The translations under genes were made by a program, and so were the position numbers. The notes under the pieces were generated by a model that ran no database searches, was not told the DNA's origin, and worked only from the letters and a program-made list of their open reading frames with translations. From NCBI GenBank assembly GCA_002831545.1, contig CP025095.1:1674001-1738000 (forward strand): a stretch of DNA of 64,000 bases, written 5' to 3'. Numbering within the stretch: position 1 is the stretch's first letter; every line of letters starts with the position of its first letter. Shown here piece by piece: positions 1 through 64,000 of this stretch. The stretch is from Streptococcus suis. GTDB lineage: Bacteria > Bacillota > Bacilli > Lactobacillales > Streptococcaceae.

Positions 1-339
1 AGCAGTCTGTGCTTCTTCCAATTCACGTTCCGCGCGCAATTTGGCACGTTCCGCACGACTAATATCAATATCCCGTTCCCGCTCAGCGGAGTCAGAAATG
101 ACCGTAATAATATCCTTGTTGACTTCAATGATTCCACCATTGACCGCAATCCAGTCTACATGGTTTTCATCATCAACACGACGCACTTTCATTTCACCGA
201 TTTCCAAAACTGCAATCAGTTCTTCATGTCCAGAATAGACACCCATCTCACCATCAACCGTTTTGACCAAAACAAATGCTGCATGATGGTCATATTTGAT
301 ACCGTCTGGTGTTACGATTTGTACAGTCATTTGTCCCAT
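1..339 (-). CDS. atpC: F-type ATP synthase epsilon subunit, C-terminus outside window
   Basis: This is the epsilon subunit of the F1 sector, which couples the gamma shaft to the catalytic head and restrains ATP hydrolysis. The visible 113 codons carry the N-terminal beta-sandwich ([10 protein letters not shown] near the start, then [12 protein letters not shown]) and the start of the C-terminal helical domain with the streptococcal run [12 protein letters not shown] place the start at 339 (MGQMTVQ) because related streptococcal proteins begin MAQ-TVQ; the SD AGAGGTGG is only 3 nt away, so an ATG at 330 (12 nt) is an alternative. It is the last gene of the atp operon and lies directly after atpD. 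The rest of the gene is beyond base 1. Confidence 0.93.
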
Positions 340-348
340 AAGCCACCT

Positions 349-2653
<2,305 letters not shown>

Positions 2654-2664
2654 TATTCACTCCT

Positions 2665-4167
2665 TTACTTAAAGACAGACTGGTCTTTGAAAGCTTGGAT
2701 AGCAGCATTCAATTCATCTGTATCAGGAAGATCTTTTGTTGTACGAATAACATCCAAAAGACCATCGTAGTGCAAATCAAAATATGCGTACAGTTCTTCT
2801 TCAAATGCCAAAATATCATCAATTGGCACTGAATCCAAGAAGCCATTTGTCAAAGCATACAAAATCAAAACCTGTTTTTCAACTGGAAGTGGCTTATGCA
2901 ATGGTTGTTTCAACACTTCCACAGTCCGACGACCACGGTTGAGTTTGGCCTGAGTTGCTGCATCCAAATCCGAACCAAATTGAGTAAAGGCTTCTAATTC
3001 ACGGTATGAAGCCAAATCGATACGAAGGGTACCTGCAACCTTTTTCATGGCCTTAATCTGTGCAGAGCCACCTACACGTGATACAGAAGAACCCGCATCA
3101 ATGGCTGGACGGATACCAGAGTTGAATAAATCGTCCTTCAAGAAGATTTGTCCATCCGTGATTGAAATCACGTTGGTCGCGATGTAAGCTGAAATATCTC
3201 CCGCTTGTGTTTCGATAAATGGTAGAGCTGTAATGGAGCCACCGCCCAATTCATCTGAAACCTTCGCTGAACGCTCAAGCAAGCGACTGTGCAAGTAGAA
3301 TACATCCCCTGGATAGGCTTCACGACCCGGAGGACGACGAAGCAAGAGAGATAATTCACGGTAAGCTACCGCTTGTTTTGACAAATCATCGTAAACAATC
3401 AAGACGTGTTTGCCTTCATACATGAACTCTTCTGCCATCGCAACACCAGCATAAGGAGCCAAAAAAAGCAATGGAGACGGTTGTGAAGCAGACGCAGTTA
3501 CTACGATTGTGTAATCCAAAGCACCATATTGACGAAGGGTTTCAACCTGAGTACGAACAGTTGACTCTTTCTGACCGATAGCCACATAGATACAAATCAT
3601 GTCTTGGCCTTTTTGGTTGAGAATAGCATCGATAGCTACAGACGTCTTCCCTGTCTGACGGTCACCGATAATCAATTCACGCTGACCCCGACCAATCGGA
3701 ACCAAAGCGTCAATAGCCTTAAGACCAGTTTGAAGCGGTTCATTAACCGACTTACGTTGCATAACACCTGGTGCTGGATATTCAATCGGACGAGTCTTAC
3801 TAGTACGAATTTCACCAAGACCATCTACAGGTTGACCAAGTGGGTTGATGACACGACCAATCAAAGCCGAACCAACTGGTACTTCCATAATTTTACCAGT
3901 ACGACGAACAACTGATCCTTCACGAATATCGGTAAATTGTCCGAGAATGATGATACCAACATCGTTGGTTTCTAAGTTTTGTGCCATACCAATGGTGCCA
4001 TTTTCAAATACCAAAAGCTCTCCACTCATGGCATTGTCAAGACCTTGCGCACGGGCGATACCGTCACCGATATAGGTTACGACACCAGTCTCTGTGTAGT
4101 CAAAGTCAGGCTGAAAGCCTTCAATTTGTTGTTTTAGTAAAGCGCTAATTTCTTGTGCATTAATCAA
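2665..4167 (-). CDS. atpA: F-type ATP synthase alpha subunit (TTG start)
   Basis: This is the non-catalytic nucleotide-binding alpha subunit, 500 residues. The Walker A motif GDRQTGKT lies near residue 170, followed by [10 protein letters not shown], the VYDDLSKQA Walker B region and the [14 protein letters not shown] segment. The only in-frame start that preserves the conserved N-terminus [15 protein letters not shown] is a TTG at 4167; the codons just upstream are CTT, GTT and GGT. A weak SD (GAAAGTGG) lies about 7 nt away. It is flanked by atpH and atpG. The weak SD plus TTG suggests lower translation per message, or coupling to atpH, than for the beta subunit. Confidence 0.97.
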
Positions 4168-4181
4168 AAGAACACCACTTT

Positions 4182-4721
<540 letters not shown>

Positions 4722-5228
4722 CTACTTGTCTCCTAGTTTGTCCAAATAACGGTCAATCAAGTTACTATGAGCTTGTTGGTCCAAATCTTCCAAAATAATT
4801 TTGCTTGCAAGATCAACTGCCAATTCAGCAACTTGAACGCGCAAGTTTTCTTGTGCCTCACGTTTTTCAGCTTCAATTTCCATTGTCGCTTTTGTTTTTA
4901 GAGCTTGAGCCTCAACTTCAGCTTGTTCTAAAATTCGTTTTTTCTCTAGTTTTGCACGTTCAACCGCATCTTGAATAATCTTTTGACTTTCGATACGTCC
5001 CTGTACCAACTCATCTTCACGTTGTTGAACAAGGTTTGCTGCTGCTGTTAATTTTTCTTCTGCAGCATCAATATCGTTCGCAATCTTATTGGCACGTTCT
5101 TCAAAAATACCTGTAATTTTATCCCATGCAAAAACACGAATAAGAATAATAAGTACTGCAAATGAGACTGTTACCAAGATAAAGTTTCCAAGAATGGTAC
5201 TAGATTGCATTGTAATAGTTGTTGCCAT
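4722..5228 (-). CDS. atpF: F-type ATP synthase b subunit
   Basis: This is the b subunit of Fo, 168 residues, the peripheral stalk. It has one N-terminal membrane helix (about residues 10-32, ILGNFILVTVSFAVLIILI) and then a long charged coiled-coil rich in Glu, Lys, Ala and Gln that reaches up to the delta subunit. The start MATTITMQSST is preceded by GGAAAG. It lies 17 nt after atpB and abuts atpH. Confidence 0.96.
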   Translation of the reverse strand: MATTITMQSSTILGNFILVTVSFAVLIILIRVFAWDKITGIFEERANKIANDIDAAEEKLTAAANLVQQREDELVQGRIESQKIIQDAVERAKLEKKRILEQAEVEAQALKTKATMEIEAEKREAQENLRVQVAELAVDLASKIILEDLDQQAHSNLIDRYLDKLGDK

Positions 5229-5245
5229 AGTTGTCTTTCCCTTTC

Positions 5246-5962
5246 CTATTCACTCTCACTACTGATTTTTTTATTTAAGTACATAGATACCAACATGATA
5301 AATACATATCCCTGCAAGCATGAAATGAATACAGAAAATGCTGTCCAAACAACGTTCAGAGCAAAGGCAATTGGATATGCAAGTGCACTTTGTTGAGATA
5401 ATTGTAGAAGAAGAGAGACAAGCACTTCACCAGCATAAATGTTACCGTACAGACGAAGAGCAAGCGACACAAGGTTGGTCACTTCTTCCAAAATGTTCAT
5501 TGGAGCCATAGCCCAGGGTGTCACAAAAGATTTGAGGTATGCCTTGAAACCGCGACGACGAATACCCTCAACATGACAAAATACTGTTGCAATTGTTGCC
5601 AAACCGAAATCGTAAGCCATATTGGCCGTTGGAGAAGTCCACAAATTATGTCCTTCTGCTGTTTCCAATTTGGTCATCAAACCTAGATTATTGGCAACCA
5701 AAAGAAAAGTAAAGACTGTAAAGAAGAACAAGGAATACCGCTTTGCTTCCGCATCGCCAAGATTCCCTTTTGTAAAATTGATGGTCAATTCGTAAACGTA
5801 CTCCAAAACATTCTGTTTTCCTTTAGGCTTGAGCTCCATCCGACGACTAGCCCAAAAAACAAGTAAGAAAATAATGGAAATGGTAATGACAGAAACCAAT
5901 ACCATGGTCAGGTCAAAGGTTACGGGACCAAGGGTAAGGGTTGGACTTAAATGTTCTTCCAA
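5246..5962 (-). CDS. atpB: F-type ATP synthase a subunit (TTG start)
   Basis: This is the a subunit of Fo, 238 residues, which forms the proton half-channels beside the c ring. It is strongly hydrophobic with five or six membrane helices. The essential arginine is in [15 protein letters not shown] near residue 175, and the early motif [17 protein letters not shown] is typical. The start is a TTG at 5962 with an SD of six Gs 8 nt upstream; the resulting N-terminus ([13 protein letters not shown]) aligns with related proteins. Both atpB and atpA therefore use TTG in this operon. Confidence 0.95.
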
Positions 5963-5998
5963 TGGAGGTTCCCCCCTTTTCTATTTCTCTATTTTCTA

Positions 5999-6199
5999 CT
6001 ATTTCAAGACAAATGTCATAGCCAAGGTTACGAAGAAAGTTCCCTCGATAAAGGCAACACCCAAAAATACACCAGCCATCAATTTACTTTGCATTTCTGG
6101 TTGACGTGCAGTCGAACTAAGGTATGAAGCCACCAACAGTCCCTCACCGATACTTACACCAAGACAGGCCAATCCAAGGGCCAATGCGCCTAAACTCAT
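5999..6199 (-). CDS. atpE: F-type ATP synthase c subunit
   Basis: This is the proteolipid c subunit, 66 residues, two membrane helices joined by the polar loop ARQPE at residues 31-35. The proton-carrying carboxylate is Glu52 in the AFIEGTF motif. The first helix has the glycine-rich ALGLACLGVSIGEG packing face. It is the first gene of the operon, as in other streptococci, with a clear SD (AAGGAGAA) and the promoter at 6234-6262 just upstream. Confidence 0.97.
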   Translation of the reverse strand: MSLGALALGLACLGVSIGEGLLVASYLSSTARQPEMQSKLMAGVFLGVAFIEGTFFVTLAMTFVLK

Positions 6200-6233
6200 A
6201 ACGAATTCTCCTTTTAAAATTTAATACCATGTA

Positions 6234-6262
6234 AGGATACTCCTAAAACATCTATTTGTCAA
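6234..6262 (-). promoter_or_regulatory. atp operon promoter
   Basis: On the minus strand there is a perfect -35 TTGACA (6257-6262), a 17-nt spacer and TATCCT (6234-6239, 4 of 6 matches) as -10. Transcription would start about 30 nt before the atpE start codon. No other strong promoter was seen in the operon. Confidence 0.8.
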
Positions 6263-6276
6263 GAAAATACCGCCAT

Positions 6277-6290
6277 TGTAAGCGTTTAAT
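6277..6290. promoter_or_regulatory. possible CcpA (cre) site upstream of the atp promoter
   Basis: TGTAAGCGTTTAAT matches 12 of 14 positions of the cre consensus TGWAANCGNTNWCA; the last two bases differ. It lies just upstream of the -35 box, a position more usual for activation than for repression. The match is imperfect and no function is shown. Confidence 0.4.
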
Positions 6291-6304
6291 TCGTTTTTGT
6301 AAAA

Positions 6305-6334
6305 TAAAAAGAAAAGAGTATTTCATCTTTTCTT
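6305..6334 (-). terminator. Intrinsic terminator after the lipid kinase gene
   Basis: On the minus strand a perfect 9-bp stem (AAGAAAAGA at 6326-6334 pairing with 6309-6317), an 8-nt loop and a T-rich tail follow the kinase stop codon at once. It isolates the kinase transcript from the atp promoter. Confidence 0.8.
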
Positions 6335-6335
6335 C

Positions 6336-7379
6336 CTATTTAATAGCTTCATCAATATGGTCTGTTTCTTCAATGAATCGTTTGGCCATATCTTCTCGAT
6401 TCATCTGATCAGTATCAAGAGTGATTGCATGGTCAGAAACCAGATCTGTATCTGCGAAAAACTCTATATGGTTTGATAGGTTGTACAGACGAACAGGGGC
6501 TTCCCCACCAAACTCTCCATCTAGATTGAGCAGTAGGCGGTTATCTGGGTTCAGATTTTCGATGGATAGGCTCTTTGTTTTTATGTATTCAACTAAATCA
6601 CTCTCAATGTGTTTGCCACCATCTAAGACTTGACGAATCAGATGTAGAATTTCAAATAAATTCCCTGTTTTAACCATCAATAAGGTAAAATTACCATCAT
6701 CTAACTTAGCATCGGGAACAATCTGTTCAAAACCTCCAATTGAATTGGTTAAAGCGACAAAAATCATTGAAACCGAGCCTTCAAATACTCCCTCGTCATG
6801 CTCTACACGAACAGGTGTAAATTGTACTTGTGGCAGGAGTTCTGCTCCTTTTACTACATAGGCCAAATAGCCAAACATGGTCTTAAGTTGACTGGGAACA
6901 CTGTAGGTCAACTCCGTAAGTGTACCTGCCGCAGCAATGTTGATAAAATAATGTTCTTGATGAAAACCATTTTTTTGATTTTTGGCTAAACCAATATCCA
7001 TTAAAATGGTCTGCTGCTTACCGATAACCTTAGCTGCTTCTACAGGATTTCCCCTAGGCACTTTTAAGGCACGCGCATAGTCATTGGTGGTGCCAGTCGG
7101 TATGATGGCCATCTGCGGACGTTTTTCAAGCGGAGCAATTCCATTGACGACTTCATTGATTGTTCCATCTCCACCAGCCGCGATAATCAAGTCAAAGCCT
7201 GCAAGCGCCGCACGTGTAGCTTCATTCTTTGCAGAGTCTTTCTCAGCAGTTGTTTGGAAAGCTGAAGTCTCATAACCATAGCCTTCCAAAATTTCCAATA
7301 CTTCGGCCACATTTTTCTTCATGATTTCTTGACCTGAGGTCGGATTATATATTAGTCTAGCACGTTTTCTTTCTTCCAT
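6336..7379 (-). CDS. dgkB: Diacylglycerol kinase family lipid kinase
   Basis: This is a soluble lipid kinase of the DgkB/YegS family, 347 residues, expected to phosphorylate diacylglycerol and return it to phospholipid synthesis. The nucleotide-binding motif GGDGTINEVVNGI lies near residue 70 and PTGTTNDYAR near residue 95, both signatures of the DAGK catalytic domain. The C-terminal half is the beta-sandwich domain of the family (LNLDGEFGGEAP). It starts 10 nt after ligA with SD AAAGGT, so the two are probably cotranscribed. The extra 40 acidic residues at the C-terminus (IEETDHIDEAIK) are not obviously part of the domain. Confidence 0.9.
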   Translation of the reverse strand: MEERKRARLIYNPTSGQEIMKKNVAEVLEILEGYGYETSAFQTTAEKDSAKNEATRAALAGFDLIIAAGGDGTINEVVNGIAPLEKRPQMAIIPTGTTNDYARALKVPRGNPVEAAKVIGKQQTILMDIGLAKNQKNGFHQEHYFINIAAAGTLTELTYSVPSQLKTMFGYLAYVVKGAELLPQVQFTPVRVEHDEGVFEGSVSMIFVALTNSIGGFEQIVPDAKLDDGNFTLLMVKTGNLFEILHLIRQVLDGGKHIESDLVEYIKTKSLSIENLNPDNRLLLNLDGEFGGEAPVRLYNLSNHIEFFADTDLVSDHAITLDTDQMNREDMAKRFIEETDHIDEAIK

Positions 7380-7389
7380 CGTTTTACCT

Positions 7390-9363
<1,974 letters not shown>

Positions 9364-9436
9364 TGATTTGAGGATGCGAACTATATTTGCGCTTCAATAA
9401 AAACAGATTCCTTTAGATAATTTTTAGTAAAAAATG

Positions 9437-9442
9437 TATAAT
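9437..9442 (+). promoter_or_regulatory. -10 box for the 48-residue gene and permease
   Basis: A perfect TATAAT lies 28 nt before the ATG at 9471, in an AT-rich stretch without a convincing -35. It is the only likely promoter for the plus-strand genes 9471-11336. Confidence 0.5.
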
Positions 9443-9470
9443 GTGTATATAAAATTTTTGGAGGTGCCCT

Positions 9471-9617
9471 ATGGCTGTAACCTATAAACGACAAGATGAT
9501 TTAGAAAAGATGCTGGAAGAATTTGCTTCATTTGAAAAATTGGAAGAAATTGAGTATCCAGATCCAAAATCAAAAGAACATTCCGAGAAAAACAACTTGA
9601 ATCAGGATAAAAAATAA
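9471..9617 (+). CDS. 48-residue hypothetical protein
   Basis: A small, highly charged, soluble protein (MAVTYKRQDDLEKMLEEF..., ending KNNLNQDKK). It has a strong SD (TTGGAGGTG) 6 nt before the ATG and stops 1 nt before the next ATG, so it is clearly translated and coupled to the permease. The first half is predicted amphipathic helix; the second half is Lys/Asn/Glu-rich and likely disordered. I do not recognise a family. Its tight linkage suggests an accessory to the permease pair, but that is inference. Confidence 0.8.
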   Translation: MAVTYKRQDDLEKMLEEFASFEKLEEIEYPDPKSKEHSEKNNLNQDKK

Positions 9618-9618
9618 T

Positions 9619-10524
9619 ATGTTTGGTCTTGATCAATTACCTACCTCCGTCCTACAGGCGGGGGCTATTTTCCTGTCTATCATGATTGAAGCCTTGCCTT
9701 TTGTTTTGATTGGAGCATTGATTTCTGGCTTCATTGATGTGTTTATAACACCAGATAAGGTTCGTAAACTCTTACCCAAAAACAAGTTTCTTGCCATTCT
9801 ATTTGGAACCTTTATCGGCTTCATTTTTCCGTCTTGCGAATGTGGTATTGTCCCTATTGTCAATCGGCTATTAGAGAAAAAAGTGCCGAGTTACACTGCT
9901 GTTCCCTTTTTAGTAACGGCGCCTGTCATTAATCCTATCGTCCTTTTTGCAACCTTTACCGCTTTTGGCAATTCCCTACTTTTCGCCCTCTATAGAGCCC
10001 TAGGAGCCATCATTGTATCCCTAGTATTGGGAATCATTCTTGGTTTTTTCGTAAAAGGACAAATTCTTAAAGGAAGCAAGTTTGACCATCACCAGCATGA
10101 TTATTCAGATAAAACCAGCTGGCAAAAAGTTGGCTTCGCACTTATTCATGCCATTGATGAATTTTTTGATACGGGACGTTACCTAGTCTTTGGTTGTCTA
10201 TTTGCCAGTCTCGTACAAGTCTATATTCCAACTGCTGTCCTGACTACCATCGGTCACAGTCCATTAACAGCTATTATACTGATGATGTTGCTGGCCTTTC
10301 TTCTTTCCCTATGTTCTGAAGCCGATGCCTTTATTGGTGCATCCCTACTATCCAGCTTCGGATTCGCCCCAGTAATGGCTTTCTTAGTTATCGGACCCAT
10401 GGTGGATGTTAAAAACTTGCTCATGATGAAACATTATTTCAAGGGAAAATTTATAGCCGGTTTTATCATTACTATCACTCTCGTTATTTTGGGATATAGT
10501 CTGATACTTGGAGGTGTAGTATGA
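9619..10524 (+). CDS. YraQ/YcgR-type permease (DUF318 family)
   Basis: An integral membrane protein of 301 residues with about eight helices. It carries the two family-specific motifs: CECGIVPIVNRLLEKKVP near residues 74-91 and LCSEADAFIGASLLSSFG near 233-250. These conserved Cys/Glu/Asp residues in membrane segments are typical of the permease family that includes B. subtilis YcgR; the transported substrate is not established. Its stop overlaps the next start by 4 nt (ATGA), and the partner is the expected TIGR03943/YcgQ-type protein. Confidence 0.88.
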   Translation: MFGLDQLPTSVLQAGAIFLSIMIEALPFVLIGALISGFIDVFITPDKVRKLLPKNKFLAILFGTFIGFIFPSCECGIVPIVNRLLEKKVPSYTAVPFLVTAPVINPIVLFATFTAFGNSLLFALYRALGAIIVSLVLGIILGFFVKGQILKGSKFDHHQHDYSDKTSWQKVGFALIHAIDEFFDTGRYLVFGCLFASLVQVYIPTAVLTTIGHSPLTAIILMMLLAFLLSLCSEADAFIGASLLSSFGFAPVMAFLVIGPMVDVKNLLMMKHYFKGKFIAGFIITITLVILGYSLILGGVV

Positions 10525-11336
10525 TTCGTTTTTTAATTCTTGCAGGCTATTTTGAGATGACCATGTATCTCTATATTTCTGGAAAATTAGACCAATACAT
10601 CAATCTACACTATAGCTATCTAGCCTATCTATCCATGATTTTATCTTTCATACTTGCCATCGTACAATTGTATGTCTGGGTAAAAGAAATTCGAGTACAT
10701 AGCCATTTAAAAAGCAAAATTGCCAAACTATCAAGCATTGGACTATTGCTCATTCCTCTTGCTATAGCCTGGCTCTTTCCTACGGTCAGCCTGGATTCAA
10801 CAACTGTTGCTGCCAAGGGCTATCATTTCCCACTAGCAGCAGAAAACGATGCTAATACACAAAACCAAGAAGGGACGACTGTTCAGTATCTCAAGCCTGA
10901 TACTTCTATTTATTTTACAAAATCTGCCTATCAAAACCAGATGCGTGAAATTGCTGATAGATACTTGGCTGAAGAAACCATTGTCGTTACTAATGAAAAC
11001 TATATGGAAGTGATGGAAGCAATCTACGACTATCCTACGGAATTTTCAGGAAAAACGATTGAAATGATTGGATTTGTCTACAATGACCCTGACAATAGCC
11101 AGCAATTTTTCCTTTTCCGCTTTGGTATTATTCACTGCATTGCTGATTCTGGGGTATATGGCTTACTCTCTACGGGGGCTACCACAGAATTTCCTAACAA
11201 TACTTGGGTAAAAGCCAGAGGAACAGTCAAGGTTTCCTACCACACATCGTTGAAACAAAATCTCCCAACACTTGAATTACAATCGATGGTTCAGATTGAA
11301 CAGCCAGATTCCCCGTATGTCTACCGTGTTTTCTAA
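10521..11336 (+). CDS. TIGR03943-type permease partner (YcgQ-like)
   Basis: A protein of 271 residues with three N-terminal hydrophobic segments (about 1-20, 30-55, 72-92) followed by an extracytoplasmic domain containing the recurring motif FRFGIIHCIADSGVYGLL near residue 190. Proteins of this type accompany YraQ/YcgR-like permeases, as here, where the two genes overlap by 4 nt. The domain may bind a ligand or stabilise the permease; no substrate can be read from the sequence. It ends 78 nt before zwf, which has its own promoter. Confidence 0.85.
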   Translation: MIRFLILAGYFEMTMYLYISGKLDQYINLHYSYLAYLSMILSFILAIVQLYVWVKEIRVHSHLKSKIAKLSSIGLLLIPLAIAWLFPTVSLDSTTVAAKGYHFPLAAENDANTQNQEGTTVQYLKPDTSIYFTKSAYQNQMREIADRYLAEETIVVTNENYMEVMEAIYDYPTEFSGKTIEMIGFVYNDPDNSQQFFLFRFGIIHCIADSGVYGLLSTGATTEFPNNTWVKARGTVKVSYHTSLKQNLPTLELQSMVQIEQPDSPYVYRVF

Positions 11337-11373
11337 TAATCCCAACTCAAAAAGTGAATTTTCTGACAATTTG

Positions 11374-11382
11374 TGGTATACT
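11374..11382 (+). promoter_or_regulatory. Extended -10 promoter of zwf
   Basis: TGGTATACT (TG-N-TATACT) lies 33 nt before the zwf ATG. The -35 position (GTGAAT, 17-nt spacer) is poor, as often with extended -10 promoters. Confidence 0.6.
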
Positions 11383-11414
11383 ATTAATGATATTCAACAG
11401 ATAGGAATGAAATT

Positions 11415-12902
11415 ATGTCATCACATGTATTGTTTACAATTTTTGGTGCTAGTGGCGACCTTGCCAAACGCAAACTTTACCCATCTTTATTTCGCCTCTA
11501 TAAGGCTGGACACATCAAGGAAAACTTTGCAGTAATTGGTACAGCTCGCAGACCCTGGACCAAGGAATTTTTTGAGCAAACCGTCATTGAATCACTGGGT
11601 GATCTGCCTGACACACCACGTCAAGCTCATGAATTTGCTAGTCATTTCTACTACCAAAGCCATGATGTCAATGACACGGAACATTATGTAGCTCTTCGTA
11701 AATTGCAGGATGACTTGTGTGAAAAATACGATACCCAGCACAACAAGGTCTTCTTCTTATCCATGGCGCCAGAATTTTTCGGAACCATTGCCAAACACCT
11801 CAAGTCTGAGAAGATCGTTGACGGACAAGGTTTTGAGCGTTTGATTATCGAAAAACCTTTCGGAACTAGCCTTGCTACAGCTACCAAACTCAATGATGAA
11901 TTGGCAGCAGCCTTCAATGAAGACCAAATCTACCGTATCGACCATTACCTAGGCAAGGAAATGGTACAAAATATCTTTGCGGTTCGCTTTGCCAATATCA
12001 TTTTTGAGCATATTTGGAACCGCGATTACATCGATAACGTCCAAATTACATTTGCTGAAGCGATTGGTGTTGAGGATCGTGGGAGCTACTACGATCATTC
12101 TGGCGCCTTGAAGGACATGGTGCAAAACCATGCCCTTCAAGTCCTTTCCCTTCTAGCAATGGATAAGCCAGCCAGCTTCAAGGAGGAAGATGTCCGCGCT
12201 GAGAAAATCAAGGTCTTCCAACACTTGCGTCAGCCTTCTGACGAAGACCTCAAGCGCAACTTCATTCGCGGACAGTATGCTGCAGGTTCTATCGATGGAA
12301 AAGACTACGTTAGCTACTTGGATGAACCAAATATTGCCGAAGCTTCTCAGACAGAAACCTTTGCAGGAGGTGTCTTCTTCGTTGATACTGACCGATTCCG
12401 TGATGTACCTTTCTTCTTCCGTACAGGTAAACGTCTGACAGAAAAGGGCACGCGCGTAACCATCACCTTCAAGCATGCGGAAGATATTTTTGGTCAGCCT
12501 TCTGAAGCCAATGTATTGACCATATTTATCCAACCAACAGAAGGCTTCATGCTCTCTATCAACGGTAAGGAAGTTGGTTCCCACTTTGCTCTAACTCCTG
12601 CCAAACTCAACTTCCGCCACAATGCAACGGCTCTTGGAAATTCACCTGAAGCCTACGAAAAACTATTTTTCGATGTCCTAAATGGTGATTCTACTAACTT
12701 TAGCCATTGGGAAGAAGTGAAAGCAAGCTGGAGCTTGATTGACCGCATTGTTGATTTGTGGGCAAGCAACCAAGTTCCTCTCCACACCTACCCAGCTGGA
12801 ACTATGGGACCTGAGGCAGCCTTTGATTTGCTAGAAAGCTACGGCTGCAAGTGGGTATGGACGCCAGATGTGTGGTACCGTGAGCGTGGCTTATTGAAAT
12901 AG
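11415..12902 (+). CDS. zwf: Glucose-6-phosphate 1-dehydrogenase
   Basis: The first enzyme of the oxidative pentose phosphate pathway, oxidising glucose-6-phosphate with NADP. The 495-residue protein has the nucleotide-binding start FTIFGASGDLAKRKLYPSLF and the active-site signature RIDHYLGKEMVQN near residue 175. Length is normal. The TAG stop codon (12900-12902) is made of the TA target site plus the first G of an inserted MITE, so the original C-terminus may have been slightly different. The terminator lies beyond that element at 13067-13090. Confidence 0.97.
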   Translation: MSSHVLFTIFGASGDLAKRKLYPSLFRLYKAGHIKENFAVIGTARRPWTKEFFEQTVIESLGDLPDTPRQAHEFASHFYYQSHDVNDTEHYVALRKLQDDLCEKYDTQHNKVFFLSMAPEFFGTIAKHLKSEKIVDGQGFERLIIEKPFGTSLATATKLNDELAAAFNEDQIYRIDHYLGKEMVQNIFAVRFANIIFEHIWNRDYIDNVQITFAEAIGVEDRGSYYDHSGALKDMVQNHALQVLSLLAMDKPASFKEEDVRAEKIKVFQHLRQPSDEDLKRNFIRGQYAAGSIDGKDYVSYLDEPNIAEASQTETFAGGVFFVDTDRFRDVPFFFRTGKRLTEKGTRVTITFKHAEDIFGQPSEANVLTIFIQPTEGFMLSINGKEVGSHFALTPAKLNFRHNATALGNSPEAYEKLFFDVLNGDSTNFSHWEEVKASWSLIDRIVDLWASNQVPLHTYPAGTMGPEAAFDLLESYGCKWVWTPDVWYRERGLLK

Positions 12903-13057
12903 TCATTTAGTTTATCTTTGATTACTTCGTTAACTCGCTTTGCCGTACTCCACGAAAGTGACTTGCTTCGCATGTCTTATTTCCAACCTAGAACAGCCTC
13001 TAGGCTGTTCTAGCAACCTGCACCTCGTTGCCTTGTACTAAAAGCAAACTAAACGAC
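12902..13057. mobile_element. MITE copy 1 (156 bp, TA-flanked)
   Basis: The ends form an inverted repeat (GTCATTTAGTTT at 12902 and AAACTAAACGAC ending at 13057), flanked by TA on both sides (12900-12901, 13058-13059), as for IS630/mariner-type mobilised MITEs. It shares both ends and the inner stretch TTCGTTAACTCGCTTTGCCG with the second copy at 14117-14214, but carries about 60 extra internal bases, including the hairpin CTAGAACAGCCT/AGGCTGTTCTAG. It contains no gene and separates zwf from its terminator. Confidence 0.85.
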
Positions 13058-13066
13058 TACATATAA

Positions 13067-13090
13067 AAACTGGAGCAATCCAGTTTTTTT
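13067..13090 (+). terminator. zwf terminator
   Basis: Perfect 8-bp stem AAACTGGA/TCCAGTTT with a GCAA tetraloop, followed by a T run on the plus strand. Confidence 0.85.
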
Positions 13091-13101
13091 GGGAGATATT
13101 T

Positions 13102-13776
13102 ATGACTGAATTAAACACCATTCTCACACAACTCCAAGCAGCCAGCCATGCTGGCACCCTCAAGCGTTATGAAAAAATTGGTGAAACCAAGCCCTACTAC
13201 GGCGTTCCAATGGGAGCTATTTCTGGTATCGCTAAGACTTATAAAAATCGACTGGACTTGTTTGCTCCACTCTGGCAAACAGGTGTCCTAGAGGCACAAT
13301 ATTTAGCCATTCAAATTGCCAAAAATAAGCCCGACCAACTGACCCTAGAGGATTTAGAAAACTGCCTCAAGGAAGAATTTTCTGTCAATGTCTTAGACAA
13401 ACTAGCTTCTATCATTCTCAGCAAACGAAAAGACAGTAAGGATTGGGAAACCTACTTGCTGGACAAAAATTCAGCCATTTTTCAACGCATTGGCTGGTTC
13501 CTCCGTGCCAAATATTTTGCTGGAAGAACTGCCTCAAATCAAGAAATCGAAGAAACTCTAGACCATATTCGCCAGCATTTGCAAACCGCAGCCCCGCCTA
13601 TCCAATGGACCATGAACCAATGCTTGGTGGAGATTGCGGTTGCCTATCCCAACTATCTGGAACAAGGCATTGCAATCGGTCAAGAGTTAGCTGTCTATGC
13701 GGACATGAAAGTACCAAAAGGCTGTACTTCTGCCTATGCACCCGACTGGATTGAGGCATTATTGAGGAGGAAATGA
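13102..13776 (+). CDS. DNA alkylation repair protein (AlkD-like family)
   Basis: A 224-residue, all-helical protein resembling the DNA alkylation repair (AlkD/HEAT-like) family, which removes alkylated bases from DNA. Seen are the opening motif RYEKIGETKPYYGVPMG and the repeated helical pairs that follow, with the family-like sequence NQCLVEIAVAYP near residue 170. I see no experimentally defined catalytic residue I can name with certainty, so the repair role is family inference. The start at 13102 has a SD (TTGGGAGA). It is followed 1 nt later by the broken acetyltransferase gene, so the two were once an operon. Confidence 0.82.
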   Translation: MTELNTILTQLQAASHAGTLKRYEKIGETKPYYGVPMGAISGIAKTYKNRLDLFAPLWQTGVLEAQYLAIQIAKNKPDQLTLEDLENCLKEEFSVNVLDKLASIILSKRKDSKDWETYLLDKNSAIFQRIGWFLRAKYFAGRTASNQEIEETLDHIRQHLQTAAPPIQWTMNQCLVEIAVAYPNYLEQGIAIGQELAVYADMKVPKGCTSAYAPDWIEALLRRK

Positions 13777-14116
13777 GATGCAACATAAAGGAACTCAGAT
13801 TTTAGAAACAGAACGACTGATTTTACGCCCTTTTCAAGCAAGCGATGTTGAGCCCGTTTTCCAAAACTGAACTTCAGATGAAAAGGTTACCACCTATCTG
13901 ACCTGGCCAACTCATCAGACACTCCAAGATACTGAAGACTATGTCCAGTTCTGTCTTCAATCCTATTCACAGGAAAAAACATACAGGTGGGTAATTGAGC
14001 TCAAAGAAAATCAGCAACCCATTGGAGATATTTCCGTTGTCAGCCTTGATGAAAGAGTTCAAGCTGCCGAATTAGGTTGGGTGTTTAGCAGACAATGGTG
14101 GGGCCAAGGCTATCTA

Positions 14117-14214
14117 GTCATTTAGTTTTTCTTTTATTACTTCGTTAACTCGCTTTGCCGTACTCTAGTACTGTCTGCAGCTCGTTGCCTAGTACTAAAA
14201 GTAAACTAAAAGAC
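14117..14214. mobile_element. MITE copy 2 (98 bp, TA-flanked) inside the acetyltransferase gene
   Basis: Same terminal inverted repeats as the copy at 12902-13057 (GTCATTTAGTTT at the left end, AAACTAAAAGAC at the right end), with TA at 14115-14116 and 14215-14216. It is shorter than copy 1 because the internal hairpin block is missing. Precise removal with one TA restores the host reading frame, which proves an insertion into a TA dinucleotide. Confidence 0.9.
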
Positions 14215-14479
14215 TATACTGCCCGAAGTCACTCGCTTTCTACTAGAAGAGGGCGGCTGTTTACTGATTACAGCTGTTCACGGTAGTAAGAACCGTCCGT
14301 CTGGTCGCGTCATGGAAAAAGTCGGTATGACCTATGAAGGAACTCTCCGCCAAGCCGCTCGAAACAATTGTGGTATTGTGGATATTGCCCTTTACTGTAA
14401 CCGCCCAATAACAAGGTATCTATCTAATCACTCCCTCCTCCTGTATACTGTTATAAAAAACAAAACTGGAGGATTTATT

Positions 14480-14665
14480 ATGTCACACCCCATCGTCCCA
14501 TTGACTATTCCCCTATCTCGCCGCTTTGAGAAGAAAGGCAGAAATGATATTCTGATGAAAATTCGTCTCGGAAAAGTGGAAGTCACATTCTTTCACTCTA
14601 TCAACCAAAAAATATTAGAAACAATCTTGGATAAGGTACTGCACTATGACCATCCGACTCAGTGA
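14480..14665 (+). CDS. IS66 accessory protein, TnpA-like (61 residues)
   Basis: A small protein with a good SD (CTGGAGG) beginning MSHPIVPLTIPLSRRFEKKG. It occupies the position of IS66 orf1 and includes a stretch (VTFFHSINQKILETILDKVLH) seen in short IS66 TnpA proteins of streptococci. It overlaps tnpB by 20 nt. It lacks the helix-turn-helix of longer TnpA proteins, so its role in transposition is uncertain. Confidence 0.75.
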   Translation: MSHPIVPLTIPLSRRFEKKGRNDILMKIRLGKVEVTFFHSINQKILETILDKVLHYDHPTQ

Positions 14666-14996
14666 TTTAGGTCAAGTCTACTTGGTTTGCGGTAAAACGG
14701 ACATGCGTCAAGGGATTGATTCTCTCGCCTACCTTGTCAAAAGTCAATTCAATCTGGATCCCTTTTCAGGTCAGGTCTATCTCTTCTGCGGAGGTCGAAA
14801 AGACCGATTCAAAGCTCTTTACTGGGACGGACAAGGATTTTGGTTATTGTATAAACGTTTTGAGAATGGAAAATTGACCTGGCCAAACAATGAAGAAGAG
14901 GTCAAGGCTCTAACTTCCGAGCAGGTGGACTGGCTCATGAAAGGATTTTCTATCAATCCAAAAATAAATCTTTCAAAAAGTCGTGATTTCTATTGA
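14646..14996 (+). CDS. tnpB: IS66 family protein TnpB (orf2)
   Basis: A 116-residue protein of the IS66 Orf2 family, needed with TnpC for transposition of these elements. The family motif is clear: LVCGKTDMRQGIDSLA near residues 14-29, then QVYLFCGGRKDRFKALYWDG near 43-62 and the WLLYKRFENGKLTWP stretch. It overlaps the end of the preceding small gene, consistent with coupled translation. It appears intact. Confidence 0.95.
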   Translation: MTIRLSDLGQVYLVCGKTDMRQGIDSLAYLVKSQFNLDPFSGQVYLFCGGRKDRFKALYWDGQGFWLLYKRFENGKLTWPNNEEEVKALTSEQVDWLMKGFSINPKINLSKSRDFY

Positions 14997-15047
14997 AATC
15001 ATGGCTTTTCTTTGTGTATAATGAGATAAAAAGAAGGAGGTAAGTCC

Positions 15048-16560
15048 ATGGAGTCACAAGATAAAGTGATTGAAAGTCTAACAAAAACCATTGAAATCAT
15101 GACCAACGAGTTGAGCCTCCTTCGTGAACAGATTGAGTATCTGAGACAGAAACTCTACGGAAAATCATCAGAGAAGGTTGTGTATCAACCCGGTCAGCTG
15201 AGCTTGTTTGGGGAGGAAATTCTCCCTGAAGAAGAAGCTGACTTACCCAGTTGAAACAGAAACGATTACCTATAAACGCAAGAAAGCTAAGGGAGTTCGT
15301 CAGGCTATTTTCAGCCAATTCACTCCAGAGATAGTGCATCACGAATTGCAAGGCGAAGATTGTACCTGTCCAGACTGTCATGGTCAATTAAAGGAGATTG
15401 GTTCAACTGTTCAACGACAAGAGTTGGTCTTCATTCCTGCACAATTAAAGCGGATTGACCATGTTCAACACGCATACAAGTGTCAGGCATGTAGTCAGAA
15501 GAATCTGAGCGATAAGATTATCAAGGCTCCCATTCCTAAGGCACCTTTGGCACACAGCTTGGGTTCAGCCTCTATCATTGCCCACACCATTCACCAGAAG
15601 TTCAATCTGAAGGTGCCCAATTACCGTCAGGAAGAGGATTGGAACAAGCTCGGTCTGCCCATCAGTCGCAAGGAAATAGCCAATTGGCACATCAAGTCTA
15701 GTCAGTATTATTTCGAACCGATTTATAACCTGTTGCACGAGAAATTGTTGGAGCAGCCTATTCTCCATGCGGATGAAACCTCCTACAAGGTCTTAGAAAA
15801 TGATAGCCAGTTGACCTTCTACTGGACTTTCTTGTCTGGGAAGCATGAGAAAAAGGGCATCACCCTCTATCATCATGACAAACGACGGAGTGGCTTGGTT
15901 GTGGAGGAAGTTCTTGGGGACTATGCGGGCTATGTACATTGTGACATGTGGTCAGCCTATCGGCAGTTAGACAAGGCTCAGCTGGTTGGCTGTTGGGCTC
16001 ATGTCAGAAGAAAATTCTTTGAGGCGACTCCTAAGAAGACAGACAAGACTTCTTTAGGAGCCAAGGGCTTAGCCTATTGCGACCGCCTGTTTGCCTTGGA
16101 GAATGACTGGACTGACTTGTCTACTGAGGAGCGGCTGCATAAACGGCAGACAGAGTTGGCTCCCTTGATGGACGAGTTCTTTGATTGGTGTCGCAATCAG
16201 GCTGTCTTGCCAGGTTCCAAATTGGGCACTGCAATAGAGTATAGCCTCAAATACGAAACCACCTTCCGAACCGTTCTCTCGGATGGCGATTTAGTCCTGT
16301 CCAACAATATGGCTGAGAGGGCTATGAAGACCTTGGTGATGGGACGTAAAAATTGGCTGTTCTCTCAAAGCTTTGAGGGGGCCAAGTCGACAGCTATCAT
16401 TTTGAGTCTTTTAGAAACTGCTAAACGACACGGTCTTGATGCAGAGAAATATATGACCTATCTTCTAGAACACTTACCTAACGAAGAGACGCTCGCAAAA
16501 AAAGAAGTTCTGGAGGCTTATTTACCATGGGCTGAAAATATTCAAGAAAAGTGCAAATAG
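15048..16560 (+). pseudogene. tnpC: IS66 transposase TnpC, frameshifted
   Basis: This is the main IS66 transposase. The first 68 codons (15048-15254) give the N-terminal leucine-zipper-like region and LYGKSSEK, then stop. The rest continues in the next frame to 16560. Deleting one A near 15250 joins EEADLP to VETETITYKRKK, so a single-base insertion is the simplest cause; a sequencing error or programmed shift is possible. Downstream are a Cys4 zinc finger (CTCPDC...YKCQAC) and the DDE residues: Asp in LHADETSYKV, Asp in HCDMWSAYRQ and Glu in NNMAERAMKTL. Its SD is AAGGAGG. Confidence 0.9.
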
Positions 16561-16600
16561 AAAAAGGTTCCAGAGTCGACAGGACTTTGGAACCTTTTCA
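16560..16600 (+). terminator. Terminator at the end of the IS66 element
   Basis: Inverted repeat AAAAGGTTCCA/TGGAACCTTTT directly after the tnpC stop codon and just inside the right terminal repeat. Confidence 0.65.
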
Positions 16601-16652
16601 ATATACCTTGTTATTGGGCGGTTACCCTTTACTCACTGTTGCATACAGATAG

Positions 16653-16690
16653 AAAAAGTCGCTAGTTCTTGTTGAACTAACGACTTTTTT
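16653..16690. terminator. Bidirectional terminator between the broken acetyltransferase and ftsY
   Basis: Stem AAAAAGTCG-TAGTTC pairs with GAACTA-CGACTTTTT with one C/A mismatch and a 5-nt loop; both strands have T runs. The stop codon of the ancestral acetyltransferase gene is inside the left arm, and the right arm touches the ftsY stop codon. Confidence 0.8.
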
Positions 16691-17965
16691 CTACACCAAT
16701 CCTTCCAAAAGCCCACGCATGAACTCTTCAGACTTGAATTCTCCGATGTCATCGATTTTCTCACCGAAACCAATCAATTTCACTGGAATATCTAGTTCCT
16801 GACGAATAGCAAGAACGACGCCACCTTTTGCAGTACCGTCTAGCTTGGTCAAAACAAGACCTGTCAATGGAGTAATTTTTGCAAATTCTTTGGCTTGACT
16901 AAGGGCGTTTTGTCCTGTCGAGGCATCTAGTGCTAAGAGGGTTTCATGCGGTGCATCAGGAAGTGTTCGTTTAATGATACGACCGATTTTTTCCAGCTCT
17001 GCCATAAGGTTTTCTTTATTTTGCAAACGACCTGCTGTGTCAATCATGAGAATATCCACGCCTTCTGCCACGGCACGTTTTACCCCATCAAAAACCACAC
17101 TAGCTGGGTCTGACTTTTCAGGTCCTGTGACCACTGGCACATCGACACGGCGACCCCACTCGACCAGCTGGGCTACCGCACCCGCACGGAAGGTGTCCGC
17201 TGCGACCAACATGACCTTCTTGCCAGCTTGCTTGTACTTGTAGGCTAACTTACCGATAGACGTCGTCTTCCCAACACCGTTGACACCGACAAAGAGCATG
17301 ACTGTCAAATCATCTTGGAAATTGATATGCTCGCTGAATTGACCGTCTTTTTCGTAAATATCCACCAATTTTTCGATGATAACCCGACGGAGTTCATCTG
17401 TCTTCTTGGCATTTTGCAACTTGGCTTCATAGCGGAGCTCCTCTGTCAGCGTAGAAGCAACTTGCACACCTACGTCTGACAAAATCAGCATTTCTTCCAA
17501 CTCTTCGAAAAATTCTTCATCAACCGAACGGAAATTGGCAAAGAATTCATTGAGCCTTGCCCCAAAGCCTGTACGTGTCTTTTTCAAGGTACGCTGGTAC
17601 TTATCCTGCTCACTTTCTTGCTCTACTGGAGCCACTTCCTGAACAGGCTCTTCTTTGGCCTTGGTTTGAATAGCTGGGTCAAAGCCTTGTTCCTGCGCTT
17701 CCTTCACTCGAGCCGCAGCGGCTTCTTTGGCTGCATAATATTGAGCCATCATGTCTAAGGTCCGTTGTTTCTGAGCTTCTTGTTCGGCTGTCAATTCAGG
17801 ATCTGCTACTTCAGACTGGAACTCTTCCATTTCTTGAGTAGCTGACTCAACCTCAGTAGTTACTGTATCTTCGCTAAAAGCCGACTGCTCCCTTTCCACT
17901 TCTTCAACAAGAGCGACTTGCTCCTCTTGTTTTTCTTGTCCAAATAATCGATCAAATAATCCCAT
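16691..17965 (-). CDS. ftsY: Signal recognition particle receptor FtsY
   Basis: FtsY docks the signal recognition particle with nascent membrane proteins at the membrane. The 424-residue protein has an acidic N-terminal A domain (residues 1-120, rich in Glu and Gln, membrane contact) followed by the NG GTPase domain: GVNGVGKTTSIGKLAYKYK, DTFRAGAVAQL, DTAGRLQNK and TKLDGTAKGG. I set the start at 17965 (MGLFDRLFG), which has GAGG 6 nt upstream; a longer frame adds four residues without support. It starts 1 nt after the preceding HAD gene stop, in the rnc-smc-HAD-HAD-ftsY operon. Confidence 0.96.
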   Translation of the reverse strand: MGLFDRLFGQEKQEEQVALVEEVEREQSAFSEDTVTTEVESATQEMEEFQSEVADPELTAEQEAQKQRTLDMMAQYYAAKEAAAARVKEAQEQGFDPAIQTKAKEEPVQEVAPVEQESEQDKYQRTLKKTRTGFGARLNEFFANFRSVDEEFFEELEEMLILSDVGVQVASTLTEELRYEAKLQNAKKTDELRRVIIEKLVDIYEKDGQFSEHINFQDDLTVMLFVGVNGVGKTTSIGKLAYKYKQAGKKVMLVAADTFRAGAVAQLVEWGRRVDVPVVTGPEKSDPASVVFDGVKRAVAEGVDILMIDTAGRLQNKENLMAELEKIGRIIKRTLPDAPHETLLALDASTGQNALSQAKEFAKITPLTGLVLTKLDGTAKGGVVLAIRQELDIPVKLIGFGEKIDDIGEFKSEEFMRGLLEGLV

Positions 17966-17966
17966 A

Positions 17967-18779
17967 CTAGTCCTCATTCAATACATAGTGCTTGATGGCC
18001 CAAGCAATGCCATCTTCATCATTGGTTTTTGGTAAAACGACATTTGCTGCTGATTTGATTTCTTCAGTTGCGTTTGCCATGGCAACTCCTAAACCAGCCC
18101 ATTCAATCATAGACAAGTCATTTCCTTCATCACCACAGGCCATGACTTCTGACTGATCAATCCCCAGATGTCCAATCAACTTAGCCAAACCATTTGCCTT
18201 ATGAACACCTTTTGGACTCCACTCGAGCAGAATATCACGCGATTTGAAAATCTCGAAGCGCTCGTGAAGTTCCGCAGGAATTTTTGGAATTTGTCCATCC
18301 AAAAAGTCTGCTGCCACAGCTGAAACTGCCTTATTGTAGACAAAATCTTCTGGCATTTCCTCATCGCTTGCCACAATTTTATTAAGCAATGGATTACAAG
18401 TTAGATAAAGTGATTCATGGGCTGATGGTAGAGAATAGACATCACCACCATAGAGAACATCCAGAGGCAGGTCTAAATCATTTGTCACACGACGGATGGT
18501 GCGCACATCTTCAATGGTGAAGCCAACCTTATCCAAAACCCGACCTGTATTTTCCTGGACTAGACCACCGTTAAATGTAATCGAATATTGATTCTCCCCT
18601 AGCAGATCTAGTTCTTCTAGAAAAGTACCGATAGCTTGTAAAGGACGCCCTGTTGTCAGAACTACATAAACTCCACGCTCACGCGCTGCCTGCAAGGCCT
18701 TTTTATTAGCTTCTGAAATCCGTTTGTCCGATGTCAGAAGTGTTCCATCCAAATCCAATGCAATCAACTTAATTGCCAT
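17967..18779 (-). CDS. Cof-type HAD family phosphatase
   Basis: A haloacid dehalogenase superfamily hydrolase of the Cof/IIB type, 270 residues, expected to act on small phosphorylated metabolites. The nucleophile motif is ALDLDGTLL at residues 7-15, motif II is VVLTTGRP, and the acidic motif is CGDEGNDLSMIEWAG near residue 215. It overlaps the preceding HAD gene by 11 nt and is followed by ftsY after one base. The substrate cannot be read from sequence. Confidence 0.9.
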   Translation of the reverse strand: MAIKLIALDLDGTLLTSDKRISEANKKALQAARERGVYVVLTTGRPLQAIGTFLEELDLLGENQYSITFNGGLVQENTGRVLDKVGFTIEDVRTIRRVTNDLDLPLDVLYGGDVYSLPSAHESLYLTCNPLLNKIVASDEEMPEDFVYNKAVSAVAADFLDGQIPKIPAELHERFEIFKSRDILLEWSPKGVHKANGLAKLIGHLGIDQSEVMACGDEGNDLSMIEWAGLGVAMANATEEIKSAANVVLPKTNDEDGIAWAIKHYVLNED

Positions 18780-19578
18780 TTACTTCCTCCTCTAAATAGG
18801 CTAATACTGCTCCATCATTGCAATGACCAATAATAGAATCTGCCTTGGCCTTCACGTCCTCTCTTGCATTTTCTGTCGCAAGAGCCAGACCTGCAAAGCC
18901 AAACATATCTAAATCATTTTGATTATCACCAAATGCCACTACATCCTGACGGGCAATTTCAAAATGAGCACAGAGATGGCTCAATCCAACTGATTTATTT
19001 GAACCATTTGGAATTATATCAATATTGTCAAAACCAGTTGTCATGGCCGTTACACTTTCAAATGTATCATTTAACCATCGTCTGGCATCGTCCATTTCCT
19101 CAGGAGAAAATTTGGCATTGATTTTTATAATCTCTTCTCGAACTTCTTCAAATGTGTCTACCAATCGAAAATGTGCGTAATAATTCGTCATCGCTTCTAA
19201 AAACTGAGGCTCAGCATTTTTTAATAAATAAAAGTTTTCGAGTCCAGACAGCACCATGGACTGACTGCTACCAAAGGGACCTGCATCAATACCCGCGATA
19301 ATCGGCAGATAGATTTCAGGACTAATTGGATCATCCATAAAGATAGTCTGCCCCTGATATTCAACGATTGAACCATTTTCTGCCACAAAACCGATTTCAT
19401 CTACAAAATCTTCAAAAACAAGTTTCAGGCTTTGCATAGATCTCCCACTTGCTGCCACAAATAAATAACCTTTTTCCTTAAACTGATTCAGTATACGACG
19501 AAACCGTTCCTTATCAAAACTATGGTCTTCTCGTAAAAAGGTACCATCCATATCACTGGCGTAAATTTTGTTAATCAT
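18769..19578 (-). CDS. Cof-type HAD family phosphatase
   Basis: A second, divergent HAD IIB hydrolase, 269 residues. Motif I is ASDMDGTFLREDHSF at residues 7-21, motif II is FVAASGRS, and the C-terminal motif is FGDNQNDLDMFGFAG near 217. The two adjacent HAD genes look like an old duplication that has diverged. Its start overlaps the smc stop by 4 nt, so translation is coupled to smc. Substrate unknown. Confidence 0.9.
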   Translation of the reverse strand: MINKIYASDMDGTFLREDHSFDKERFRRILNQFKEKGYLFVAASGRSMQSLKLVFEDFVDEIGFVAENGSIVEYQGQTIFMDDPISPEIYLPIIAGIDAGPFGSSQSMVLSGLENFYLLKNAEPQFLEAMTNYYAHFRLVDTFEEVREEIIKINAKFSPEEMDDARRWLNDTFESVTAMTTGFDNIDIIPNGSNKSVGLSHLCAHFEIARQDVVAFGDNQNDLDMFGFAGLALATENAREDVKAKADSIIGHCNDGAVLAYLEEEVNGN

Positions 19579-22500
19579 AATTTCTCCACATCTTTCAGCT
19601 TAACGGAAACAATCTTGGACACACCAGATTCCTGCATGGTCACCCCATACATGGCATCCGCTGCCGCCATGGTCCCTTTACGGTGGGTCACGACGATAAA
19701 CTGACTCTCCTTATCAAAACGGTTGAGATAGTCACCAAAACGTTTGACATTGGCCTCATCCAAGGCTGCCTCCACCTCATCGAGAATTACAAAAGGAATG
19801 GTCTTAACACGGATAATGGAAAATAGCAGAGCGAGAGCCGAAAGGGCTTTTTCGCCACCAGACATCAAGTTGAGAGATTGAATTTTCTTACCCGGAGGTT
19901 GAACTGAAATCTCCACACCCGCAGTCAATAGGTCACCTTCTGTCAAAATCAAATCCGCTGAACCACCGCCAAACATTTGTTTGAATGTCTGCTTAAAGCT
20001 TTCACGAATAGCTTCAAAAGTAACCTTGAAACGCTCTTTGACTTCATCATCCATCTCGTGGATAGTATCTAGTAGTAAATCACGCGCCGACAAAATATCT
20101 GTCCGTTGCTCATTGAGAAAGGTGAGGCGATTATTGACCTCATCATACTGCTCAATAGCATCCAAATTGACTGGACCCAAAGCACGAATAGCTCTTTCTA
20201 GGTCTTTGAGGCTTTGTTCAGCAACTGCAAGATTCCCAACTTCCTTGGCCTGAGACTGAGCAGCTTCAAAACTCAATTTGAAATGCTCGGTCAAATTACC
20301 AAGTAAAGTCCGTAATTTATCGCCCGCTTGCTCACAATCCGCCTCTAACTTAGCCTGCTTACGAATCAAATCATCATTCTTAGTCCGAGCTTGTTGCAAT
20401 CTTTCTTCCAAGTCTTCAAACTGCCCATCAATATCTTCCAACTCAAACTTTAAGCGAATTAGAATCTGATTGGTCTGGTTTTGCTTATCAGATGCGGCCT
20501 GCAATTGTTCTTCAAGAATCTCAATACTAGTATCTTCAAGAGCTTCTAGCTTCTGGTCAATCATATCCTCTAAAAGAGAAATTTCCTTATCTGCAACCAC
20601 TTTTTCTTCTTGCAAACGTCTCAGATCTGTCTGTTCAAAACGAAGTTGGCTAGTGAGTTCAGCCTGTTCCAAAGTTAGTTGACCCTTCTGAGTCTGTAGT
20701 TTCTGCAAGCTTTCTTGAATACTGTCGCGATTATCACGAACTTGATTGATTTGTTGATCCAAGGCTAGTTTTTTCTCATTCAAGGCTTGGACATTTACTT
20801 CTTCCTTAGCAGCAGCCTCTTCTAGCTCAGTCAAAATGGTCGGACTAACCTGACTCATTTGCAGGTCATACTGGGCTGATAGCTGAGTCAGTCTATTTTC
20901 TGCCTGTTCCTGATGAATCCTTGCGCTCTGCTGGTTCAATCTAGCTTCTTCCCCCTCCGCCTTAATCGTTTCCAAGGCTTCTCTGGTCTGGTCCAAGCTA
21001 GTTTTCTTAGCTGCAACCAAGCTTTCTTGCTCCTGCAACTGGCTGGACAGCTCTGCTATTTCTCCTAAAAGAGCATCCAGTTCTGGTTTGATAAAGGTCG
21101 TGCTGTTATTTCGATTGCTACCACCAGCAAAGGCTCCACCAGGACGGATTTCCGCTCCATCCATGGTCACCATACGCACTTGAAACTTGGTTGCCCGCGC
21201 CGCCTGATTGGCATGGTCAATGGTATCAAAAATCGCGATAGTGCCTAGCAAATTTTGGAAAATCGCATCTAAATTTGGCTGATAAGTCACCAAATCACTT
21301 GCAAGCCCCAAGAATCCTTCTGAAGATTCTAGTAAAGAGACTTGCTGTCCAGAAAGCTGACGTGGCTTGATAGTTGTTAGAGGTAAGAAGGTTGCCCGTC
21401 CTTGCCGTTTTTCTTTCAAAAATGCGATAGCTCGTTTAGCAGTCGCTTCATCTTCAACGATGACGTTTTGACTAGCACCGCCAAGAGCAATTTCCAAAGC
21501 CGTTTGGTAACGAGTATCAAAGGTCAATTGTTCACTGACTGCTCCAATAATTCCTCCTAAGATTGGTGCCGCCTGTAAGACAGCCTTAACCCCTGCGTAG
21601 AAATTGGAATGATTTTTTAAAATAGCTTCTAAACTAGACTGGCGAGCCTGCTTGCCTTTCAACTGATCCAGCAAATCAAACAAGCGACCTTGCTCAGCCT
21701 GATAAGCAGTCTGGACTTGATCCAATTCTGTTTTTTTGGTCTGATAGCTCTCAAGCAACTGGCGTAACACGTGATCAGCTTCTTCTAAACTTTTCCGACT
21801 CTTATCAAGTACTTCTTGAGCTGTTTGTTTTTCCGTCTGCAAGCGTGCCAAGTCTTCAGATTTACTCTCAGAAAGACTGATTTGATTGGCAATATCCTGC
21901 TGAATCTTGGTCAGACGGTTTGAAGCTTCTGCCTCTTCCTGCATCAGAGCAACATACTGTTCACGCAGATGATCTAAAACCTGATCAGGATCTTCTGAAA
22001 AGTAGGAAATTTCTTTGTCTACCGCAGCAATATCGTCTTTCAAGCTAGACAAGGAACTATCTAATTGCGCAAGCGTTTCTTGCTTTTGCTCAATCTGTTC
22101 TGCCAACTGCTCTCGTCTAGTCAACAAGTTTTCCAAACGCGCCTGCGCTTCTTGACGACTTGATTCGTTTTGACTAGATTCCAGTTTATGGACCTCAATT
22201 TTTCGCTCCAAATCACTGATTAACTTGGTCAAATCCAACAGAACTGCCTGTTCACGCTCCAATTGTTCTGAAAGGCGGTGGCGCTTCTCTTTCAAGTTCT
22301 GATTTTCTTGCTCCAGCTCAGAACGCTGTTTGTAGTAGCTAGTCAATTCCGTTTTGACAGACTCTAGTTCGGCTTCTTTTTTCGATAACTTTTCCTTACC
22401 AAGCGACAACTGAGCCACCAAAACATCTAAGTATAATTCCTTACGTTGACCATCTAATTCTAGAAATTTCTTAGCAGTTTGTGCCTGTTTCTCCAATGGT

Positions 22501-23108
22501 TTGACCTGATTATCCAGTTCATAGATAATATCATCCAAGCGGTCCAAGTTGCCCTGGGCCTGTGCCAACTTACTTTCTGTTTCTTTTTTACGCGTCTTGT
22601 ATTTTAAGACCCCTGCAGCCTCTTCAAAAATAGCACGGCGTTCCTCAGGCTTGGAATTGAAAATTGCTTCAACCCGCCCTTGTGAAATGATAGAGAAAGA
22701 ATCACGTCCCAAGCCCGTATCCATGAAAAGATCATGAATATCCCGTAGACGAACCTTTTGCCCATCAATCAAGTACTCACTATCACCAGATCGATAAATG
22801 TGGCGTTCTACCTTGATTTCTTTCTGTTTATTGGCGATAAAACCTGTGCTATTATCCAAGGTCACGACAACCGAGGCGTAGTTAAGAGCCTTGCGGCTTT
22901 CTGTTCCCGAAAAGATGACGTCTGGCATCTTGCCTCCACGTAGGCTTTTAGCAGACGACTCTCCCAAGGCCCAACGTAGACTTTCTGTAATATTGGACTT
23001 GCCAGAACCATTCGGCCCTACAACAGCAGTCACTCCACGATCAAAGACTACCTTAGTCTTATCCGCAAAGGACTTAAAGCCCTGCATTTCAATTGATTTT
23101 AGATACAT
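19575..23108 (-). CDS. smc: Chromosome partition protein SMC
   Basis: SMC forms, with ScpA and ScpB, the condensin that organises the chromosome for segregation. The 1177-residue protein has Walker A GPNGSGKSNI near residue 32, long coiled-coil arms on both sides of the hinge (residues about 500-660, with GVKAVLQAAPILGGIIGAV and the RPGGAFAGG stretch), and at the C-terminus the ABC signature LMSGGEKALSALALLF and Walker B VILDEVEAALDE. It lies 2 nt after rnc, a common streptococcal arrangement. Many short open frames on the other strand here are shadows of the coiled coil. Confidence 0.98.
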   Translation of the reverse strand: MYLKSIEMQGFKSFADKTKVVFDRGVTAVVGPNGSGKSNITESLRWALGESSAKSLRGGKMPDVIFSGTESRKALNYASVVVTLDNSTGFIANKQKEIKVERHIYRSGDSEYLIDGQKVRLRDIHDLFMDTGLGRDSFSIISQGRVEAIFNSKPEERRAIFEEAAGVLKYKTRKKETESKLAQAQGNLDRLDDIIYELDNQVKPLEKQAQTAKKFLELDGQRKELYLDVLVAQLSLGKEKLSKKEAELESVKTELTSYYKQRSELEQENQNLKEKRHRLSEQLEREQAVLLDLTKLISDLERKIEVHKLESSQNESSRQEAQARLENLLTRREQLAEQIEQKQETLAQLDSSLSSLKDDIAAVDKEISYFSEDPDQVLDHLREQYVALMQEEAEASNRLTKIQQDIANQISLSESKSEDLARLQTEKQTAQEVLDKSRKSLEEADHVLRQLLESYQTKKTELDQVQTAYQAEQGRLFDLLDQLKGKQARQSSLEAILKNHSNFYAGVKAVLQAAPILGGIIGAVSEQLTFDTRYQTALEIALGGASQNVIVEDEATAKRAIAFLKEKRQGRATFLPLTTIKPRQLSGQQVSLLESSEGFLGLASDLVTYQPNLDAIFQNLLGTIAIFDTIDHANQAARATKFQVRMVTMDGAEIRPGGAFAGGSNRNNSTTFIKPELDALLGEIAELSSQLQEQESLVAAKKTSLDQTREALETIKAEGEEARLNQQSARIHQEQAENRLTQLSAQYDLQMSQVSPTILTELEEAAAKEEVNVQALNEKKLALDQQINQVRDNRDSIQESLQKLQTQKGQLTLEQAELTSQLRFEQTDLRRLQEEKVVADKEISLLEDMIDQKLEALEDTSIEILEEQLQAASDKQNQTNQILIRLKFELEDIDGQFEDLEERLQQARTKNDDLIRKQAKLEADCEQAGDKLRTLLGNLTEHFKLSFEAAQSQAKEVGNLAVAEQSLKDLERAIRALGPVNLDAIEQYDEVNNRLTFLNEQRTDILSARDLLLDTIHEMDDEVKERFKVTFEAIRESFKQTFKQMFGGGSADLILTEGDLLTAGVEISVQPPGKKIQSLNLMSGGEKALSALALLFSIIRVKTIPFVILDEVEAALDEANVKRFGDYLNRFDKESQFIVVTHRKGTMAAADAMYGVTMQESGVSKIVSVKLKDVEKL

Positions 23109-23110
23109 AC

Positions 23111-23797
23111 CTATCCTCTAGCCTCCACAGCATTTTTGGCGGCGGCTTGTTCAGCTAATTTCTTAGAGCGACCACGACCACGACCAATCACACGCTGATC
23201 AGCAGATACCTCCACTTCAAAGGTCTTATCATGGGCAGGTCCAGACTCCGCTATTACTTGATACGAAATAGCAATCTCACCATTGACCTGCAAAATTTCC
23301 TGCAAAGCAGTCTTATAGTCGGTCACGCGCTCAAAATTCCCTTTTTCTAAACGAGGAATCATGACCTTATGGATAAATTCCTCCACGGTCTTTTCCCCCT
23401 TGTCCAATAGCAGAGCTCCTAAGAACGCCTCGAAAGCATCTCCTAAAATAGTATCGCGATTTCGCCCTCCAGACTTCTCTTCCCCCTTACCAAGACGAAG
23501 AAACCGATCAAAACCACAAGCACGTGAAAAACCAGCCAATGACTCCTCACGTACAAAGGTCGAACGCAACTTGGACATCTCACCTTCGGGGCTATCAGGA
23601 TATTTTTGATAGAGATATTTGGAAATCATCAACTGGAGAACAGCGTCTCCTAAAAATTCCAAGCGCTCATTATGTGAAATTTTTAGAAGGCGATGCTCAT
23701 TGGCATAAGAAGTATGGGTAAAAGCCGTTTCTAATAAATTCAAATCCGAAAAATCAATCCCAAAATCAGCCAATAATTTTGCATGTAAATCTTTCAT
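23111..23797 (-). CDS. rnc: Ribonuclease III
   Basis: RNase III, 228 residues, cleaves double-stranded RNA in rRNA processing and mRNA decay. The signature [14 protein letters not shown] near residues 43-56 and the downstream [13 protein letters not shown] give the metal-binding acidic residues. The C-terminal dsRNA-binding domain starts at [11 protein letters not shown] (near 160) and ends [15 protein letters not shown]. It is the first gene of the operon; the promoter is the extended -10 at 23856-23864. Confidence 0.97.
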
Positions 23798-23855
23798 CTA
23801 TATGCTCCTTTCTAACTTAAACGAAATAGATGGTTTACATTTACTCCGTCCTAAC

Positions 23856-23864
23856 ATTATACCA
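23856..23864 (-). promoter_or_regulatory. Extended -10 promoter of the rnc-smc operon
   Basis: TGGTATAAT on the minus strand, 59 nt before the rnc ATG. A TTGACA lies 24 nt upstream, too far to be its -35. Confidence 0.65.
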
Positions 23865-23932
23865 TATTTTCCACTGGACTTCTCTTGTCAACTAAGTTTC
23901 AGCCGGCACCTCTCCACATCTTTTTGCAAACA

Positions 23933-23961
23933 TTTACATATTCATCAGATTTCGATAAAAT
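23933..23961 (+). promoter_or_regulatory. Promoter of the acyltransferase gene
   Basis: TTTACA (23933-23938), 17-nt spacer, TAAAAT (23956-23961). Transcription would start near 23968, which excludes the upstream start codon at 23885 and supports the start at 23987. Confidence 0.65.
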
Positions 23962-23986
23962 AGAAGAAAAAAAGAAAAACGTTAGC

Positions 23987-24994
23987 ATGCAAAATAAGAC
24001 AAAACCACTCAATACATCACTACTCTCCCTCATCCAGTTCATCGGAGCCATTCTCGTTATCGCCCTCCATTGCCGCAGGTTATTTGAAGCAGACCAGCTC
24101 CACTTCATCCAAAAATCAATCTTTAGCCGCATGGTCGTTCCCTACTTCATGGTCACAGCCAGCTTCTTCCTCAGACGCAACTACCCCAGCCTCTCCAAAC
24201 TATACCTCATCCGCTACAGCAAACAATACTTGACCTGGTCCGCCCTCTACCTGCCCTTCTACCTCTTCTACCTAACACTCCAAGAAATCCCCCTCCCCTA
24301 CTATCCCCTCGCACTCCTAGTCGGCCTGACCTACACCGGCACCAGCTACCAACTCTGGTACATGCCCGCCTTCTTGCTAGGACTTGTCCTCGTCCATTTT
24401 TCCTTGGAGAAATGGGGCTGGCGCATCACAGCTTGTCTAGCCTGCCTTCTCTATCTCCTAGGCTCAGTCGAAACCTACTCCTCCTACCTGGCAGAATCGG
24501 CTTTACTGACCGCATTTGACAGCTACAAAACCTTCTTTTTCACCAGCCGCAACGGCCTCTTCTACGCACCGATTTTTGTCCTGACAGGCTTTTATCTAGC
24601 CGACAAACTCAATCACCCCATTTTCCAATACCGACAAAAAAACAAACTACTTGTCTGCACAGCCCTTTTAGCCTTTGAAGCCACTATCATCTATCTCAAT
24701 CAGGGCTACGACAAGAACTTTCTATTTAGCCTGATTCCATTCACAGCCTATCTAGTCGCCTGGACCCTAACCACAGACCTCTTCCGCCAGAAAAAATTCC
24801 AATTTCTAAAAGAATACGCCAGCTATTATTATTTTATCCATGTTATCCCAGTCGAAATCAGCTTTTTCTTCCTAGAAACTAGTTCCCTGACCAAAATACA
24901 GCAAGGTTGGTTAGTCTTCCTTATCACCATCATCACTTGCCAACTGCTCAGCTGGTTAATCATTAATACTCAAAGAAAATCAAAAACAGACTAG
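23987..24994 (+). CDS. Acyltransferase family 3 membrane protein
   Basis: A polytopic membrane protein of 335 residues with about ten helices, resembling acyltransferase 3 (OatA/VanT N-terminal) proteins that transfer acyl groups to surface sugars. The features seen are LIQFIGAILVIALHCRR near the start, the VPYFMVTASFFLRR segment after it, and a late FIHVIPVEI helix. I chose MQNKTKPL at 23987 because the promoter lies upstream of it and downstream of the earlier ATG. Codon use is unusually C-rich (many CTC, ACC, TAC), unlike neighbouring genes. The last eight residues (TQRKSKTD) and the stop codon come from a RUP-like repeat, so the C-terminus has been replaced. The acceptor is unknown. Confidence 0.8.
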   Translation: MQNKTKPLNTSLLSLIQFIGAILVIALHCRRLFEADQLHFIQKSIFSRMVVPYFMVTASFFLRRNYPSLSKLYLIRYSKQYLTWSALYLPFYLFYLTLQEIPLPYYPLALLVGLTYTGTSYQLWYMPAFLLGLVLVHFSLEKWGWRITACLACLLYLLGSVETYSSYLAESALLTAFDSYKTFFFTSRNGLFYAPIFVLTGFYLADKLNHPIFQYRQKNKLLVCTALLAFEATIIYLNQGYDKNFLFSLIPFTAYLVAWTLTTDLFRQKKFQFLKEYASYYYFIHVIPVEISFFFLETSSLTKIQQGWLVFLITIITCQLLSWLIINTQRKSKTD

Positions 24995-25175
24995 CTCCAA
25001 CAGTCTGGGAATAGACTGTTGGAGGTCGGAAATTAGACGAACTTGGTTCGTGACCGTAAGATGCGGATAGAACACTGTTCCTTATTATATTTCAAGGGAA
25101 CAGGCTGAAAAGATCCACTGGACCTTTTCACTCATCAAATCAAGTCAACAACGTCTGATTTTGATTTTCGAAGAA
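24969..25175. mobile_element. RUP-like repeat element (about 207 bp, TA-flanked)
   Basis: The left end (CTCAAAGAAAATCAAAAACAGAC region, from 24969) and right end (GTCTGATTTTGATTTTCGAAG, ending near 25175) form an imperfect inverted repeat, flanked by TA (24967-24968, 25176-25177). These ends resemble the pneumococcal RUP element, thought to be moved by IS630-type transposase. It holds the internal hairpin CCAACAGTCT/AGACTGTTGG and the inverted motif CGAACTTGGTTCG. It contains no gene, but supplies the stop of the acyltransferase. Confidence 0.75.
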
Positions 25176-25187
25176 TATAAGCACAAA

Positions 25188-25222
25188 AGAACCTTGTAAG
25201 ACTTAACTTACAAGGCTTTTTT
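25188..25222. terminator. Bidirectional terminator
   Basis: Perfect 9-bp stem CCTTGTAAG/CTTACAAGG (25192-25200 and 25207-25215) with a 6-nt loop. The plus strand has a strong T run, the minus strand a weaker one. It serves the acyltransferase and the ArsR-type regulator gene. Confidence 0.8.
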
Positions 25223-26261
25223 ACAAATCAAAATCCTCTTTCAACTTATCAATCACCTGTAGGAGCAGGTCACGATTGACACTGTATTTGACATTCTTGT
25301 CTTTAGCATTAAAGAGAAGCAGGTCGCCGTTAATCAGTTTCTGGGTGTGGAAAGACACTGCCGCCCCTGTAATAGCCAGGCGTTCTGCAATGTCCTTGCT
25401 CTTGGCATGAGGCTTGGTCAGCTCCACCAAGACCTGATAGCGCGTGCTGTCGCTGATGACTTTAAGAGCCGTTGTCAAATCATCCAGATCCAGCTCGTCA
25501 TTTGACAGCATAATCTGATCAATTCGACAGGAAGCTAAAAGAGCGACTTTCATATAGTCAAATTGTTCATTGCCATAATAAGCAAACCAATAATTCCACG
25601 GACTGAGAACGAAGAATTGAGCATTTTCAACACTCAAAGCATCCAAGCTAGTCATGGACAACCGCTTGGACTCTTGATAGAGTTTTTCAATGTCAAATTC
25701 ATGAGCAAATTTTTCACGCTCCGCCCTTGCCAGCTCAAAATAGGGCTGATAGATTGGGAGCAGCTTATCCAAGAGATGGACAGACCGCTGAACTGTTTCC
25801 AAAGGATTGCGAATAGCCAGTGACCAGTACCACTTATCTGCCGGCTTTTTATCCGTTTTTTCCAAGAGTTCCATGAGGCTAAGGGTCTTCTCACGATGTC
25901 CGTCATTTTCAGACGCCAACATGGTTCGCATGGCATCTTCTACTTCTTCTTGAGACAGCTTTAAAATCAATTGACAAGCTTCCTTGACTGTCTTAGGATC
26001 CTGTCCTTGATCCAAGAGGTAGAAATACAAGGTGTGCAGGATTGTAAAGATATGTCCCCAGACAAAGACCTCATTAACCTCCTGACGATAATCCGCCAGT
26101 TTTTCCTCTATTTCATCTCGAATGTCCAAGGCATCTTTGAGAATGTCTTTTTCTTTTTGTGAAAAATCCGCCTCAAACGGCTCCTCACGCTCCTTGACAA
26201 TCAAGGGAATAAAGAACTTTTCAACAATCTCGCTTCTATAATCTCGGTAATCTAATTTCAT
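25221..26261 (-). CDS. ArsR-type transcriptional regulator with long N-terminal domain
   Basis: A 346-residue protein whose last 90 residues form a winged helix of the ArsR type (ALKVISDSTRYQVLVEL, then DIAERLAITGAAVSFHTQKL as the recognition part). The first 250 residues are largely helical and of unknown function, presumably a ligand-sensing domain; they begin MKLDYRDYRSEIVEKFF. It lies 11 nt after an MFS transporter gene on the same strand, so it probably controls that transporter. A long palindrome at the transporter promoter is the likely operator. Confidence 0.82.
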   Translation of the reverse strand: MKLDYRDYRSEIVEKFFIPLIVKEREEPFEADFSQKEKDILKDALDIRDEIEEKLADYRQEVNEVFVWGHIFTILHTLYFYLLDQGQDPKTVKEACQLILKLSQEEVEDAMRTMLASENDGHREKTLSLMELLEKTDKKPADKWYWSLAIRNPLETVQRSVHLLDKLLPIYQPYFELARAEREKFAHEFDIEKLYQESKRLSMTSLDALSVENAQFFVLSPWNYWFAYYGNEQFDYMKVALLASCRIDQIMLSNDELDLDDLTTALKVISDSTRYQVLVELTKPHAKSKDIAERLAITGAAVSFHTQKLINGDLLLFNAKDKNVKYSVNRDLLLQVIDKLKEDFDL

Positions 26262-26272
26262 ACGTATACTTT

Positions 26273-27544
26273 CTAAGCTTTAACAACTACTTCATTTTTA
26301 GGCCTACGCCCCACAAGAATAGTATAGCTTACTAGTCCCACAGAAAGCAAGAGGAAGATGAGAGAAATACTTGTCGCAGAAAGCACCGTCACCATAAGAG
26401 CAACCAAGGCTTGACCAGCTACCATACCAATCTGGCAGAAAGAATCAATCCCACCACCGACAGTTGCCAATTTATCCTCCGGCAATTCATTCATAACCAG
26501 AGCACTCATTTTTGGATTGAAAATTCCCAGTGTCACTGCCGTTACGAAGATCACTGCCAATACTACATAGATGTTGTGAAGAAAGAAACCTGAGAAAAGT
26601 AAAACAGGCATAAGAGTAGAGAACTTGAGGAGGTTGACCAAGCTAACATTTTTGAAAAGAGCCATACCGATACTTGACCCCAAGATACTACCAACTGAGA
26701 AGAGAATGGAAATCAGAGCCACCGTTGTCCCCGCATTGACAATCACAAAGTCTGAAAAGTCCTTCATATTAAGAATTGCTAATGGTGAGAGGGCAGTAAA
26801 AATCGCATTCAAGCTTGCAATGGTAATAATTGACGCTTTGAGAACTGGAATATTCTGCACAGCTTGGTAGGAATCTTTGATACTCTGACCAATTCCCTTG
26901 ATAAGTCCTGCTTCTGTTTCGGTTTGTTCAACTTCTTGGATAGGACTCTCTTTCAACAACTTGGCAAAAGCTGGACGCAAACCTGCCATAATCGCAAGAC
27001 TGACCAAGAAGGTCCCAGCGTTGAAGAAGGCTAGGTTTTGATAGGACATAAATCCGATCAGGATGGCACCACTGGCTTGGAAGGCAATTTGCAAGAGATT
27101 TTTAACAGTCATTTTAAAAGCCATAGCTGTTTCACGGTCTTCAGCAGCCACAACCCGCAAGCTGACTGGCATATAGAGACCGTTTTCGTATTGACCAGCA
27201 AGGTCAGACAGGAAGTTGATGACGCAGACCACTGCCACAACCCACAGGGCTGGGGTAAATCCCATCAAGAAACCAACAAGGGCATACAAACCAACACGGA
27301 TCACAAGGGTAGCTAGAATGGTATCCAGTTTATTTTTAGTCTTGTCCGCCCAGATTCCTATGAAGAGGCCTGCCAAAATCGGCAAGGTTTCAGAAGCGGT
27401 AATCATGGCCAGAGCAAATTTGGTATCTGGAAGTAGCAAGACATAGTTCATCAGTGCTAGATAGTAAAGCGTATCGCCAAAGTTAGAAATCAAGTCCGCT
27501 ACAAAGCTGGACAGGAACAATTTATTGTTGACTAGTTTTTTCAT
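26273..27544 (-). CDS. MFS transporter, likely drug or metabolite exporter
   Basis: A 423-residue major facilitator with about twelve membrane helices. The first helices contain SFVADLISNFGDTLYYLAL and the loop IGIWADKTKNKLDTIL, similar to macrolide-efflux-like MFS proteins. A charged cytoplasmic loop (KLLKESPIQEVEQTETEAG) separates the halves near residue 200. It has SD AAAAGGAG and its own promoter, and precedes the ArsR-type regulator in the same operon, an arrangement typical of inducible efflux. Substrate unknown. Confidence 0.88.
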   Translation of the reverse strand: MKKLVNNKLFLSSFVADLISNFGDTLYYLALMNYVLLLPDTKFALAMITASETLPILAGLFIGIWADKTKNKLDTILATLVIRVGLYALVGFLMGFTPALWVVAVVCVINFLSDLAGQYENGLYMPVSLRVVAAEDRETAMAFKMTVKNLLQIAFQASGAILIGFMSYQNLAFFNAGTFLVSLAIMAGLRPAFAKLLKESPIQEVEQTETEAGLIKGIGQSIKDSYQAVQNIPVLKASIITIASLNAIFTALSPLAILNMKDFSDFVIVNAGTTVALISILFSVGSILGSSIGMALFKNVSLVNLLKFSTLMPVLLFSGFFLHNIYVVLAVIFVTAVTLGIFNPKMSALVMNELPEDKLATVGGGIDSFCQIGMVAGQALVALMVTVLSATSISLIFLLLSVGLVSYTILVGRRPKNEVVVKA

Positions 27545-27585
27545 AAGAAACTCCTTTTAATAAAATTAAATATTTGTTTAATCTT

Positions 27586-27613
27586 ATTTTACACTTTATT
27601 TCAATAAAGTCAA
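27586..27613 (-). promoter_or_regulatory. Promoter of the MFS transporter
   Basis: TTGACT (27608-27613), 16-nt spacer, TAAAAT (27586-27591) on the minus strand. The -35 overlaps the end of a 29-bp palindrome (27612-27640). Confidence 0.6.
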
Positions 27614-27640
27614 TATTTAATTTTATAAAAATTAAATATT
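27612..27640. promoter_or_regulatory. 29-bp palindrome, probable operator
   Basis: Two perfect 13-bp arms (AATATTTAATTTT and its complement) separated by ATA. It touches the -35 of the MFS promoter and lies 42 bp upstream of the -35 of the DUF1846 gene on the other strand, so a repressor here could affect both. The ArsR-type protein is the obvious candidate. Confidence 0.6.
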
Positions 27641-27681
27641 TTTTAAGCAATTGTTTAATTTTTGTTCTATCTGACTTTTTC

Positions 27682-27710
27682 TTGACAAGATTAGCACAGT
27701 TTGTTATAGT
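27682..27710 (+). promoter_or_regulatory. Promoter of the DUF1846 gene leader
   Basis: TTGACA (27682-27687), 17-nt spacer, TATAGT (27705-27710): near consensus, the best promoter on the plus strand of this window. Expected start near 27717. Confidence 0.85.
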
Positions 27711-27716
27711 ATTGTT

Positions 27717-27777
27717 CGGGCACCTCTTTTGAGAGGTCGGAGAAAAGGCTCCCTAGTTTTAGGGAGCTATTTTTTGT
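27717..27777 (+). ncRNA. Short structured leader or small RNA with intrinsic terminator
   Basis: Between the promoter and the DUF1846 gene lie two hairpins: ACCTCT-TTTG-AGAGGT (27731-27746) and GCTCCCTA-GTTT-TAGGGAGC (27750-27769), the second followed by TATTTTTTG, a classic terminator. GGAG between them can pair with CTCC of the terminator arm, an alternative fold that would prevent termination. It could be an attenuator or a 60-nt small RNA; CACCTC could also pair with a Shine-Dalgarno. I do not match it to a known riboswitch class. Confidence 0.6.
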
Positions 27778-27815
27778 TTTCCCTGAGATTAATACACATT
27801 TGGAGGACATATTTG

Positions 27816-29303
27816 ATGAAGAAAATCGCATTTGATTCAACTAAATATTTGAATTTGCAACGTGACCATATTTTAGAGCGTATTGCTCAGTTTGAAGGCA
27901 AGCTCTATATGGAATTTGGTGGAAAAATGTTGGAAGATTTCCACGCAGCCCGTGTTTTACCTGGCTATGAACCAGATAATAAAATCAAACTCCTCCAAGA
28001 GTTAAAAGACCAAGTAGAAATCGTCATCGCCATCAATGCCAGCAATATCGAGCATTCTAAGGCACGCGGCGACCTAGGTATTTCTTACGACCAAGAAGTC
28101 TTCCGCTTGATTGATACATTTAATGATATTGATATTTACGTTGGTTCTGTCGTCATTACCCAATACCGCAACCAACCAGCTGCAGACACCTTCCGCAAGC
28201 AGTTGGAAAAACATGGTATCAAATCCTATCTCCACTACCCAATCAAGGGCTATCCTTCTGATATCGACCACATCATTTCACCAGAAGGTATGGGCAAAAA
28301 TGACTACATTGAAACTAGTCGCAACCTCGTCGTTGTCACCGCACCTGGACCTGGTTCAGGTAAATTGGCGACTTGTATCTCCCAACTTTACCACGACCAA
28401 TTGCATGGCGTAACATCAGGCTATGCCAAGTTTGAAACCTTCCCAGTGTGGAACTTACCACTCCACCATCCCGTTAACTTGGCCTATGAAGCAGCGACTG
28501 CTGACCTGGACGACCTCAACATGATCGACCCCTTCCACCTGCAAACTTACGGCAAAACAGCGGTCAACTACAACCGTGACATCGAGGTCTTCCCTGTCCT
28601 CAACCGTACCTTTGAACGTATTTTGAACAAATCACCATACGCCTCACCGACAGACATGGGCGTTAACATGGTGGGCTATTCCATCGTTGATGAAGAAGCT
28701 GCTATTGAGGCTTCCAAGCAAGAAATTATCCGCCGCTACTACCAGACCTTGGTTGATTTCAAAGCAGAGCGGGTTGGTGAGCAAGCAGTTAAAAAGATTG
28801 AACTCCTCATGAATGAAGTCGGTGTGACACCAGCAGATCGTAAGGTTGTTATCGCTGCGCGCGAAAAAGCGGAGCTGACAACTAGCCCTGCCCTTGCTAT
28901 TCAGTTGCCAACTGGAGAGATTGTAACAGGTAAGACATCCGACCTCCTCAAGCCAACTGCAACTGTCCTTCTCAATGCCATCAAGCAAATTGCTAACATC
29001 GATGATGAAACACTTCTCATCGAACCAAACTACATCCGTCCAATTCAAGAATTGAAGGCAGATTATCTGGATAAGACCAATACACGACTTGATGCAAGTG
29101 AGATTCTTAACGCCCTTGCCATCACTGCACAGGATAGCCCTGTCGCTACACAAGCAATGAAAGAATTGGGCAAATTAAATGGTAGCGAAGCACACTCGAC
29201 TGTTATCCTTTCTGATGAAGACAAGAGCGTCCTTCGTAAACTAGGCATCAATCTTACCTTTGACCCTATCTACCAACACAATAAGTTTTATCAAGCTAAA
29301 TAA
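27816..29303 (+). CDS. DUF1846 family protein
   Basis: A 495-residue soluble protein of the DUF1846 (UPF0371) family, conserved in Firmicutes and structurally studied but without a settled reaction. It begins [19 protein letters not shown] with an ideal SD (TTGGAGGA, 8 nt). Near residue 175 there is a P-loop-like stretch [20 protein letters not shown], and later the motif [20 protein letters not shown]. The upstream frame of 29 more codons runs through the leader terminator and is not used. Followed by a terminator at 29313. Confidence 0.88.
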
Positions 29304-29312
29304 CCAAATCCT

Positions 29313-29345
29313 GTTCTAATCTCATTTTGAGGTTAGAACTTTTTT
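29313..29345 (+). terminator. Terminator of the DUF1846 gene
   Basis: GTTCTAA/TTAGAAC stem with inner TCA/TGA pairs and a run of six Ts. Confidence 0.8.
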
Positions 29346-29378
29346 CGTGAATGAATGATTGCCAGTACGTAAGTAAAA

Positions 29379-29823
29379 GAGGCTGGGACAAAAGTCCTGG
29401 CCTCCTTAGTTTTTTTCAATAGTTAAACTTGACGCAGTGGTTGAGTGGGCTCTAATTAGGGAGTGGGAAAGAACTCGACCAGTTTAAAAAGAGTTCGTCA
29501 ACAATTTTTCGTTTTAAGTTGTTGAGCTGAAACAGTCTATCCCCAGACTGTTTCACTCCCACCCCCACACAGCTCAAACTGTCTGGGAGACAGTTTGAGG
29601 TTGGAGATGAAGCGAACTCTGTTCGCATCAGTCGTATAGGTCAGATTTGGAGTGTGAAACACGAACAAATCTGCCAATCAACCACTGCGCTGAGATGTTG
29701 ACACGAACTCTGAGAAGCGAGGCTGGACTTTCTGCCCAGCCTCTTTACAGCCCTACTCAACTGTGCGGGGGTGGCTAACGACTCATCGAACCCTGCGGGT
29801 TACCGATTTTTGTCCCACTCCCT
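29379..29823. repeat. Composite hairpin-rich repeat, about 445 bp, no gene
   Basis: The stretch between DUF1846 and gapN has no coding potential. Its ends are inverted (CTGGGACAAAAGT at the left, TTTTTGTCCCA at the right). Inside are a hairpin GAGGCTGGGAC/GTCCTGGCCTC, a long-range inverted pair CGCAGTGGTTGA (near 29435) and TCAACCACTGCG (near 29678), paired AAACAGTCTATC/CCAGACTGTTTC, and AAACTGTCT/AGACAGTTT. The part around 29573-29630 (AGTCTGGGA to CGAACTCTGTTCG) resembles the interior of the RUP-like repeat at 24969. Probably an intergenic element of the S. suis type, several units fused. Confidence 0.7.
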
Positions 29824-29830
29824 TATTATT

Positions 29831-31255
29831 TTATTGAACGTCAAATACCACTGACTTCACTTTCGTCATCGCTTCGATACTGTAACGGATACCTTGTACA
29901 CCTGCTCCCGAACCCTTGACACCCAAGAACGGGAAGTTATCTGGACCACGTTGGGTCTTGGCATTGATATGAACCGTACCAACTTCTAATTTAGAAGCAA
30001 AATCAAAAGCAAATGGATAGTTGCTTGTAAAGATAGAAGATTGAAGACCATACTCAGACTGGTTACACAATTCCAACATTTCATCCAATGATGAAATACG
30101 AATAATTGGAAGAACTGGTCCAAATGGTTCTTCCCAAGCAATTTCCATATCTGGTGTAACATGGTCAAGAAGGGTTGGCCAAATCAAGTTTTTCTCACGT
30201 TTGTATGGTGTCAATTCCGTTGCACCTTTAGCCTGAGCATCTCTAACCAGACCTTCAATAAATTCTGCTGATTGTTCGTCAATAACTGGCGTAATGTCCT
30301 TGTTCTCAAATGGATCACCGACAGTCAATTTCTCAACTTCTGCTTTCAACTTCGCAGCCAATTCATCAGCTACAGAATCCATAACAAGAACACGCTTAAT
30401 AGCAGTACAACGTTGACCTGAATAGCTGTAGGCACCACTTACAATTTCTTTTGCAGTGTGGTCCAAATCCGCATCTTCCATAACAACTGCTGCATCCTTA
30501 CCACCCAATTCAAGCATGATTGGACGAATACCTGCCAATTTACCAACTTTTTGTCCAATTGGTGTTGAACCTGTAAAGTTAATGAAGTTAACTTCTGGGT
30601 GTTCGATGATGTAGTCTCCAATTTCTGAACCACGACCTGTAATTGTATTGAAGACACCCGCTGGGATTCCTGCATCTGCGAAAGCTTCTGCCAACAATAG
30701 ACCAGAAATAGAACCCTGTGTTGGTGGTTTAAACATAACCACGTTTCCTCCGATTAGAGCCGGAGCAATCTTCGAAGCAGACAAGTTTACAGGGTAGTTG
30801 TACGGTGCAATTGCCAATACGATACCTACCGGTTCACGACGAACCAAAGAAACCTTTGACTTAGCAGTTGGCTCGTAGGTTCCACCCTCTAATGATGAAC
30901 CATAAACACGCAAGCCTTCTTCAGCAGCAAAACGAATGAGGTGGGCAGAACGATCCACTTCTCCGATGGAAGCCTTGATCCCTTTCGAAACTTCTTTAGC
31001 TAAAATTTCACCGATTGCATCTTTACGTTCTTCCAAAATATTGGCAGCTTTGTGCAAATATTGAGCACGTTCAAATGCTGACAAGGCACGCCAAGCAGGT
31101 AATGCCTTTCTAGCAGCATCCATCGCCTGATCAACTTCTTCTTTTGACATAGCAGGTACTGTACCTAGTTTTTCTTGATTAATCGGTGAGTGAATCGCGA
31201 TTGATTTTTCTGATCCAACCCAAGAACCGTTAATATAATTATTATACGCCTTCAT
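29831..31255 (-). CDS. gapN: NADP-dependent non-phosphorylating glyceraldehyde-3-phosphate dehydrogenase
   Basis: GapN oxidises glyceraldehyde-3-phosphate directly to 3-phosphoglycerate, giving NADPH without ATP; it is a main NADPH source in streptococci. The 474-residue aldehyde dehydrogenase has the catalytic Glu in LELGGKDAAVV near residue 250 and the catalytic Cys in YSGQRCTAIKR near 284. The start at 31255 (MKAYNNYINGSWV) has SD AAAGGAGG; a longer frame has none. It is monocistronic, with a promoter at 31284-31312. Confidence 0.97.
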   Translation of the reverse strand: MKAYNNYINGSWVGSEKSIAIHSPINQEKLGTVPAMSKEEVDQAMDAARKALPAWRALSAFERAQYLHKAANILEERKDAIGEILAKEVSKGIKASIGEVDRSAHLIRFAAEEGLRVYGSSLEGGTYEPTAKSKVSLVRREPVGIVLAIAPYNYPVNLSASKIAPALIGGNVVMFKPPTQGSISGLLLAEAFADAGIPAGVFNTITGRGSEIGDYIIEHPEVNFINFTGSTPIGQKVGKLAGIRPIMLELGGKDAAVVMEDADLDHTAKEIVSGAYSYSGQRCTAIKRVLVMDSVADELAAKLKAEVEKLTVGDPFENKDITPVIDEQSAEFIEGLVRDAQAKGATELTPYKREKNLIWPTLLDHVTPDMEIAWEEPFGPVLPIIRISSLDEMLELCNQSEYGLQSSIFTSNYPFAFDFASKLEVGTVHINAKTQRGPDNFPFLGVKGSGAGVQGIRYSIEAMTKVKSVVFDVQ

Positions 31256-31283
31256 TTTTTCCTCCTTTGAGTATAATGTGATT

Positions 31284-31312
31284 ATTGTAACATATTGAAC
31301 CTGGTTTCGCAA
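31284..31312 (-). promoter_or_regulatory. gapN promoter
   Basis: TTGCGA (31307-31312), 17-nt spacer, TACAAT (31284-31289) with a TG just before it, on the minus strand. Confidence 0.65.
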
Positions 31313-31417
31313 TAATTTTTTGAAAATTTCAAATTTTCTTTCAAATTAATTTCAATCTTCAAAGTATTTTAAGCCGAATATCTCAAAAAATATATAGTAC
31401 TCAATGCTGGAGCATAC

Positions 31418-31453
31418 AAAAAAGTTTGAAGTAGTTTATCTACTCCAAACTTT
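31418..31453 (-). terminator. ptsHI terminator
   Basis: Stem AAAGTTTGGAGTAG/CTACTTCAAACTTT with one mismatch, 5-nt loop and a T run on the minus strand, just after the ptsI stop codon. Confidence 0.85.
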
Positions 31454-31463
31454 AAATTTCTTA

Positions 31464-33197
31464 TTAATCGAAATCAACATACTCTTTTTGAAGTTCAAGA
31501 ACTTCTTCTGCCGTTGCACATTCTATCAAGGCACGGTGAGCATATTCTTCCATCTTAGCTGTATCAAGTTTCTTCATAAGGCTACGTGTACGAAGTACAG
31601 ATGTTGCACTCATAGAGAACTCATCCAAGCCCATACCTACAAGAAGTGGAACAGCTTGTTGATCACCAGCCATCTCACCACACATACCAGCCCATTTACC
31701 TTCTGCGTGTGCAGCCTTGATAACATTGTTGATCAAGCGAAGGATTGATGGGTTATATGGTTGGTAGAGGTATGAAACTTGTTCATTCATACGGTCTGCA
31801 GCCATTGTGTACTGGATAAGGTCGTTTGTACCGATTGAGAAGAAGTCAACTTCTTTGGCAAATTGGTCTGCAAGCATTGCTGCTGCAGGGATTTCAATCA
31901 TGATACCCACTTGGATATCATCCGCAACTGCTACACCTTCTGCCAACAAGTTGGCCTTTTCTTCTTCAAGGATTGCTTTTGCTGCACGGAATTCTGTCAA
32001 CAAGGCAACCATTGGGAACATGATACGAAGTTTACCATGTACTGATGAGCGAAGAAGGGCACGCAACTGAGTACGGAACATTTGGTTACCAGTCTCAGAG
32101 ATAGAGATACGAAGGGCACGGAATCCAAGGAATGGGTTCATTTCGTGTGGAAGATCGAAATAAGGAAGCTCCTTATCACCACCGATATCCATTGTACGAA
32201 CCACAACTGGCTTGCCATTCATACCTTCAAGAACAGCCTTGTAAGCTTCGTATTGTTCATCTTCTGTTGGGAAGTCTTGTGAGTCCATGTACAAGAACTC
32301 TGTACGGTAAAGACCAACTGCCTCAGCACCGTTATCATTTACACCTTCAACGTCTTTTGGTGTACCGATGTTAGCTGCCAATTCAAAGTGTTTACCATCA
32401 GCTGTTACTGTTTGAGCATCTTTCAAAAGAGCCCATTCAGCTTTTTGTTTAGCGTAGGCTTCACCAGCTACCTTAAATTCTGCAATCACTTCTTCAGATG
32501 GGTTGATAACAACTTCACCTGTGATACCGTTAACAGCGAGGACATCGCCATCTTTAACGATTTCAGTGATGTTATTTGTACCCAAAACAGCTGCAATCTC
32601 AAGTGTACGAGCCATGATAGCTGAGTGGCTTGTACGACCACCAATGTTGGTTACAAAGGCTTTTACAAACTGTTTGTTCAATTGTGCTGTATCTGAAGGT
32701 GTCAAGTCGTGTGCGATAACGATTGACTCTTCATCAATTGTCGCAGGGTTTGGCAAACGAACGCCAAGCAAGTGAGCAAGGACACGTTTTGCAACGTCGC
32801 GGATATCTGCTGCACGCTCTTGCATGTATGGGTTATCTTCCATACCTTCAAAGATAGCGATGAACATATCCGTTACTTCTTTCAAACCAGTCTCAGCGTT
32901 TGTTTTCTTAGCACGAATAGTTTCCTTAATCTGACCAATCATTTCTGGGTCAGCAAGAACCATCAAGTGTGCATCAAATACGGCTGCGGCCTCTTCACCT
33001 AGGCTAGCTACTGCGTTCTCACGAATAAGAGAAAGCTCGTTTTGAGATGCTGCAAGAGCTGCATCCAAACGAGCTTCTTCTGCATTTGTATCTTCAACTG
33101 TAACAGTTTCGAAGGACAAATCTGGCTGAACGAGTAGATATGCCTTAGCAACAGCAACACCATCTGATGCTGCGATTCCTTTAAGCATTTCTGTCAT
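31464..33197 (-). CDS. ptsI: Phosphoenolpyruvate-protein phosphotransferase (Enzyme I)
   Basis: Enzyme I takes phosphate from phosphoenolpyruvate and passes it to HPr, starting all PTS sugar uptake. The 577-residue protein shows the phospho-histidine motif [18 protein letters not shown] near residue 190, the PEP-binding domain ([11 protein letters not shown], then [14 protein letters not shown] near 455) and the catalytic cysteine in GMCGEMAGD near 503. The start at 33197 ([13 protein letters not shown]) follows ptsH by 4 nt, which matches related proteins; a frame extending into ptsH is not used. Confidence 0.98.
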
Positions 33198-33201
33198 ATT
33201 C

Positions 33202-33465
33202 TTATGCCAATCCTTCTTTTTCCATTGTTTCAGTGATAGCTGCGATTGCGTCGTCAGCATCAGCACCTTCAGCAGAGATTGTTACGTCAGCACCTTGACC
33301 AACACCAAGACTCATAACACCCATGATAGATTTAAGGTTAACTGATTTATCTTTGTAGTTCAAAGTGATGTCTGAAGCGAATTTGCTAGCAGTTTGAACA
33401 AGCAAAGTTGCTGGACGAGCGTGGATACCTGTTTCTGCCACAATGTGGAAGTCTTTTGAAGCCAT
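33202..33465 (-). CDS. ptsH: Phosphocarrier protein HPr
   Basis: HPr, 87 residues, carries phosphate from Enzyme I to sugar-specific EIIA on His15 (GIHARPAT). Ser46 (LKSIMGVM) is the HPr kinase site; HPr(Ser-P) is the corepressor of CcpA in carbon catabolite control. It is the first gene of the ptsHI operon with a strong SD (AAAGGAGAA) and an extended -10 promoter that overlaps a cre-like sequence, so the operon may be under CcpA control itself. Confidence 0.98.
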
Positions 33466-33527
33466 ATTTGGATTCTCCTTTATTTTTACAAAATTGTGAG
33501 TTATTTGTGATAACCCTTACAAAAGAC

Positions 33528-33556
33528 ATTATACCACTTTTTGAAATCATTTTCAA
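33528..33556 (-). promoter_or_regulatory. ptsHI promoter with overlapping cre-like site
   Basis: TTGAAA (33551-33556), 17-nt spacer, TATAAT (33528-33533) with extended TG-G. TGAAAATGATTTCA (33542-33555) matches 13 of 14 cre positions, with CG replaced by TG at the centre, and covers the -35 and the spacer. Confidence 0.7.
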
Positions 33557-33619
33557 GATTTTTTTACCTTTCTTTCATGTTTCCGTCATAAAAAGAGAGG
33601 CCCAAATTTCAAGTTGAAG

Positions 33620-34573
33620 TTAGCCACCCAAAAGAAATTCACTTGGCGACTTGTAGTCCAAGCATTTTTTAGGGTAGTTGTTAATCCAATTTTCGATAAA
33701 AGCTACTTCTTTCGGAGTCGTTTTCTTGGTTCCTTTAGGTAACCATCTCCGAATCAATCGATTATGGTTTTCATTTGAACCTCTTTCCCATGAAGAGTAG
33801 GGATGTGCATAGTAGATATGTTCCTCAGGAAATACCTCAGACAATCGTTTGAACTCCGAACCATTATCTGCAGTTATTGATAAAATATGATACTCAGCCA
33901 ATAGTAACCTAAGTGCCTGATTGACAGCTTCAGCAGTTTTACTTGGAATTAATCTTATGATTTGGTGTCTACTTCGTCGGTCGGTTAAGACTAAAAGACA
34001 CTGATTTTTCGCTCTGGTTAGTAGAACTGTATCAATTTCATAATGACCGTTTTCCAATCGAAGATTGATGACCTCTGGTCGCTCTTCGATTGATTTACCA
34101 GCTGGCTTAAAGTTCGGACTAGCTTGCTTCTTGCCACCTTTCCCTTTTCTAGGATAAAGCATGTCCGATTTCTTCAATCCTAAATGACCATTATGAAACC
34201 AATAGTAGATGGTTGAAATACCTACTTTCACTTGCTTCTTCTTCACTATCATTTCAGGTGAAAATTTTTGCTTATGATAGTGTAAAATCTTCTCTTTCAT
34301 TTCTTTCGTTAGGATTATCTTTTTAACCGACCGTTTTCGATTGGAATGGTAAACAGTTTGTGCATAATCAGCAGAATAAACTTTTTTGTAGACCCCTTTT
34401 CGCACTTGTTGTAAGGTTGTCCCACGCTTGATTTCATTATGAATCGTTTGAGGCGCCTTTCCTAACAAGCCTGCAATTTCACGATTTGACTTATTTTCAA
34501 GTTTCCACCGCTCAATCAAGCGACGGTTATCTATTGTCAAATGTTTCCCTTTTGGGGTATAATGTCCTTGCAT
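33620..34573 (-). CDS. IS30-family transposase
   Basis: A 317-residue transposase that cuts and joins the element ends. The N-terminus has a helix-turn-helix of the IS30 type (LTIDNRRLIERWKLENKSNREIAGLLGKAPQTIHNEIKRG, read here in parts). The DDE catalytic core is seen as Asp in HYEIDTVLL, Asp in ITADNGSEF and Glu in WERGSNENHNRLIRRWLPKG, near residues 185, 240 and 275. I set the start at 34573 (MQGHYTPKGKH), which has GGAAAGG upstream and an extended -10 (TGCTATACT) near 34609. It appears intact. Confidence 0.93.
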   Translation of the reverse strand: MQGHYTPKGKHLTIDNRRLIERWKLENKSNREIAGLLGKAPQTIHNEIKRGTTLQQVRKGVYKKVYSADYAQTVYHSNRKRSVKKIILTKEMKEKILHYHKQKFSPEMIVKKKQVKVGISTIYYWFHNGHLGLKKSDMLYPRKGKGGKKQASPNFKPAGKSIEERPEVINLRLENGHYEIDTVLLTRAKNQCLLVLTDRRSRHQIIRLIPSKTAEAVNQALRLLLAEYHILSITADNGSEFKRLSEVFPEEHIYYAHPYSSWERGSNENHNRLIRRWLPKGTKKTTPKEVAFIENWINNYPKKCLDYKSPSEFLLGG

Positions 34574-34646
34574 CTCTGTGCCTTTCCTTGTGTTTGTGGT
34601 GAACAACAAGTATAGCACAGAGGTGTTTTCTTATACCTTAAATCAC

Positions 34647-34755
34647 ATTTCATTTGACACCAGGCACCCTTGAAGCTGTTTTTTCAGCTAAACCAAGGCT
34701 ATGATTAGCCTTGGGCAACTAGCCTAACAGCTTCAAGCCTGTTATCAAATGAAAT
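34647..34755. repeat. 109-bp nested palindrome inside the IS30 element
   Basis: Three nested arms: ATTTCATTTGA/TCAAATGAAAT at the outside, CTTGAAGCTGTT/AACAGCTTCAAG, and CCAAGGCTA/TAGCCTTGG at the centre. It would fold into a long cruciform or hairpin in the 5' region of the transposase gene. Confidence 0.8.
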
Positions 34756-34851
34756 CATCAACTTACTCAAACATAGTGAAACATCTAATTCTTGACTAAG
34801 GTAAGGTGGCTAACTTCATTATAGAACTTTCGATAAAAAGAGAGGTTCATT

Positions 34852-36045
34852 TTACTTTTTCTTCATTATAGAATCTATTAGAACTTCTGAAAATTGACTA
34901 GTAGATTGATGAGCAACGTCCAAAATTTTAGCAAAATCAAGCGTAACATTTTTATTTATAAAAGCGTCTTCCAAGGCCTGAATAATTAAAGCAGCTGCTT
35001 CTTTCCAGCCTATATATTCCAACATCATACAAGCCGAAAGCAAGAGGGAACATGGATTAGCCAAATCCTTTCCTGCAATATCAGGAGCAGTTCCATGGGT
35101 TGCCTCAAAAATCGCATGACCTGTCTGGTAGTTAATGTTAGCACCCGGTGAGATGCCTATTCCTCCGACCTGTGCCGCAAGAGCATCTGATGCATAATCT
35201 CCATTTAGATTTGTAAGAGCAACCACCTGGAAGTTTTCCGGCGCCAATAAAATCTGCTGCAGAAAGTTATCCGCAATAATGTCATTTACTACCAAAATCC
35301 CCTCTGCAAGTTCTGTAGCAAATTCTTCTTTCGCCAATTCATAACCCCACTTGCGGAAACCGCCTTCTGTAAACTTTTGAATATTTCCCTTATGAACCAA
35401 GGTCACCTTCTTCAATTGATGTTCTAGGGCATATTCTATTGCAGAGCGAATGAGGCGTTTACTCCCTTCTTCCGAAATCGGTTTGATACCAATACTTGAA
35501 GATTCTGGAAAACGGATATTTACCACTCCCATTTCTTCTTGTAAAAAGGAAATGACTTTGGCAACTTCATCTGAACCAGCCTCCCATTCAATACCTGCAT
35601 AAATATCTTCTGTATTTTCACGAAAAATAGTAATATCCGTCTTTTCAGGCTCTTTCAGCGGACTTGGTACTCCCTTAAAATAGCGAATCGGGCGCACACA
35701 GGCATACAAATCTAATTCTTGACGAAGTGCAACATTAAGAGAACGATGACCTTTCCCAATCGGCGTCCCCAAGGGACCTTTGATTGCAACCAGATGCTCA
35801 CGGATTATTTCCAGTGTCTCACTCGGCAAAGAAGTTCCCGTTAATTCATAAGCCTTTTCTCCTGCAAAAACCTCCCTCCACTGAATAGAACGTTGACCTG
35901 CATAGGCTTTTTTCACTGCAGCATCAATAACTTTTTGACTGACTGACCAAATATCCCTGCCAATACCATCTCCTTCAATATAGGGAATAACGGGACAATC
36001 TGGGACAATTAACCGTCCCTCTCTCATCAGGATTTTTTCTGCCAT
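34852..36045 (-). CDS. icd: NADP-dependent isocitrate dehydrogenase
   Basis: Converts isocitrate to 2-oxoglutarate with NADP reduction. The 397-residue protein has [13 protein letters not shown] near residue 22, the substrate site [12 protein letters not shown] and the family motif [26 protein letters not shown] (read in parts near 290). It is the last gene of acn-citZ-icd, 2 nt after citZ. In a streptococcus without the rest of the Krebs cycle, this branch supplies 2-oxoglutarate for glutamate synthesis. An IS30 element has landed about 30 bp beyond the stop codon. Confidence 0.97.
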
Positions 36046-36047
36046 AT

Positions 36048-37166
36048 TTACCTCTTTCCAATCGGGATGTAAGCCAAATTCCTACCACCTAAGTAGGAAG
36101 AGCGCGGACGAAGCAATTTATTATTTTTCCGTTGTTCCTGGACATGTGCAATCCACCCCGCCATACGGCTCATTGCAAAAATCAATGTAAAAATATCACT
36201 ATCAATACCTAGCACATGGTAAACTGTCGCCGAATAGAAGTCTACGTTTGGAATTAAACCTTTTTTGTTTTTAATAAAGCTCTCTACTTCCTCTGACAAT
36301 CTATAAAACGCTTCATCGTCTGTTCCGAATGTCAAATCACGCGCCATCTCCTTCAAATACTCTTGACGAGGATCAACCGTTTTATAGACTCGATGACCAA
36401 ATCCCATAATTTTTTCCTTCGAATCCAGCTTCTTCTGCAAATATCTCTCGGTATCACCACTCTCGCGAATAGCCAGCAACATGTCAAACACTCGTTCATT
36501 TGCACCACCATGCAATGAGCCTTTCAGAGTCCCAATTGCCGTGGTGACACAAGAATATAAATCCGTTAACGTTGATGCCGTGACACGCGCAGCAAAAGTA
36601 GACGCATTCAATTCATGATCAGCATGAAGCACCAAAGCTTTGTTAAACGCTTTGATTTGTAAATCACTCGGCTCCTCACCATTCAGCATATAAAGAAAAT
36701 TCGCCGCAAACCCCAGATCAGACCGCGGTTCAATTGGAACCAATCCACGTCTCAAACGAGCAAATGTTGCAATAATCGTCGGAACCTTGGCCATAATCTG
36801 AATAGATTGTTCATACAATGCTTCTAACGAATTCTCTTCAGCGTGTACATTATATACTCCAAGGAGAGATACAGTCGAACGCAACACGCTCATAGGATGC
36901 AAATGTCGCCGTGATTGAATCAGAATACATTGCTCTACCGCATCTGAAATCGCATATTCTTTTCGCAGACTTTTCTCAAAATAATTTAATTCAATCTGAG
37001 TTGGCAAATGCAGGTTCCACAGAAGATAGATGACTTCCTCAAAAGAAGCGTTATTCTCCATCAATTCAGCAATGTCATACCCTGCATAGGACAAACGGTC
37101 ATTTTCAATTGCACTGATTCGCGTATCACAGGCAATCGCATCTTTTAACCCATTCGTTTCTGTCAT
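36048..37166 (-). CDS. citZ: Citrate synthase
   Basis: Condenses oxaloacetate with acetyl-CoA. The 372-residue protein shows the catalytic histidines in [11 protein letters not shown] near residue 222 and [14 protein letters not shown] near 260, and the Asp in [13 protein letters not shown] near 310. Its ATG overlaps the acn stop by 4 nt (ATGA), and icd follows 2 nt after its stop, so the three genes are translationally coupled. Length fits type II-like Gram-positive citrate synthases. Confidence 0.97.
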
Positions 37167-39832
37167 ACCTTTCCTCCTAGTTTCTTTCTTACTACCATAG
37201 GTAAAATACCTCCGTGGCGATAATAACGAATATCCGCTTCTGCATCAAACCGCACCAGAGCTTGAAACTCCTTTTTAACCTCGTCTGTTTGCGCATGGAC
37301 TGTTACAATTTGACCAACACCGACATCTTCTGGCAAGTCGATTGTATAGCTTTCATGTCCAGTCAAGCCAAGACTTTCTGCCGACTGACCTTCTAAAAAT
37401 TGTAAAGGAAGAACACCCATCATCACTAAGTTTGAACGGTGAATCCGCTCAAATGACTCAGCAAGAACAGCCTTCACACCAAGTAAACTTGAACCTTTGG
37501 CTGCCCAGTCACGGCTTGACCCCATCCCATAGTCTTTACCAGCAATAACAATACTACCGACACCAGCTTCCTTATATCTCATGGCTGCATCATAGATTGG
37601 AAGAATCTCATCGCCAACTCTTGTCCAACCACCAATTTTTCCAGCTGCCAGCTCATTCTTTATACGAATATTTGCAAAAGTCCCACGCATCATGACTTCG
37701 TGATTTCCACGACGACTTCCATAAGAATTAAAATCCTTATAAACAATACCATTCTCTTCGAGATAATGAGCTGCAGGACTCAATCGTGCAATATTCCCCG
37801 CCGGGGAAATATGATCTGTCGTTACAGAATCGCCAAATTTAGCCAAAACAGATAAATTTTCCAGTGGTTTTATGGATAAATCTGCCTGCATGTTGTCAAA
37901 ATAGGGCGGATTTTGAATATAGGTTGAAGATGAATTCCAATTGTAATTCTTCTCTGTCTTTGTTTCAATCGCATTCCAAGCCTGACTATCTGTAAATACC
38001 TGTTGGTATTCTTCCTTATAAAGGTCACGAGTCACATAACGCTCAATGTAGTCATCTACCTCCTTACGACTTGGCATAATGTCCGCAAGGTAGACAGCTT
38101 GTTGCTTCTCATCATACCCCAGCGGATCCCTTGTTAAATCTACATTCATATTTCCCGCAATAGCATAGGCAACAACAAGCGGTGGGCTCGCTAAGAAATT
38201 AGCTTTTACCAATGGATTAATCCGGCCTTCAAAGTTACGATTTCCAGATAATACCGCAGAAACCAATAAATCTTCTTCCTTAATCGCCTCCGCTACTTCA
38301 GGACGCAGATCACCTGAGTTACCTATACAAGTTGTACAACCATAACCAACCAAATTGAACCCTAAAGCATCTAGATAGGTCTGCAAACCTGATTTTTTCA
38401 AATAGCCAGTCACTACTTTTGAGCCTGGTGCCAATGACGTCTTGACCGTCTTAGAAACTGCCAAACCTTTTTCTACCGCATTTTTTGCCAGTAATCCTGC
38501 CGCCAAAAGGACATACGGATTAGAGGTATTTGTACACGAGGTAATCGCCGCAATAGCAACATGACCTGTTTGAATTTGCTCATCTCCTTCAACATACTTA
38601 ACCGTGGCTGTTTTATCTAACTCTGCTTCCTCCAAACCAAATCCACGCACACCTACTTCACGTATTAAACTAGCCTGAAACTCTGCTTTTGCATCTGTTA
38701 ATTCTATCAAATCCTGTGGTCTCTTAGGACCAGAAATAGATGGGACTACTGTCGATAAATCCAATTCTAAAACCTTGCTATAAGACGGAAAACGTTCAGC
38801 ATCATAGAATAAATAATTAGCCTTAGCATAGGCTTCTGTCAACTCCACGTGCTCCTCCGAACGGTTGGTCAATCTCATATAATGTAAAGTTTCTCCATCG
38901 ATCGGGAAATAGCCACAGGTCGCACCGTATTCTGGAGCCATATTGGAAACAGTTGCTCGATCCGCTAATGTAAGAGAAGATAAACCTGGTCCAAAAAATT
39001 CGACAAACTTCCCAACTACATTTTCCTGACGTAGAAGTTGAGTGACCTTAAGCGCCAAATCCGTTGCAGTGGCAACCTTAGGCAATTGCCCAGCTAGGCG
39101 AACGCCAATCACTTCAGGAACGGGAAAATAGGATGCTTCACCCAACATTGCAGCTTCCGCCTCAATACCACCTACACCCCAACCAAGTACACCAATACCG
39201 TTAATCATGGTCGTATGACTGTCTGTACCAAACATAGAATCTGGATAAAGCAAACCATCCTTGTTGATAATAACATCGCTTAGAAATTCAATATTTACCT
39301 GATGGATAATTCCTGTCGCTGGAGGCACAGCGCGATAATTTTCAAAGGAATTCTCTGCCCATTTCAGAAATTCATAACGTTCATTATTTCTTTCGAACTC
39401 TAAGGCAATATTTTTCTCCAGAGCATCTTCAGTCCCAAAAAAATCAACTTGAACGGAGTGGTCGATGACTAAATCCACTGGAATTTCCGGATTAATCAAT
39501 TCAGGGTTTCCACCTGCTTTCACCACCGCATCACGCATGGAGGCTAAATCTACCACAACAGGAACACCTGTAAAATCTTGCAAAATAACACGACTAGGTT
39601 TAAAAGGAATTTCTCCTTTAGGAGATGCAGCCTGATAATGAAGCAACTCCATTATGTGATTTTTTGTAACATCCAAACCATCTTTTTTTCTTAAAAGACT
39701 TTCTAATAAAATACGAATAGTATAGGGAAGTGAATGAATATCCACTTTTTCTTCCATTGAAATCGAATCCAATGCATAATATGAATATTCTTTCCCTTTA
39801 TGAAACAAGCGTTTTCTATGTGATTTTTCCAT
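37163..39832 (-). CDS. acnA: Aconitate hydratase
   Basis: Isomerises citrate to isocitrate through an iron-sulfur cluster. The 889-residue protein is of the AcnA/IRP type. The three cluster cysteines are in [12 protein letters not shown] near residue 432 and [12 protein letters not shown] near 498. The C-terminal swivel domain begins around 660 ([14 protein letters not shown]) and contains [10 protein letters not shown]. It is the first gene of the three-gene operon, with SD AAAGGAGG and a promoter at 39863-39892. Confidence 0.97.
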
Positions 39833-39862
39833 ATTTTATAACCTCCTTTGGCATTATTAAAT

Positions 39863-39892
39863 AGTATAGTACAAAAGCTAATATATATTCAA
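39863..39892 (-). promoter_or_regulatory. acn-citZ-icd promoter
   Basis: TTGAAT (39887-39892), 18-nt spacer, TATACT (39863-39868) on the minus strand, 31 nt before the acn start codon. Confidence 0.6.
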
Positions 39893-40063
39893 TACATATA
39901 TCACTATAAATGTTACATTTTATAACACTGCATGTTTCCTTCAAAACATTATGACATTTGTAAAAAAGCTGATTTATACTTTACCGAGAGATTGTTAGGG
40001 TTATCAAACTAAATAGAAACAGCTATGTAAACGCTATTTTCGACTTGGCAGCATTGGACGTAT
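39893..40063. other. Intergenic region between acn and nrdH promoters
   Basis: A gap of about 385 bp lies between the divergent acn and nrdH genes. This central part is AT-rich and non-coding. It holds a cre-like sequence TGTAAACGCTATTT at 40026-40039 (12 of 14 matches) and an inverted pair around 39911-39932 (TGTTACATTTTATAACA). I saw no further regulatory motif that I can name. Confidence 0.5.
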
Positions 40064-40111
40064 GTACAATATATGGTGTCTTGTAAAAATATTGTGCACT
40101 ATATTTTGTGA
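40064..40111. promoter_or_regulatory. Pair of NrdR-like boxes upstream of nrdH
   Basis: Two 16-bp sites, 40064-40079 and 40096-40111, each match 13 of 16 positions of the NrdR box consensus ACACWATATATWGTGT. Their starts are 32 bp apart, three helical turns, the known arrangement for NrdR. They lie just upstream of the nrdH -35. NrdR represses ribonucleotide reductase genes according to nucleotide pools. Confidence 0.8.
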
Positions 40112-40130
40112 TTTTAAATAAACTTCCTTC

Positions 40131-40159
40131 TTGACTTTAACCTTAAAATCTTGTATCCT
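40131..40159 (+). promoter_or_regulatory. nrdH-nrdE promoter
   Basis: TTGACT (40131-40136), 17-nt spacer, TATCCT (40154-40159). It lies 59 nt before the nrdH ATG. Confidence 0.75.
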
Positions 40160-40217
40160 AGATTGGTAACAAAATTGGGATTTTCTATTAATCCCTCATG
40201 GACAAAGGAGAAATTGA

Positions 40218-40436
40218 ATGGTAACGATCTATTCAAAAAATGATTGTGTACAGTGTAAAATGACCAAGAAATTCTTGGATCAACATAGTGTAGATTATAA
40301 AGAAATCAATCTAGATGAACAGCCTGAATTTATCGATCACGTAAAAGGGCTCGGTTTCTCAGCTGCACCTGTTATCGAAACTGAAAATGATGTTTTCTCA
40401 GGTTTTCAACCAGGAAAACTAAAAGCCTTGGTTTAA
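40218..40436 (+). CDS. nrdH: Glutaredoxin-like protein NrdH
   Basis: A 72-residue thioredoxin-fold protein that supplies electrons to the class Ib ribonucleotide reductase. The active site is CVQC at residues 11-14, followed by the NrdH-specific end FSGFQPGKLKAL near the C-terminus. SD AAAGGAG lies 8 nt upstream. It precedes nrdE by 32 nt. No nrdI is present here, although the family usually needs it; it must lie elsewhere. Confidence 0.95.
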   Translation: MVTIYSKNDCVQCKMTKKFLDQHSVDYKEINLDEQPEFIDHVKGLGFSAAPVIETENDVFSGFQPGKLKALV

Positions 40437-40468
40437 CTCCCTACTGTTTATAGAAAGAGATTGCGACT

Positions 40469-42628
40469 ATGAGTTTGAAAGAATTAGGCGATGTGTCCTA
40501 CTTCCGTTTGAATAACGAAATTAACCGTCCTGTTAATGGGCAAATCCCACTCCACAAGGACAAAGAGGCTGTCAAGGCTTTCTTCAAGGAAAATGTCCTT
40601 CCAAATACCAAGCAATTTGATAGTATTTTAGACAAGATTGCTTATCTATTAGAAGAAAATTACCTTGAAAAAGAGTTTTTAGACCAATACAGTCCAGAAT
40701 TTATCATCAAAATTGATCAATTCTTGAAAGACCAAAACTTCCGTTTCAAGTCTTTCATGGCAGCCTACAAGTTTTACAACCAGTATGCCCTCAAAACCAA
40801 CGACGGTGCCTACTACTTGGAAAGCATGGAAGACCGTGTTCTCTTCAACGCCTTGTATTTTGCTGAGGGCGACGAAGAATTAGCACTAAACCTGGCCAAC
40901 GAAATGATTCATCTTCGTTACCAGCCAGCAACACCGTCTTTCCTCAACGCAGGCCGTGCCCGTCGTGGTGAGTTGGTATCGTGTTTCCTCATCCAAGTCA
41001 CTGACGATATGAACTCTATCGGACGTTCTATCAACTCTGCTCTGCAATTGTCCCGTATCGGTGGTGGCGTCGGCATCTCCCTCAGCAACTTGCGTGAGGC
41101 AGGTGCTCCAATCAAGGGCTATGAGGGGGCAGCTTCTGGGGTTGTTCCTGTTATGAAACTCTTCGAAGACAGCTTCTCCTATTCTAACCAACTTGGACAA
41201 CGTCAAGGAGCTGGGGTTGTTTACCTGGATGTTTTCCACCCAGACATTATTTCCTTCCTTTCGACTAAGAAAGAAAATGCCGATGAGAAAGTTCGTGTGA
41301 AGACCTTATCACTCGGTATTACCGTTCCTGATAAATTCTACGAATTGGCACGTAAAAATGAAGATATGTACCTCTTCAGCCCATACTCAGTTGAGTTGGA
41401 ATACGGTGTCCCTTATAGCTACCTTGATATTACTGAGAAATACGACGAGTTGGTAGCAAACCCACGTATCCGTAAGACAAAAATCAAGGCACGTGACCTA
41501 GAAACAGAAATTTCTAAACTTCAACAGGAATCTGGCTATCCTTATGTTATCAACATTGATACAGCCAACCGTAGCAATCCTGTTGACGGCAAGATTATCA
41601 TGTCTAACCTCTGTTCAGAAATTCTACAAGTCCAAACGCCAAGCGTTATCAACGACTCTCAGGAATACTTGACTATGGGAACAGACGTGTCATGTAACCT
41701 TGGTTCAACCAACATCGTCAACCTCATGAAGTCACCTGACTTTGGACTTTCTGTCCGTACCATGACTCGTGCTTTGACCTACGTGACGGACCATTCGCAC
41801 ATTTCTGCGGTACCGTCTATCGAAGCTGGAAATGAACGTGCTCATTCTATCGGTCTTGGTGCTATGGGACTTCATTCATACTTGGCCCAGAACCTGATCG
41901 ACTACGGTTCAAAAACAGCCGTAGAATTTACCAACATCTACTTCATGCTCCTTAACTACTGGACCTTGGTAGAATCAAATAACATTGCCCGTGAACGCAA
42001 GGCTACTTTCCATAACTTTGAAAAATCAAAATACGCAGACGGTACATATTTTGATAAATATGTAACCGGTGACTACCAACCGCAATCTGACCGTGTTAAA
42101 GAACTTTTTGAAGGCATTTTCATTCCAAGTGGACAAGATTGGGCGGAGCTTCGTGAAAAAGTAATGGCAGATGGTCTCTATCATCAAAACCGTCTAGCTG
42201 TTGCACCGAATGGATCTATCAGCTATATCAACGATGTTTCTGCTTCTATTCACCCGATTACCCAGCGGATTGAAGAACGCCAAGAGAAGAAAATCGGTAA
42301 AATCTACTATCCAGCAGCTGGTTTGGCAACTGAAACCATTCCATTCTACAAGTCTGCCTACGATATGGATATGCGCAAGGTCATCGATGTCTATGCTGCC
42401 GCAACAGAACACGTGGACCAAGGTTTGTCCCTCACCCTCTTCCTCCGCAGTGAGCTTCCAAAAGAACTCTACGAATGGAAAACAGAGAACAAACAAACCA
42501 CCCGTGACCTCTCTATCCTCCGTAACTACGCCTTCAACAAAGGTATCAAGTCTATCTACTACATCCGTACTTTTACCGATGACGGCGAAGAAGTCGGCGC
42601 AAATCAATGCGAAAGTTGTGTGATCTAA
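40469..42628 (+). CDS. nrdE: Class Ib ribonucleoside-diphosphate reductase, alpha subunit
   Basis: The large subunit, 719 residues, that reduces ribonucleoside diphosphates. It lacks the N-terminal ATP cone of class Ia, as expected of NrdE. Visible are the ATPSFLNAGRARRGELVSCF segment with the first active-site Cys, NLCSEILQ with the radical Cys near residue 382, and the C-terminal redox pair in ANQCESCVI. Transcribed with nrdH; a terminator lies only after about 600 bp of repeat DNA at 43216. Confidence 0.97.
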   Translation: MSLKELGDVSYFRLNNEINRPVNGQIPLHKDKEAVKAFFKENVLPNTKQFDSILDKIAYLLEENYLEKEFLDQYSPEFIIKIDQFLKDQNFRFKSFMAAYKFYNQYALKTNDGAYYLESMEDRVLFNALYFAEGDEELALNLANEMIHLRYQPATPSFLNAGRARRGELVSCFLIQVTDDMNSIGRSINSALQLSRIGGGVGISLSNLREAGAPIKGYEGAASGVVPVMKLFEDSFSYSNQLGQRQGAGVVYLDVFHPDIISFLSTKKENADEKVRVKTLSLGITVPDKFYELARKNEDMYLFSPYSVELEYGVPYSYLDITEKYDELVANPRIRKTKIKARDLETEISKLQQESGYPYVINIDTANRSNPVDGKIIMSNLCSEILQVQTPSVINDSQEYLTMGTDVSCNLGSTNIVNLMKSPDFGLSVRTMTRALTYVTDHSHISAVPSIEAGNERAHSIGLGAMGLHSYLAQNLIDYGSKTAVEFTNIYFMLLNYWTLVESNNIARERKATFHNFEKSKYADGTYFDKYVTGDYQPQSDRVKELFEGIFIPSGQDWAELREKVMADGLYHQNRLAVAPNGSISYINDVSASIHPITQRIEERQEKKIGKIYYPAAGLATETIPFYKSAYDMDMRKVIDVYAAATEHVDQGLSLTLFLRSELPKELYEWKTENKQTTRDLSILRNYAFNKGIKSIYYIRTFTDDGEEVGANQCESCVI

Positions 42629-42631
42629 GAT

Positions 42632-42740
42632 GTGAGGGCGTCAAAAGGACACAGCAAAAATAGGAAATACCGCAGAGATGTCTTGCATCTCAAAGGGATT
42701 TATCTTTTTTGCCAAGTCCTTAGCCCGAACTCGATTTCAA
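42632..42740. repeat. Long imperfect hairpin repeat after nrdE
   Basis: GGGCG...GCCC at the outside, then GGAC/GTCC, then GCAAAAATAGGAAAT pairing with ATTTATCTTTTTTGC, then GAGAT/ATCTC at the tip. The same design, with similar sequence, recurs at 51960-52050, 52137-52250 and 52407-52515, so this is a dispersed repeat family. Confidence 0.7.
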
Positions 42741-42762
42741 GACACTAACATTCATTGATGCT

Positions 42763-43184
42763 AAAGCATCTAATGAATGAACGGTACTGACTATTTGGTC
42801 AGTACCTAAGTGGCTTACTACCTCGAAAAGTCGTTATTATCGAACGACTTTTCTCAGGTCGTAACTTTCACAAGTTTAGCTGTTGGCAAGCCAACTACCT
42901 AATCTACGCCAACCGCTATGAGCGGATTGGCTAGCTACCTTACTAACTTCGAAACTGAAGAAATATCGTCTTCAGTTTCTACGTGTCGCAATACACTAAT
43001 ACCAAAGCATCTAATGAATGAACGGTACTGACTATTTGGTCAATACCTAAGTGGCTTACTACCTCGAAAAGTCGTTAAGTTCGAACGACTTTTCTCAGGT
43101 CGTAACTTTCACAAGTCTAGCTGTTGGCAAGCCAACTAGCTAAGCTACGCCAACCGCTATGAGCGGATTAGCTAGCTACCTTAC
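42763..43184. repeat. 181-bp repeat in two direct copies between nrdE and nrdF
   Basis: Copies at 42763-42943 and 43004-43184 are nearly identical and offset by 241 bp; the 60 bp between them are unique. Each copy holds a string of small hairpins: GGTACTGAC/GTCAGTACC, AAAAGTCGTT/AACGACTTTT, GTTGGC/GCCAAC and CCGCTATGAGCGG. There is no coding potential. In RNA this would form about eight stem-loops between the two ribonucleotide reductase genes. Confidence 0.85.
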
Positions 43185-43215
43185 AACACGTGAAGCAACT
43201 AATAAGCAATCGATT

Positions 43216-43240
43216 AAAATCCCTTTTAGGGGATTTTTTT
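43216..43240 (+). terminator. Terminator upstream of nrdF
   Basis: AAATCCC/GGGGATTT stem followed by seven Ts. It ends the nrdHE transcript, so nrdF depends on its own promoter. Confidence 0.75.
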
Positions 43241-43259
43241 ACAGGCTACTATCTATTTG

Positions 43260-43268
43260 TGATATAAT
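43260..43268 (+). promoter_or_regulatory. nrdF promoter, extended -10
   Basis: TGATATAAT, 33 nt before the nrdF start. I see no NrdR-like box next to it. Confidence 0.6.
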
Positions 43269-43300
43269 ATTTGAAGTATAAGAAAAAGAAAGAGAATATG

Positions 43301-44260
43301 ATGGAAACCTACTACAAAGCCATAAACTGGAACGCCATTGAGGATGTTATCGACAAGTCAACTTGGGAAAAGTTGACCGAGCAATTCTGGCTCGATACAC
43401 GTATCCCATTATCAAACGACTTGGATGACTGGCGTAAACTTACTGCTGAAGAAAAAGACCTAGTTGGTAAGGTCTTTGGTGGATTAACTCTCTTGGATAC
43501 TCTACAATCTGAAACAGGTGTCCAAGCCCTCCGCAACGATATTCGTACACCGCACGAAGAAGCTGTTTACAACAACATCCAATTCATGGAGTCAGTCCAT
43601 GCCAAGTCTTACTCTTCTATCTTCTCAACCTTGAATACCAAGTCTGAGATTGAAGACATCTTTGAATGGACCAACAGCAACGAATACTTGCAACGCAAGG
43701 CAAAGATTATCAACGAAATCTACGAAACAGGTACACCACTTGAGAAGAAAGTTGCCAGCGTATTCCTAGAAACCTTCCTCTTCTACTCTGGTTTCTTCAC
43801 GCCACTCTACTACCTTGGTAACAACAAGCTGGCCAACGTTGCGGAAATCATCAAGCTGATTATCCGTGACGAGTCTGTTCACGGTACCTACATTGGTTAC
43901 AAGTTCCAACTTGGTTTCAATGAATTGTCCGAGGAAGAACAAGATAGACTCCGCGACTGGATGTACGACCTTCTCTACCAACTTTACGAAAATGAAGAAG
44001 GTTACACACGCTCCCTCTATGACGCAGTCGGCTGGACAGAGGAAGTATTGACCTTCCTCCGTTACAATGCCAACAAGGCTCTCATGAACTTGGGACAAGA
44101 TCCACTCTTCCCAGATTCAGCAGATGATGTCAACCCAATCATCATGAACGGTATCTCAACCGGTACATCTAACCACGACTTCTTCTCCCAAGTCGGTAAC
44201 GGATACCTACTCGGTGAAGTGGAAGCTATGCAGGATGATGATTATCTTTACGGTTTATAA
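43301..44260 (+). CDS. nrdF: Class Ib ribonucleoside-diphosphate reductase, beta subunit
   Basis: The small, radical-generating subunit, 319 residues. Metal ligands are seen in the helices with ETGVQ (near residue 68), QFMESVHAKSY (near 98) and IIRDESVHGTYIGYKF (near 190); the radical Tyr is in HAKSYSSIF. I chose METYYKAINWN at 43301, as in related proteins; an ATG immediately before it (43298) is equally possible. The gene is separated from nrdE by repeats and a terminator, an atypical break of the usual operon. Confidence 0.95.
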   Translation: METYYKAINWNAIEDVIDKSTWEKLTEQFWLDTRIPLSNDLDDWRKLTAEEKDLVGKVFGGLTLLDTLQSETGVQALRNDIRTPHEEAVYNNIQFMESVHAKSYSSIFSTLNTKSEIEDIFEWTNSNEYLQRKAKIINEIYETGTPLEKKVASVFLETFLFYSGFFTPLYYLGNNKLANVAEIIKLIIRDESVHGTYIGYKFQLGFNELSEEEQDRLRDWMYDLLYQLYENEEGYTRSLYDAVGWTEEVLTFLRYNANKALMNLGQDPLFPDSADDVNPIIMNGISTGTSNHDFFSQVGNGYLLGEVEAMQDDDYLYGL

Positions 44261-44267
44261 TCAAAAA

Positions 44268-44297
44268 AAGCAGTTCAATCTGAGCTGCTTATTTTTT
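44268..44297. terminator. Bidirectional terminator after nrdF
   Basis: AAGCAG-TCA/TGA-CTGCTT stem with A-run before and T-run after, between two convergent genes. Confidence 0.75.
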
Positions 44298-44970
44298 ATA
44301 CTAAAAATACAATCATCAAATAAGAAATACCGTTGTTGAGCATATGTAGCGCAATCGGATAACGAATATCACGTTTGATCAGATAGAGCCATCCTAGATT
44401 GAGTCCCATCGTGAAATAAATCAAAAATTGAGGAAGAGTTGCTGGCATATGGACCAGACTAAATAAAGACCCCGTTACAAATAGATAGATTCCAACAGCC
44501 TTCATATCTGCCATTTTAGGGAAGAAATAGGTCGCAAAAAATCCACGGAAAATCAATTCTTCTAAAATTGGAGCAAAGATCACTACGGAGCTAAATGCAA
44601 TCAAGGGATAAGCTGATACGAATTCAATCACTAGCTTCTGATTTTCACTTTCTGGGACTGGTACAATAAATTGGAAGATAAAAAATGCAATATAGAGTAA
44701 TATCGGCCATTGAATCTTATGGAACCATGAAGCTGTCACACGATAGTCAACAGAATGGCGTGGATAGATATACTTCCATAACAGAATAATGAGCGCAATG
44801 GAGAGAACAAGACCAATTATCGCACAAATCCAAATTGTACTGTCAATCAACTGGGCAGGAATGTCTGGTATGCTTTGTAAAGTTGGTCCTACCATCAGAA
44901 AACCTGAAGCAATTTGATAGGCAACAAAGTATAGAAAAAGTAATGCAGCGTGTTTGATAAATTTTAACAT
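44296..44970 (-). CDS. CPBP-family intramembrane metalloprotease-like protein
   Basis: A 224-residue membrane protein with six or seven helices and the three CPBP (Abi/CAAX protease) motifs: LEELIFRGF near residue 140, SLVHMP near 172 and HMLNNGISY near 210. Such proteins process prenylated or small peptides, or protect against bacteriocins; which applies here is not known. It has SD GGGAGGG and ends the ten-gene XRE cluster. A second CPBP protein lies two genes upstream. Confidence 0.88.
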   Translation of the reverse strand: MLKFIKHAALLFLYFVAYQIASGFLMVGPTLQSIPDIPAQLIDSTIWICAIIGLVLSIALIILLWKYIYPRHSVDYRVTASWFHKIQWPILLYIAFFIFQFIVPVPESENQKLVIEFVSAYPLIAFSSVVIFAPILEELIFRGFFATYFFPKMADMKAVGIYLFVTGSLFSLVHMPATLPQFLIYFTMGLNLGWLYLIKRDIRYPIALHMLNNGISYLMIVFLV

Positions 44971-44979
44971 ATTCCCTCC

Positions 44980-45252
44980 CTAAAAGCTCAAGTCAACAAT
45001 ATTATCGACTCGTACCAACTTGGTTTCAAGCTTCCCATTCGCTAATTCACGAGAAATTTTAACCCATTCCTCATCAAAGCGGATTTTAGCTTTACTTCCG
45101 ACCAATTCTTTCAATAAAACTGACATCTGATTTTCTCCTTTTGTAGTTTTCTGCAACTTTTTTACCCTAGCTTGCAACTGCTTCACTTTTTTCCTATCTG
45201 ATAGAGAATTGAAAAATAGAAATCCTACTAGAATCCATAAAAATAGTTACAT
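44980..45252 (-). pseudogene. Small membrane-anchored protein with a stop at codon 2
   Basis: An ATG at 45252 with a perfect SD (AGGAGG) is followed directly by TAA, but the frame then stays open for 88 codons: a hydrophobic stretch (LFLWILVGFLFFN), a basic coiled segment (DRKKVKQLQARVKKLQK) and a C-terminal domain (MSVLLKELVGSKAKIRFDEEWVK..., ending VDNIVDLSF). The simplest reading is a one-base change from AAA to TAA. A cytoplasmic 48-residue form could still start at the ATG at 45126, which has its own SD (AAAGGAGAA), so the gene may encode a soluble short product. No known family recognised. Confidence 0.65.
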
Positions 45253-45261
45253 CCTATCCTC

Positions 45262-45951
45262 CTATATCAAGCCCAGACTTTGCATCAGAAGCATCAACAA
45301 AAATCCGAGAAGATTATTCAGACTGTGTAGAATAAGTGCATTGGTATATTTGCCAGAAATACGATAGGCTAGTCCAAGGACCAGGCCCATACCTCCGTAG
45401 ACAACCCAAGATCCGATATTGGTCGGATTGTGAATAAGTCCAAACAGAAAACTCGATAGCAATAATCCCACAATCGAATCCTTACCAAAGACTTTCCCCA
45501 TCAGAATCCCTCTGAAAAATAGTTCCTCCAAAACTGGAGCAAAGAAAACTGCAAAGAGAAATAAAACTAAGGTTGGCAAGCCTGAATTGTTGATAATTTC
45601 CTGATTGGCAGTCGTCTGACCGTATCCCTCTTCCAGCATAATCAATTGCCCACCAATTATTTTCAAACCAAACATAACGATAAAGGCGAGGACTATAAAA
45701 CCAACATTCGCACCCATCCCCCACTTCTGCTCACCTTTCCACAGACCTAATTTACCAGTCAAGATAAGACCAAGCAATACAGCAAGCAATATGAGCGCTG
45801 CAGCAATCAGCAGATTATTACCGTCAAAATTTGGTAGGGTAAACATAGCCATCTGGGTCAATACATTAAGGGCAACGACAGCTAGTCCCACTAAGAGAAA
45901 CTTCCAATTTTTAACCACATTCCAATCTTTGACATTTCCAAGTCTATTCAT
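45262..45951 (-). CDS. CPBP-family intramembrane metalloprotease-like protein
   Basis: A 229-residue membrane protein with about seven helices and the CPBP motifs LEELFFRGILMG near residue 143, FGLIHNPTN near 175 and LILHSLNNLLGF near 208. I set the start at 45951 (MNRLGNVKDWN), where GAAGGAG precedes the ATG; a frame starting 12 codons upstream has no SD and overlaps the previous gene. It differs substantially from the other CPBP protein of the cluster, so they are not a recent duplication. Confidence 0.88.
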   Translation of the reverse strand: MNRLGNVKDWNVVKNWKFLLVGLAVVALNVLTQMAMFTLPNFDGNNLLIAAALILLAVLLGLILTGKLGLWKGEQKWGMGANVGFIVLAFIVMFGLKIIGGQLIMLEEGYGQTTANQEIINNSGLPTLVLFLFAVFFAPVLEELFFRGILMGKVFGKDSIVGLLLSSFLFGLIHNPTNIGSWVVYGGMGLVLGLAYRISGKYTNALILHSLNNLLGFLLMLLMQSLGLI

Positions 45952-45976
45952 AGCAATCTCCTTCACATACACTAAG

Positions 45977-46162
45977 TCAGTTTTCATTACTTTCTTTTTC
46001 GATCAATAGCAGAGCTGGCAAGCCCAAAACCATCGGCAAGAGGATATTCAGATTTGACAAATCAATCTGCCCAGTAGCCAGCCATTCTCCGAAAATATAG
46101 TCAACTGCGTACAGACCAAGACCGATTAATAGGACAAGATAAATTTTCTTAAAGAATTTCAT
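45977..46162 (-). CDS. 61-residue membrane protein
   Basis: A small protein with two hydrophobic segments (about residues 7-23 and 42-55) and a charged C-terminus (IEKESNEN). The ATG at 46162 has a strong SD (TGGAGGT). It lies between the DUF3278-like gene and a CPBP gene in the XRE cluster. No family recognised. Confidence 0.75.
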   Translation of the reverse strand: MKFFKKIYLVLLIGLGLYAVDYIFGEWLATGQIDLSNLNILLPMVLGLPALLLIEKESNEN

Positions 46163-46181
46163 GAGTTGACCTCCATCTAAA

Positions 46182-46691
46182 CTAAATAAGTTTGATTTTC
46201 TTACGGTTGACAATATTGAAACTAAGGAATCCAACAAGAGTCAGCAGGATAACTGTCATAGGAGTGACAAACTGGAAATACTCCGCTGCAGATGTTCCAC
46301 TTTCCTGTGGAATTTGTGACTGCCAGAGGCCGATACTGACTAGCAAACTCAAAACGGCAATCTGTAGGGTTTGAAACAGAGTTCGTTTCATCATTTTCTT
46401 CCGAGCCAATTTCACATCAGCCTTGGCAACCACCAATTTATCTAGACCCAACTGTTTGATAATGGCGTCCTGTTTGAATTGAGAATAAACCAATGTCAAG
46501 AAGAGGCTGATTCCCATGACATCTTCTCCCAGCGCAAAGCTAACTAGGAAGCTCACCAGTGTCACTGTTATAAAGAGCATATACATATTGTTGCCGAAAT
46601 TTGTCAAGGCCGCATAAGACACCTCGTCTAACTCACCAACAATATCATAGAAATAACGAATTGCTCGAATGTGTAGATTTTCCTTTTTCAT
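46182..46691 (-). CDS. DUF3278-like membrane protein
   Basis: A 169-residue protein with four membrane helices (pairs near residues 35-75 and 105-160) and a basic C-terminus (NRKKIKLI). It resembles DUF3278 proteins, which are commonly found next to XRE regulators in lactic acid bacteria; function unknown. The start at 46691 (MKKENLHIRAIRYFYDIVG) follows AGGTG at 7 nt. The opening segment HIRAIRYFYDIVGELDE is amphipathic. Confidence 0.72.
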   Translation of the reverse strand: MKKENLHIRAIRYFYDIVGELDEVSYAALTNFGNNMYMLFITVTLVSFLVSFALGEDVMGISLFLTLVYSQFKQDAIIKQLGLDKLVVAKADVKLARKKMMKRTLFQTLQIAVLSLLVSIGLWQSQIPQESGTSAAEYFQFVTPMTVILLTLVGFLSFNIVNRKKIKLI

Positions 46692-46722
46692 AGCTATCAC
46701 CTAAAACTCTTTCATAACATTC

Positions 46723-47481
46723 TTATTTGAAGTAACGACGAACCATGCGAACCTGCATGACATTGATGTAAATATGTAAAAATGCAACAACTAGAAAGGC
46801 TGTAATTTGTCGCTCTTGCAATAGCATACTGAGTACAAATAGGAATAGATACAAACCTGGCAAAACAATTTGATTCAGAGTGAAAACGATTTGAAAACTC
46901 ATTTCGTAGTTAGCTTGTTTTTCTCCCTCATCCATAGCCTCCATAAAATCCTTCACCTCTTTTACCGTAGCAAATACAGACAACTTATATTCACGAATTT
47001 TCTGAGTTAATTTCATGATAAAAATCTGAGAAATGAGAAGAATGACATAGAAAACTGCATCAAATATTGACCCGTACATGAGTGCCCCCTTTTCTAAGAA
47101 GGTAACTCCAAAACCTAATCCTAAATTTAAAAGAGTCAATGACGCAGCAACATTGAAAGATATGTTCGCGTATTCTAGGTTACGAAACATTTTCATATAT
47201 GTCTCATCAACATGTTCTTCATCCTCATCTGAAATAGAATGGTAAAGTTTATGAGTTTGGTTAGCCTTAAGAATAAAATATACGGTTCCAGCGAAAATGA
47301 CAAAAGTAACGATACGCAAACAAAATAGAAAGTTATCTAGATTGACAAAAGACGGTAATCCAAACTTAGAAATCAATACTCCAAAAAAGCCATAAAATGC
47401 ACCGAAAATTGCTCCTAAAAATAAATAGGTAAGATTCCTCATCCATCTTTGTTTTGTCGTTAATTGTTTCCCCTGTTTCAT
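46723..47481 (-). CDS. DUF3169-like membrane protein
   Basis: A 252-residue protein with six hydrophobic segments arranged in pairs and a cytoplasmic middle part (ISDEDEEHVDETYMKMF) and late loop (DFMEAMDEGEKQANYEM). It resembles DUF3169 proteins, again typical neighbours of small XRE regulators. Its start overlaps the regulator stop by 4 nt, so the two are translated together, which suggests a functional pair such as membrane sensor and DNA-binding protein. Confidence 0.75.
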   Translation of the reverse strand: MKQGKQLTTKQRWMRNLTYLFLGAIFGAFYGFFGVLISKFGLPSFVNLDNFLFCLRIVTFVIFAGTVYFILKANQTHKLYHSISDEDEEHVDETYMKMFRNLEYANISFNVAASLTLLNLGLGFGVTFLEKGALMYGSIFDAVFYVILLISQIFIMKLTQKIREYKLSVFATVKEVKDFMEAMDEGEKQANYEMSFQIVFTLNQIVLPGLYLFLFVLSMLLQERQITAFLVVAFLHIYINVMQVRMVRRYFK

Positions 47482-47693
47482 TCTTCTACCTCCACTAATT
47501 GAAAGACATTCTCCACATTTTCATTAAAAATTTGAGCAATTCGCATGGCAATGACCACCGAGGGCGTGTACTCCCCCCGCTCAATCAAACTAATGGTCTG
47601 CCGCGAAACTTCTGCTAATTTTGCCAACTCAGTCTGGTTGAGGCTATCTCGTGCCCGCAATTCCTTGAGCCGATTTTTTAAGACATATTCCAT
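47478..47693 (-). CDS. XRE-family transcriptional regulator
   Basis: A 71-residue Cro/CI-type DNA-binding protein. The helix-turn-helix is TELAKLAEVSRQTISLIERG at residues 21-40, and the short C-terminal tail (NVENVFQLVEVEE) is typical of stand-alone regulators of this group. It lies in the middle of the cluster, 12 nt after the DUF3267-like gene and overlapping the DUF3169-like gene. The repeated TTGTCAAA sites at the cluster promoter are its likely targets. Confidence 0.9.
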   Translation of the reverse strand: MEYVLKNRLKELRARDSLNQTELAKLAEVSRQTISLIERGEYTPSVVIAMRIAQIFNENVENVFQLVEVEE

Positions 47694-47705
47694 GTTGTTT
47701 CCTTT

Positions 47706-48260
47706 CTAGGCTTGGTAGATAATCAAGCTCTTTTCTGTTACAGCTACTTCTACCGCTACCTCTTTGAATTTTGCCATCAGTAAATATGTATAATAGAAAT
47801 CACCAATACAAGCCACTGAATGCATGGTTGCTAGAATCTGATAAGCCCCTTTATCAAGCCAACCAAACATTGCAGATGCTGTCAACCCCAAACTAATAAG
47901 AACGAAGGGGGCAAGGGCAATTACAACTGTTTGGAAACGATTATAAAGGGAGTTGGGACTGATTGCATAAGCCATCCCTGTTTTCCATTTAATTCCATAT
48001 TTGACTGGATTTTTGGGACAAAAAATTTTAAAAAACAGTCCATGAATCCATTCATGCATGATAATAAGCAATAGAAAAACAAATAGTGCTTCTATAAATT
48101 GCAACTCATTCATGACATTTTGAAACTCAACTTTAGAAGCTATGAATCCAAATAGCCAAAAGAACGGAAACACTAATAAAATTGTAGTTACATACAACCT
48201 TGCTGCCAACTTTTTATCGCTTCTAACATCTACTTCGTATAATTTCTTTTTATTTTCCAT
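47706..48260 (-). CDS. DUF3267-like membrane metalloprotease candidate
   Basis: A 184-residue protein with four or five hydrophobic segments and a zinc-protease-like motif HEWIHG near residue 67 (HExxH), followed by NRFQTVVIALAPF and, later, GDFYYTYLL. This matches DUF3267-type putative zincin membrane proteins. It is the third site-2-like or CPBP-like enzyme candidate of the cluster. Substrate unknown; the tiny membrane peptides encoded just before it are possible substrates, by inference only. Confidence 0.75.
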   Translation of the reverse strand: MENKKKLYEVDVRSDKKLAARLYVTTILLVFPFFWLFGFIASKVEFQNVMNELQFIEALFVFLLLIIMHEWIHGLFFKIFCPKNPVKYGIKWKTGMAYAISPNSLYNRFQTVVIALAPFVLISLGLTASAMFGWLDKGAYQILATMHSVACIGDFYYTYLLMAKFKEVAVEVAVTEKSLIIYQA

Positions 48261-48282
48261 TTTTCTTCTCCTTCTATTTCAC

Positions 48283-48387
48283 CTAGCTCAAACTCAATAA
48301 ACCTAGAGCAACTCCAATCAATAATCCGACAATACAGGCTCCTGCAATCATAATCGCTGCCATATCTGCTGAAATGTATCGTTTCAT
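48283..48387 (-). CDS. 34-residue membrane peptide
   Basis: Too short for usual gene finders but with an excellent SD (AAGGAGA, 6 nt) and placed between two coupled genes. It starts MKRYISADMAAIMIAGACIV and continues as one hydrophobic glycine-rich helix to the end. The GxxxG-like spacing (AGACIVGLLIGVALG) suggests helix packing. It could be a bacteriocin-like peptide, a toxin or a small subunit of the neighbouring membrane proteins. Confidence 0.7.
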   Translation of the reverse strand: MKRYISADMAAIMIAGACIVGLLIGVALGLLSLS

Positions 48388-48400
48388 GGTCTATCTCCTT

Positions 48401-48598
48401 CTACTTATTTCCTTTTTTCTCCATTTGTAAACTTGCTTCGATACAAGCAATTGAAGCAATTATAGTAGTCATTAGAGCTGTATCCATATCGCTCCATCCC
48501 AGCAAATCAGAAAGAAGAATGTAAGCCAATAACAGAATGGACCCTATTTCGACTGCACGCGCAACGGTTGTTCCTGTAATCATAAAGGATTGTTTCAT
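48401..48598 (-). CDS. 65-residue membrane protein, first gene of the XRE cluster
   Basis: Two hydrophobic segments (about residues 15-33 and 40-57) separated by the acidic turn GWSDMD, and a charged tail QMEKKGNK. The SD AAGGAG lies 7 nt before the ATG. It is the promoter-proximal gene of the cluster and is followed after 13 nt by the 34-residue peptide gene. No family recognised. Confidence 0.75.
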   Translation of the reverse strand: MKQSFMITGTTVARAVEIGSILLLAYILLSDLLGWSDMDTALMTTIIASIACIEASLQMEKKGNK

Positions 48599-48659
48599 TT
48601 GGTGACTCCTTATCTGTTCATCGTATTAGATGAATCCTTTTGATTTTTATCTTGATATC

Positions 48660-48688
48660 ATTGTAACACTTCTTTTTCTTTTTGACAA
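48660..48688 (-). promoter_or_regulatory. Promoter of the XRE cluster
   Basis: TTGTCA (48683-48688), 17-nt spacer, TACAAT (48660-48665) on the minus strand. The -35 is part of the palindrome TTTTTGACAA-N6-TTGTCAAAAA, so a bound regulator would block the polymerase. Confidence 0.75.
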
Positions 48689-48749
48689 GTATCTTTGTCA
48701 AAAAAATAATAATTTTTGTCAAAAAGTTTATGAATGTTGTCAAATTGAC
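48679..48749. promoter_or_regulatory. Operator array: palindrome and half-sites at 21-bp spacing
   Basis: A perfect 10-bp-arm palindrome occupies 48679-48704. The half-site TTGTCAAA then recurs at 48695, 48716 and 48737, each exactly 21 bp apart (two helical turns). The last copy forms a second small palindrome GTCAA-A-TTGAC. The pattern is that of cooperative binding of several dimers on one DNA face. Confidence 0.75.
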
Positions 48750-48762
48750 TAGAATGCCATAC

Positions 48763-48795
48763 AAAAAACTCTTCTACCCAAAGGATAAAAGAGTT
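48763..48795 (-). terminator. cdd terminator
   Basis: AACTCTT/AAGAGTT stem with partly paired interior and a T run on the minus strand, immediately after cdd. Confidence 0.65.
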
Positions 48796-48801
48796 CATTT
48801 G

Positions 48802-49254
48802 TTATTCCAAGTGATCCACACCAGCTTGCATTCTTTCTTCACCCCACCAGTAAGGCATGAGTTCGCCTAATGTGATGGTTTCTCGTTTGTCAAAATCAAC
48901 CATGATTTCTGTCTGTGCATTCTCAGCCGACAGTTGCATCAAAAATTCACGGCAAGCTCCGCAAGGCATTCCTGAACCTTCTCCAAAGGGAGCTTGATCT
49001 CGAAAAGCAATAATGCGTTTTATCGCTGTTTGACCACTATCCTGAAACATATTAAAGGCAGCTGCTCTCTCTGCACAAAGATGAAACACACCTGCTGTTG
49101 CCTCAAAGCAATAACCGGTGTAAATTTGTCCATCTTCTGCCTCAATTGCAGCAACAACATGGTTTGAATAAATAAAAGGCGAAACATAATGCGGAGCATA
49201 GTGGACTTTTGCCTGATTATACAACTCTTGCCAAATATCACTTACATGTTCCAT
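48802..49254 (-). CDS. cdd: Cytidine deaminase family protein
   Basis: A 150-residue zinc deaminase of the cytidine/blasticidin-S deaminase fold. The zinc ligands and catalytic Glu are in HLCAERAAAF near residue 60 and PCGACREFL near 97. It is slightly longer than classical Cdd and has a more aromatic C-terminus (YWWGEERM), so the true substrate might be another cytosine derivative. It is followed by a terminator, and the XRE cluster promoter lies 20-90 bp further. Confidence 0.85.
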   Translation of the reverse strand: MEHVSDIWQELYNQAKVHYAPHYVSPFIYSNHVVAAIEAEDGQIYTGYCFEATAGVFHLCAERAAAFNMFQDSGQTAIKRIIAFRDQAPFGEGSGMPCGACREFLMQLSAENAQTEIMVDFDKRETITLGELMPYWWGEERMQAGVDHLE

Positions 49255-49328
49255 TATTATTCCTCATTCCAATTTTGAAAGATATTCCCTTGCTAGTCAC
49301 TCTAGCAAAGGGATATACACTGACTATA

Positions 49329-51947
49329 TTATAAGTTTTCAGCTACGCTGTTCAAGAGGTTTTGGATTGCAGAGGCATCGCTACCACCTGCCATGGCCAT
49401 GTCTGGCTTACCACCACCACGACCTGCTACGATTGGCGCAAGGACTTTGATGAGGTTACCTGCATGAACATCGTTTGACTTGCTTGCTACAAGAACATTG
49501 ACCTTGTCACCGATTGCGGCAACCAACACCAAGACGTCAGAGTAGTCTTTTTGCTTCCAGTTGTCAGCGAAGGTACGGAGAGCACCTGCATCTGAAACTT
49601 GGACCTGGCTAGCAATGTAGCGAATGCCATTAGCATCTTTGACCTCTTTGAAGACATCACCAGCAGCTGCTGCCGCTGCTTTTTCTTTCAGAGCTGCATT
49701 TTCTTTTTGCAGGTCACGAACTTGTTGTGCAAGACTTTCAACCTTGTTTGGCACTTCCTTGATCTGCGGTGACTTGATAGTTGCCGCTACTTCTTTGAGG
49801 GCATCTTCTTGGTCACGATAGGCAAGGAAGGCTTCACGGCCTGTTACCGCAATGATACGGCGAGTACCTGAACCGATACCTTCTTCTTTCAAAATCTTGA
49901 AGATACCGATTTCAGCGGTGTTGCTAACATGGGTACCACCACAGAGCTCCACAGAATAGTCACCGATAGTAACAACGCGGACTTCTTTACCGTATTTTTC
50001 ACCAAAGAGAGCCATTGCCCCCATTTCCTTGGCTGTGTCAATATCTGTCTCAACTGTCACAACTGGGATAGCATTCCAAATTTGCTCATTGACTTCTTCT
50101 TCAATACGACGAAGTTCTTCCGCAGTAACTGCCTCAAAATGCGTAAAGTCAAAGCGGAGGAAGTCTTGCTCGTTCAAGGAACCAGCCTGTGTTGCATGCT
50201 CGCCGATAATATTGTGAAGAGCTGCATGGAGCAAGTGAGTTGCTGTGTGGTTCTTCTCAACACCCTTACGGCGTTTTGTTTCGATTTCAAGTGTGTAGGT
50301 TTGACCAACTGAAATGCTTGCGGACAGTTCAACTGTGTGCAATGGTTGACCATTTGGTGCTTTCTGCACATCGATGACAGTCGCAACAATGTCTCCAGCA
50401 GCATTTTTCACAAAACCATGGTCTGCAACCTGACCACCCATTTCTGCATAGAATGGTGTTTGGTCAAAGACAAGGAGGGCTTGACCTTCTGAGACTGCTT
50501 CTGTACGCGCATTATCAGCCACAATGACAGATAAGCTTGCTTCAAGAGCTGTTTGGCCGTAAACAAAGGTCGACTCTTCTGTGATAGCAGCCAGGGTTTC
50601 ATTTTGCATACCCATTGAACCACCTTTGACAACTGAGGCACGGGCACGGTCCTGTTGCTCTTTCATAGCCGCTTCAAAACCAGCAATATCAAGGGTCATA
50701 CCACGGTGCTCAGCCAATTCTTCTGTCAATTCTACTTGGAAACCATAGGTATCATAGAGTTTGAAAATGTCACGACCATCAATCTCAGACTTACCTTCTG
50801 CTGCCAATTTATCCATCAATTGCTCAGCAAATTGTGAACCTGTATGGATAGTACGAGCAAATGACTCTTCTTCACTCTTAACAATCTTCTCAATGAAGGC
50901 ACGTTTTTCAAGTATTTCTGGATAGTAGCTTTCCATGATATTGCCAACTGTCTCCACCAATTTGTACAAGAATGGCTCTGTAATGCCCAAACGTTGGCCA
51001 TGCATAGAAGCACGACGAAGCAAACGACGAAGGACATAACCACGACCTTCATTTCCAGGAAGGGCACCGTCACCAATAGCAAAAGAAAGGGCACGGATGT
51101 GGTCTGCAATAACCTTGAAGCTCATGTTGTCGCCATCTTGGTCATAGGTCTTACCAGAAATCTTTTCTACTTCACGAATGATTGGCAAGAAGAGATCCGT
51201 TTCAAAGTTGGTCTTAGCCCCTTGGAAAATAGCTGCCAAACGCTCCAAACCTGCGCCCGTATCGATGTTTTTGTTTGGCAATTCCTTGTACTCAGAACGC
51301 GGAACAGCTGGGTCTGCGTTGAACTGGGACAATACGATATTCCAAATCTCGATGTAACGATCATTTTCAATATCTTCTTCCAAGAGACGGATACCAATGT
51401 TTTCAGGGTCAAAGTCAGTACCACGGTCAAAGAAAATTTCCGTATCTGGACCAGAAGGACCTGCACCAATTTCCCAGAAGTTATCCTCAAGCGGAATCAA
51501 GTGGCTTGGCTCAACACCAAGGGCAATCCAACGATTGTATGAATCCACATCATCAGGATAGTAAGTCATGTAGAGCTTGTCTTTTGGCAAAGCAAACCAT
51601 TCTGGACTGGTCAAAAGCTCAAAGCCCCACTCAATCGCTTCATCACGGAAATAATCACCGATAGAGAAGTTACCAAGCATTTCAAACATGGTGTGGTGGC
51701 GGGCTGTCTTACCAACGTTTTCAATATCGTTGGTACGGATGGATTTTTGGGCATTTGTAATCCGTGGGTTATCTGGAATGACAGAGCCATCGAAGTATTT
51801 TTTTAGAGTTGCCACACCAGAGTTGATCCATAAAAGAGTTGGATCGTTTACTGGGACAAGATTTGCTGAAGGCTCAACAGAGTGACCCTTTGATTTCCAG
51901 AAATCCAACCACATTTGACGAATTTGAGCAGAAGATAAATTTTTCAT
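49329..51947 (-). CDS. alaS: Alanyl-tRNA synthetase
   Basis: Charges tRNA-Ala with alanine. The 872-residue class II enzyme has [18 protein letters not shown] near residue 84, the GAGLERL motif near 235, the editing-domain motif [12 protein letters not shown] near 565 with its partner CGGTH near 665, and the C-terminal oligomerisation region ending [14 protein letters not shown]. The ATG at 51947 has no recognisable SD, and hairpin-repeat DNA begins about 6 nt upstream. The alanine T-box that would control it lies about 1.3 kb upstream, before the LURP-like gene. Confidence 0.97.
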
Positions 51948-51954
51948 AAACTAA

Positions 51955-52050
51955 GATACCAAGCCCGATTAGAAGGCGACTGAAAAATAGGAAACTGACA
52001 GGAAATCTTGATTTCCTAGGCAGTTTATCTTTTTTCCGAGCCTTCCGGGC
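51955..52050. repeat. Long imperfect hairpin repeat abutting alaS
   Basis: Same design as the hairpin after nrdE: GCCCG...CGGGC outside, AGGC/GCCT, GACTGAAAAATAGGAAACTG opposite CAGTTTATCTTTTTTCC, and GGAAATC/GATTTCC at the tip. It ends just before the alaS start codon. Confidence 0.7.
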
Positions 52051-52650
52051 GGGTTCAATTTAACGAAACAGTTAAATTAAACATTTCCTTTCATATTTGA
52101 TAATTTAGGGGAAAGTCCGTAGACCGAGTTCAACTAAGATACTAAGGGCGTTAAGCGGACACCGTCAAAATAGAAAAACTGACGAAGACGCTTGCGTCTA
52201 AGAAGTGGTTCTATTTTTGACAAAGTCCCTAGCCCGAGTTCATTTCAGATTAAACTCGATGCCCTTTCCTTTCGTTTAGATATTTTGAAAAATTATTAGA
52301 AAGAAGCGAGCCTTCCGGGCGGGTTCAATTTAACGAAACAGTTAAATTAAACATTTCCTTTCATATTTGATAATTTAGGTGAAAGTCCGTAGACCGAGTT
52401 CAACTAAGATACTAAGGGCGTTAAGCGGACACCGTCAAAATAGGAACCCTGATGAAGACGCTTGCGTCTAGGAAGTGTTTCTCTTTTTGACAAAGTCCGT
52501 AGCCCGAGGTCATTTCAGAATAAACTCGATGCCCTTTCCTTTCGTTTAGATATTTTGAAAAATTATTAGAAAGAAGCGAGCCTTCCGGGCCGGTTCAATT
52601 CAGAAAATTATCTAAATTGAACATTTCCTTTCATAAGTGATAGTTAGGCG
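52037..52650. repeat. 270-bp tandem repeat, two full copies and a partial third
   Basis: Copies begin at CGAGCCTTCCGGGC at 52037, 52307 and 52577, exactly 270 bp apart. Copies one and two differ at only a few positions. Each contains the long imperfect hairpin (GGGCGTTAAGCGGAC ... GTCC-TAGCCC, tip AGACGC/GCGTCT) and a second hairpin of the type GTTCAATTTAAC/GTTAAATTAAAC. The third copy diverges after about 20 bp, but keeps a GTTCAATT/AATTGAAC hairpin. No coding potential in 51948-52694. Confidence 0.85.
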
Positions 52651-52694
52651 GGTTCAATTTAACGGACCAGTTAAACTGAATGATTATTTCACGA

Positions 52695-53180
52695 TTAATT
52701 CGATGCATCTTCCATCATTTCGATGTAGTCAATTGCGACCACCAAGGAAATGACCAAATCTGCATAGGAGTCCTCCAATACAGTAACGGAGTAATGAGAC
52801 GTTAAATGAAAGAGTTCTTTGGAGATTTCAGCTACGAGCATACCATCTGGTCTTTTCAAGCGAAAATCCAAATCCCAGATATTTCCGTCTAGGATTAAAC
52901 CTAGATTTTCCACAGTATAACGGTCCTTGAAAAAGGTAAATTCCTTTTGCAAGTAGAAAGAATGACCATCTGCCATATCAATGGTAAACTGGGGCAGGAA
53001 GGTCAAAAACTTCTTAGTAATCTGACAAACTTCCCCACCTCTGGAATTGGTCACGATAAATCGTTTTGGAATTTCGAGGAAAGAGCCCTCCACTTGATAA
53101 GCAAGATCCCCAAAACTATCACGAATATCAAATTTTTCACCACCAAAGGTAAAGCGCTGTTTCACTTGAAATTGCTTCAT
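52695..53180 (-). CDS. LURP-one/Tubby-like (YxjI-type) protein
   Basis: A 161-residue protein of the LURP-one-related family, a Tubby-like beta-barrel with a central hydrophobic helix. It starts MKQFQVKQRFTFGGEKFDI (SD TGGAGG, 7 nt) and shows the family pattern of repeated beta strands, with the C-terminal helix DLVISLVVAIDYIEMM near 140. Family members may bind membranes or phosphoinositides, but bacterial function is unknown. It lies directly behind an alanine T-box, so its expression should follow tRNA-Ala charging, unusual for this family. Confidence 0.82.
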   Translation of the reverse strand: MKQFQVKQRFTFGGEKFDIRDSFGDLAYQVEGSFLEIPKRFIVTNSRGGEVCQITKKFLTFLPQFTIDMADGHSFYLQKEFTFFKDRYTVENLGLILDGNIWDLDFRLKRPDGMLVAEISKELFHLTSHYSVTVLEDSYADLVISLVVAIDYIEMMEDASN

Positions 53181-53194
53181 GATAACCTCCAAAA

Positions 53195-53517
53195 AAATAA
53201 CAAGAAATCAAACGAAGGGCGAAAAACCGCGGTACCACCTTCATTCAATGACTTGTCATTCTCATTTCATAACCTATGCTCACAAGTGAAGCACTCGTAT
53301 ATAAGAGATAGCATTTCGCTAATCAAAGCAGTTTTTAAGGTAATACGACTGTATTTTGAAAAAAACTAACGATGAGTAGCTGAAAAACTAGACTTAGATA
53401 GAAGTACTAAACTATGAATACAGGTTCTCATATTCAATTGTTCTATTAAGTAGCAAGATACTTGGCCTAGATGGCTCGCAACAACCGCCAATTTTCTGAA
53501 CTAAGTAATCAAGTATC
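53195..53517 (-). promoter_or_regulatory. T-box riboswitch, alanine type
   Basis: On the minus strand the T-box core AAGGTGGTACCGCGG lies at 53227-53241; its TGGT pairs with an ACCA tRNA end. Downstream GAAGG/CCTTC with T-rich sequence forms the terminator. Upstream, GATACTTG (53510-53517) pairs with CAAGTATC (53457-53464) as the base of Stem I. Its internal loop has GCC at 53464-53466 next to A, the expected specifier place, and GCC is an alanine codon. It regulates the LURP-like gene and probably alaS by premature termination when tRNA-Ala is charged. Exact limits of stems II and III are not resolved. Confidence 0.88.
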
Positions 53518-53519
53518 TA

Positions 53520-53541
53520 TTCTTAATAAGTAAAGCGTCAA
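53520..53541 (-). promoter_or_regulatory. Candidate promoter of the T-box transcript
   Basis: TTGACG (53536-53541) on the minus strand directly after the prsA stop codon; a weak -10 (TAGATA) follows after 16 nt. No terminator was seen between prsA and the T-box, so readthrough is also possible. Confidence 0.4.
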
Positions 53542-54543
53542 TTATTGACCTGAAGAACTAGAAGATTCTGTTGTAGAAGAAGAACTTTCAGTCGACGAAG
53601 AGCTACTTTCCGTTGATGAAGAACTGCTTTCTTCTGTTGTCACATATTGTGAAAGAAGATTTTGGAAAGCACTGTCTTTAACCTTAACGTTTGCTTTTTG
53701 GAGCGCTTCTTTCAGCACAGTAGCAACAAATGTTGAATCACTTTGCTTTTGCGCCAAAATAATCTCTTTCAACTTATCTTTATAGTCTTCCCAGTTGGCA
53801 GATTTTTCTGACTTCGCTTCCAATTTTACAACATAGTAGCTAGTTGTATAAGTTGTCATATCTACTACTGAAATAACGGATGCCCCTACTTGACCTGCAT
53901 CCAAAGCAAAGACCGCGTTTTGAACTTCTGTAGGAACAGTTGTTGAAGTTGAATCGAATTTTACTTCGCCTCCATTGTCTTTTGTAGCAGTATCCGTAGA
54001 ATTGTCCTTCGCCAATTGAGCAAAATCTGCACCTTCAGCTTGTGCTGCCGCTAAAACTTCATTTGCCTTAGCTTCGTCTGTCAATTTGATGATACGTGCA
54101 GTCACTTCTGGTGTATAGGCATCATAAGCTGCCTTGTAGTTCTCATCAGTCAATTCCTTTTCAGCAGCCTGTTTTACAGCATACTCAACCAATTTATTAG
54201 TACGGATTTGTTCTTTGTAAGTTTCTTGAGTCAAGCCAGCTGAAGAAAGAGCTGTTGCAAATGAATCACCATATTGCTCTGCCATTTTGTCATAAGCCTC
54301 ATCGACTTCTTTTGCAGTCACTTTGTCACCATACTGGTCTTCAAATACATTACTAATAATCATTGACAATAGAACTTGTTGAGCTTGAGAGTTTGTTTTT
54401 ACCTTCTCATAAAACTCAGACACAGTAATCGTATTCCCTTTCATCGTAATGATATCTTTATCAGCTGCATTGGAACAAGCAGCGAGTGTTACTGCAGCAA
54501 AGAGTGTTACTGCACCCGCGAGAATTTTTTTAGTTTGCTTCAT
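53542..54543 (-). CDS. prsA: Foldase lipoprotein PrsA
   Basis: A membrane-anchored peptidyl-prolyl isomerase (parvulin type) that helps exported proteins fold. The 333-residue protein has a lipoprotein signal peptide (KKILAGAVTLFAAVTLAAC, lipid Cys at 23). The parvulin core (about 150-240) includes EVTARIIKLTDEAKANEVL and DNGGEVKFDSTST. The last 30 residues are a low-complexity tail of TESSSSS repeats, which varies in length between strains by slippage in principle. SD is GGAGAG. It lies between the O-methyltransferase and the T-box. Confidence 0.93.
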   Translation of the reverse strand: MKQTKKILAGAVTLFAAVTLAACSNAADKDIITMKGNTITVSEFYEKVKTNSQAQQVLLSMIISNVFEDQYGDKVTAKEVDEAYDKMAEQYGDSFATALSSAGLTQETYKEQIRTNKLVEYAVKQAAEKELTDENYKAAYDAYTPEVTARIIKLTDEAKANEVLAAAQAEGADFAQLAKDNSTDTATKDNGGEVKFDSTSTTVPTEVQNAVFALDAGQVGASVISVVDMTTYTTSYYVVKLEAKSEKSANWEDYKDKLKEIILAQKQSDSTFVATVLKEALQKANVKVKDSAFQNLLSQYVTTEESSSSSTESSSSSTESSSSTTESSSSSGQ

Positions 54544-54605
54544 TTAAAGTTTCTCTCCTTTTTTTCGTTAACCCTTTCATTATAACACAAAAGCTTAAAA
54601 ACTTC

Positions 54606-55325
54606 TTAAATTTCTGTAAGTTTTAAGTCAACATTTTCCCTGTTTTTCCTCAACATAAGGAGACCGTCACTCATGGAAACAAGACTAGCAGTCACATCTG
54701 GATTATCCAAAGTCGCATCGAATAAACGTTGCAATCCCTTATAAATAGTGCGCTGCCCTCTTCTGACATCCTTGATGTCTTTGGCAACATCTCCTCCTTG
54801 GAAGATGTCATCCAAAATGATTAGACCGCCTACTTTGACCTTTTTCAAGACTTCTGGTAAAAATACAATATATTTTGATTTAGCAGAATCCATGAAAACA
54901 AAATCGTATGCGTCATCTGGTAAAGTCGGAAGAATATCCATGGCTTCCCCTTCCAGCAATTCAATCTGCTGGCGCTGATCATATTTGACAAAGTTTTCCT
55001 TTGCAAAGCCAATCATTTCTTCATTTCGATCAATCGTTGTAATCTTCGAATGCGGGCTATTGTCAGCCATCAGTAACGCAGAGAAGCCAATAGCAGTTCC
55101 AATTTCTAAAATCCGTTTAGGTTGGAGTGTCTGCATCAGCAAGCGGAAATAAGCTACCGTTTCATGAGGGATAACTGGAATGTTTTCTTGATGAGCAAAC
55201 TCTTCCAGTTCTTTCAAAAAACCTGTATTTTGCGCCTGACGTGTTCGCATAAAATCTACAATTTCTTCCTTGACAACCGGACGGCGCATATTGTGATTTG
55301 CGTTTTTACTATATGATTCGACCAT
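54606..55325 (-). CDS. SAM-dependent O-methyltransferase
   Basis: A 239-residue class I methyltransferase of the caffeoyl-CoA/catechol O-methyltransferase type. The SAM site is ILEIGTAIGFSALLMAD near residue 72, followed by TTIDRNEEMI, DFVFMDSAKSKY and LIILDDIFQGG. I chose the ATG at 55325 (MVESYSKNANHNMRRP), which matches related streptococcal proteins; a GTG at 55370 in frame would add 15 residues. An extended -10 box ends 7 nt before this ATG and no SD is visible, so it could be translated from a leaderless message. The substrate is unknown. Confidence 0.87.
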   Translation of the reverse strand: MVESYSKNANHNMRRPVVKEEIVDFMRTRQAQNTGFLKELEEFAHQENIPVIPHETVAYFRLLMQTLQPKRILEIGTAIGFSALLMADNSPHSKITTIDRNEEMIGFAKENFVKYDQRQQIELLEGEAMDILPTLPDDAYDFVFMDSAKSKYIVFLPEVLKKVKVGGLIILDDIFQGGDVAKDIKDVRRGQRTIYKGLQRLFDATLDNPDVTASLVSMSDGLLMLRKNRENVDLKLTEI

Positions 55326-55332
55326 AGAATCC

Positions 55333-55341
55333 ATTATATCA
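55333..55341 (-). promoter_or_regulatory. Extended -10 promoter of the O-methyltransferase
   Basis: TGATATAAT on the minus strand; expected start point within 1 nt of the ATG at 55325. Confidence 0.55.
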
Positions 55342-55369
55342 TAAGCCGACAAGATTTTCTTCCTCAACA

Positions 55370-55396
55370 CGCTAAAAGGTAGGTTTCCCCACCTTT
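55370..55396 (-). terminator. Terminator between the 182-residue protein and the methyltransferase gene
   Basis: Nine-pair stem AAAGGTGGG/CCTACCTTT (one G-T pair) with a GAAA tetraloop and TTTTAG on the minus strand. Confidence 0.65.
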
Positions 55397-55399
55397 TCT

Positions 55400-55948
55400 T
55401 TACATATTTTTGGCGTAATCAATTCGATACCCTAAATTTCCAGCTAGTTCTTGAAGTCGAACAAAAGTCGCTTGCTTACTGAAAAAGAGATAGTAACTAT
55501 CCGTGTCCATATCTACTGCCCCTAGACAAAAGTTTTCATCAAGATATTTGCTATCAACGACTCTTGCCCATTCTGAAATAGAGGCAGCTGGATTTAATCC
55601 ATCTGAATCCAATTTGAGAGAAATCCCTGCATTGCGGACTTGATGAAGACGGTCAAAAAAGTAGATAAAATCTTCAAGATTATCCTTATAATCACGCACA
55701 CAAATATAATTAAAATGCTCTAGTAATTTTATCAAGATTAACCAAAGATTTTCCTTTTCAGACTCCCCGACACGGTCCAAGAAATCATCGAATGAATCTG
55801 GTTCTAAGATGCGTTCAATAGAGTCTAGAATCTGATTCGGATCACTAGCAAAAACCACATCCCTAAGTTGAAGAAATAGCTCCCTGTCACTATTTGACAT
55901 GAGGTCTGCCAGTTCAAAAATATCCTGTAGTTGTTCTTCCGTTAACAT
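55400..55948 (-). CDS. 182-residue acidic hypothetical protein (possibly DUF6630-like)
   Basis: A soluble, acidic, mostly helical protein beginning MLTEEQLQDIFELADLMSNS. The C-terminal part (LEDFIYFFDRLHQVRNAGI, then SEWARVVDSKYLDENFCLGAVDMDTDSYYLFF, read in parts) alternates helix and strands and resembles DUF6630-type proteins, a weak family impression. It lies 10 nt after the preceding membrane protein gene and probably belongs to the pepF transcript. Function unknown. Confidence 0.65.
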   Translation of the reverse strand: MLTEEQLQDIFELADLMSNSDRELFLQLRDVVFASDPNQILDSIERILEPDSFDDFLDRVGESEKENLWLILIKLLEHFNYICVRDYKDNLEDFIYFFDRLHQVRNAGISLKLDSDGLNPAASISEWARVVDSKYLDENFCLGAVDMDTDSYYLFFSKQATFVRLQELAGNLGYRIDYAKNM

Positions 55949-55958
55949 AATACCTCCA

Positions 55959-56402
55959 TTATGAATTTGAAAAATCCCATCTTACATGTGGTGCTACTTG
56001 CTCTACAAAATGGTAAATATCATTAAAATCTGCACCATCAAGCTTATTCAAATTGACAACTGCAAGTAGTGTTCCCTTATTTCCTACGATTCGCAAACGT
56101 TTCGACTGATAGCCACGATAGACAGGAGAAACCATGTATCGAATCTCCGCAATCTCTTCTAACGAATGGCGCTGGCGTTCACTCCAAAAGTGTTCTTGAA
56201 ATTCTAGGTACTGTTTTGTCAAGATAAAAACAGCCTTTTGTTTTCTCAATATATATAAATAAACCAGCAAAGGTTGTAAAAATATCAAATAGACGACACT
56301 TCCCATAGATGGCTCAGGTCTGGTCAAACCACCAAGACCGAGCAAGATTAAAACAAGGCTAATCACACCGGGAATGACAATCGAACGTTTATAGGAAATC
56401 AT
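55959..56402 (-). CDS. Membrane protein with PH-like domain
   Basis: A 147-residue protein with two N-terminal membrane helices (about residues 8-28 and 35-55) and a C-terminal soluble part (YLEFQEHFWSERQRHSLEEI..., then YQSKRLRIVGNKGTLLAVVNL) with the strand pattern of YcxB/PH-like domains. I set the start at 56402, one base after the pepF stop (TAA-T-ATG), indicating coupling. No specific function. Confidence 0.68.
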   Translation of the reverse strand: MISYKRSIVIPGVISLVLILLGLGGLTRPEPSMGSVVYLIFLQPLLVYLYILRKQKAVFILTKQYLEFQEHFWSERQRHSLEEIAEIRYMVSPVYRGYQSKRLRIVGNKGTLLAVVNLNKLDGADFNDIYHFVEQVAPHVRWDFSNS

Positions 56403-56403
56403 A

Positions 56404-58206
56404 TTAGAGGTGCACACCTTTCTCAACGAGAGCTTCTAATTCTTCCAAACGAGCTTCAAATACCTTGAAGGCATCGTTGAGGTAATCTTCCTTGGTCATG
56501 TCTACGCCAGCCTTAGCGATGACATTGAGGGAGTAATCTGAGCTACCAGCCTTTAAGTAGTTGAGATAGTTTTCTTTGTCTTCTGGACTGCCGTTGACAA
56601 TCTTGTTTGCTAGAGCTGATGCTGCTGCGAAACCTGTCGCATATTGATAGACATAGAAATTGTAATAGAAGTGTGGAATACGAGCCCACTCAAACTGGAT
56701 TTCTGGATTTTCTTCTGCAGAAAGTCCGTAATATTTCTCGTTTGTCTGACCGTACAATTCATTTAGAAAATCAGCCGTCAAGACCTGACCTTCCTGGTCT
56801 GCCTTATAGATAGCTTGTTCAAACTCGGCAAATTGGGTCTGGCGGAAGACTGTACCACGGAAACCATCTAGGTAATGGTTGAGAATAGCAAAGCGTTCCT
56901 TGTCATCTTCTACTTCTGCCAAGAGTTTTTCAGTCAAAAGATTTTCATTGGTTGTTGAAGCAATTTCTGCCAAGAAGAGGGAATAATGACCATAGACATA
57001 GGGTTGAGTCTTACGAGTCAACATAGAGTGAAGAGAATGCCCTGTTTCATGGATAAGGGTGTACATGTTATCCAAGTTATCCTGCCAATTGAGAAGCATG
57101 AAGGCGTTGGTATCGTAGGCCCCACCTGAATAGGCTCCTGAGCGTTTTCCTTCATTAACATGGACATCAATCCAGCGGTTTTCGAAGGCTTCTTTTACGA
57201 TAGCAGAGTAATCTTCGCCGAAGATTTCCAAGGTTTCTTGACATTTTTTAAGAGCATCTTCGTAAGAAATCTTAGTACTAAAATCTGACAATGGTGTGTA
57301 CATATCGTACATCTTCAAGTCCTCAATCCCCAGGAGTTTCTTACGCAAATTGATATAACGGTGCAAGAGCGGAAGGTGCTTGTTGACTGCCGCCACTAAT
57401 GTATCGTAAACGGATTCTGGAATGAAATTAGCTGCAAGTGATGCGTGACGAGCTGAGTCGTACTTCCGTAAACGAGCTTTCAGGTTATTGACTTTGACAT
57501 TAGACTGAAGGGTCTTAGCGTATGTATGCTGGAACTGCTCGTAGGTACCGTACATAGCTTCGTATGCTTCTTGGCGGACATCACGGTTTTTAGACTCCAT
57601 AAAGTGGATGTAGTTTCCGTGTGAAAGTGGCACCAAGTGACCGTCTTCATCTGCGATTTCTGGGAAACGCAGACTGGCATTGTCCAAGACTGAGAAGGTT
57701 TCAGCAGGTGATTCAAAAATCTCGCTGGTTGCTGCCAATACTTCTTCCACCTCTTGTGACAGGACATGGTCCTTAGCCGCTAAAAGTTTTTCAAATTGGT
57801 GGCTGTACTGAACAAGAGTAGGCTCTTCTGCCTTAAAGGCCTCCAGCTGCTCTTCAGTAATGGCCATAAATTCAGGCTCATAGAAGGCAAAAGCCTGTGA
57901 AAAGGCAGCATACAAGCCCATGGCCTTAGCTTGAAATTCCTGATATTTGCCTTCACGAGTATCTTGGTCGTTCTTCATAGACGCATAGACATAGAGTTTT
58001 TCAATGCGACGCATGAGACCGAGTTGCGTTTCGCTAATTTCTAAGAGACTTTTAGCTGAGTCCAGCAAATGACCTGCAAATTCTTTTGTTTTTTCAGTTT
58101 CAGCTTGTAAATCTACAAGTTCTGCCTCCCAGGCATCATCGGTTGGGAAAACAGTGGTCAAGTCCCACTGGTATTTTTCTTCAATTTCATGACGTTGTTT
58201 AGACAT
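56404..58206 (-). CDS. pepF: Oligoendopeptidase F
   Basis: A cytoplasmic M3B zinc metallopeptidase, 600 residues, that degrades 5-20-residue peptides. The zinc motif is [12 protein letters not shown] near residue 383 (HExxH), with the third ligand Glu in [13 protein letters not shown] near 410. It has SD GGAGG and its own extended -10 (TGTTAGAAT near 58228) downstream of the coiA terminator. The coiA-pepF order is the same as in other streptococci, where these genes follow each other in the competence region. Confidence 0.95.
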
Positions 58207-58227
58207 AATTAATCCTCCGTATCCTTT

Positions 58228-58236
58228 ATTCTAACA
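58228..58236 (-). promoter_or_regulatory. Extended -10 promoter of pepF
   Basis: TGTTAGAAT on the minus strand; the -35 position falls in the preceding terminator stem. Confidence 0.5.
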
Positions 58237-58275
58237 TAAAAAATCCCCTCTTTCCAACGGAAAGTGAGGGCTTAT
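58236..58275 (-). terminator. Terminator upstream of pepF
   Basis: CCCT-CACTTTCC/GGAAAG-AGGGG hairpin and a run of six Ts on the minus strand, 160 bp after the coiA stop codon. Confidence 0.75.
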
Positions 58276-58334
58276 TGGTTACTATTCAACTGGAAAACAA
58301 TTTTTGCCATTCGCCATCGCAAGTCGCCACTAGG

Positions 58335-58421
58335 CTAACAAAGTCTACAACCTTCACCAACAGTAGCATGACTAACATAAAATATTGAGCATATTTTCAA
58401 AAGTAATATATATACCTCCAT
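58335..58421 (-). CDS. Possible 28-residue peptide between coiA and pepF
   Basis: An open frame of 29 codons (MEVYILLLKICSIFYVSHAT... ending GEGCRLC) lies between the coiA stop and the terminator. It has a hydrophobic first half and two cysteines at the end (CRLC). The SD is weak (AGAG). The frame may be chance, but the terminator is placed after it, which leaves room for a short gene. Confidence 0.3.
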   Translation of the reverse strand: MEVYILLLKICSIFYVSHATVGEGCRLC

Positions 58422-58434
58422 CAGCTATCTCTAT

Positions 58435-59379
58435 TTACATTGGTTTTCTATAAATGATAGGTGGATACAAGATTTGTTTTCTCTTATCTTTTGCTTTGTC
58501 GTAAAACCGATCAAATGCTTGGTAAATCGGTGTCAGGTCTTGCTTGATTTGGGCAAAGCCAATGGCAGAGCGGGGTAGACGGATGTGGGGATACCATTCT
58601 TCTGCCGTCTTTGTCAGCAAATTCTCCCCTCGGCTATAAGACTCTGCCTGCAGGGCTAACCAATTGGGGGATTTGTAATAAAGCTGTTGAGCAATGTAGC
58701 GAGGCAAATCCCTATCTAACGGGCAAGTAAGATGCGATAAAGCTTGCTTGGCAAAAGGCAGACGCAAGATTTCCAATAAATTTCCCTCGCCAAATGGAAA
58801 AACCTTTGTCAGACAGTGGACCTTACCTCGTAAGTCTTCGTGAATAAGGTGACGAAGACGCAATTCTTTTTTCTCGTCATCCAACTCCCAGAGATGAAAC
58901 CCCATATTCATACTAAAATACAGAAATTGTTTGTGGAGATTGGTCAGCCGTTCTCCAAGCCAGAGATCCTTTCCCAGAAGCCACAGAACGGCTATACCTG
59001 CTTGTTGGTAGGCCATAGTCCGTTCCTGCAAGCGTGAAATAGACAGGCTAGAACACTGGACTTCCAAGGCAAGTTGCTGATTAACCAAGATATCTGCCAC
59101 CTGCTTGGTTGCAGGAAGATAGGCCTCTAACTCTACTTCTTCCTGACCCTGTAACCACTTATACAAACTGGACTTGAGGGACAGGTGCTGGGCGGACTCA
59201 TTCTCGGACCAGAAATCACAATCCCGCAGGGTTTGGTGGGCAAAGTGCGAACGCAGAATTTTTCCAGACCGATAGCGGACCTTGCCCGCACAGGCTGGGC
59301 AGAAATACTCTTCCTTTTTCACCTCTGGTTTTTCCAAAAGATTGACAGTTTTTCCTTTTTGATCGACGGCTACTAACAT
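58435..59379 (-). CDS. coiA: Competence protein CoiA
   Basis: CoiA, 314 residues, is a late competence protein needed for DNA uptake or processing in transformable streptococci. It starts MLVAVDQKGKTVNLLEKP with SD AAAGGAG. It has the zinc-binding pair FCPACAGKVRYRSG near residue 30, HFAHQTLRDCDFW near 50, and the nuclease-like core VADILVNQQLALEVQCSSLS near 100 (D...ExQ, resembling a restriction-type fold). Its upstream region contains the 80-bp duplication. I did not find a convincing ComX (cin) box. Confidence 0.92.
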   Translation of the reverse strand: MLVAVDQKGKTVNLLEKPEVKKEEYFCPACAGKVRYRSGKILRSHFAHQTLRDCDFWSENESAQHLSLKSSLYKWLQGQEEVELEAYLPATKQVADILVNQQLALEVQCSSLSISRLQERTMAYQQAGIAVLWLLGKDLWLGERLTNLHKQFLYFSMNMGFHLWELDDEKKELRLRHLIHEDLRGKVHCLTKVFPFGEGNLLEILRLPFAKQALSHLTCPLDRDLPRYIAQQLYYKSPNWLALQAESYSRGENLLTKTAEEWYPHIRLPRSAIGFAQIKQDLTPIYQAFDRFYDKAKDKRKQILYPPIIYRKPM

Positions 59380-59395
59380 AGACTCTCCTTTCCTT

Positions 59396-59555
59396 ATTAG
59401 TTCGGAATTTGTGGTAGAATGGTGGAAAGGAGATAGAAAATGACAAAAAAATTTGATAAATGGGAAAAGGACGGCATTAGTTCGGAATTTGTGGTAGAAT
59501 GGTGGAAAGGAGATAGAAAATGACAAAAAAATTTGATAAATGGGAAAAGGACGGC
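59396..59555. repeat. 80-bp perfect tandem duplication
   Basis: 59396-59475 and 59476-59555 are identical. Each copy contains an extended -10-like box (TGGTAGAAT), an SD (AAAGGAGA), an ATG and the first twelve codons of the acetyltransferase gene. The duplication is recent, as no base differs. Confidence 0.95.
59440..59523 (+). CDS. 27-residue leader peptide created by the duplication
   Basis: The upstream copy keeps its SD and ATG, so it encodes MTKKFDKWEKDG followed by 15 out-of-context residues (ISSEFVVEWWKGDRK) from the duplicated untranslated region. The stop TGA overlaps the ATG of the real gene (ATGA), so the two are coupled. It looks translatable, but is a by-product of duplication rather than a selected gene. 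Confidence 0.55.
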   Translation: MTKKFDKWEKDGISSEFVVEWWKGDRK

Positions 59556-60086
59556 TTCATTCTGCAGTCCTTTCAAGCGGGCTTTGCGGAGAAGTATTAT
59601 GAGGACTGTTTTACCAAGCCTTCCGCTGAAATTGATCGCCTGACGGGGAGTTCGGGAACTTATAAGAAAGAGGATGTTGTCAGTTACTACAACCGGATTG
59701 TCACTGACCCTAATCGGTTTGATTTTATGCTGATTGCACCCGACGGGACCTTTATCGGCGAGTCGGTTATCAATGAACTGGATAGGGAAAACAGCTCTGC
59801 TAACTTCCGTATTGTTATCTTTGACGAGGACTATCTGGGACAAGGTCTGGGCTCTTGGGCAGTTGAGAAAACCAGGGATTTCGCTTTTGAACAAGTCGGC
59901 CTGCACCGCTTGGAACTAGAAGTTTTTTCCTTCAATCCGCGTGCCAAGCGTGCCTATGAAAAAGCCGGCTTTCGTTTGGAAGGCGTCAAGCGTGACAGCC
60001 AAAAAACAGCAGACGGCTACGCCGACACCCTCATCATGTCTATCTTAGAAGACGAATGGAAAGCACTCAAAAAACCAGCCGACTAG
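59520..60086 (+). CDS. GNAT family N-acetyltransferase
   Basis: A 188-residue acetyltransferase of the RimJ/RimL type. The acetyl-CoA-binding motif is GQGLGSWAVEKTRDFAFEQ near residues 107-125, and the C-terminal motif is NPRAKRAYEKAGFRLEG near 140. SD AAAGGAGA lies 6 nt upstream. The 5' region is duplicated, which places a second promoter, SD and mini-frame before it. The substrate is unknown. Confidence 0.9.
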   Translation: MTKKFDKWEKDGFILQSFQAGFAEKYYEDCFTKPSAEIDRLTGSSGTYKKEDVVSYYNRIVTDPNRFDFMLIAPDGTFIGESVINELDRENSSANFRIVIFDEDYLGQGLGSWAVEKTRDFAFEQVGLHRLELEVFSFNPRAKRAYEKAGFRLEGVKRDSQKTADGYADTLIMSILEDEWKALKKPAD

Positions 60087-60097
60087 GACTGGTTTTT
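60071..60097. terminator. Terminator between the acetyltransferase and metG
   Basis: AAAACCAG/CTGGTTTT stem including the acetyltransferase stop codon; T runs on both strands, so it also ends the convergent metG transcript. Confidence 0.8.
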
Positions 60098-60116
60098 GTA
60101 TCTTTTCTAAGCAATC

Positions 60117-62120
60117 CTACCCAATCTGACTGCCGTTTGGCACAGATGGATCGACTGTTAAGAGTGTTAAATTGTCACCATGTTCGGCTGAGAGGATCAT
60201 GCCCTGGCTGAGCAAGCCCATCATCTTACGTGGCTTGAGATTAGCAACGATTTGGACTTTCTTGCCGACCAACTCTTGCTCATTTGGATAGTACTTGGCG
60301 ATACCAGATAGGATTTGACGGTCCTGGCCATCACCTGCGTCCAGACGGAATTTGAGCAGCTTGTCAGAGCCCTCCACCTTGGCTACTTCCTTGACTTCGG
60401 CCACGCGGATTTCCACCTTATCAAAGTCCTCGAACTTGATCGCAGCTTTTTCGTTTTTGAGTTCCACGTCAGCTGGGTTCCACTCTTTTTCTTCCTCTTG
60501 GGAAATAGCAGAGCTACCACCCATTTGGGCTTGGATATAGGCGATTTCCTCTTCCATATCCAGACGTGGGAAGATAGGCGTGCCTTTTGCAACCACAGTC
60601 AAACCAGCTGGAAGGCCTGCAAAATCAAGGTTTTCAAGGTCAAATGCTGTTCCCAAACCAAGCTGTTCCATAATAGCATTAGACGTCGTCATCATGAATG
60701 GCTGAATGAGGTGAGCCACCACACGAAGACCTGCTGTCAAGTGGGCCATAACTGCTGCCAACTTGTCACGGTCAGCTTCGTCTTTTGCCAAGACCCACGG
60801 AGCTGTTTCATCGATGTACTTGTTGGTACGGGAAATGATATTCCAAACAGCTTCCAGAGCGCGTGGATAGTCAACAGCTTCCATATACTTGTGGTAGCTT
60901 GCTAAGTTTTCAGCCACTACTGCTGCCAAGTCCGCATCAAAATCTGTCACGTTGGCAACAAAAGTTGGCACCTGACCACCGAAATACTTGTTAAGCATAG
61001 CAACAGTTCGGTTGAGCAAGTTTCCAAGGTCGTTGGCCAGTTCGTAGTTGATACGACCAACATAATCTTCTGGTGTAAAGGTGCCGTCAGAGCCGACTGG
61101 CAGACTACGCATGAGGTAATAACGCAGTGGATCCAAGCCGAAACGCTCGACCAACATTTCTGGATAGACTACATTGCCCTTAGACTTGGACATCTTGCCA
61201 TCTTTCATGACAAACCAACCATGAGCAACCAAGCGGTCTGGCAACTTCATGTCCAACATCATGAGCATGATTGGCCAATAAATAGAGTGAAAACGAAGAA
61301 TGTCCTTACCAACCATGTGGTAAACTGTTCCATTCCAGAACTTGTCGTAGTTGGCTGTTTCTTCCTGACCATAACCCAAGGCCGTCGCATAGTTGAGTAG
61401 AGCATCAATCCAAACATAGACAACGTGTTTAGGATTGGACGGTACAGGCACGCCCCAAGTAAATGATGTCCGAGATACTGCCAAATCTTCCAATCCTGGC
61501 TCGATGAAGTTTTTCATGATTTCATTGAGACGACCGTCCGGCTGGATAAAGTCTGGATGAGCATTGAAAAACTCGACCAATTTATCCTGATACTTGCTGA
61601 GGCGAAGGAAGTAGGATTCTTCTGAAACCCAGGCAACCTCGTGACCGCTGGGAGCGATACCGCCTGTTACCTTGCCGTTTTTATCTCGGAAGACCTCTTC
61701 TAATTGGCTCTCGGTGAAAAATTCCTCGTCTGATACGGAGTACCATCCAGAATACTCTCCCAAGTAAATGTCGTCCTGCGCCAGCAATTTTTCAAAAACA
61801 GCCGCCACTACTTCCTCGTGGTAATCGTCGGTCGTGCGGATGAACTTGTCGTAAGAGATGTCTAGCAAGTTCCAGAGCTCTTTAACGCCAACCGCCATGC
61901 CGTCAACGTAGGCCTGAGGTGTCAGACCTGCTTCTTTAGCCTTCTCTTCAATCTTCTGGCCGTGCTCATCAAGCCCTGTCAGGTAGAAAACCTCGTGCCC
62001 CATGAGACGCTTGTAGCGAGCCAAGACATCGCAGGCAATAGTTGTGTAGGCCGAGCCAATATGGAGCTTGCCAGACGGATAATAAATCGGTGTGGTGATA
62101 TAAAACGGTGTTTTTGTCAT
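60117..62120 (-). CDS. metG: Methionyl-tRNA synthetase
   Basis: Charges tRNA-Met. The 667-residue class I enzyme has the HIGH-type motif [15 protein letters not shown] near residue 12, [10 protein letters not shown] near 300 and a C-terminal EMAP/tRNA-binding domain from about 565 ([12 protein letters not shown], then [17 protein letters not shown]). I set the start at 62120 ([15 protein letters not shown]) with SD AGGAAA; a frame five codons longer lacks support. Promoter TTGTGA-17-TAAAAT at 62174-62202. Confidence 0.97.
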
Positions 62121-62173
62121 ATTTTTTCCTTTCAAATTCAGGGCAAATGAAACCCTGTTATTGACAACATCCT

Positions 62174-62202
62174 ATTTTATCATATTTTCAGCTAAATCAC
62201 AA
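62174..62202 (-). promoter_or_regulatory. metG promoter
   Basis: TTGTGA (62197-62202), 17-nt spacer, TAAAAT (62174-62179) preceded by TG, on the minus strand. Confidence 0.6.
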
Positions 62203-62286
62203 AGCGGTTCTAAATACAAGCCGAGTAGAAAGTTAATGTCTATCTTCTCTATAAAATTATAGTTCTGTTCTTGTCAATTGACGAAT

Positions 62287-62323
62287 AGCGAAAAACCGGA
62301 ACCAGTTTGGAACTGTTTCCGGT
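62287..62323 (-). terminator. Terminator of the 249-residue protein gene
   Basis: ACCGGAAACAGTT/AACTGGTTCCGGT hairpin with one mismatch and a T run on the minus strand. Confidence 0.85.
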
Positions 62324-62327
62324 GTTC

Positions 62328-63077
62328 TTATACAATATGGAGCTGTTCAAATACATTTTCCAAATCAGCTATCATTTCTCGATGAAAATCTAAATAATAG
62401 GTTTTCTGGTCAGAATCTGGCAGTTTTTCAATATCAGCTAAGATTGCTTGATAACGATGGAGAATTTTCTTACCAGCTTCTTTATCTATCTCGTCAATAT
62501 TACCAATACCTGCTGCTATTTCATCCAAACTGTCATATTTTGCAAGTACATCCTCGGTCCACTCACGCTTGTCTTTGTTAAGTGTGACAATCTTTTCTGT
62601 CAGCCAGTCTTCATAACTTTCCTCTTCTGTCAAAGACTGGCTATTAGCGGCGGTCTTAGTCACTCGGTCGGATTTACTAGGACGAAGGTAATTCCGATAA
62701 AACCAGACGGCAAAAAGAATGACGAGAATGATATTGAATGGAAAAACAAAGCTAAGGGTGAACAGTACGGTCAGCCACAAAATCAACTTGAAATCTCTTG
62801 CCGCTTTCTCTGCATGTCTGTTCTTCTCCTCCCACTCATCCAATATAGCTTGGGCTTGTGCAGTATAGGTTTCAACCAATTTTGCCAGTCGTACCTTTTT
62901 CTCTGGGTCGTCTTCCAGTTCCATTGCCAGATAGGCTTGGTTCATGCGGGCCTTGGCCACCTCATAAGTCTGGACAGTCGCTAAGTATTCCGCATTGCTA
63001 TTCATCTGATTCAGCAAGCGATCCGTCTGCCCTTTGATAAAAGTCCGATCTCGTGATGTTAATTTACGGTAAGGCAT
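62328..63077 (-). CDS. 249-residue membrane protein of unknown function
   Basis: An N-terminal helical, charged region (residues 1-95, coiled-coil-like), a membrane hairpin of two helices (LILWLTVLFTLSFVFPFNII and ILVILFAVWFYR near 98-130), and a C-terminal acidic helical domain to residue 249. SD AAGGGG before the ATG at 63077. Promoter TTGCAA-17-TAAAAT at 63113-63141. It stands between metG and two tiny membrane proteins next to a restriction gene; I do not recognise the family. Confidence 0.78.
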   Translation of the reverse strand: MPYRKLTSRDRTFIKGQTDRLLNQMNSNAEYLATVQTYEVAKARMNQAYLAMELEDDPEKKVRLAKLVETYTAQAQAILDEWEEKNRHAEKAARDFKLILWLTVLFTLSFVFPFNIILVILFAVWFYRNYLRPSKSDRVTKTAANSQSLTEEESYEDWLTEKIVTLNKDKREWTEDVLAKYDSLDEIAAGIGNIDEIDKEAGKKILHRYQAILADIEKLPDSDQKTYYLDFHREMIADLENVFEQLHIV

Positions 63078-63112
63078 AGCAACCCCTTCCTGTATATCTG
63101 AAATATACTACC

Positions 63113-63141
63113 ATTTTACGATAGGTCACATTCTTTTGCAA
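63113..63141 (-). promoter_or_regulatory. Promoter of the 249-residue protein gene
   Basis: TTGCAA (63136-63141), 17-nt spacer, TAAAAT (63113-63118) on the minus strand. Confidence 0.5.
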
Positions 63142-63154
63142 TGTTTCAATATCA

Positions 63155-63268
63155 TTATTTCCTTCTGCCAAACAATAGGTTTAAAATGACAAAACCACCT
63201 GCCAATGCGACAATGATTACAGGTGAGGCCCAGAGCAAAATCAAAAACCAAATCAAGAGTTTTTCCAT
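63155..63268 (-). CDS. 37-residue single-span membrane protein
   Basis: MEKLLIWFLILLWASPVIIV and onward to LLFGRRK: one long or two short hydrophobic segments with a positive C-terminus. The SD AGGAGA lies 8 nt upstream and overlaps the stop codon of the preceding 30-residue gene, so the two are coupled. No family recognised. Confidence 0.65.
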   Translation of the reverse strand: MEKLLIWFLILLWASPVIIVALAGGFVILNLLFGRRK

Positions 63269-63280
63269 TTGTCTTTTCTC

Positions 63281-63373
63281 CTACTTCCTACGAAAGAATG
63301 TGAAAGCAATCGTTATGGCGATAATGCCCACCAGATAACAAATCGCAAATGTAAAAAATAGAAATGCACCCAT
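63281..63373 (-). CDS. 30-residue single-span membrane protein
   Basis: MGAFLFFTFAICYLVGIIAI continuing to FTFFRRK, one membrane helix ending in basic residues. SD AAGGAG lies 8 nt before the ATG, but is partly within the stem CCTTCTC-ACAA-GAGAAGG (63382-63399), which could limit translation. Located 40 bp after the restriction subunit gene and coupled to the 37-residue gene. Confidence 0.62.
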   Translation of the reverse strand: MGAFLFFTFAICYLVGIIAITIAFTFFRRK

Positions 63374-63412
63374 ATATTTCTCCTTCTCTTGTGAGAAGGA
63401 TTGCTTGGTAAC

Positions 63413-64000
63413 CTATCCCCTCACGATTTCTAATAATTTTTCATAGGAATCCACCACATCGTACATGTGGTCGTCCGCAATCAAACCTTTTTCTTTCAAG
63501 GCTTTGAAGTGGGCCTTGGCACACTCAATTTTTGCCAACTCTGCCCCTTTCAGTTGCAAACTAGACATGGAACCCTTGGTTTCGGCTACAAAATAAACAT
63601 GCTTAACCGAACCATCTCGAAAGGCAATTGCCCAGTCAGGGTTGTAAGCACCCAGAGGGGTAGAAATCTTAAAATTGCTAGGTAATTTGGTGTAGACCAT
63701 GACATCTTCAAATTGATCCAACTCTTCTTTGAACTTCCGCTCCGTATCCGAATCAACCTTCACATAATTATAGACGCCTTTTTGCGATTCCAGTATCCGT
63801 TTGTCCGACAATTTTCCGCTTTCTGGATTATCCGTAAAAACAGAAGCGTCAAAGGTTTCTTCCAAGATATTGTAGCGGATATGCTCAATCACCTGACTTG
63901 CCTTTTGTTCATTGATTAGGCGGCTTGTTCGTTGGATAAATGCCTCAGGGTTATAGGCGAACATGTCAAACTTGCTTGGTGAGATCTGTTTCAGGATATT
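63413..64000 (-). CDS. res: Type III restriction enzyme Res subunit, C-terminal part
   Basis: The frame is open to the window edge, so only the last 195 residues are seen. It has a PD-(D/E)xK nuclease core: YNPDWAIAFRDG near the middle and VYFVAETKGSM after it (Asp, Glu and Lys), the arrangement found at the C-terminus of type III Res proteins. The helicase part and the mod gene should lie beyond base 64000. The enzyme would cut unmethylated foreign DNA. Assignment rests on this domain alone. Confidence 0.78.
   Translation of the reverse strand, partial: NILKQISPSKFDMFAYNPEAFIQRTSRLINEQKASQVIEHIRYNILEETFDASVFTDNPESGKLSDKRILESQKGVYNYVKVDSDTERKFKEELDQFEDVMVYTKLPSNFKISTPLGAYNPDWAIAFRDGSVKHVYFVAETKGSMSSLQLKGAELAKIECAKAHFKALKEKGLIADDHMYDVVDSYEKLLEIVRG

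What the first reader, a model, noticed from the sequence alone, without database searches (positions are those of the whole stretch)
44296..48749. Ten-gene XRE/CPBP/HExxH cluster of small membrane proteins: best candidate for an undescribed system
One promoter drives a 65-residue and a 34-residue membrane protein, an HExxH membrane protein, a 71-residue XRE regulator, DUF3169-like and DUF3278-like proteins, a 61-residue membrane protein, two CPBP proteins and a small anchored protein. Three putative intramembrane proteases beside tiny hydrophobic peptides suggest peptide production, processing or immunity. Seen: gene order, motifs, coupled starts. Known: CPBP proteins act in bacteriocin immunity and peptide processing. 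Inferred: the system role.
Basis: partly seen in the sequence, partly recalled or inferred. Interest (0 to 1): 0.8.

Follow-up and report, generated by a model that had tools for sequence, protein, structure and literature searches.

The report
Streptococcal membrane-stress operon run by AyrRA
A set of small membrane-protein genes in a pig streptococcus looks like one operon under a switch related to a staphylococcal alarm for jammed protein secretion, but with predicted membrane-cutting proteases where the staphylococcal version has a pump.

Summary
The ten-gene cluster is real and looks like one operon, but its control pair is not undescribed. The XRE protein and the DUF3169 protein beside it are homologues of AyrR and AyrA, the repressor and membrane relay that sense stable, uncleaved signal peptides in Staphylococcus aureus. 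An inverted repeat with perfect arms, TTTTGACAA-N6-TTGTCAAAA, covers the -35 box of the promoter. It is the only such site in this genome, occurs (<=1 mismatch) in 149 of 197 congeneric genomes and tracks DUF3169 (147 both, 31 neither, 19 discordant). In two of seven loci of a second family it lies exactly on the position of a published S. aureus operator mutation. The outputs differ from ayrRABC: an S2P-type DUF3267 protease, two CPBP proteins, tiny hydrophobic proteins, DUF3278 and a degenerate Sm-fold protein; no ABC transporter. Related loci swap outputs (ABC, CPBP, HExxH, PspC, tiny hairpins). Best reading: an AyrRA-switched membrane-peptide or secretion-stress operon answering with intramembrane proteolysis. 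The switch is well supported; substrates and the role of the tiny proteins are inferred. No bacteriocin gene was recognised, and TMcin membership fails. New variant of a known kind.

The parts
48680..48703 (.). Operator: inverted repeat TTTTGACAA-N6-TTGTCAAAA, both arms perfect; presumed site of the XRE repressor
48660..48688 (-). Promoter TTGTCA-17-TACAAT; the -35 box lies inside the right arm of the operator
48401..48598 (-). p10: 65-aa hydrophobic protein, two hydrophobic segments
48283..48387 (-). p9: 34-aa hydrophobic peptide, one hydrophobic segment
47706..48260 (-). p8: DUF3267 (PF11667), predicted S2P-type metalloprotease, H69-E70-x-x-H73 and D154
47478..47693 (-). p7: 71-aa XRE protein, AyrR homologue
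46723..47481 (-). p6: DUF3169 membrane protein, AyrA homologue, DEGE at 184-187, start overlaps p7 by 4 nt
46182..46691 (-). p5: DUF3278 membrane protein, 169 aa
45977..46162 (-). p4: 61-aa hydrophobic protein
45262..45951 (-). p3: CPBP (Rce1-like) putative intramembrane protease, EExxxR/FxxxH/HxxxN present
44980..45186 (-). p2: degenerate allele of a membrane-tethered Sm-fold protein; an internal ATG at 45126 with a Shine-Dalgarno remains
44296..44970 (-). p1: second CPBP protein, motifs present
44268..44290 (.). terminator-like inverted repeat between p1 and nrdF

Best explanation
An AyrR-AyrA-switched membrane-peptide / secretion-stress operon. Step 1 (strongly supported by sequence, not assayed here): the XRE protein p7 binds the inverted repeat on the promoter and holds the whole operon, itself included, nearly silent. 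Step 2 (inferred by homology to S. aureus AyrA): the DUF3169 membrane protein p6 detects hydrophobic peptides that accumulate in the membrane, such as uncleaved or stable signal peptides, and disables p7. Step 3 (inferred): the derepressed operon makes an S2P-type DUF3267 protease and two CPBP proteases that cut the offending peptides inside the membrane, with the tiny hydrophobic proteins as cofactors, gates or sacrificial substrates. This stands in the place of the ABC extractor that the same switch drives in staphylococci; some streptococci have another ABC transporter there. When the peptides are cleared, p7 shuts the operon again.
Confidence: 0.6

Rival explanations
1. Immunity or resistance operon against foreign membrane-inserted bacteriocins: the same AyrRA switch senses the intruding peptide, and the proteases and tiny proteins destroy or block it.
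For: CPBP proteins serve in bacteriocin immunity elsewhere (recalled); the set of tiny genes and of outputs varies between strains and species, as in arms races; streptococcal versions can carry ABC and PspC.
Against: Many of the suis-type loci lie at one chromosomal site, between alaS and nrdF (named by length and eye); the tiny families show dN/dS below 1 (0.2-0.55); no bacteriocin protein recognised among the ten, though no dedicated search was run; PADLOC gives only generic HTH hits and two marginal ones with no matched stretch.
Confidence: 0.2
2. A TMcin-like RiPP cluster: the 34- or 65-residue peptide is a transmembrane precursor cleaved by the DUF3267 protease.
For: DUF3267 protease TmcP and a two-TM escort TmcE act on a membrane precursor in TMcin (PMC13252029).
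Against: The two conserved cysteines of TmcA are absent (p9 and p10 have one each); no ABC transporter or DsbA-like protein among the ten; 'XRE' and 'CPBP' do not occur in the preprint's main text.
Confidence: 0.06
3. A general envelope-stress operon in which the DUF3169 protein reads bilayer state rather than peptides; proteases and PspC-type proteins tune the membrane.
For: A PspC-domain protein (PF04024, 48.3 bits) sits in the block in 27 of 80 named loci and 16 of 83 genus loci.
Against: The one studied AyrRA responds to preproteins with stable signal peptides through AyrA (PMC5727409); no PspC in the suis-type operons mapped.
Confidence: 0.14

Closest known systems
AyrRABC of Staphylococcus aureus (Cro/CI-ABC operon; Craney & Romesberg 2017, Morisaki 2016)
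   Same: Small XRE repressor directly followed by a DUF3169 relay with D-E(a/g)E; autogenous operator, whose sequence recurs at the published operator position in two loci with the ayrRABC gene order; operon layout
   Different: No ABC transporter here; instead DUF3267, two CPBP, tiny hydrophobic proteins, DUF3278 and an Sm-fold protein; the operator lies about 1.0 kb ahead of the repressor gene, so three genes precede it
TMcin biosynthesis (tmcA/P/E/B/C/D)
   Same: A DUF3267 protease beside small membrane proteins
   Different: No two-cysteine precursor, no ABC transporter or DsbA-like protein in the operon; XRE-DUF3169 switch
CPBP/Abi bacteriocin-immunity clusters (recalled)
   Same: CPBP proteins with EExxxR, FxxxH, HxxxN beside small hydrophobic proteins
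   Different: No bacteriocin protein recognised; XRE-DUF3169 switch

Membership tests
AyrR-AyrA regulatory pair | Small XRE repressor similar to AyrR | tested here: met
AyrR-AyrA regulatory pair | DUF3169/PF11368 protein with D-E(a/g)E | tested here: met
   91.4 bits; DEGE 184-187
AyrR-AyrA regulatory pair | ayrA immediately downstream of ayrR | tested here: met
   4-nt overlap
AyrR-AyrA regulatory pair | Six transmembrane segments in AyrA | tested here: inconclusive
   overlapping hydropathy windows (eight listed); no topology model made
AyrR-AyrA regulatory pair | Operator upstream of the operon | tested here: met
   48680-48703, 18 of 18; position check in seven loci, exact in two
AyrR-AyrA regulatory pair | Derepression through AyrA on signal-peptidase inhibition | not testable with these tools
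   needs an experiment
Complete ayrRABC operon | AyrBC ABC transporter in the operon | tested here: not met
   no ABC protein among the ten
S2P clan via DUF3267 | PF11667 with HExxH plus distal Asp | tested here: met
   76.2 bits
S2P clan via DUF3267 | S2P fold | tested here: inconclusive
S2P clan via DUF3267 | Intramembrane proteolysis | not testable with these tools
   needs an assay
CPBP / Rce1-like | PF02517 with EExxxR, FxxxH, HxxxN motifs (motifs recalled) | tested here: met
   p1 and p3
TMcin biosynthetic cluster | Precursor with a TM helix and two conserved cysteines | tested here: not met
   p9 and p10 have one cysteine each, p4 none
TMcin biosynthetic cluster | TmcBC ABC transporter | tested here: not met
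   none among the ten
TMcin biosynthetic cluster | TmcE-like two-TM escort with a three-stranded sheet | tested here: inconclusive
   p10 and p4 have two hydrophobic regions but are short; no structure was predicted for them

The most novel reading that the evidence does not exclude
AyrRA is a general bacterial alarm for hydrophobic peptides stuck in the membrane, and streptococci have wired it to a dedicated intramembrane shredder: a 4-TM S2P-type protease whose missing gate helices are supplied by exchangeable two-helix mini-proteins encoded next to it, plus two CPBP proteases. The variable mini-protein array would set which peptides are cut, so the operon would clear stalled signal peptides and could also disarm invading membrane peptides.
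Probability: 0.25. Interest if true: 0.8.

Novelty: new variant of a known kind. Interest (0 to 1): 0.55.

Why it matters
In the papers seen here, how a Gram-positive cell notices membrane-jammed signal peptides was worked out in one system of one species. This finding gives a genus-wide switch with, as a rule, one operator site per genome, an exact operator sequence, and coupling of the same switch to interchangeable outputs (ABC transport or predicted intramembrane proteolysis), with named candidate proteases and mini-proteins. It makes the suggestion of Craney and Romesberg, that AyrRA links different membrane signals to different responses, directly testable with a reporter. It may also bear on how streptococci answer signal-peptidase inhibitors.

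Tried and rejected
Bacteriocin production or immunity as the primary reading: no precursor, modification or bacteriocin-transport protein recognised among the ten; no dedicated bacteriocin search was run. DUF3267 genes without the switch in 8 of 51 genomes (L037, L038, L039, L041, L042, L043, L045, L047; two copies in L038, L039 and L043) sit among genes that look like housekeeping genes by eye; I had first taken the 260/391-residue neighbours in L038, L039 and L043 for transporter genes, but by eye they look like a nitrilase-type and an aminotransferase-type protein. TMcin: failed on cysteines and transporter. Phage defence: PADLOC hits were generic HTH matches to the XRE plus two marginal ones without a matched stretch (Csa3 0.0071, Csx20 0.0049).

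Plasmid-borne relatives of the DUF3169 protein: none found (tblastn). Foldseek with the p8 model: no significant match. Foldseek with the p2-relative model: none at E <= 0.001, best 1.2e-3 to a Gemin6/7 chain; the Sm/Hfq reading rests on the VIA second look. Orthology of the streptococcal ABC genes to AyrBC: ATPases align at 28% over 227 residues, as ABC ATPases generally may; permeases do not align and belong to different Pfam families. NCBIfam gave only hits below its cut-offs.

Limits of counting. Genes were called by my own script (ORFs, simple Shine-Dalgarno score, HMMs built from the loci), so starts and lengths are approximate, and gene names such as alaS, nrdE/nrdF and cytidine deaminase are by eye and length, from no family search. 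In the genus, 197 genomes were a sample. One search listed only part of its places; I followed 40 places without p8, chosen for diversity, not at random. The class sample (111 of 398 genomes with a match, 93 over the cut-off) was followed at 20 places. dN/dS is a mean over same-length, ungapped pairs; the 65-residue length class itself had too few distinct copies, and its 60-residue calls (later start) rest on two pairs. The 13 unlisted genomes without DUF3169 were identified by elimination.

In one search seven loci of one other family were measured: L190 and L191 have the G at -62, L194 at -63, L192 at -57; L193, L195 and L196 gave no usable position.

Papers: Craney 2017 PMC5727409, parts 1-3 of 4 read; Morisaki 2016 PMC5013292, abstract and passages; TMcin preprint PMC13252029, parts 1-2 of 5 and passages; PMC10269507 and PMC8321556, passages only (the latter was an accession-number false hit). 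PMC4432125 and PMC4542188 are not held. All other papers in the listings: listing only.
Full report
WHAT IS THERE. Ten ORFs lie on the minus strand at 44296-48598, between a gene that looks like cytidine deaminase (48802-49254; an alaS-like gene lies beyond it) and a convergent nrdF-like gene (names by eye). Gene gaps are -4 to 75 nt. A promoter-like site precedes the first gene and a terminator-like stem follows the last; the promoter scan as such is not above chance, so the promoter claim rests on its conservation, below. The genome is 2.72 Mb and the window is C1:1674001-1738000. The four loci with 97-99% DUF3169 identity are titled Streptococcus suis.

THE SWITCH. The 71-residue XRE protein (p7) overlaps by 4 nt a DUF3169 protein (p6; PF11368, 91.4 bits). 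In S. aureus this pair is AyrR-AyrA: AyrR represses its operon, and AyrA relays the accumulation of preproteins with stable signal peptides; the authors found ayrA homologues virtually always just downstream of ayrR homologues in staphylococci and streptococci, often without ayrBC, and named D-E(a/g)E as a conserved AyrA motif (PMC5727409). Tested here: D184, E185, E187 are invariant in 23 of 23 aligned proteins, and DE[AGS]E is in 188 of 191 DUF3169-type proteins over 200 aa. DUF3169 is in 164 of 197 congeneric genomes, and this genome has one. XRE is within 700 nt upstream on the same strand in 165 of 181 DUF3169 loci.

THE OPERATOR. Upstream of the first gene lies TTTTGACAA-AGATAC-TTGTCAAAA (48680-48703, read on the minus strand); its right arm contains the -35 box. 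At 16 or more of 18 positions it recurs within 3.5 kb upstream of DUF3169 in 72 of 83 genus loci, 73 of 80 named loci and 12 of 20 loci of other families; shuffles give 2 of 415, 0 of 400 and 0 of 100. In this genome it is unique at 0 mismatches; five other sites have 3 mismatches and the reversed control gives four. Over 197 genomes, 149 have it with <=1 mismatch, the reversed control none. Crossing with DUF3169 presence: both 147, DUF3169 only 17, operator only 2 (G110, G129), neither 31; Fisher p = 1.3e-21 (the genomes are related, so this is not a test on independent trials). In L190 and L191 the left-arm G is at -62 from the XRE start, the place of a published S. aureus mutation that wild-type Cro/CI could not complement and that the authors placed in the binding site (PMC5013292). 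L194 gives -63, L192 -57, and three other loci gave no usable value. This ties the repeat to AyrR.

COMPARATIVE ANATOMY. p8 relatives occur in 51 of 197 genomes, and in 43 of these 51 they lie with XRE and DUF3169. In those 43 blocks: p2 34, CPBP 29, 65-type protein 18, PspC 10, ABC 9. In 40 further genus loci with DUF3169 but no p8: XRE 38, CPBP 25, p2 18, ABC ATPase 10, none of HExxH/CPBP/ABC 12. Among 80 named streptococcal loci, S. pneumoniae and S. mitis included: XRE 79, CPBP 71, p2 53, ABC 29, PspC 27, HExxH 17, none of the three 8. In 20 loci of other families: XRE 19, ABC ATPase 4, none of the three 16 (all). Suis-type loci carry arrays of up to four tiny genes ahead of p8. The same switch thus sits with exchangeable outputs. 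The streptococcal ABC permease tested (L120) is PF01061 and that of L190 PF13346, and they do not align.

MECHANISM. Shown by sequence: operon-like layout, a unique conserved operator over the -35 box, AyrR/AyrA homology, protease motifs. Inferred: repression by p7, relay by p6, cleavage of membrane peptides by p8/p3/p1, a cofactor role of the tiny proteins. My probability for the whole account is 0.6; for the AyrRA switch alone I would put about 0.9.

NOVELTY. AyrRA, DUF3267 as S2P-type and CPBP proteases are known. Not found in print by the searches named (an open-licence library only): this protease-bearing streptococcal operon, its operator, and the swap of outputs. Hence a new variant of a known kind.

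Noticed in passing
window 45126 and p2 relatives in the fetched loci: p2 relatives have an internal Met-Ser (invariant in 22 of 22 aligned) preceded by AGGA or AGGAG in 68 of 72 distinct genes (a weaker GGA in the other 4; L051 lacks the Met): the gene may yield a membrane-tethered and a soluble Sm-fold protein by internal initiation.
   Followed up: partly
window 48253-48507 and L019 7651-8256: L019 carries 65-34-67-34 where the window has 65-34; the window matches the first 34-aa copy upstream (118 of 120) and the second in body and downstream (105/105, 30/30), as if by recombination between the two copies.
   Followed up: yes
window 42750-43184: A 194-bp direct repeat pair (93% alike, 241 bp apart) lies between the nrdE-like and nrdF-like genes.
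   Followed up: no
L035, L036, L067: p8 is broken or partial in three of the 51 genomes: one internal stop, one split ORF, one match of 46 residues only.
   Followed up: no
G000 outside the window: The genome has 14 CPBP (PF02517) matches in all, the two of this cluster included, with groups of two and three near 2.20 and 2.58 Mb.
   Followed up: no
L083, L095, L125, L130, L138: In some species the XRE-DUF3169 pair lies in a different neighbourhood (after 244-, 376- and 185-residue genes) with a weaker operator match (14-15 of 18); another output or a solo switch.
   Followed up: no
L037, L041, L042, L045, L047: Stand-alone DUF3267 genes in neighbourhoods that look like housekeeping ones suggest a further role of this protease family in streptococci.
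   Followed up: partly
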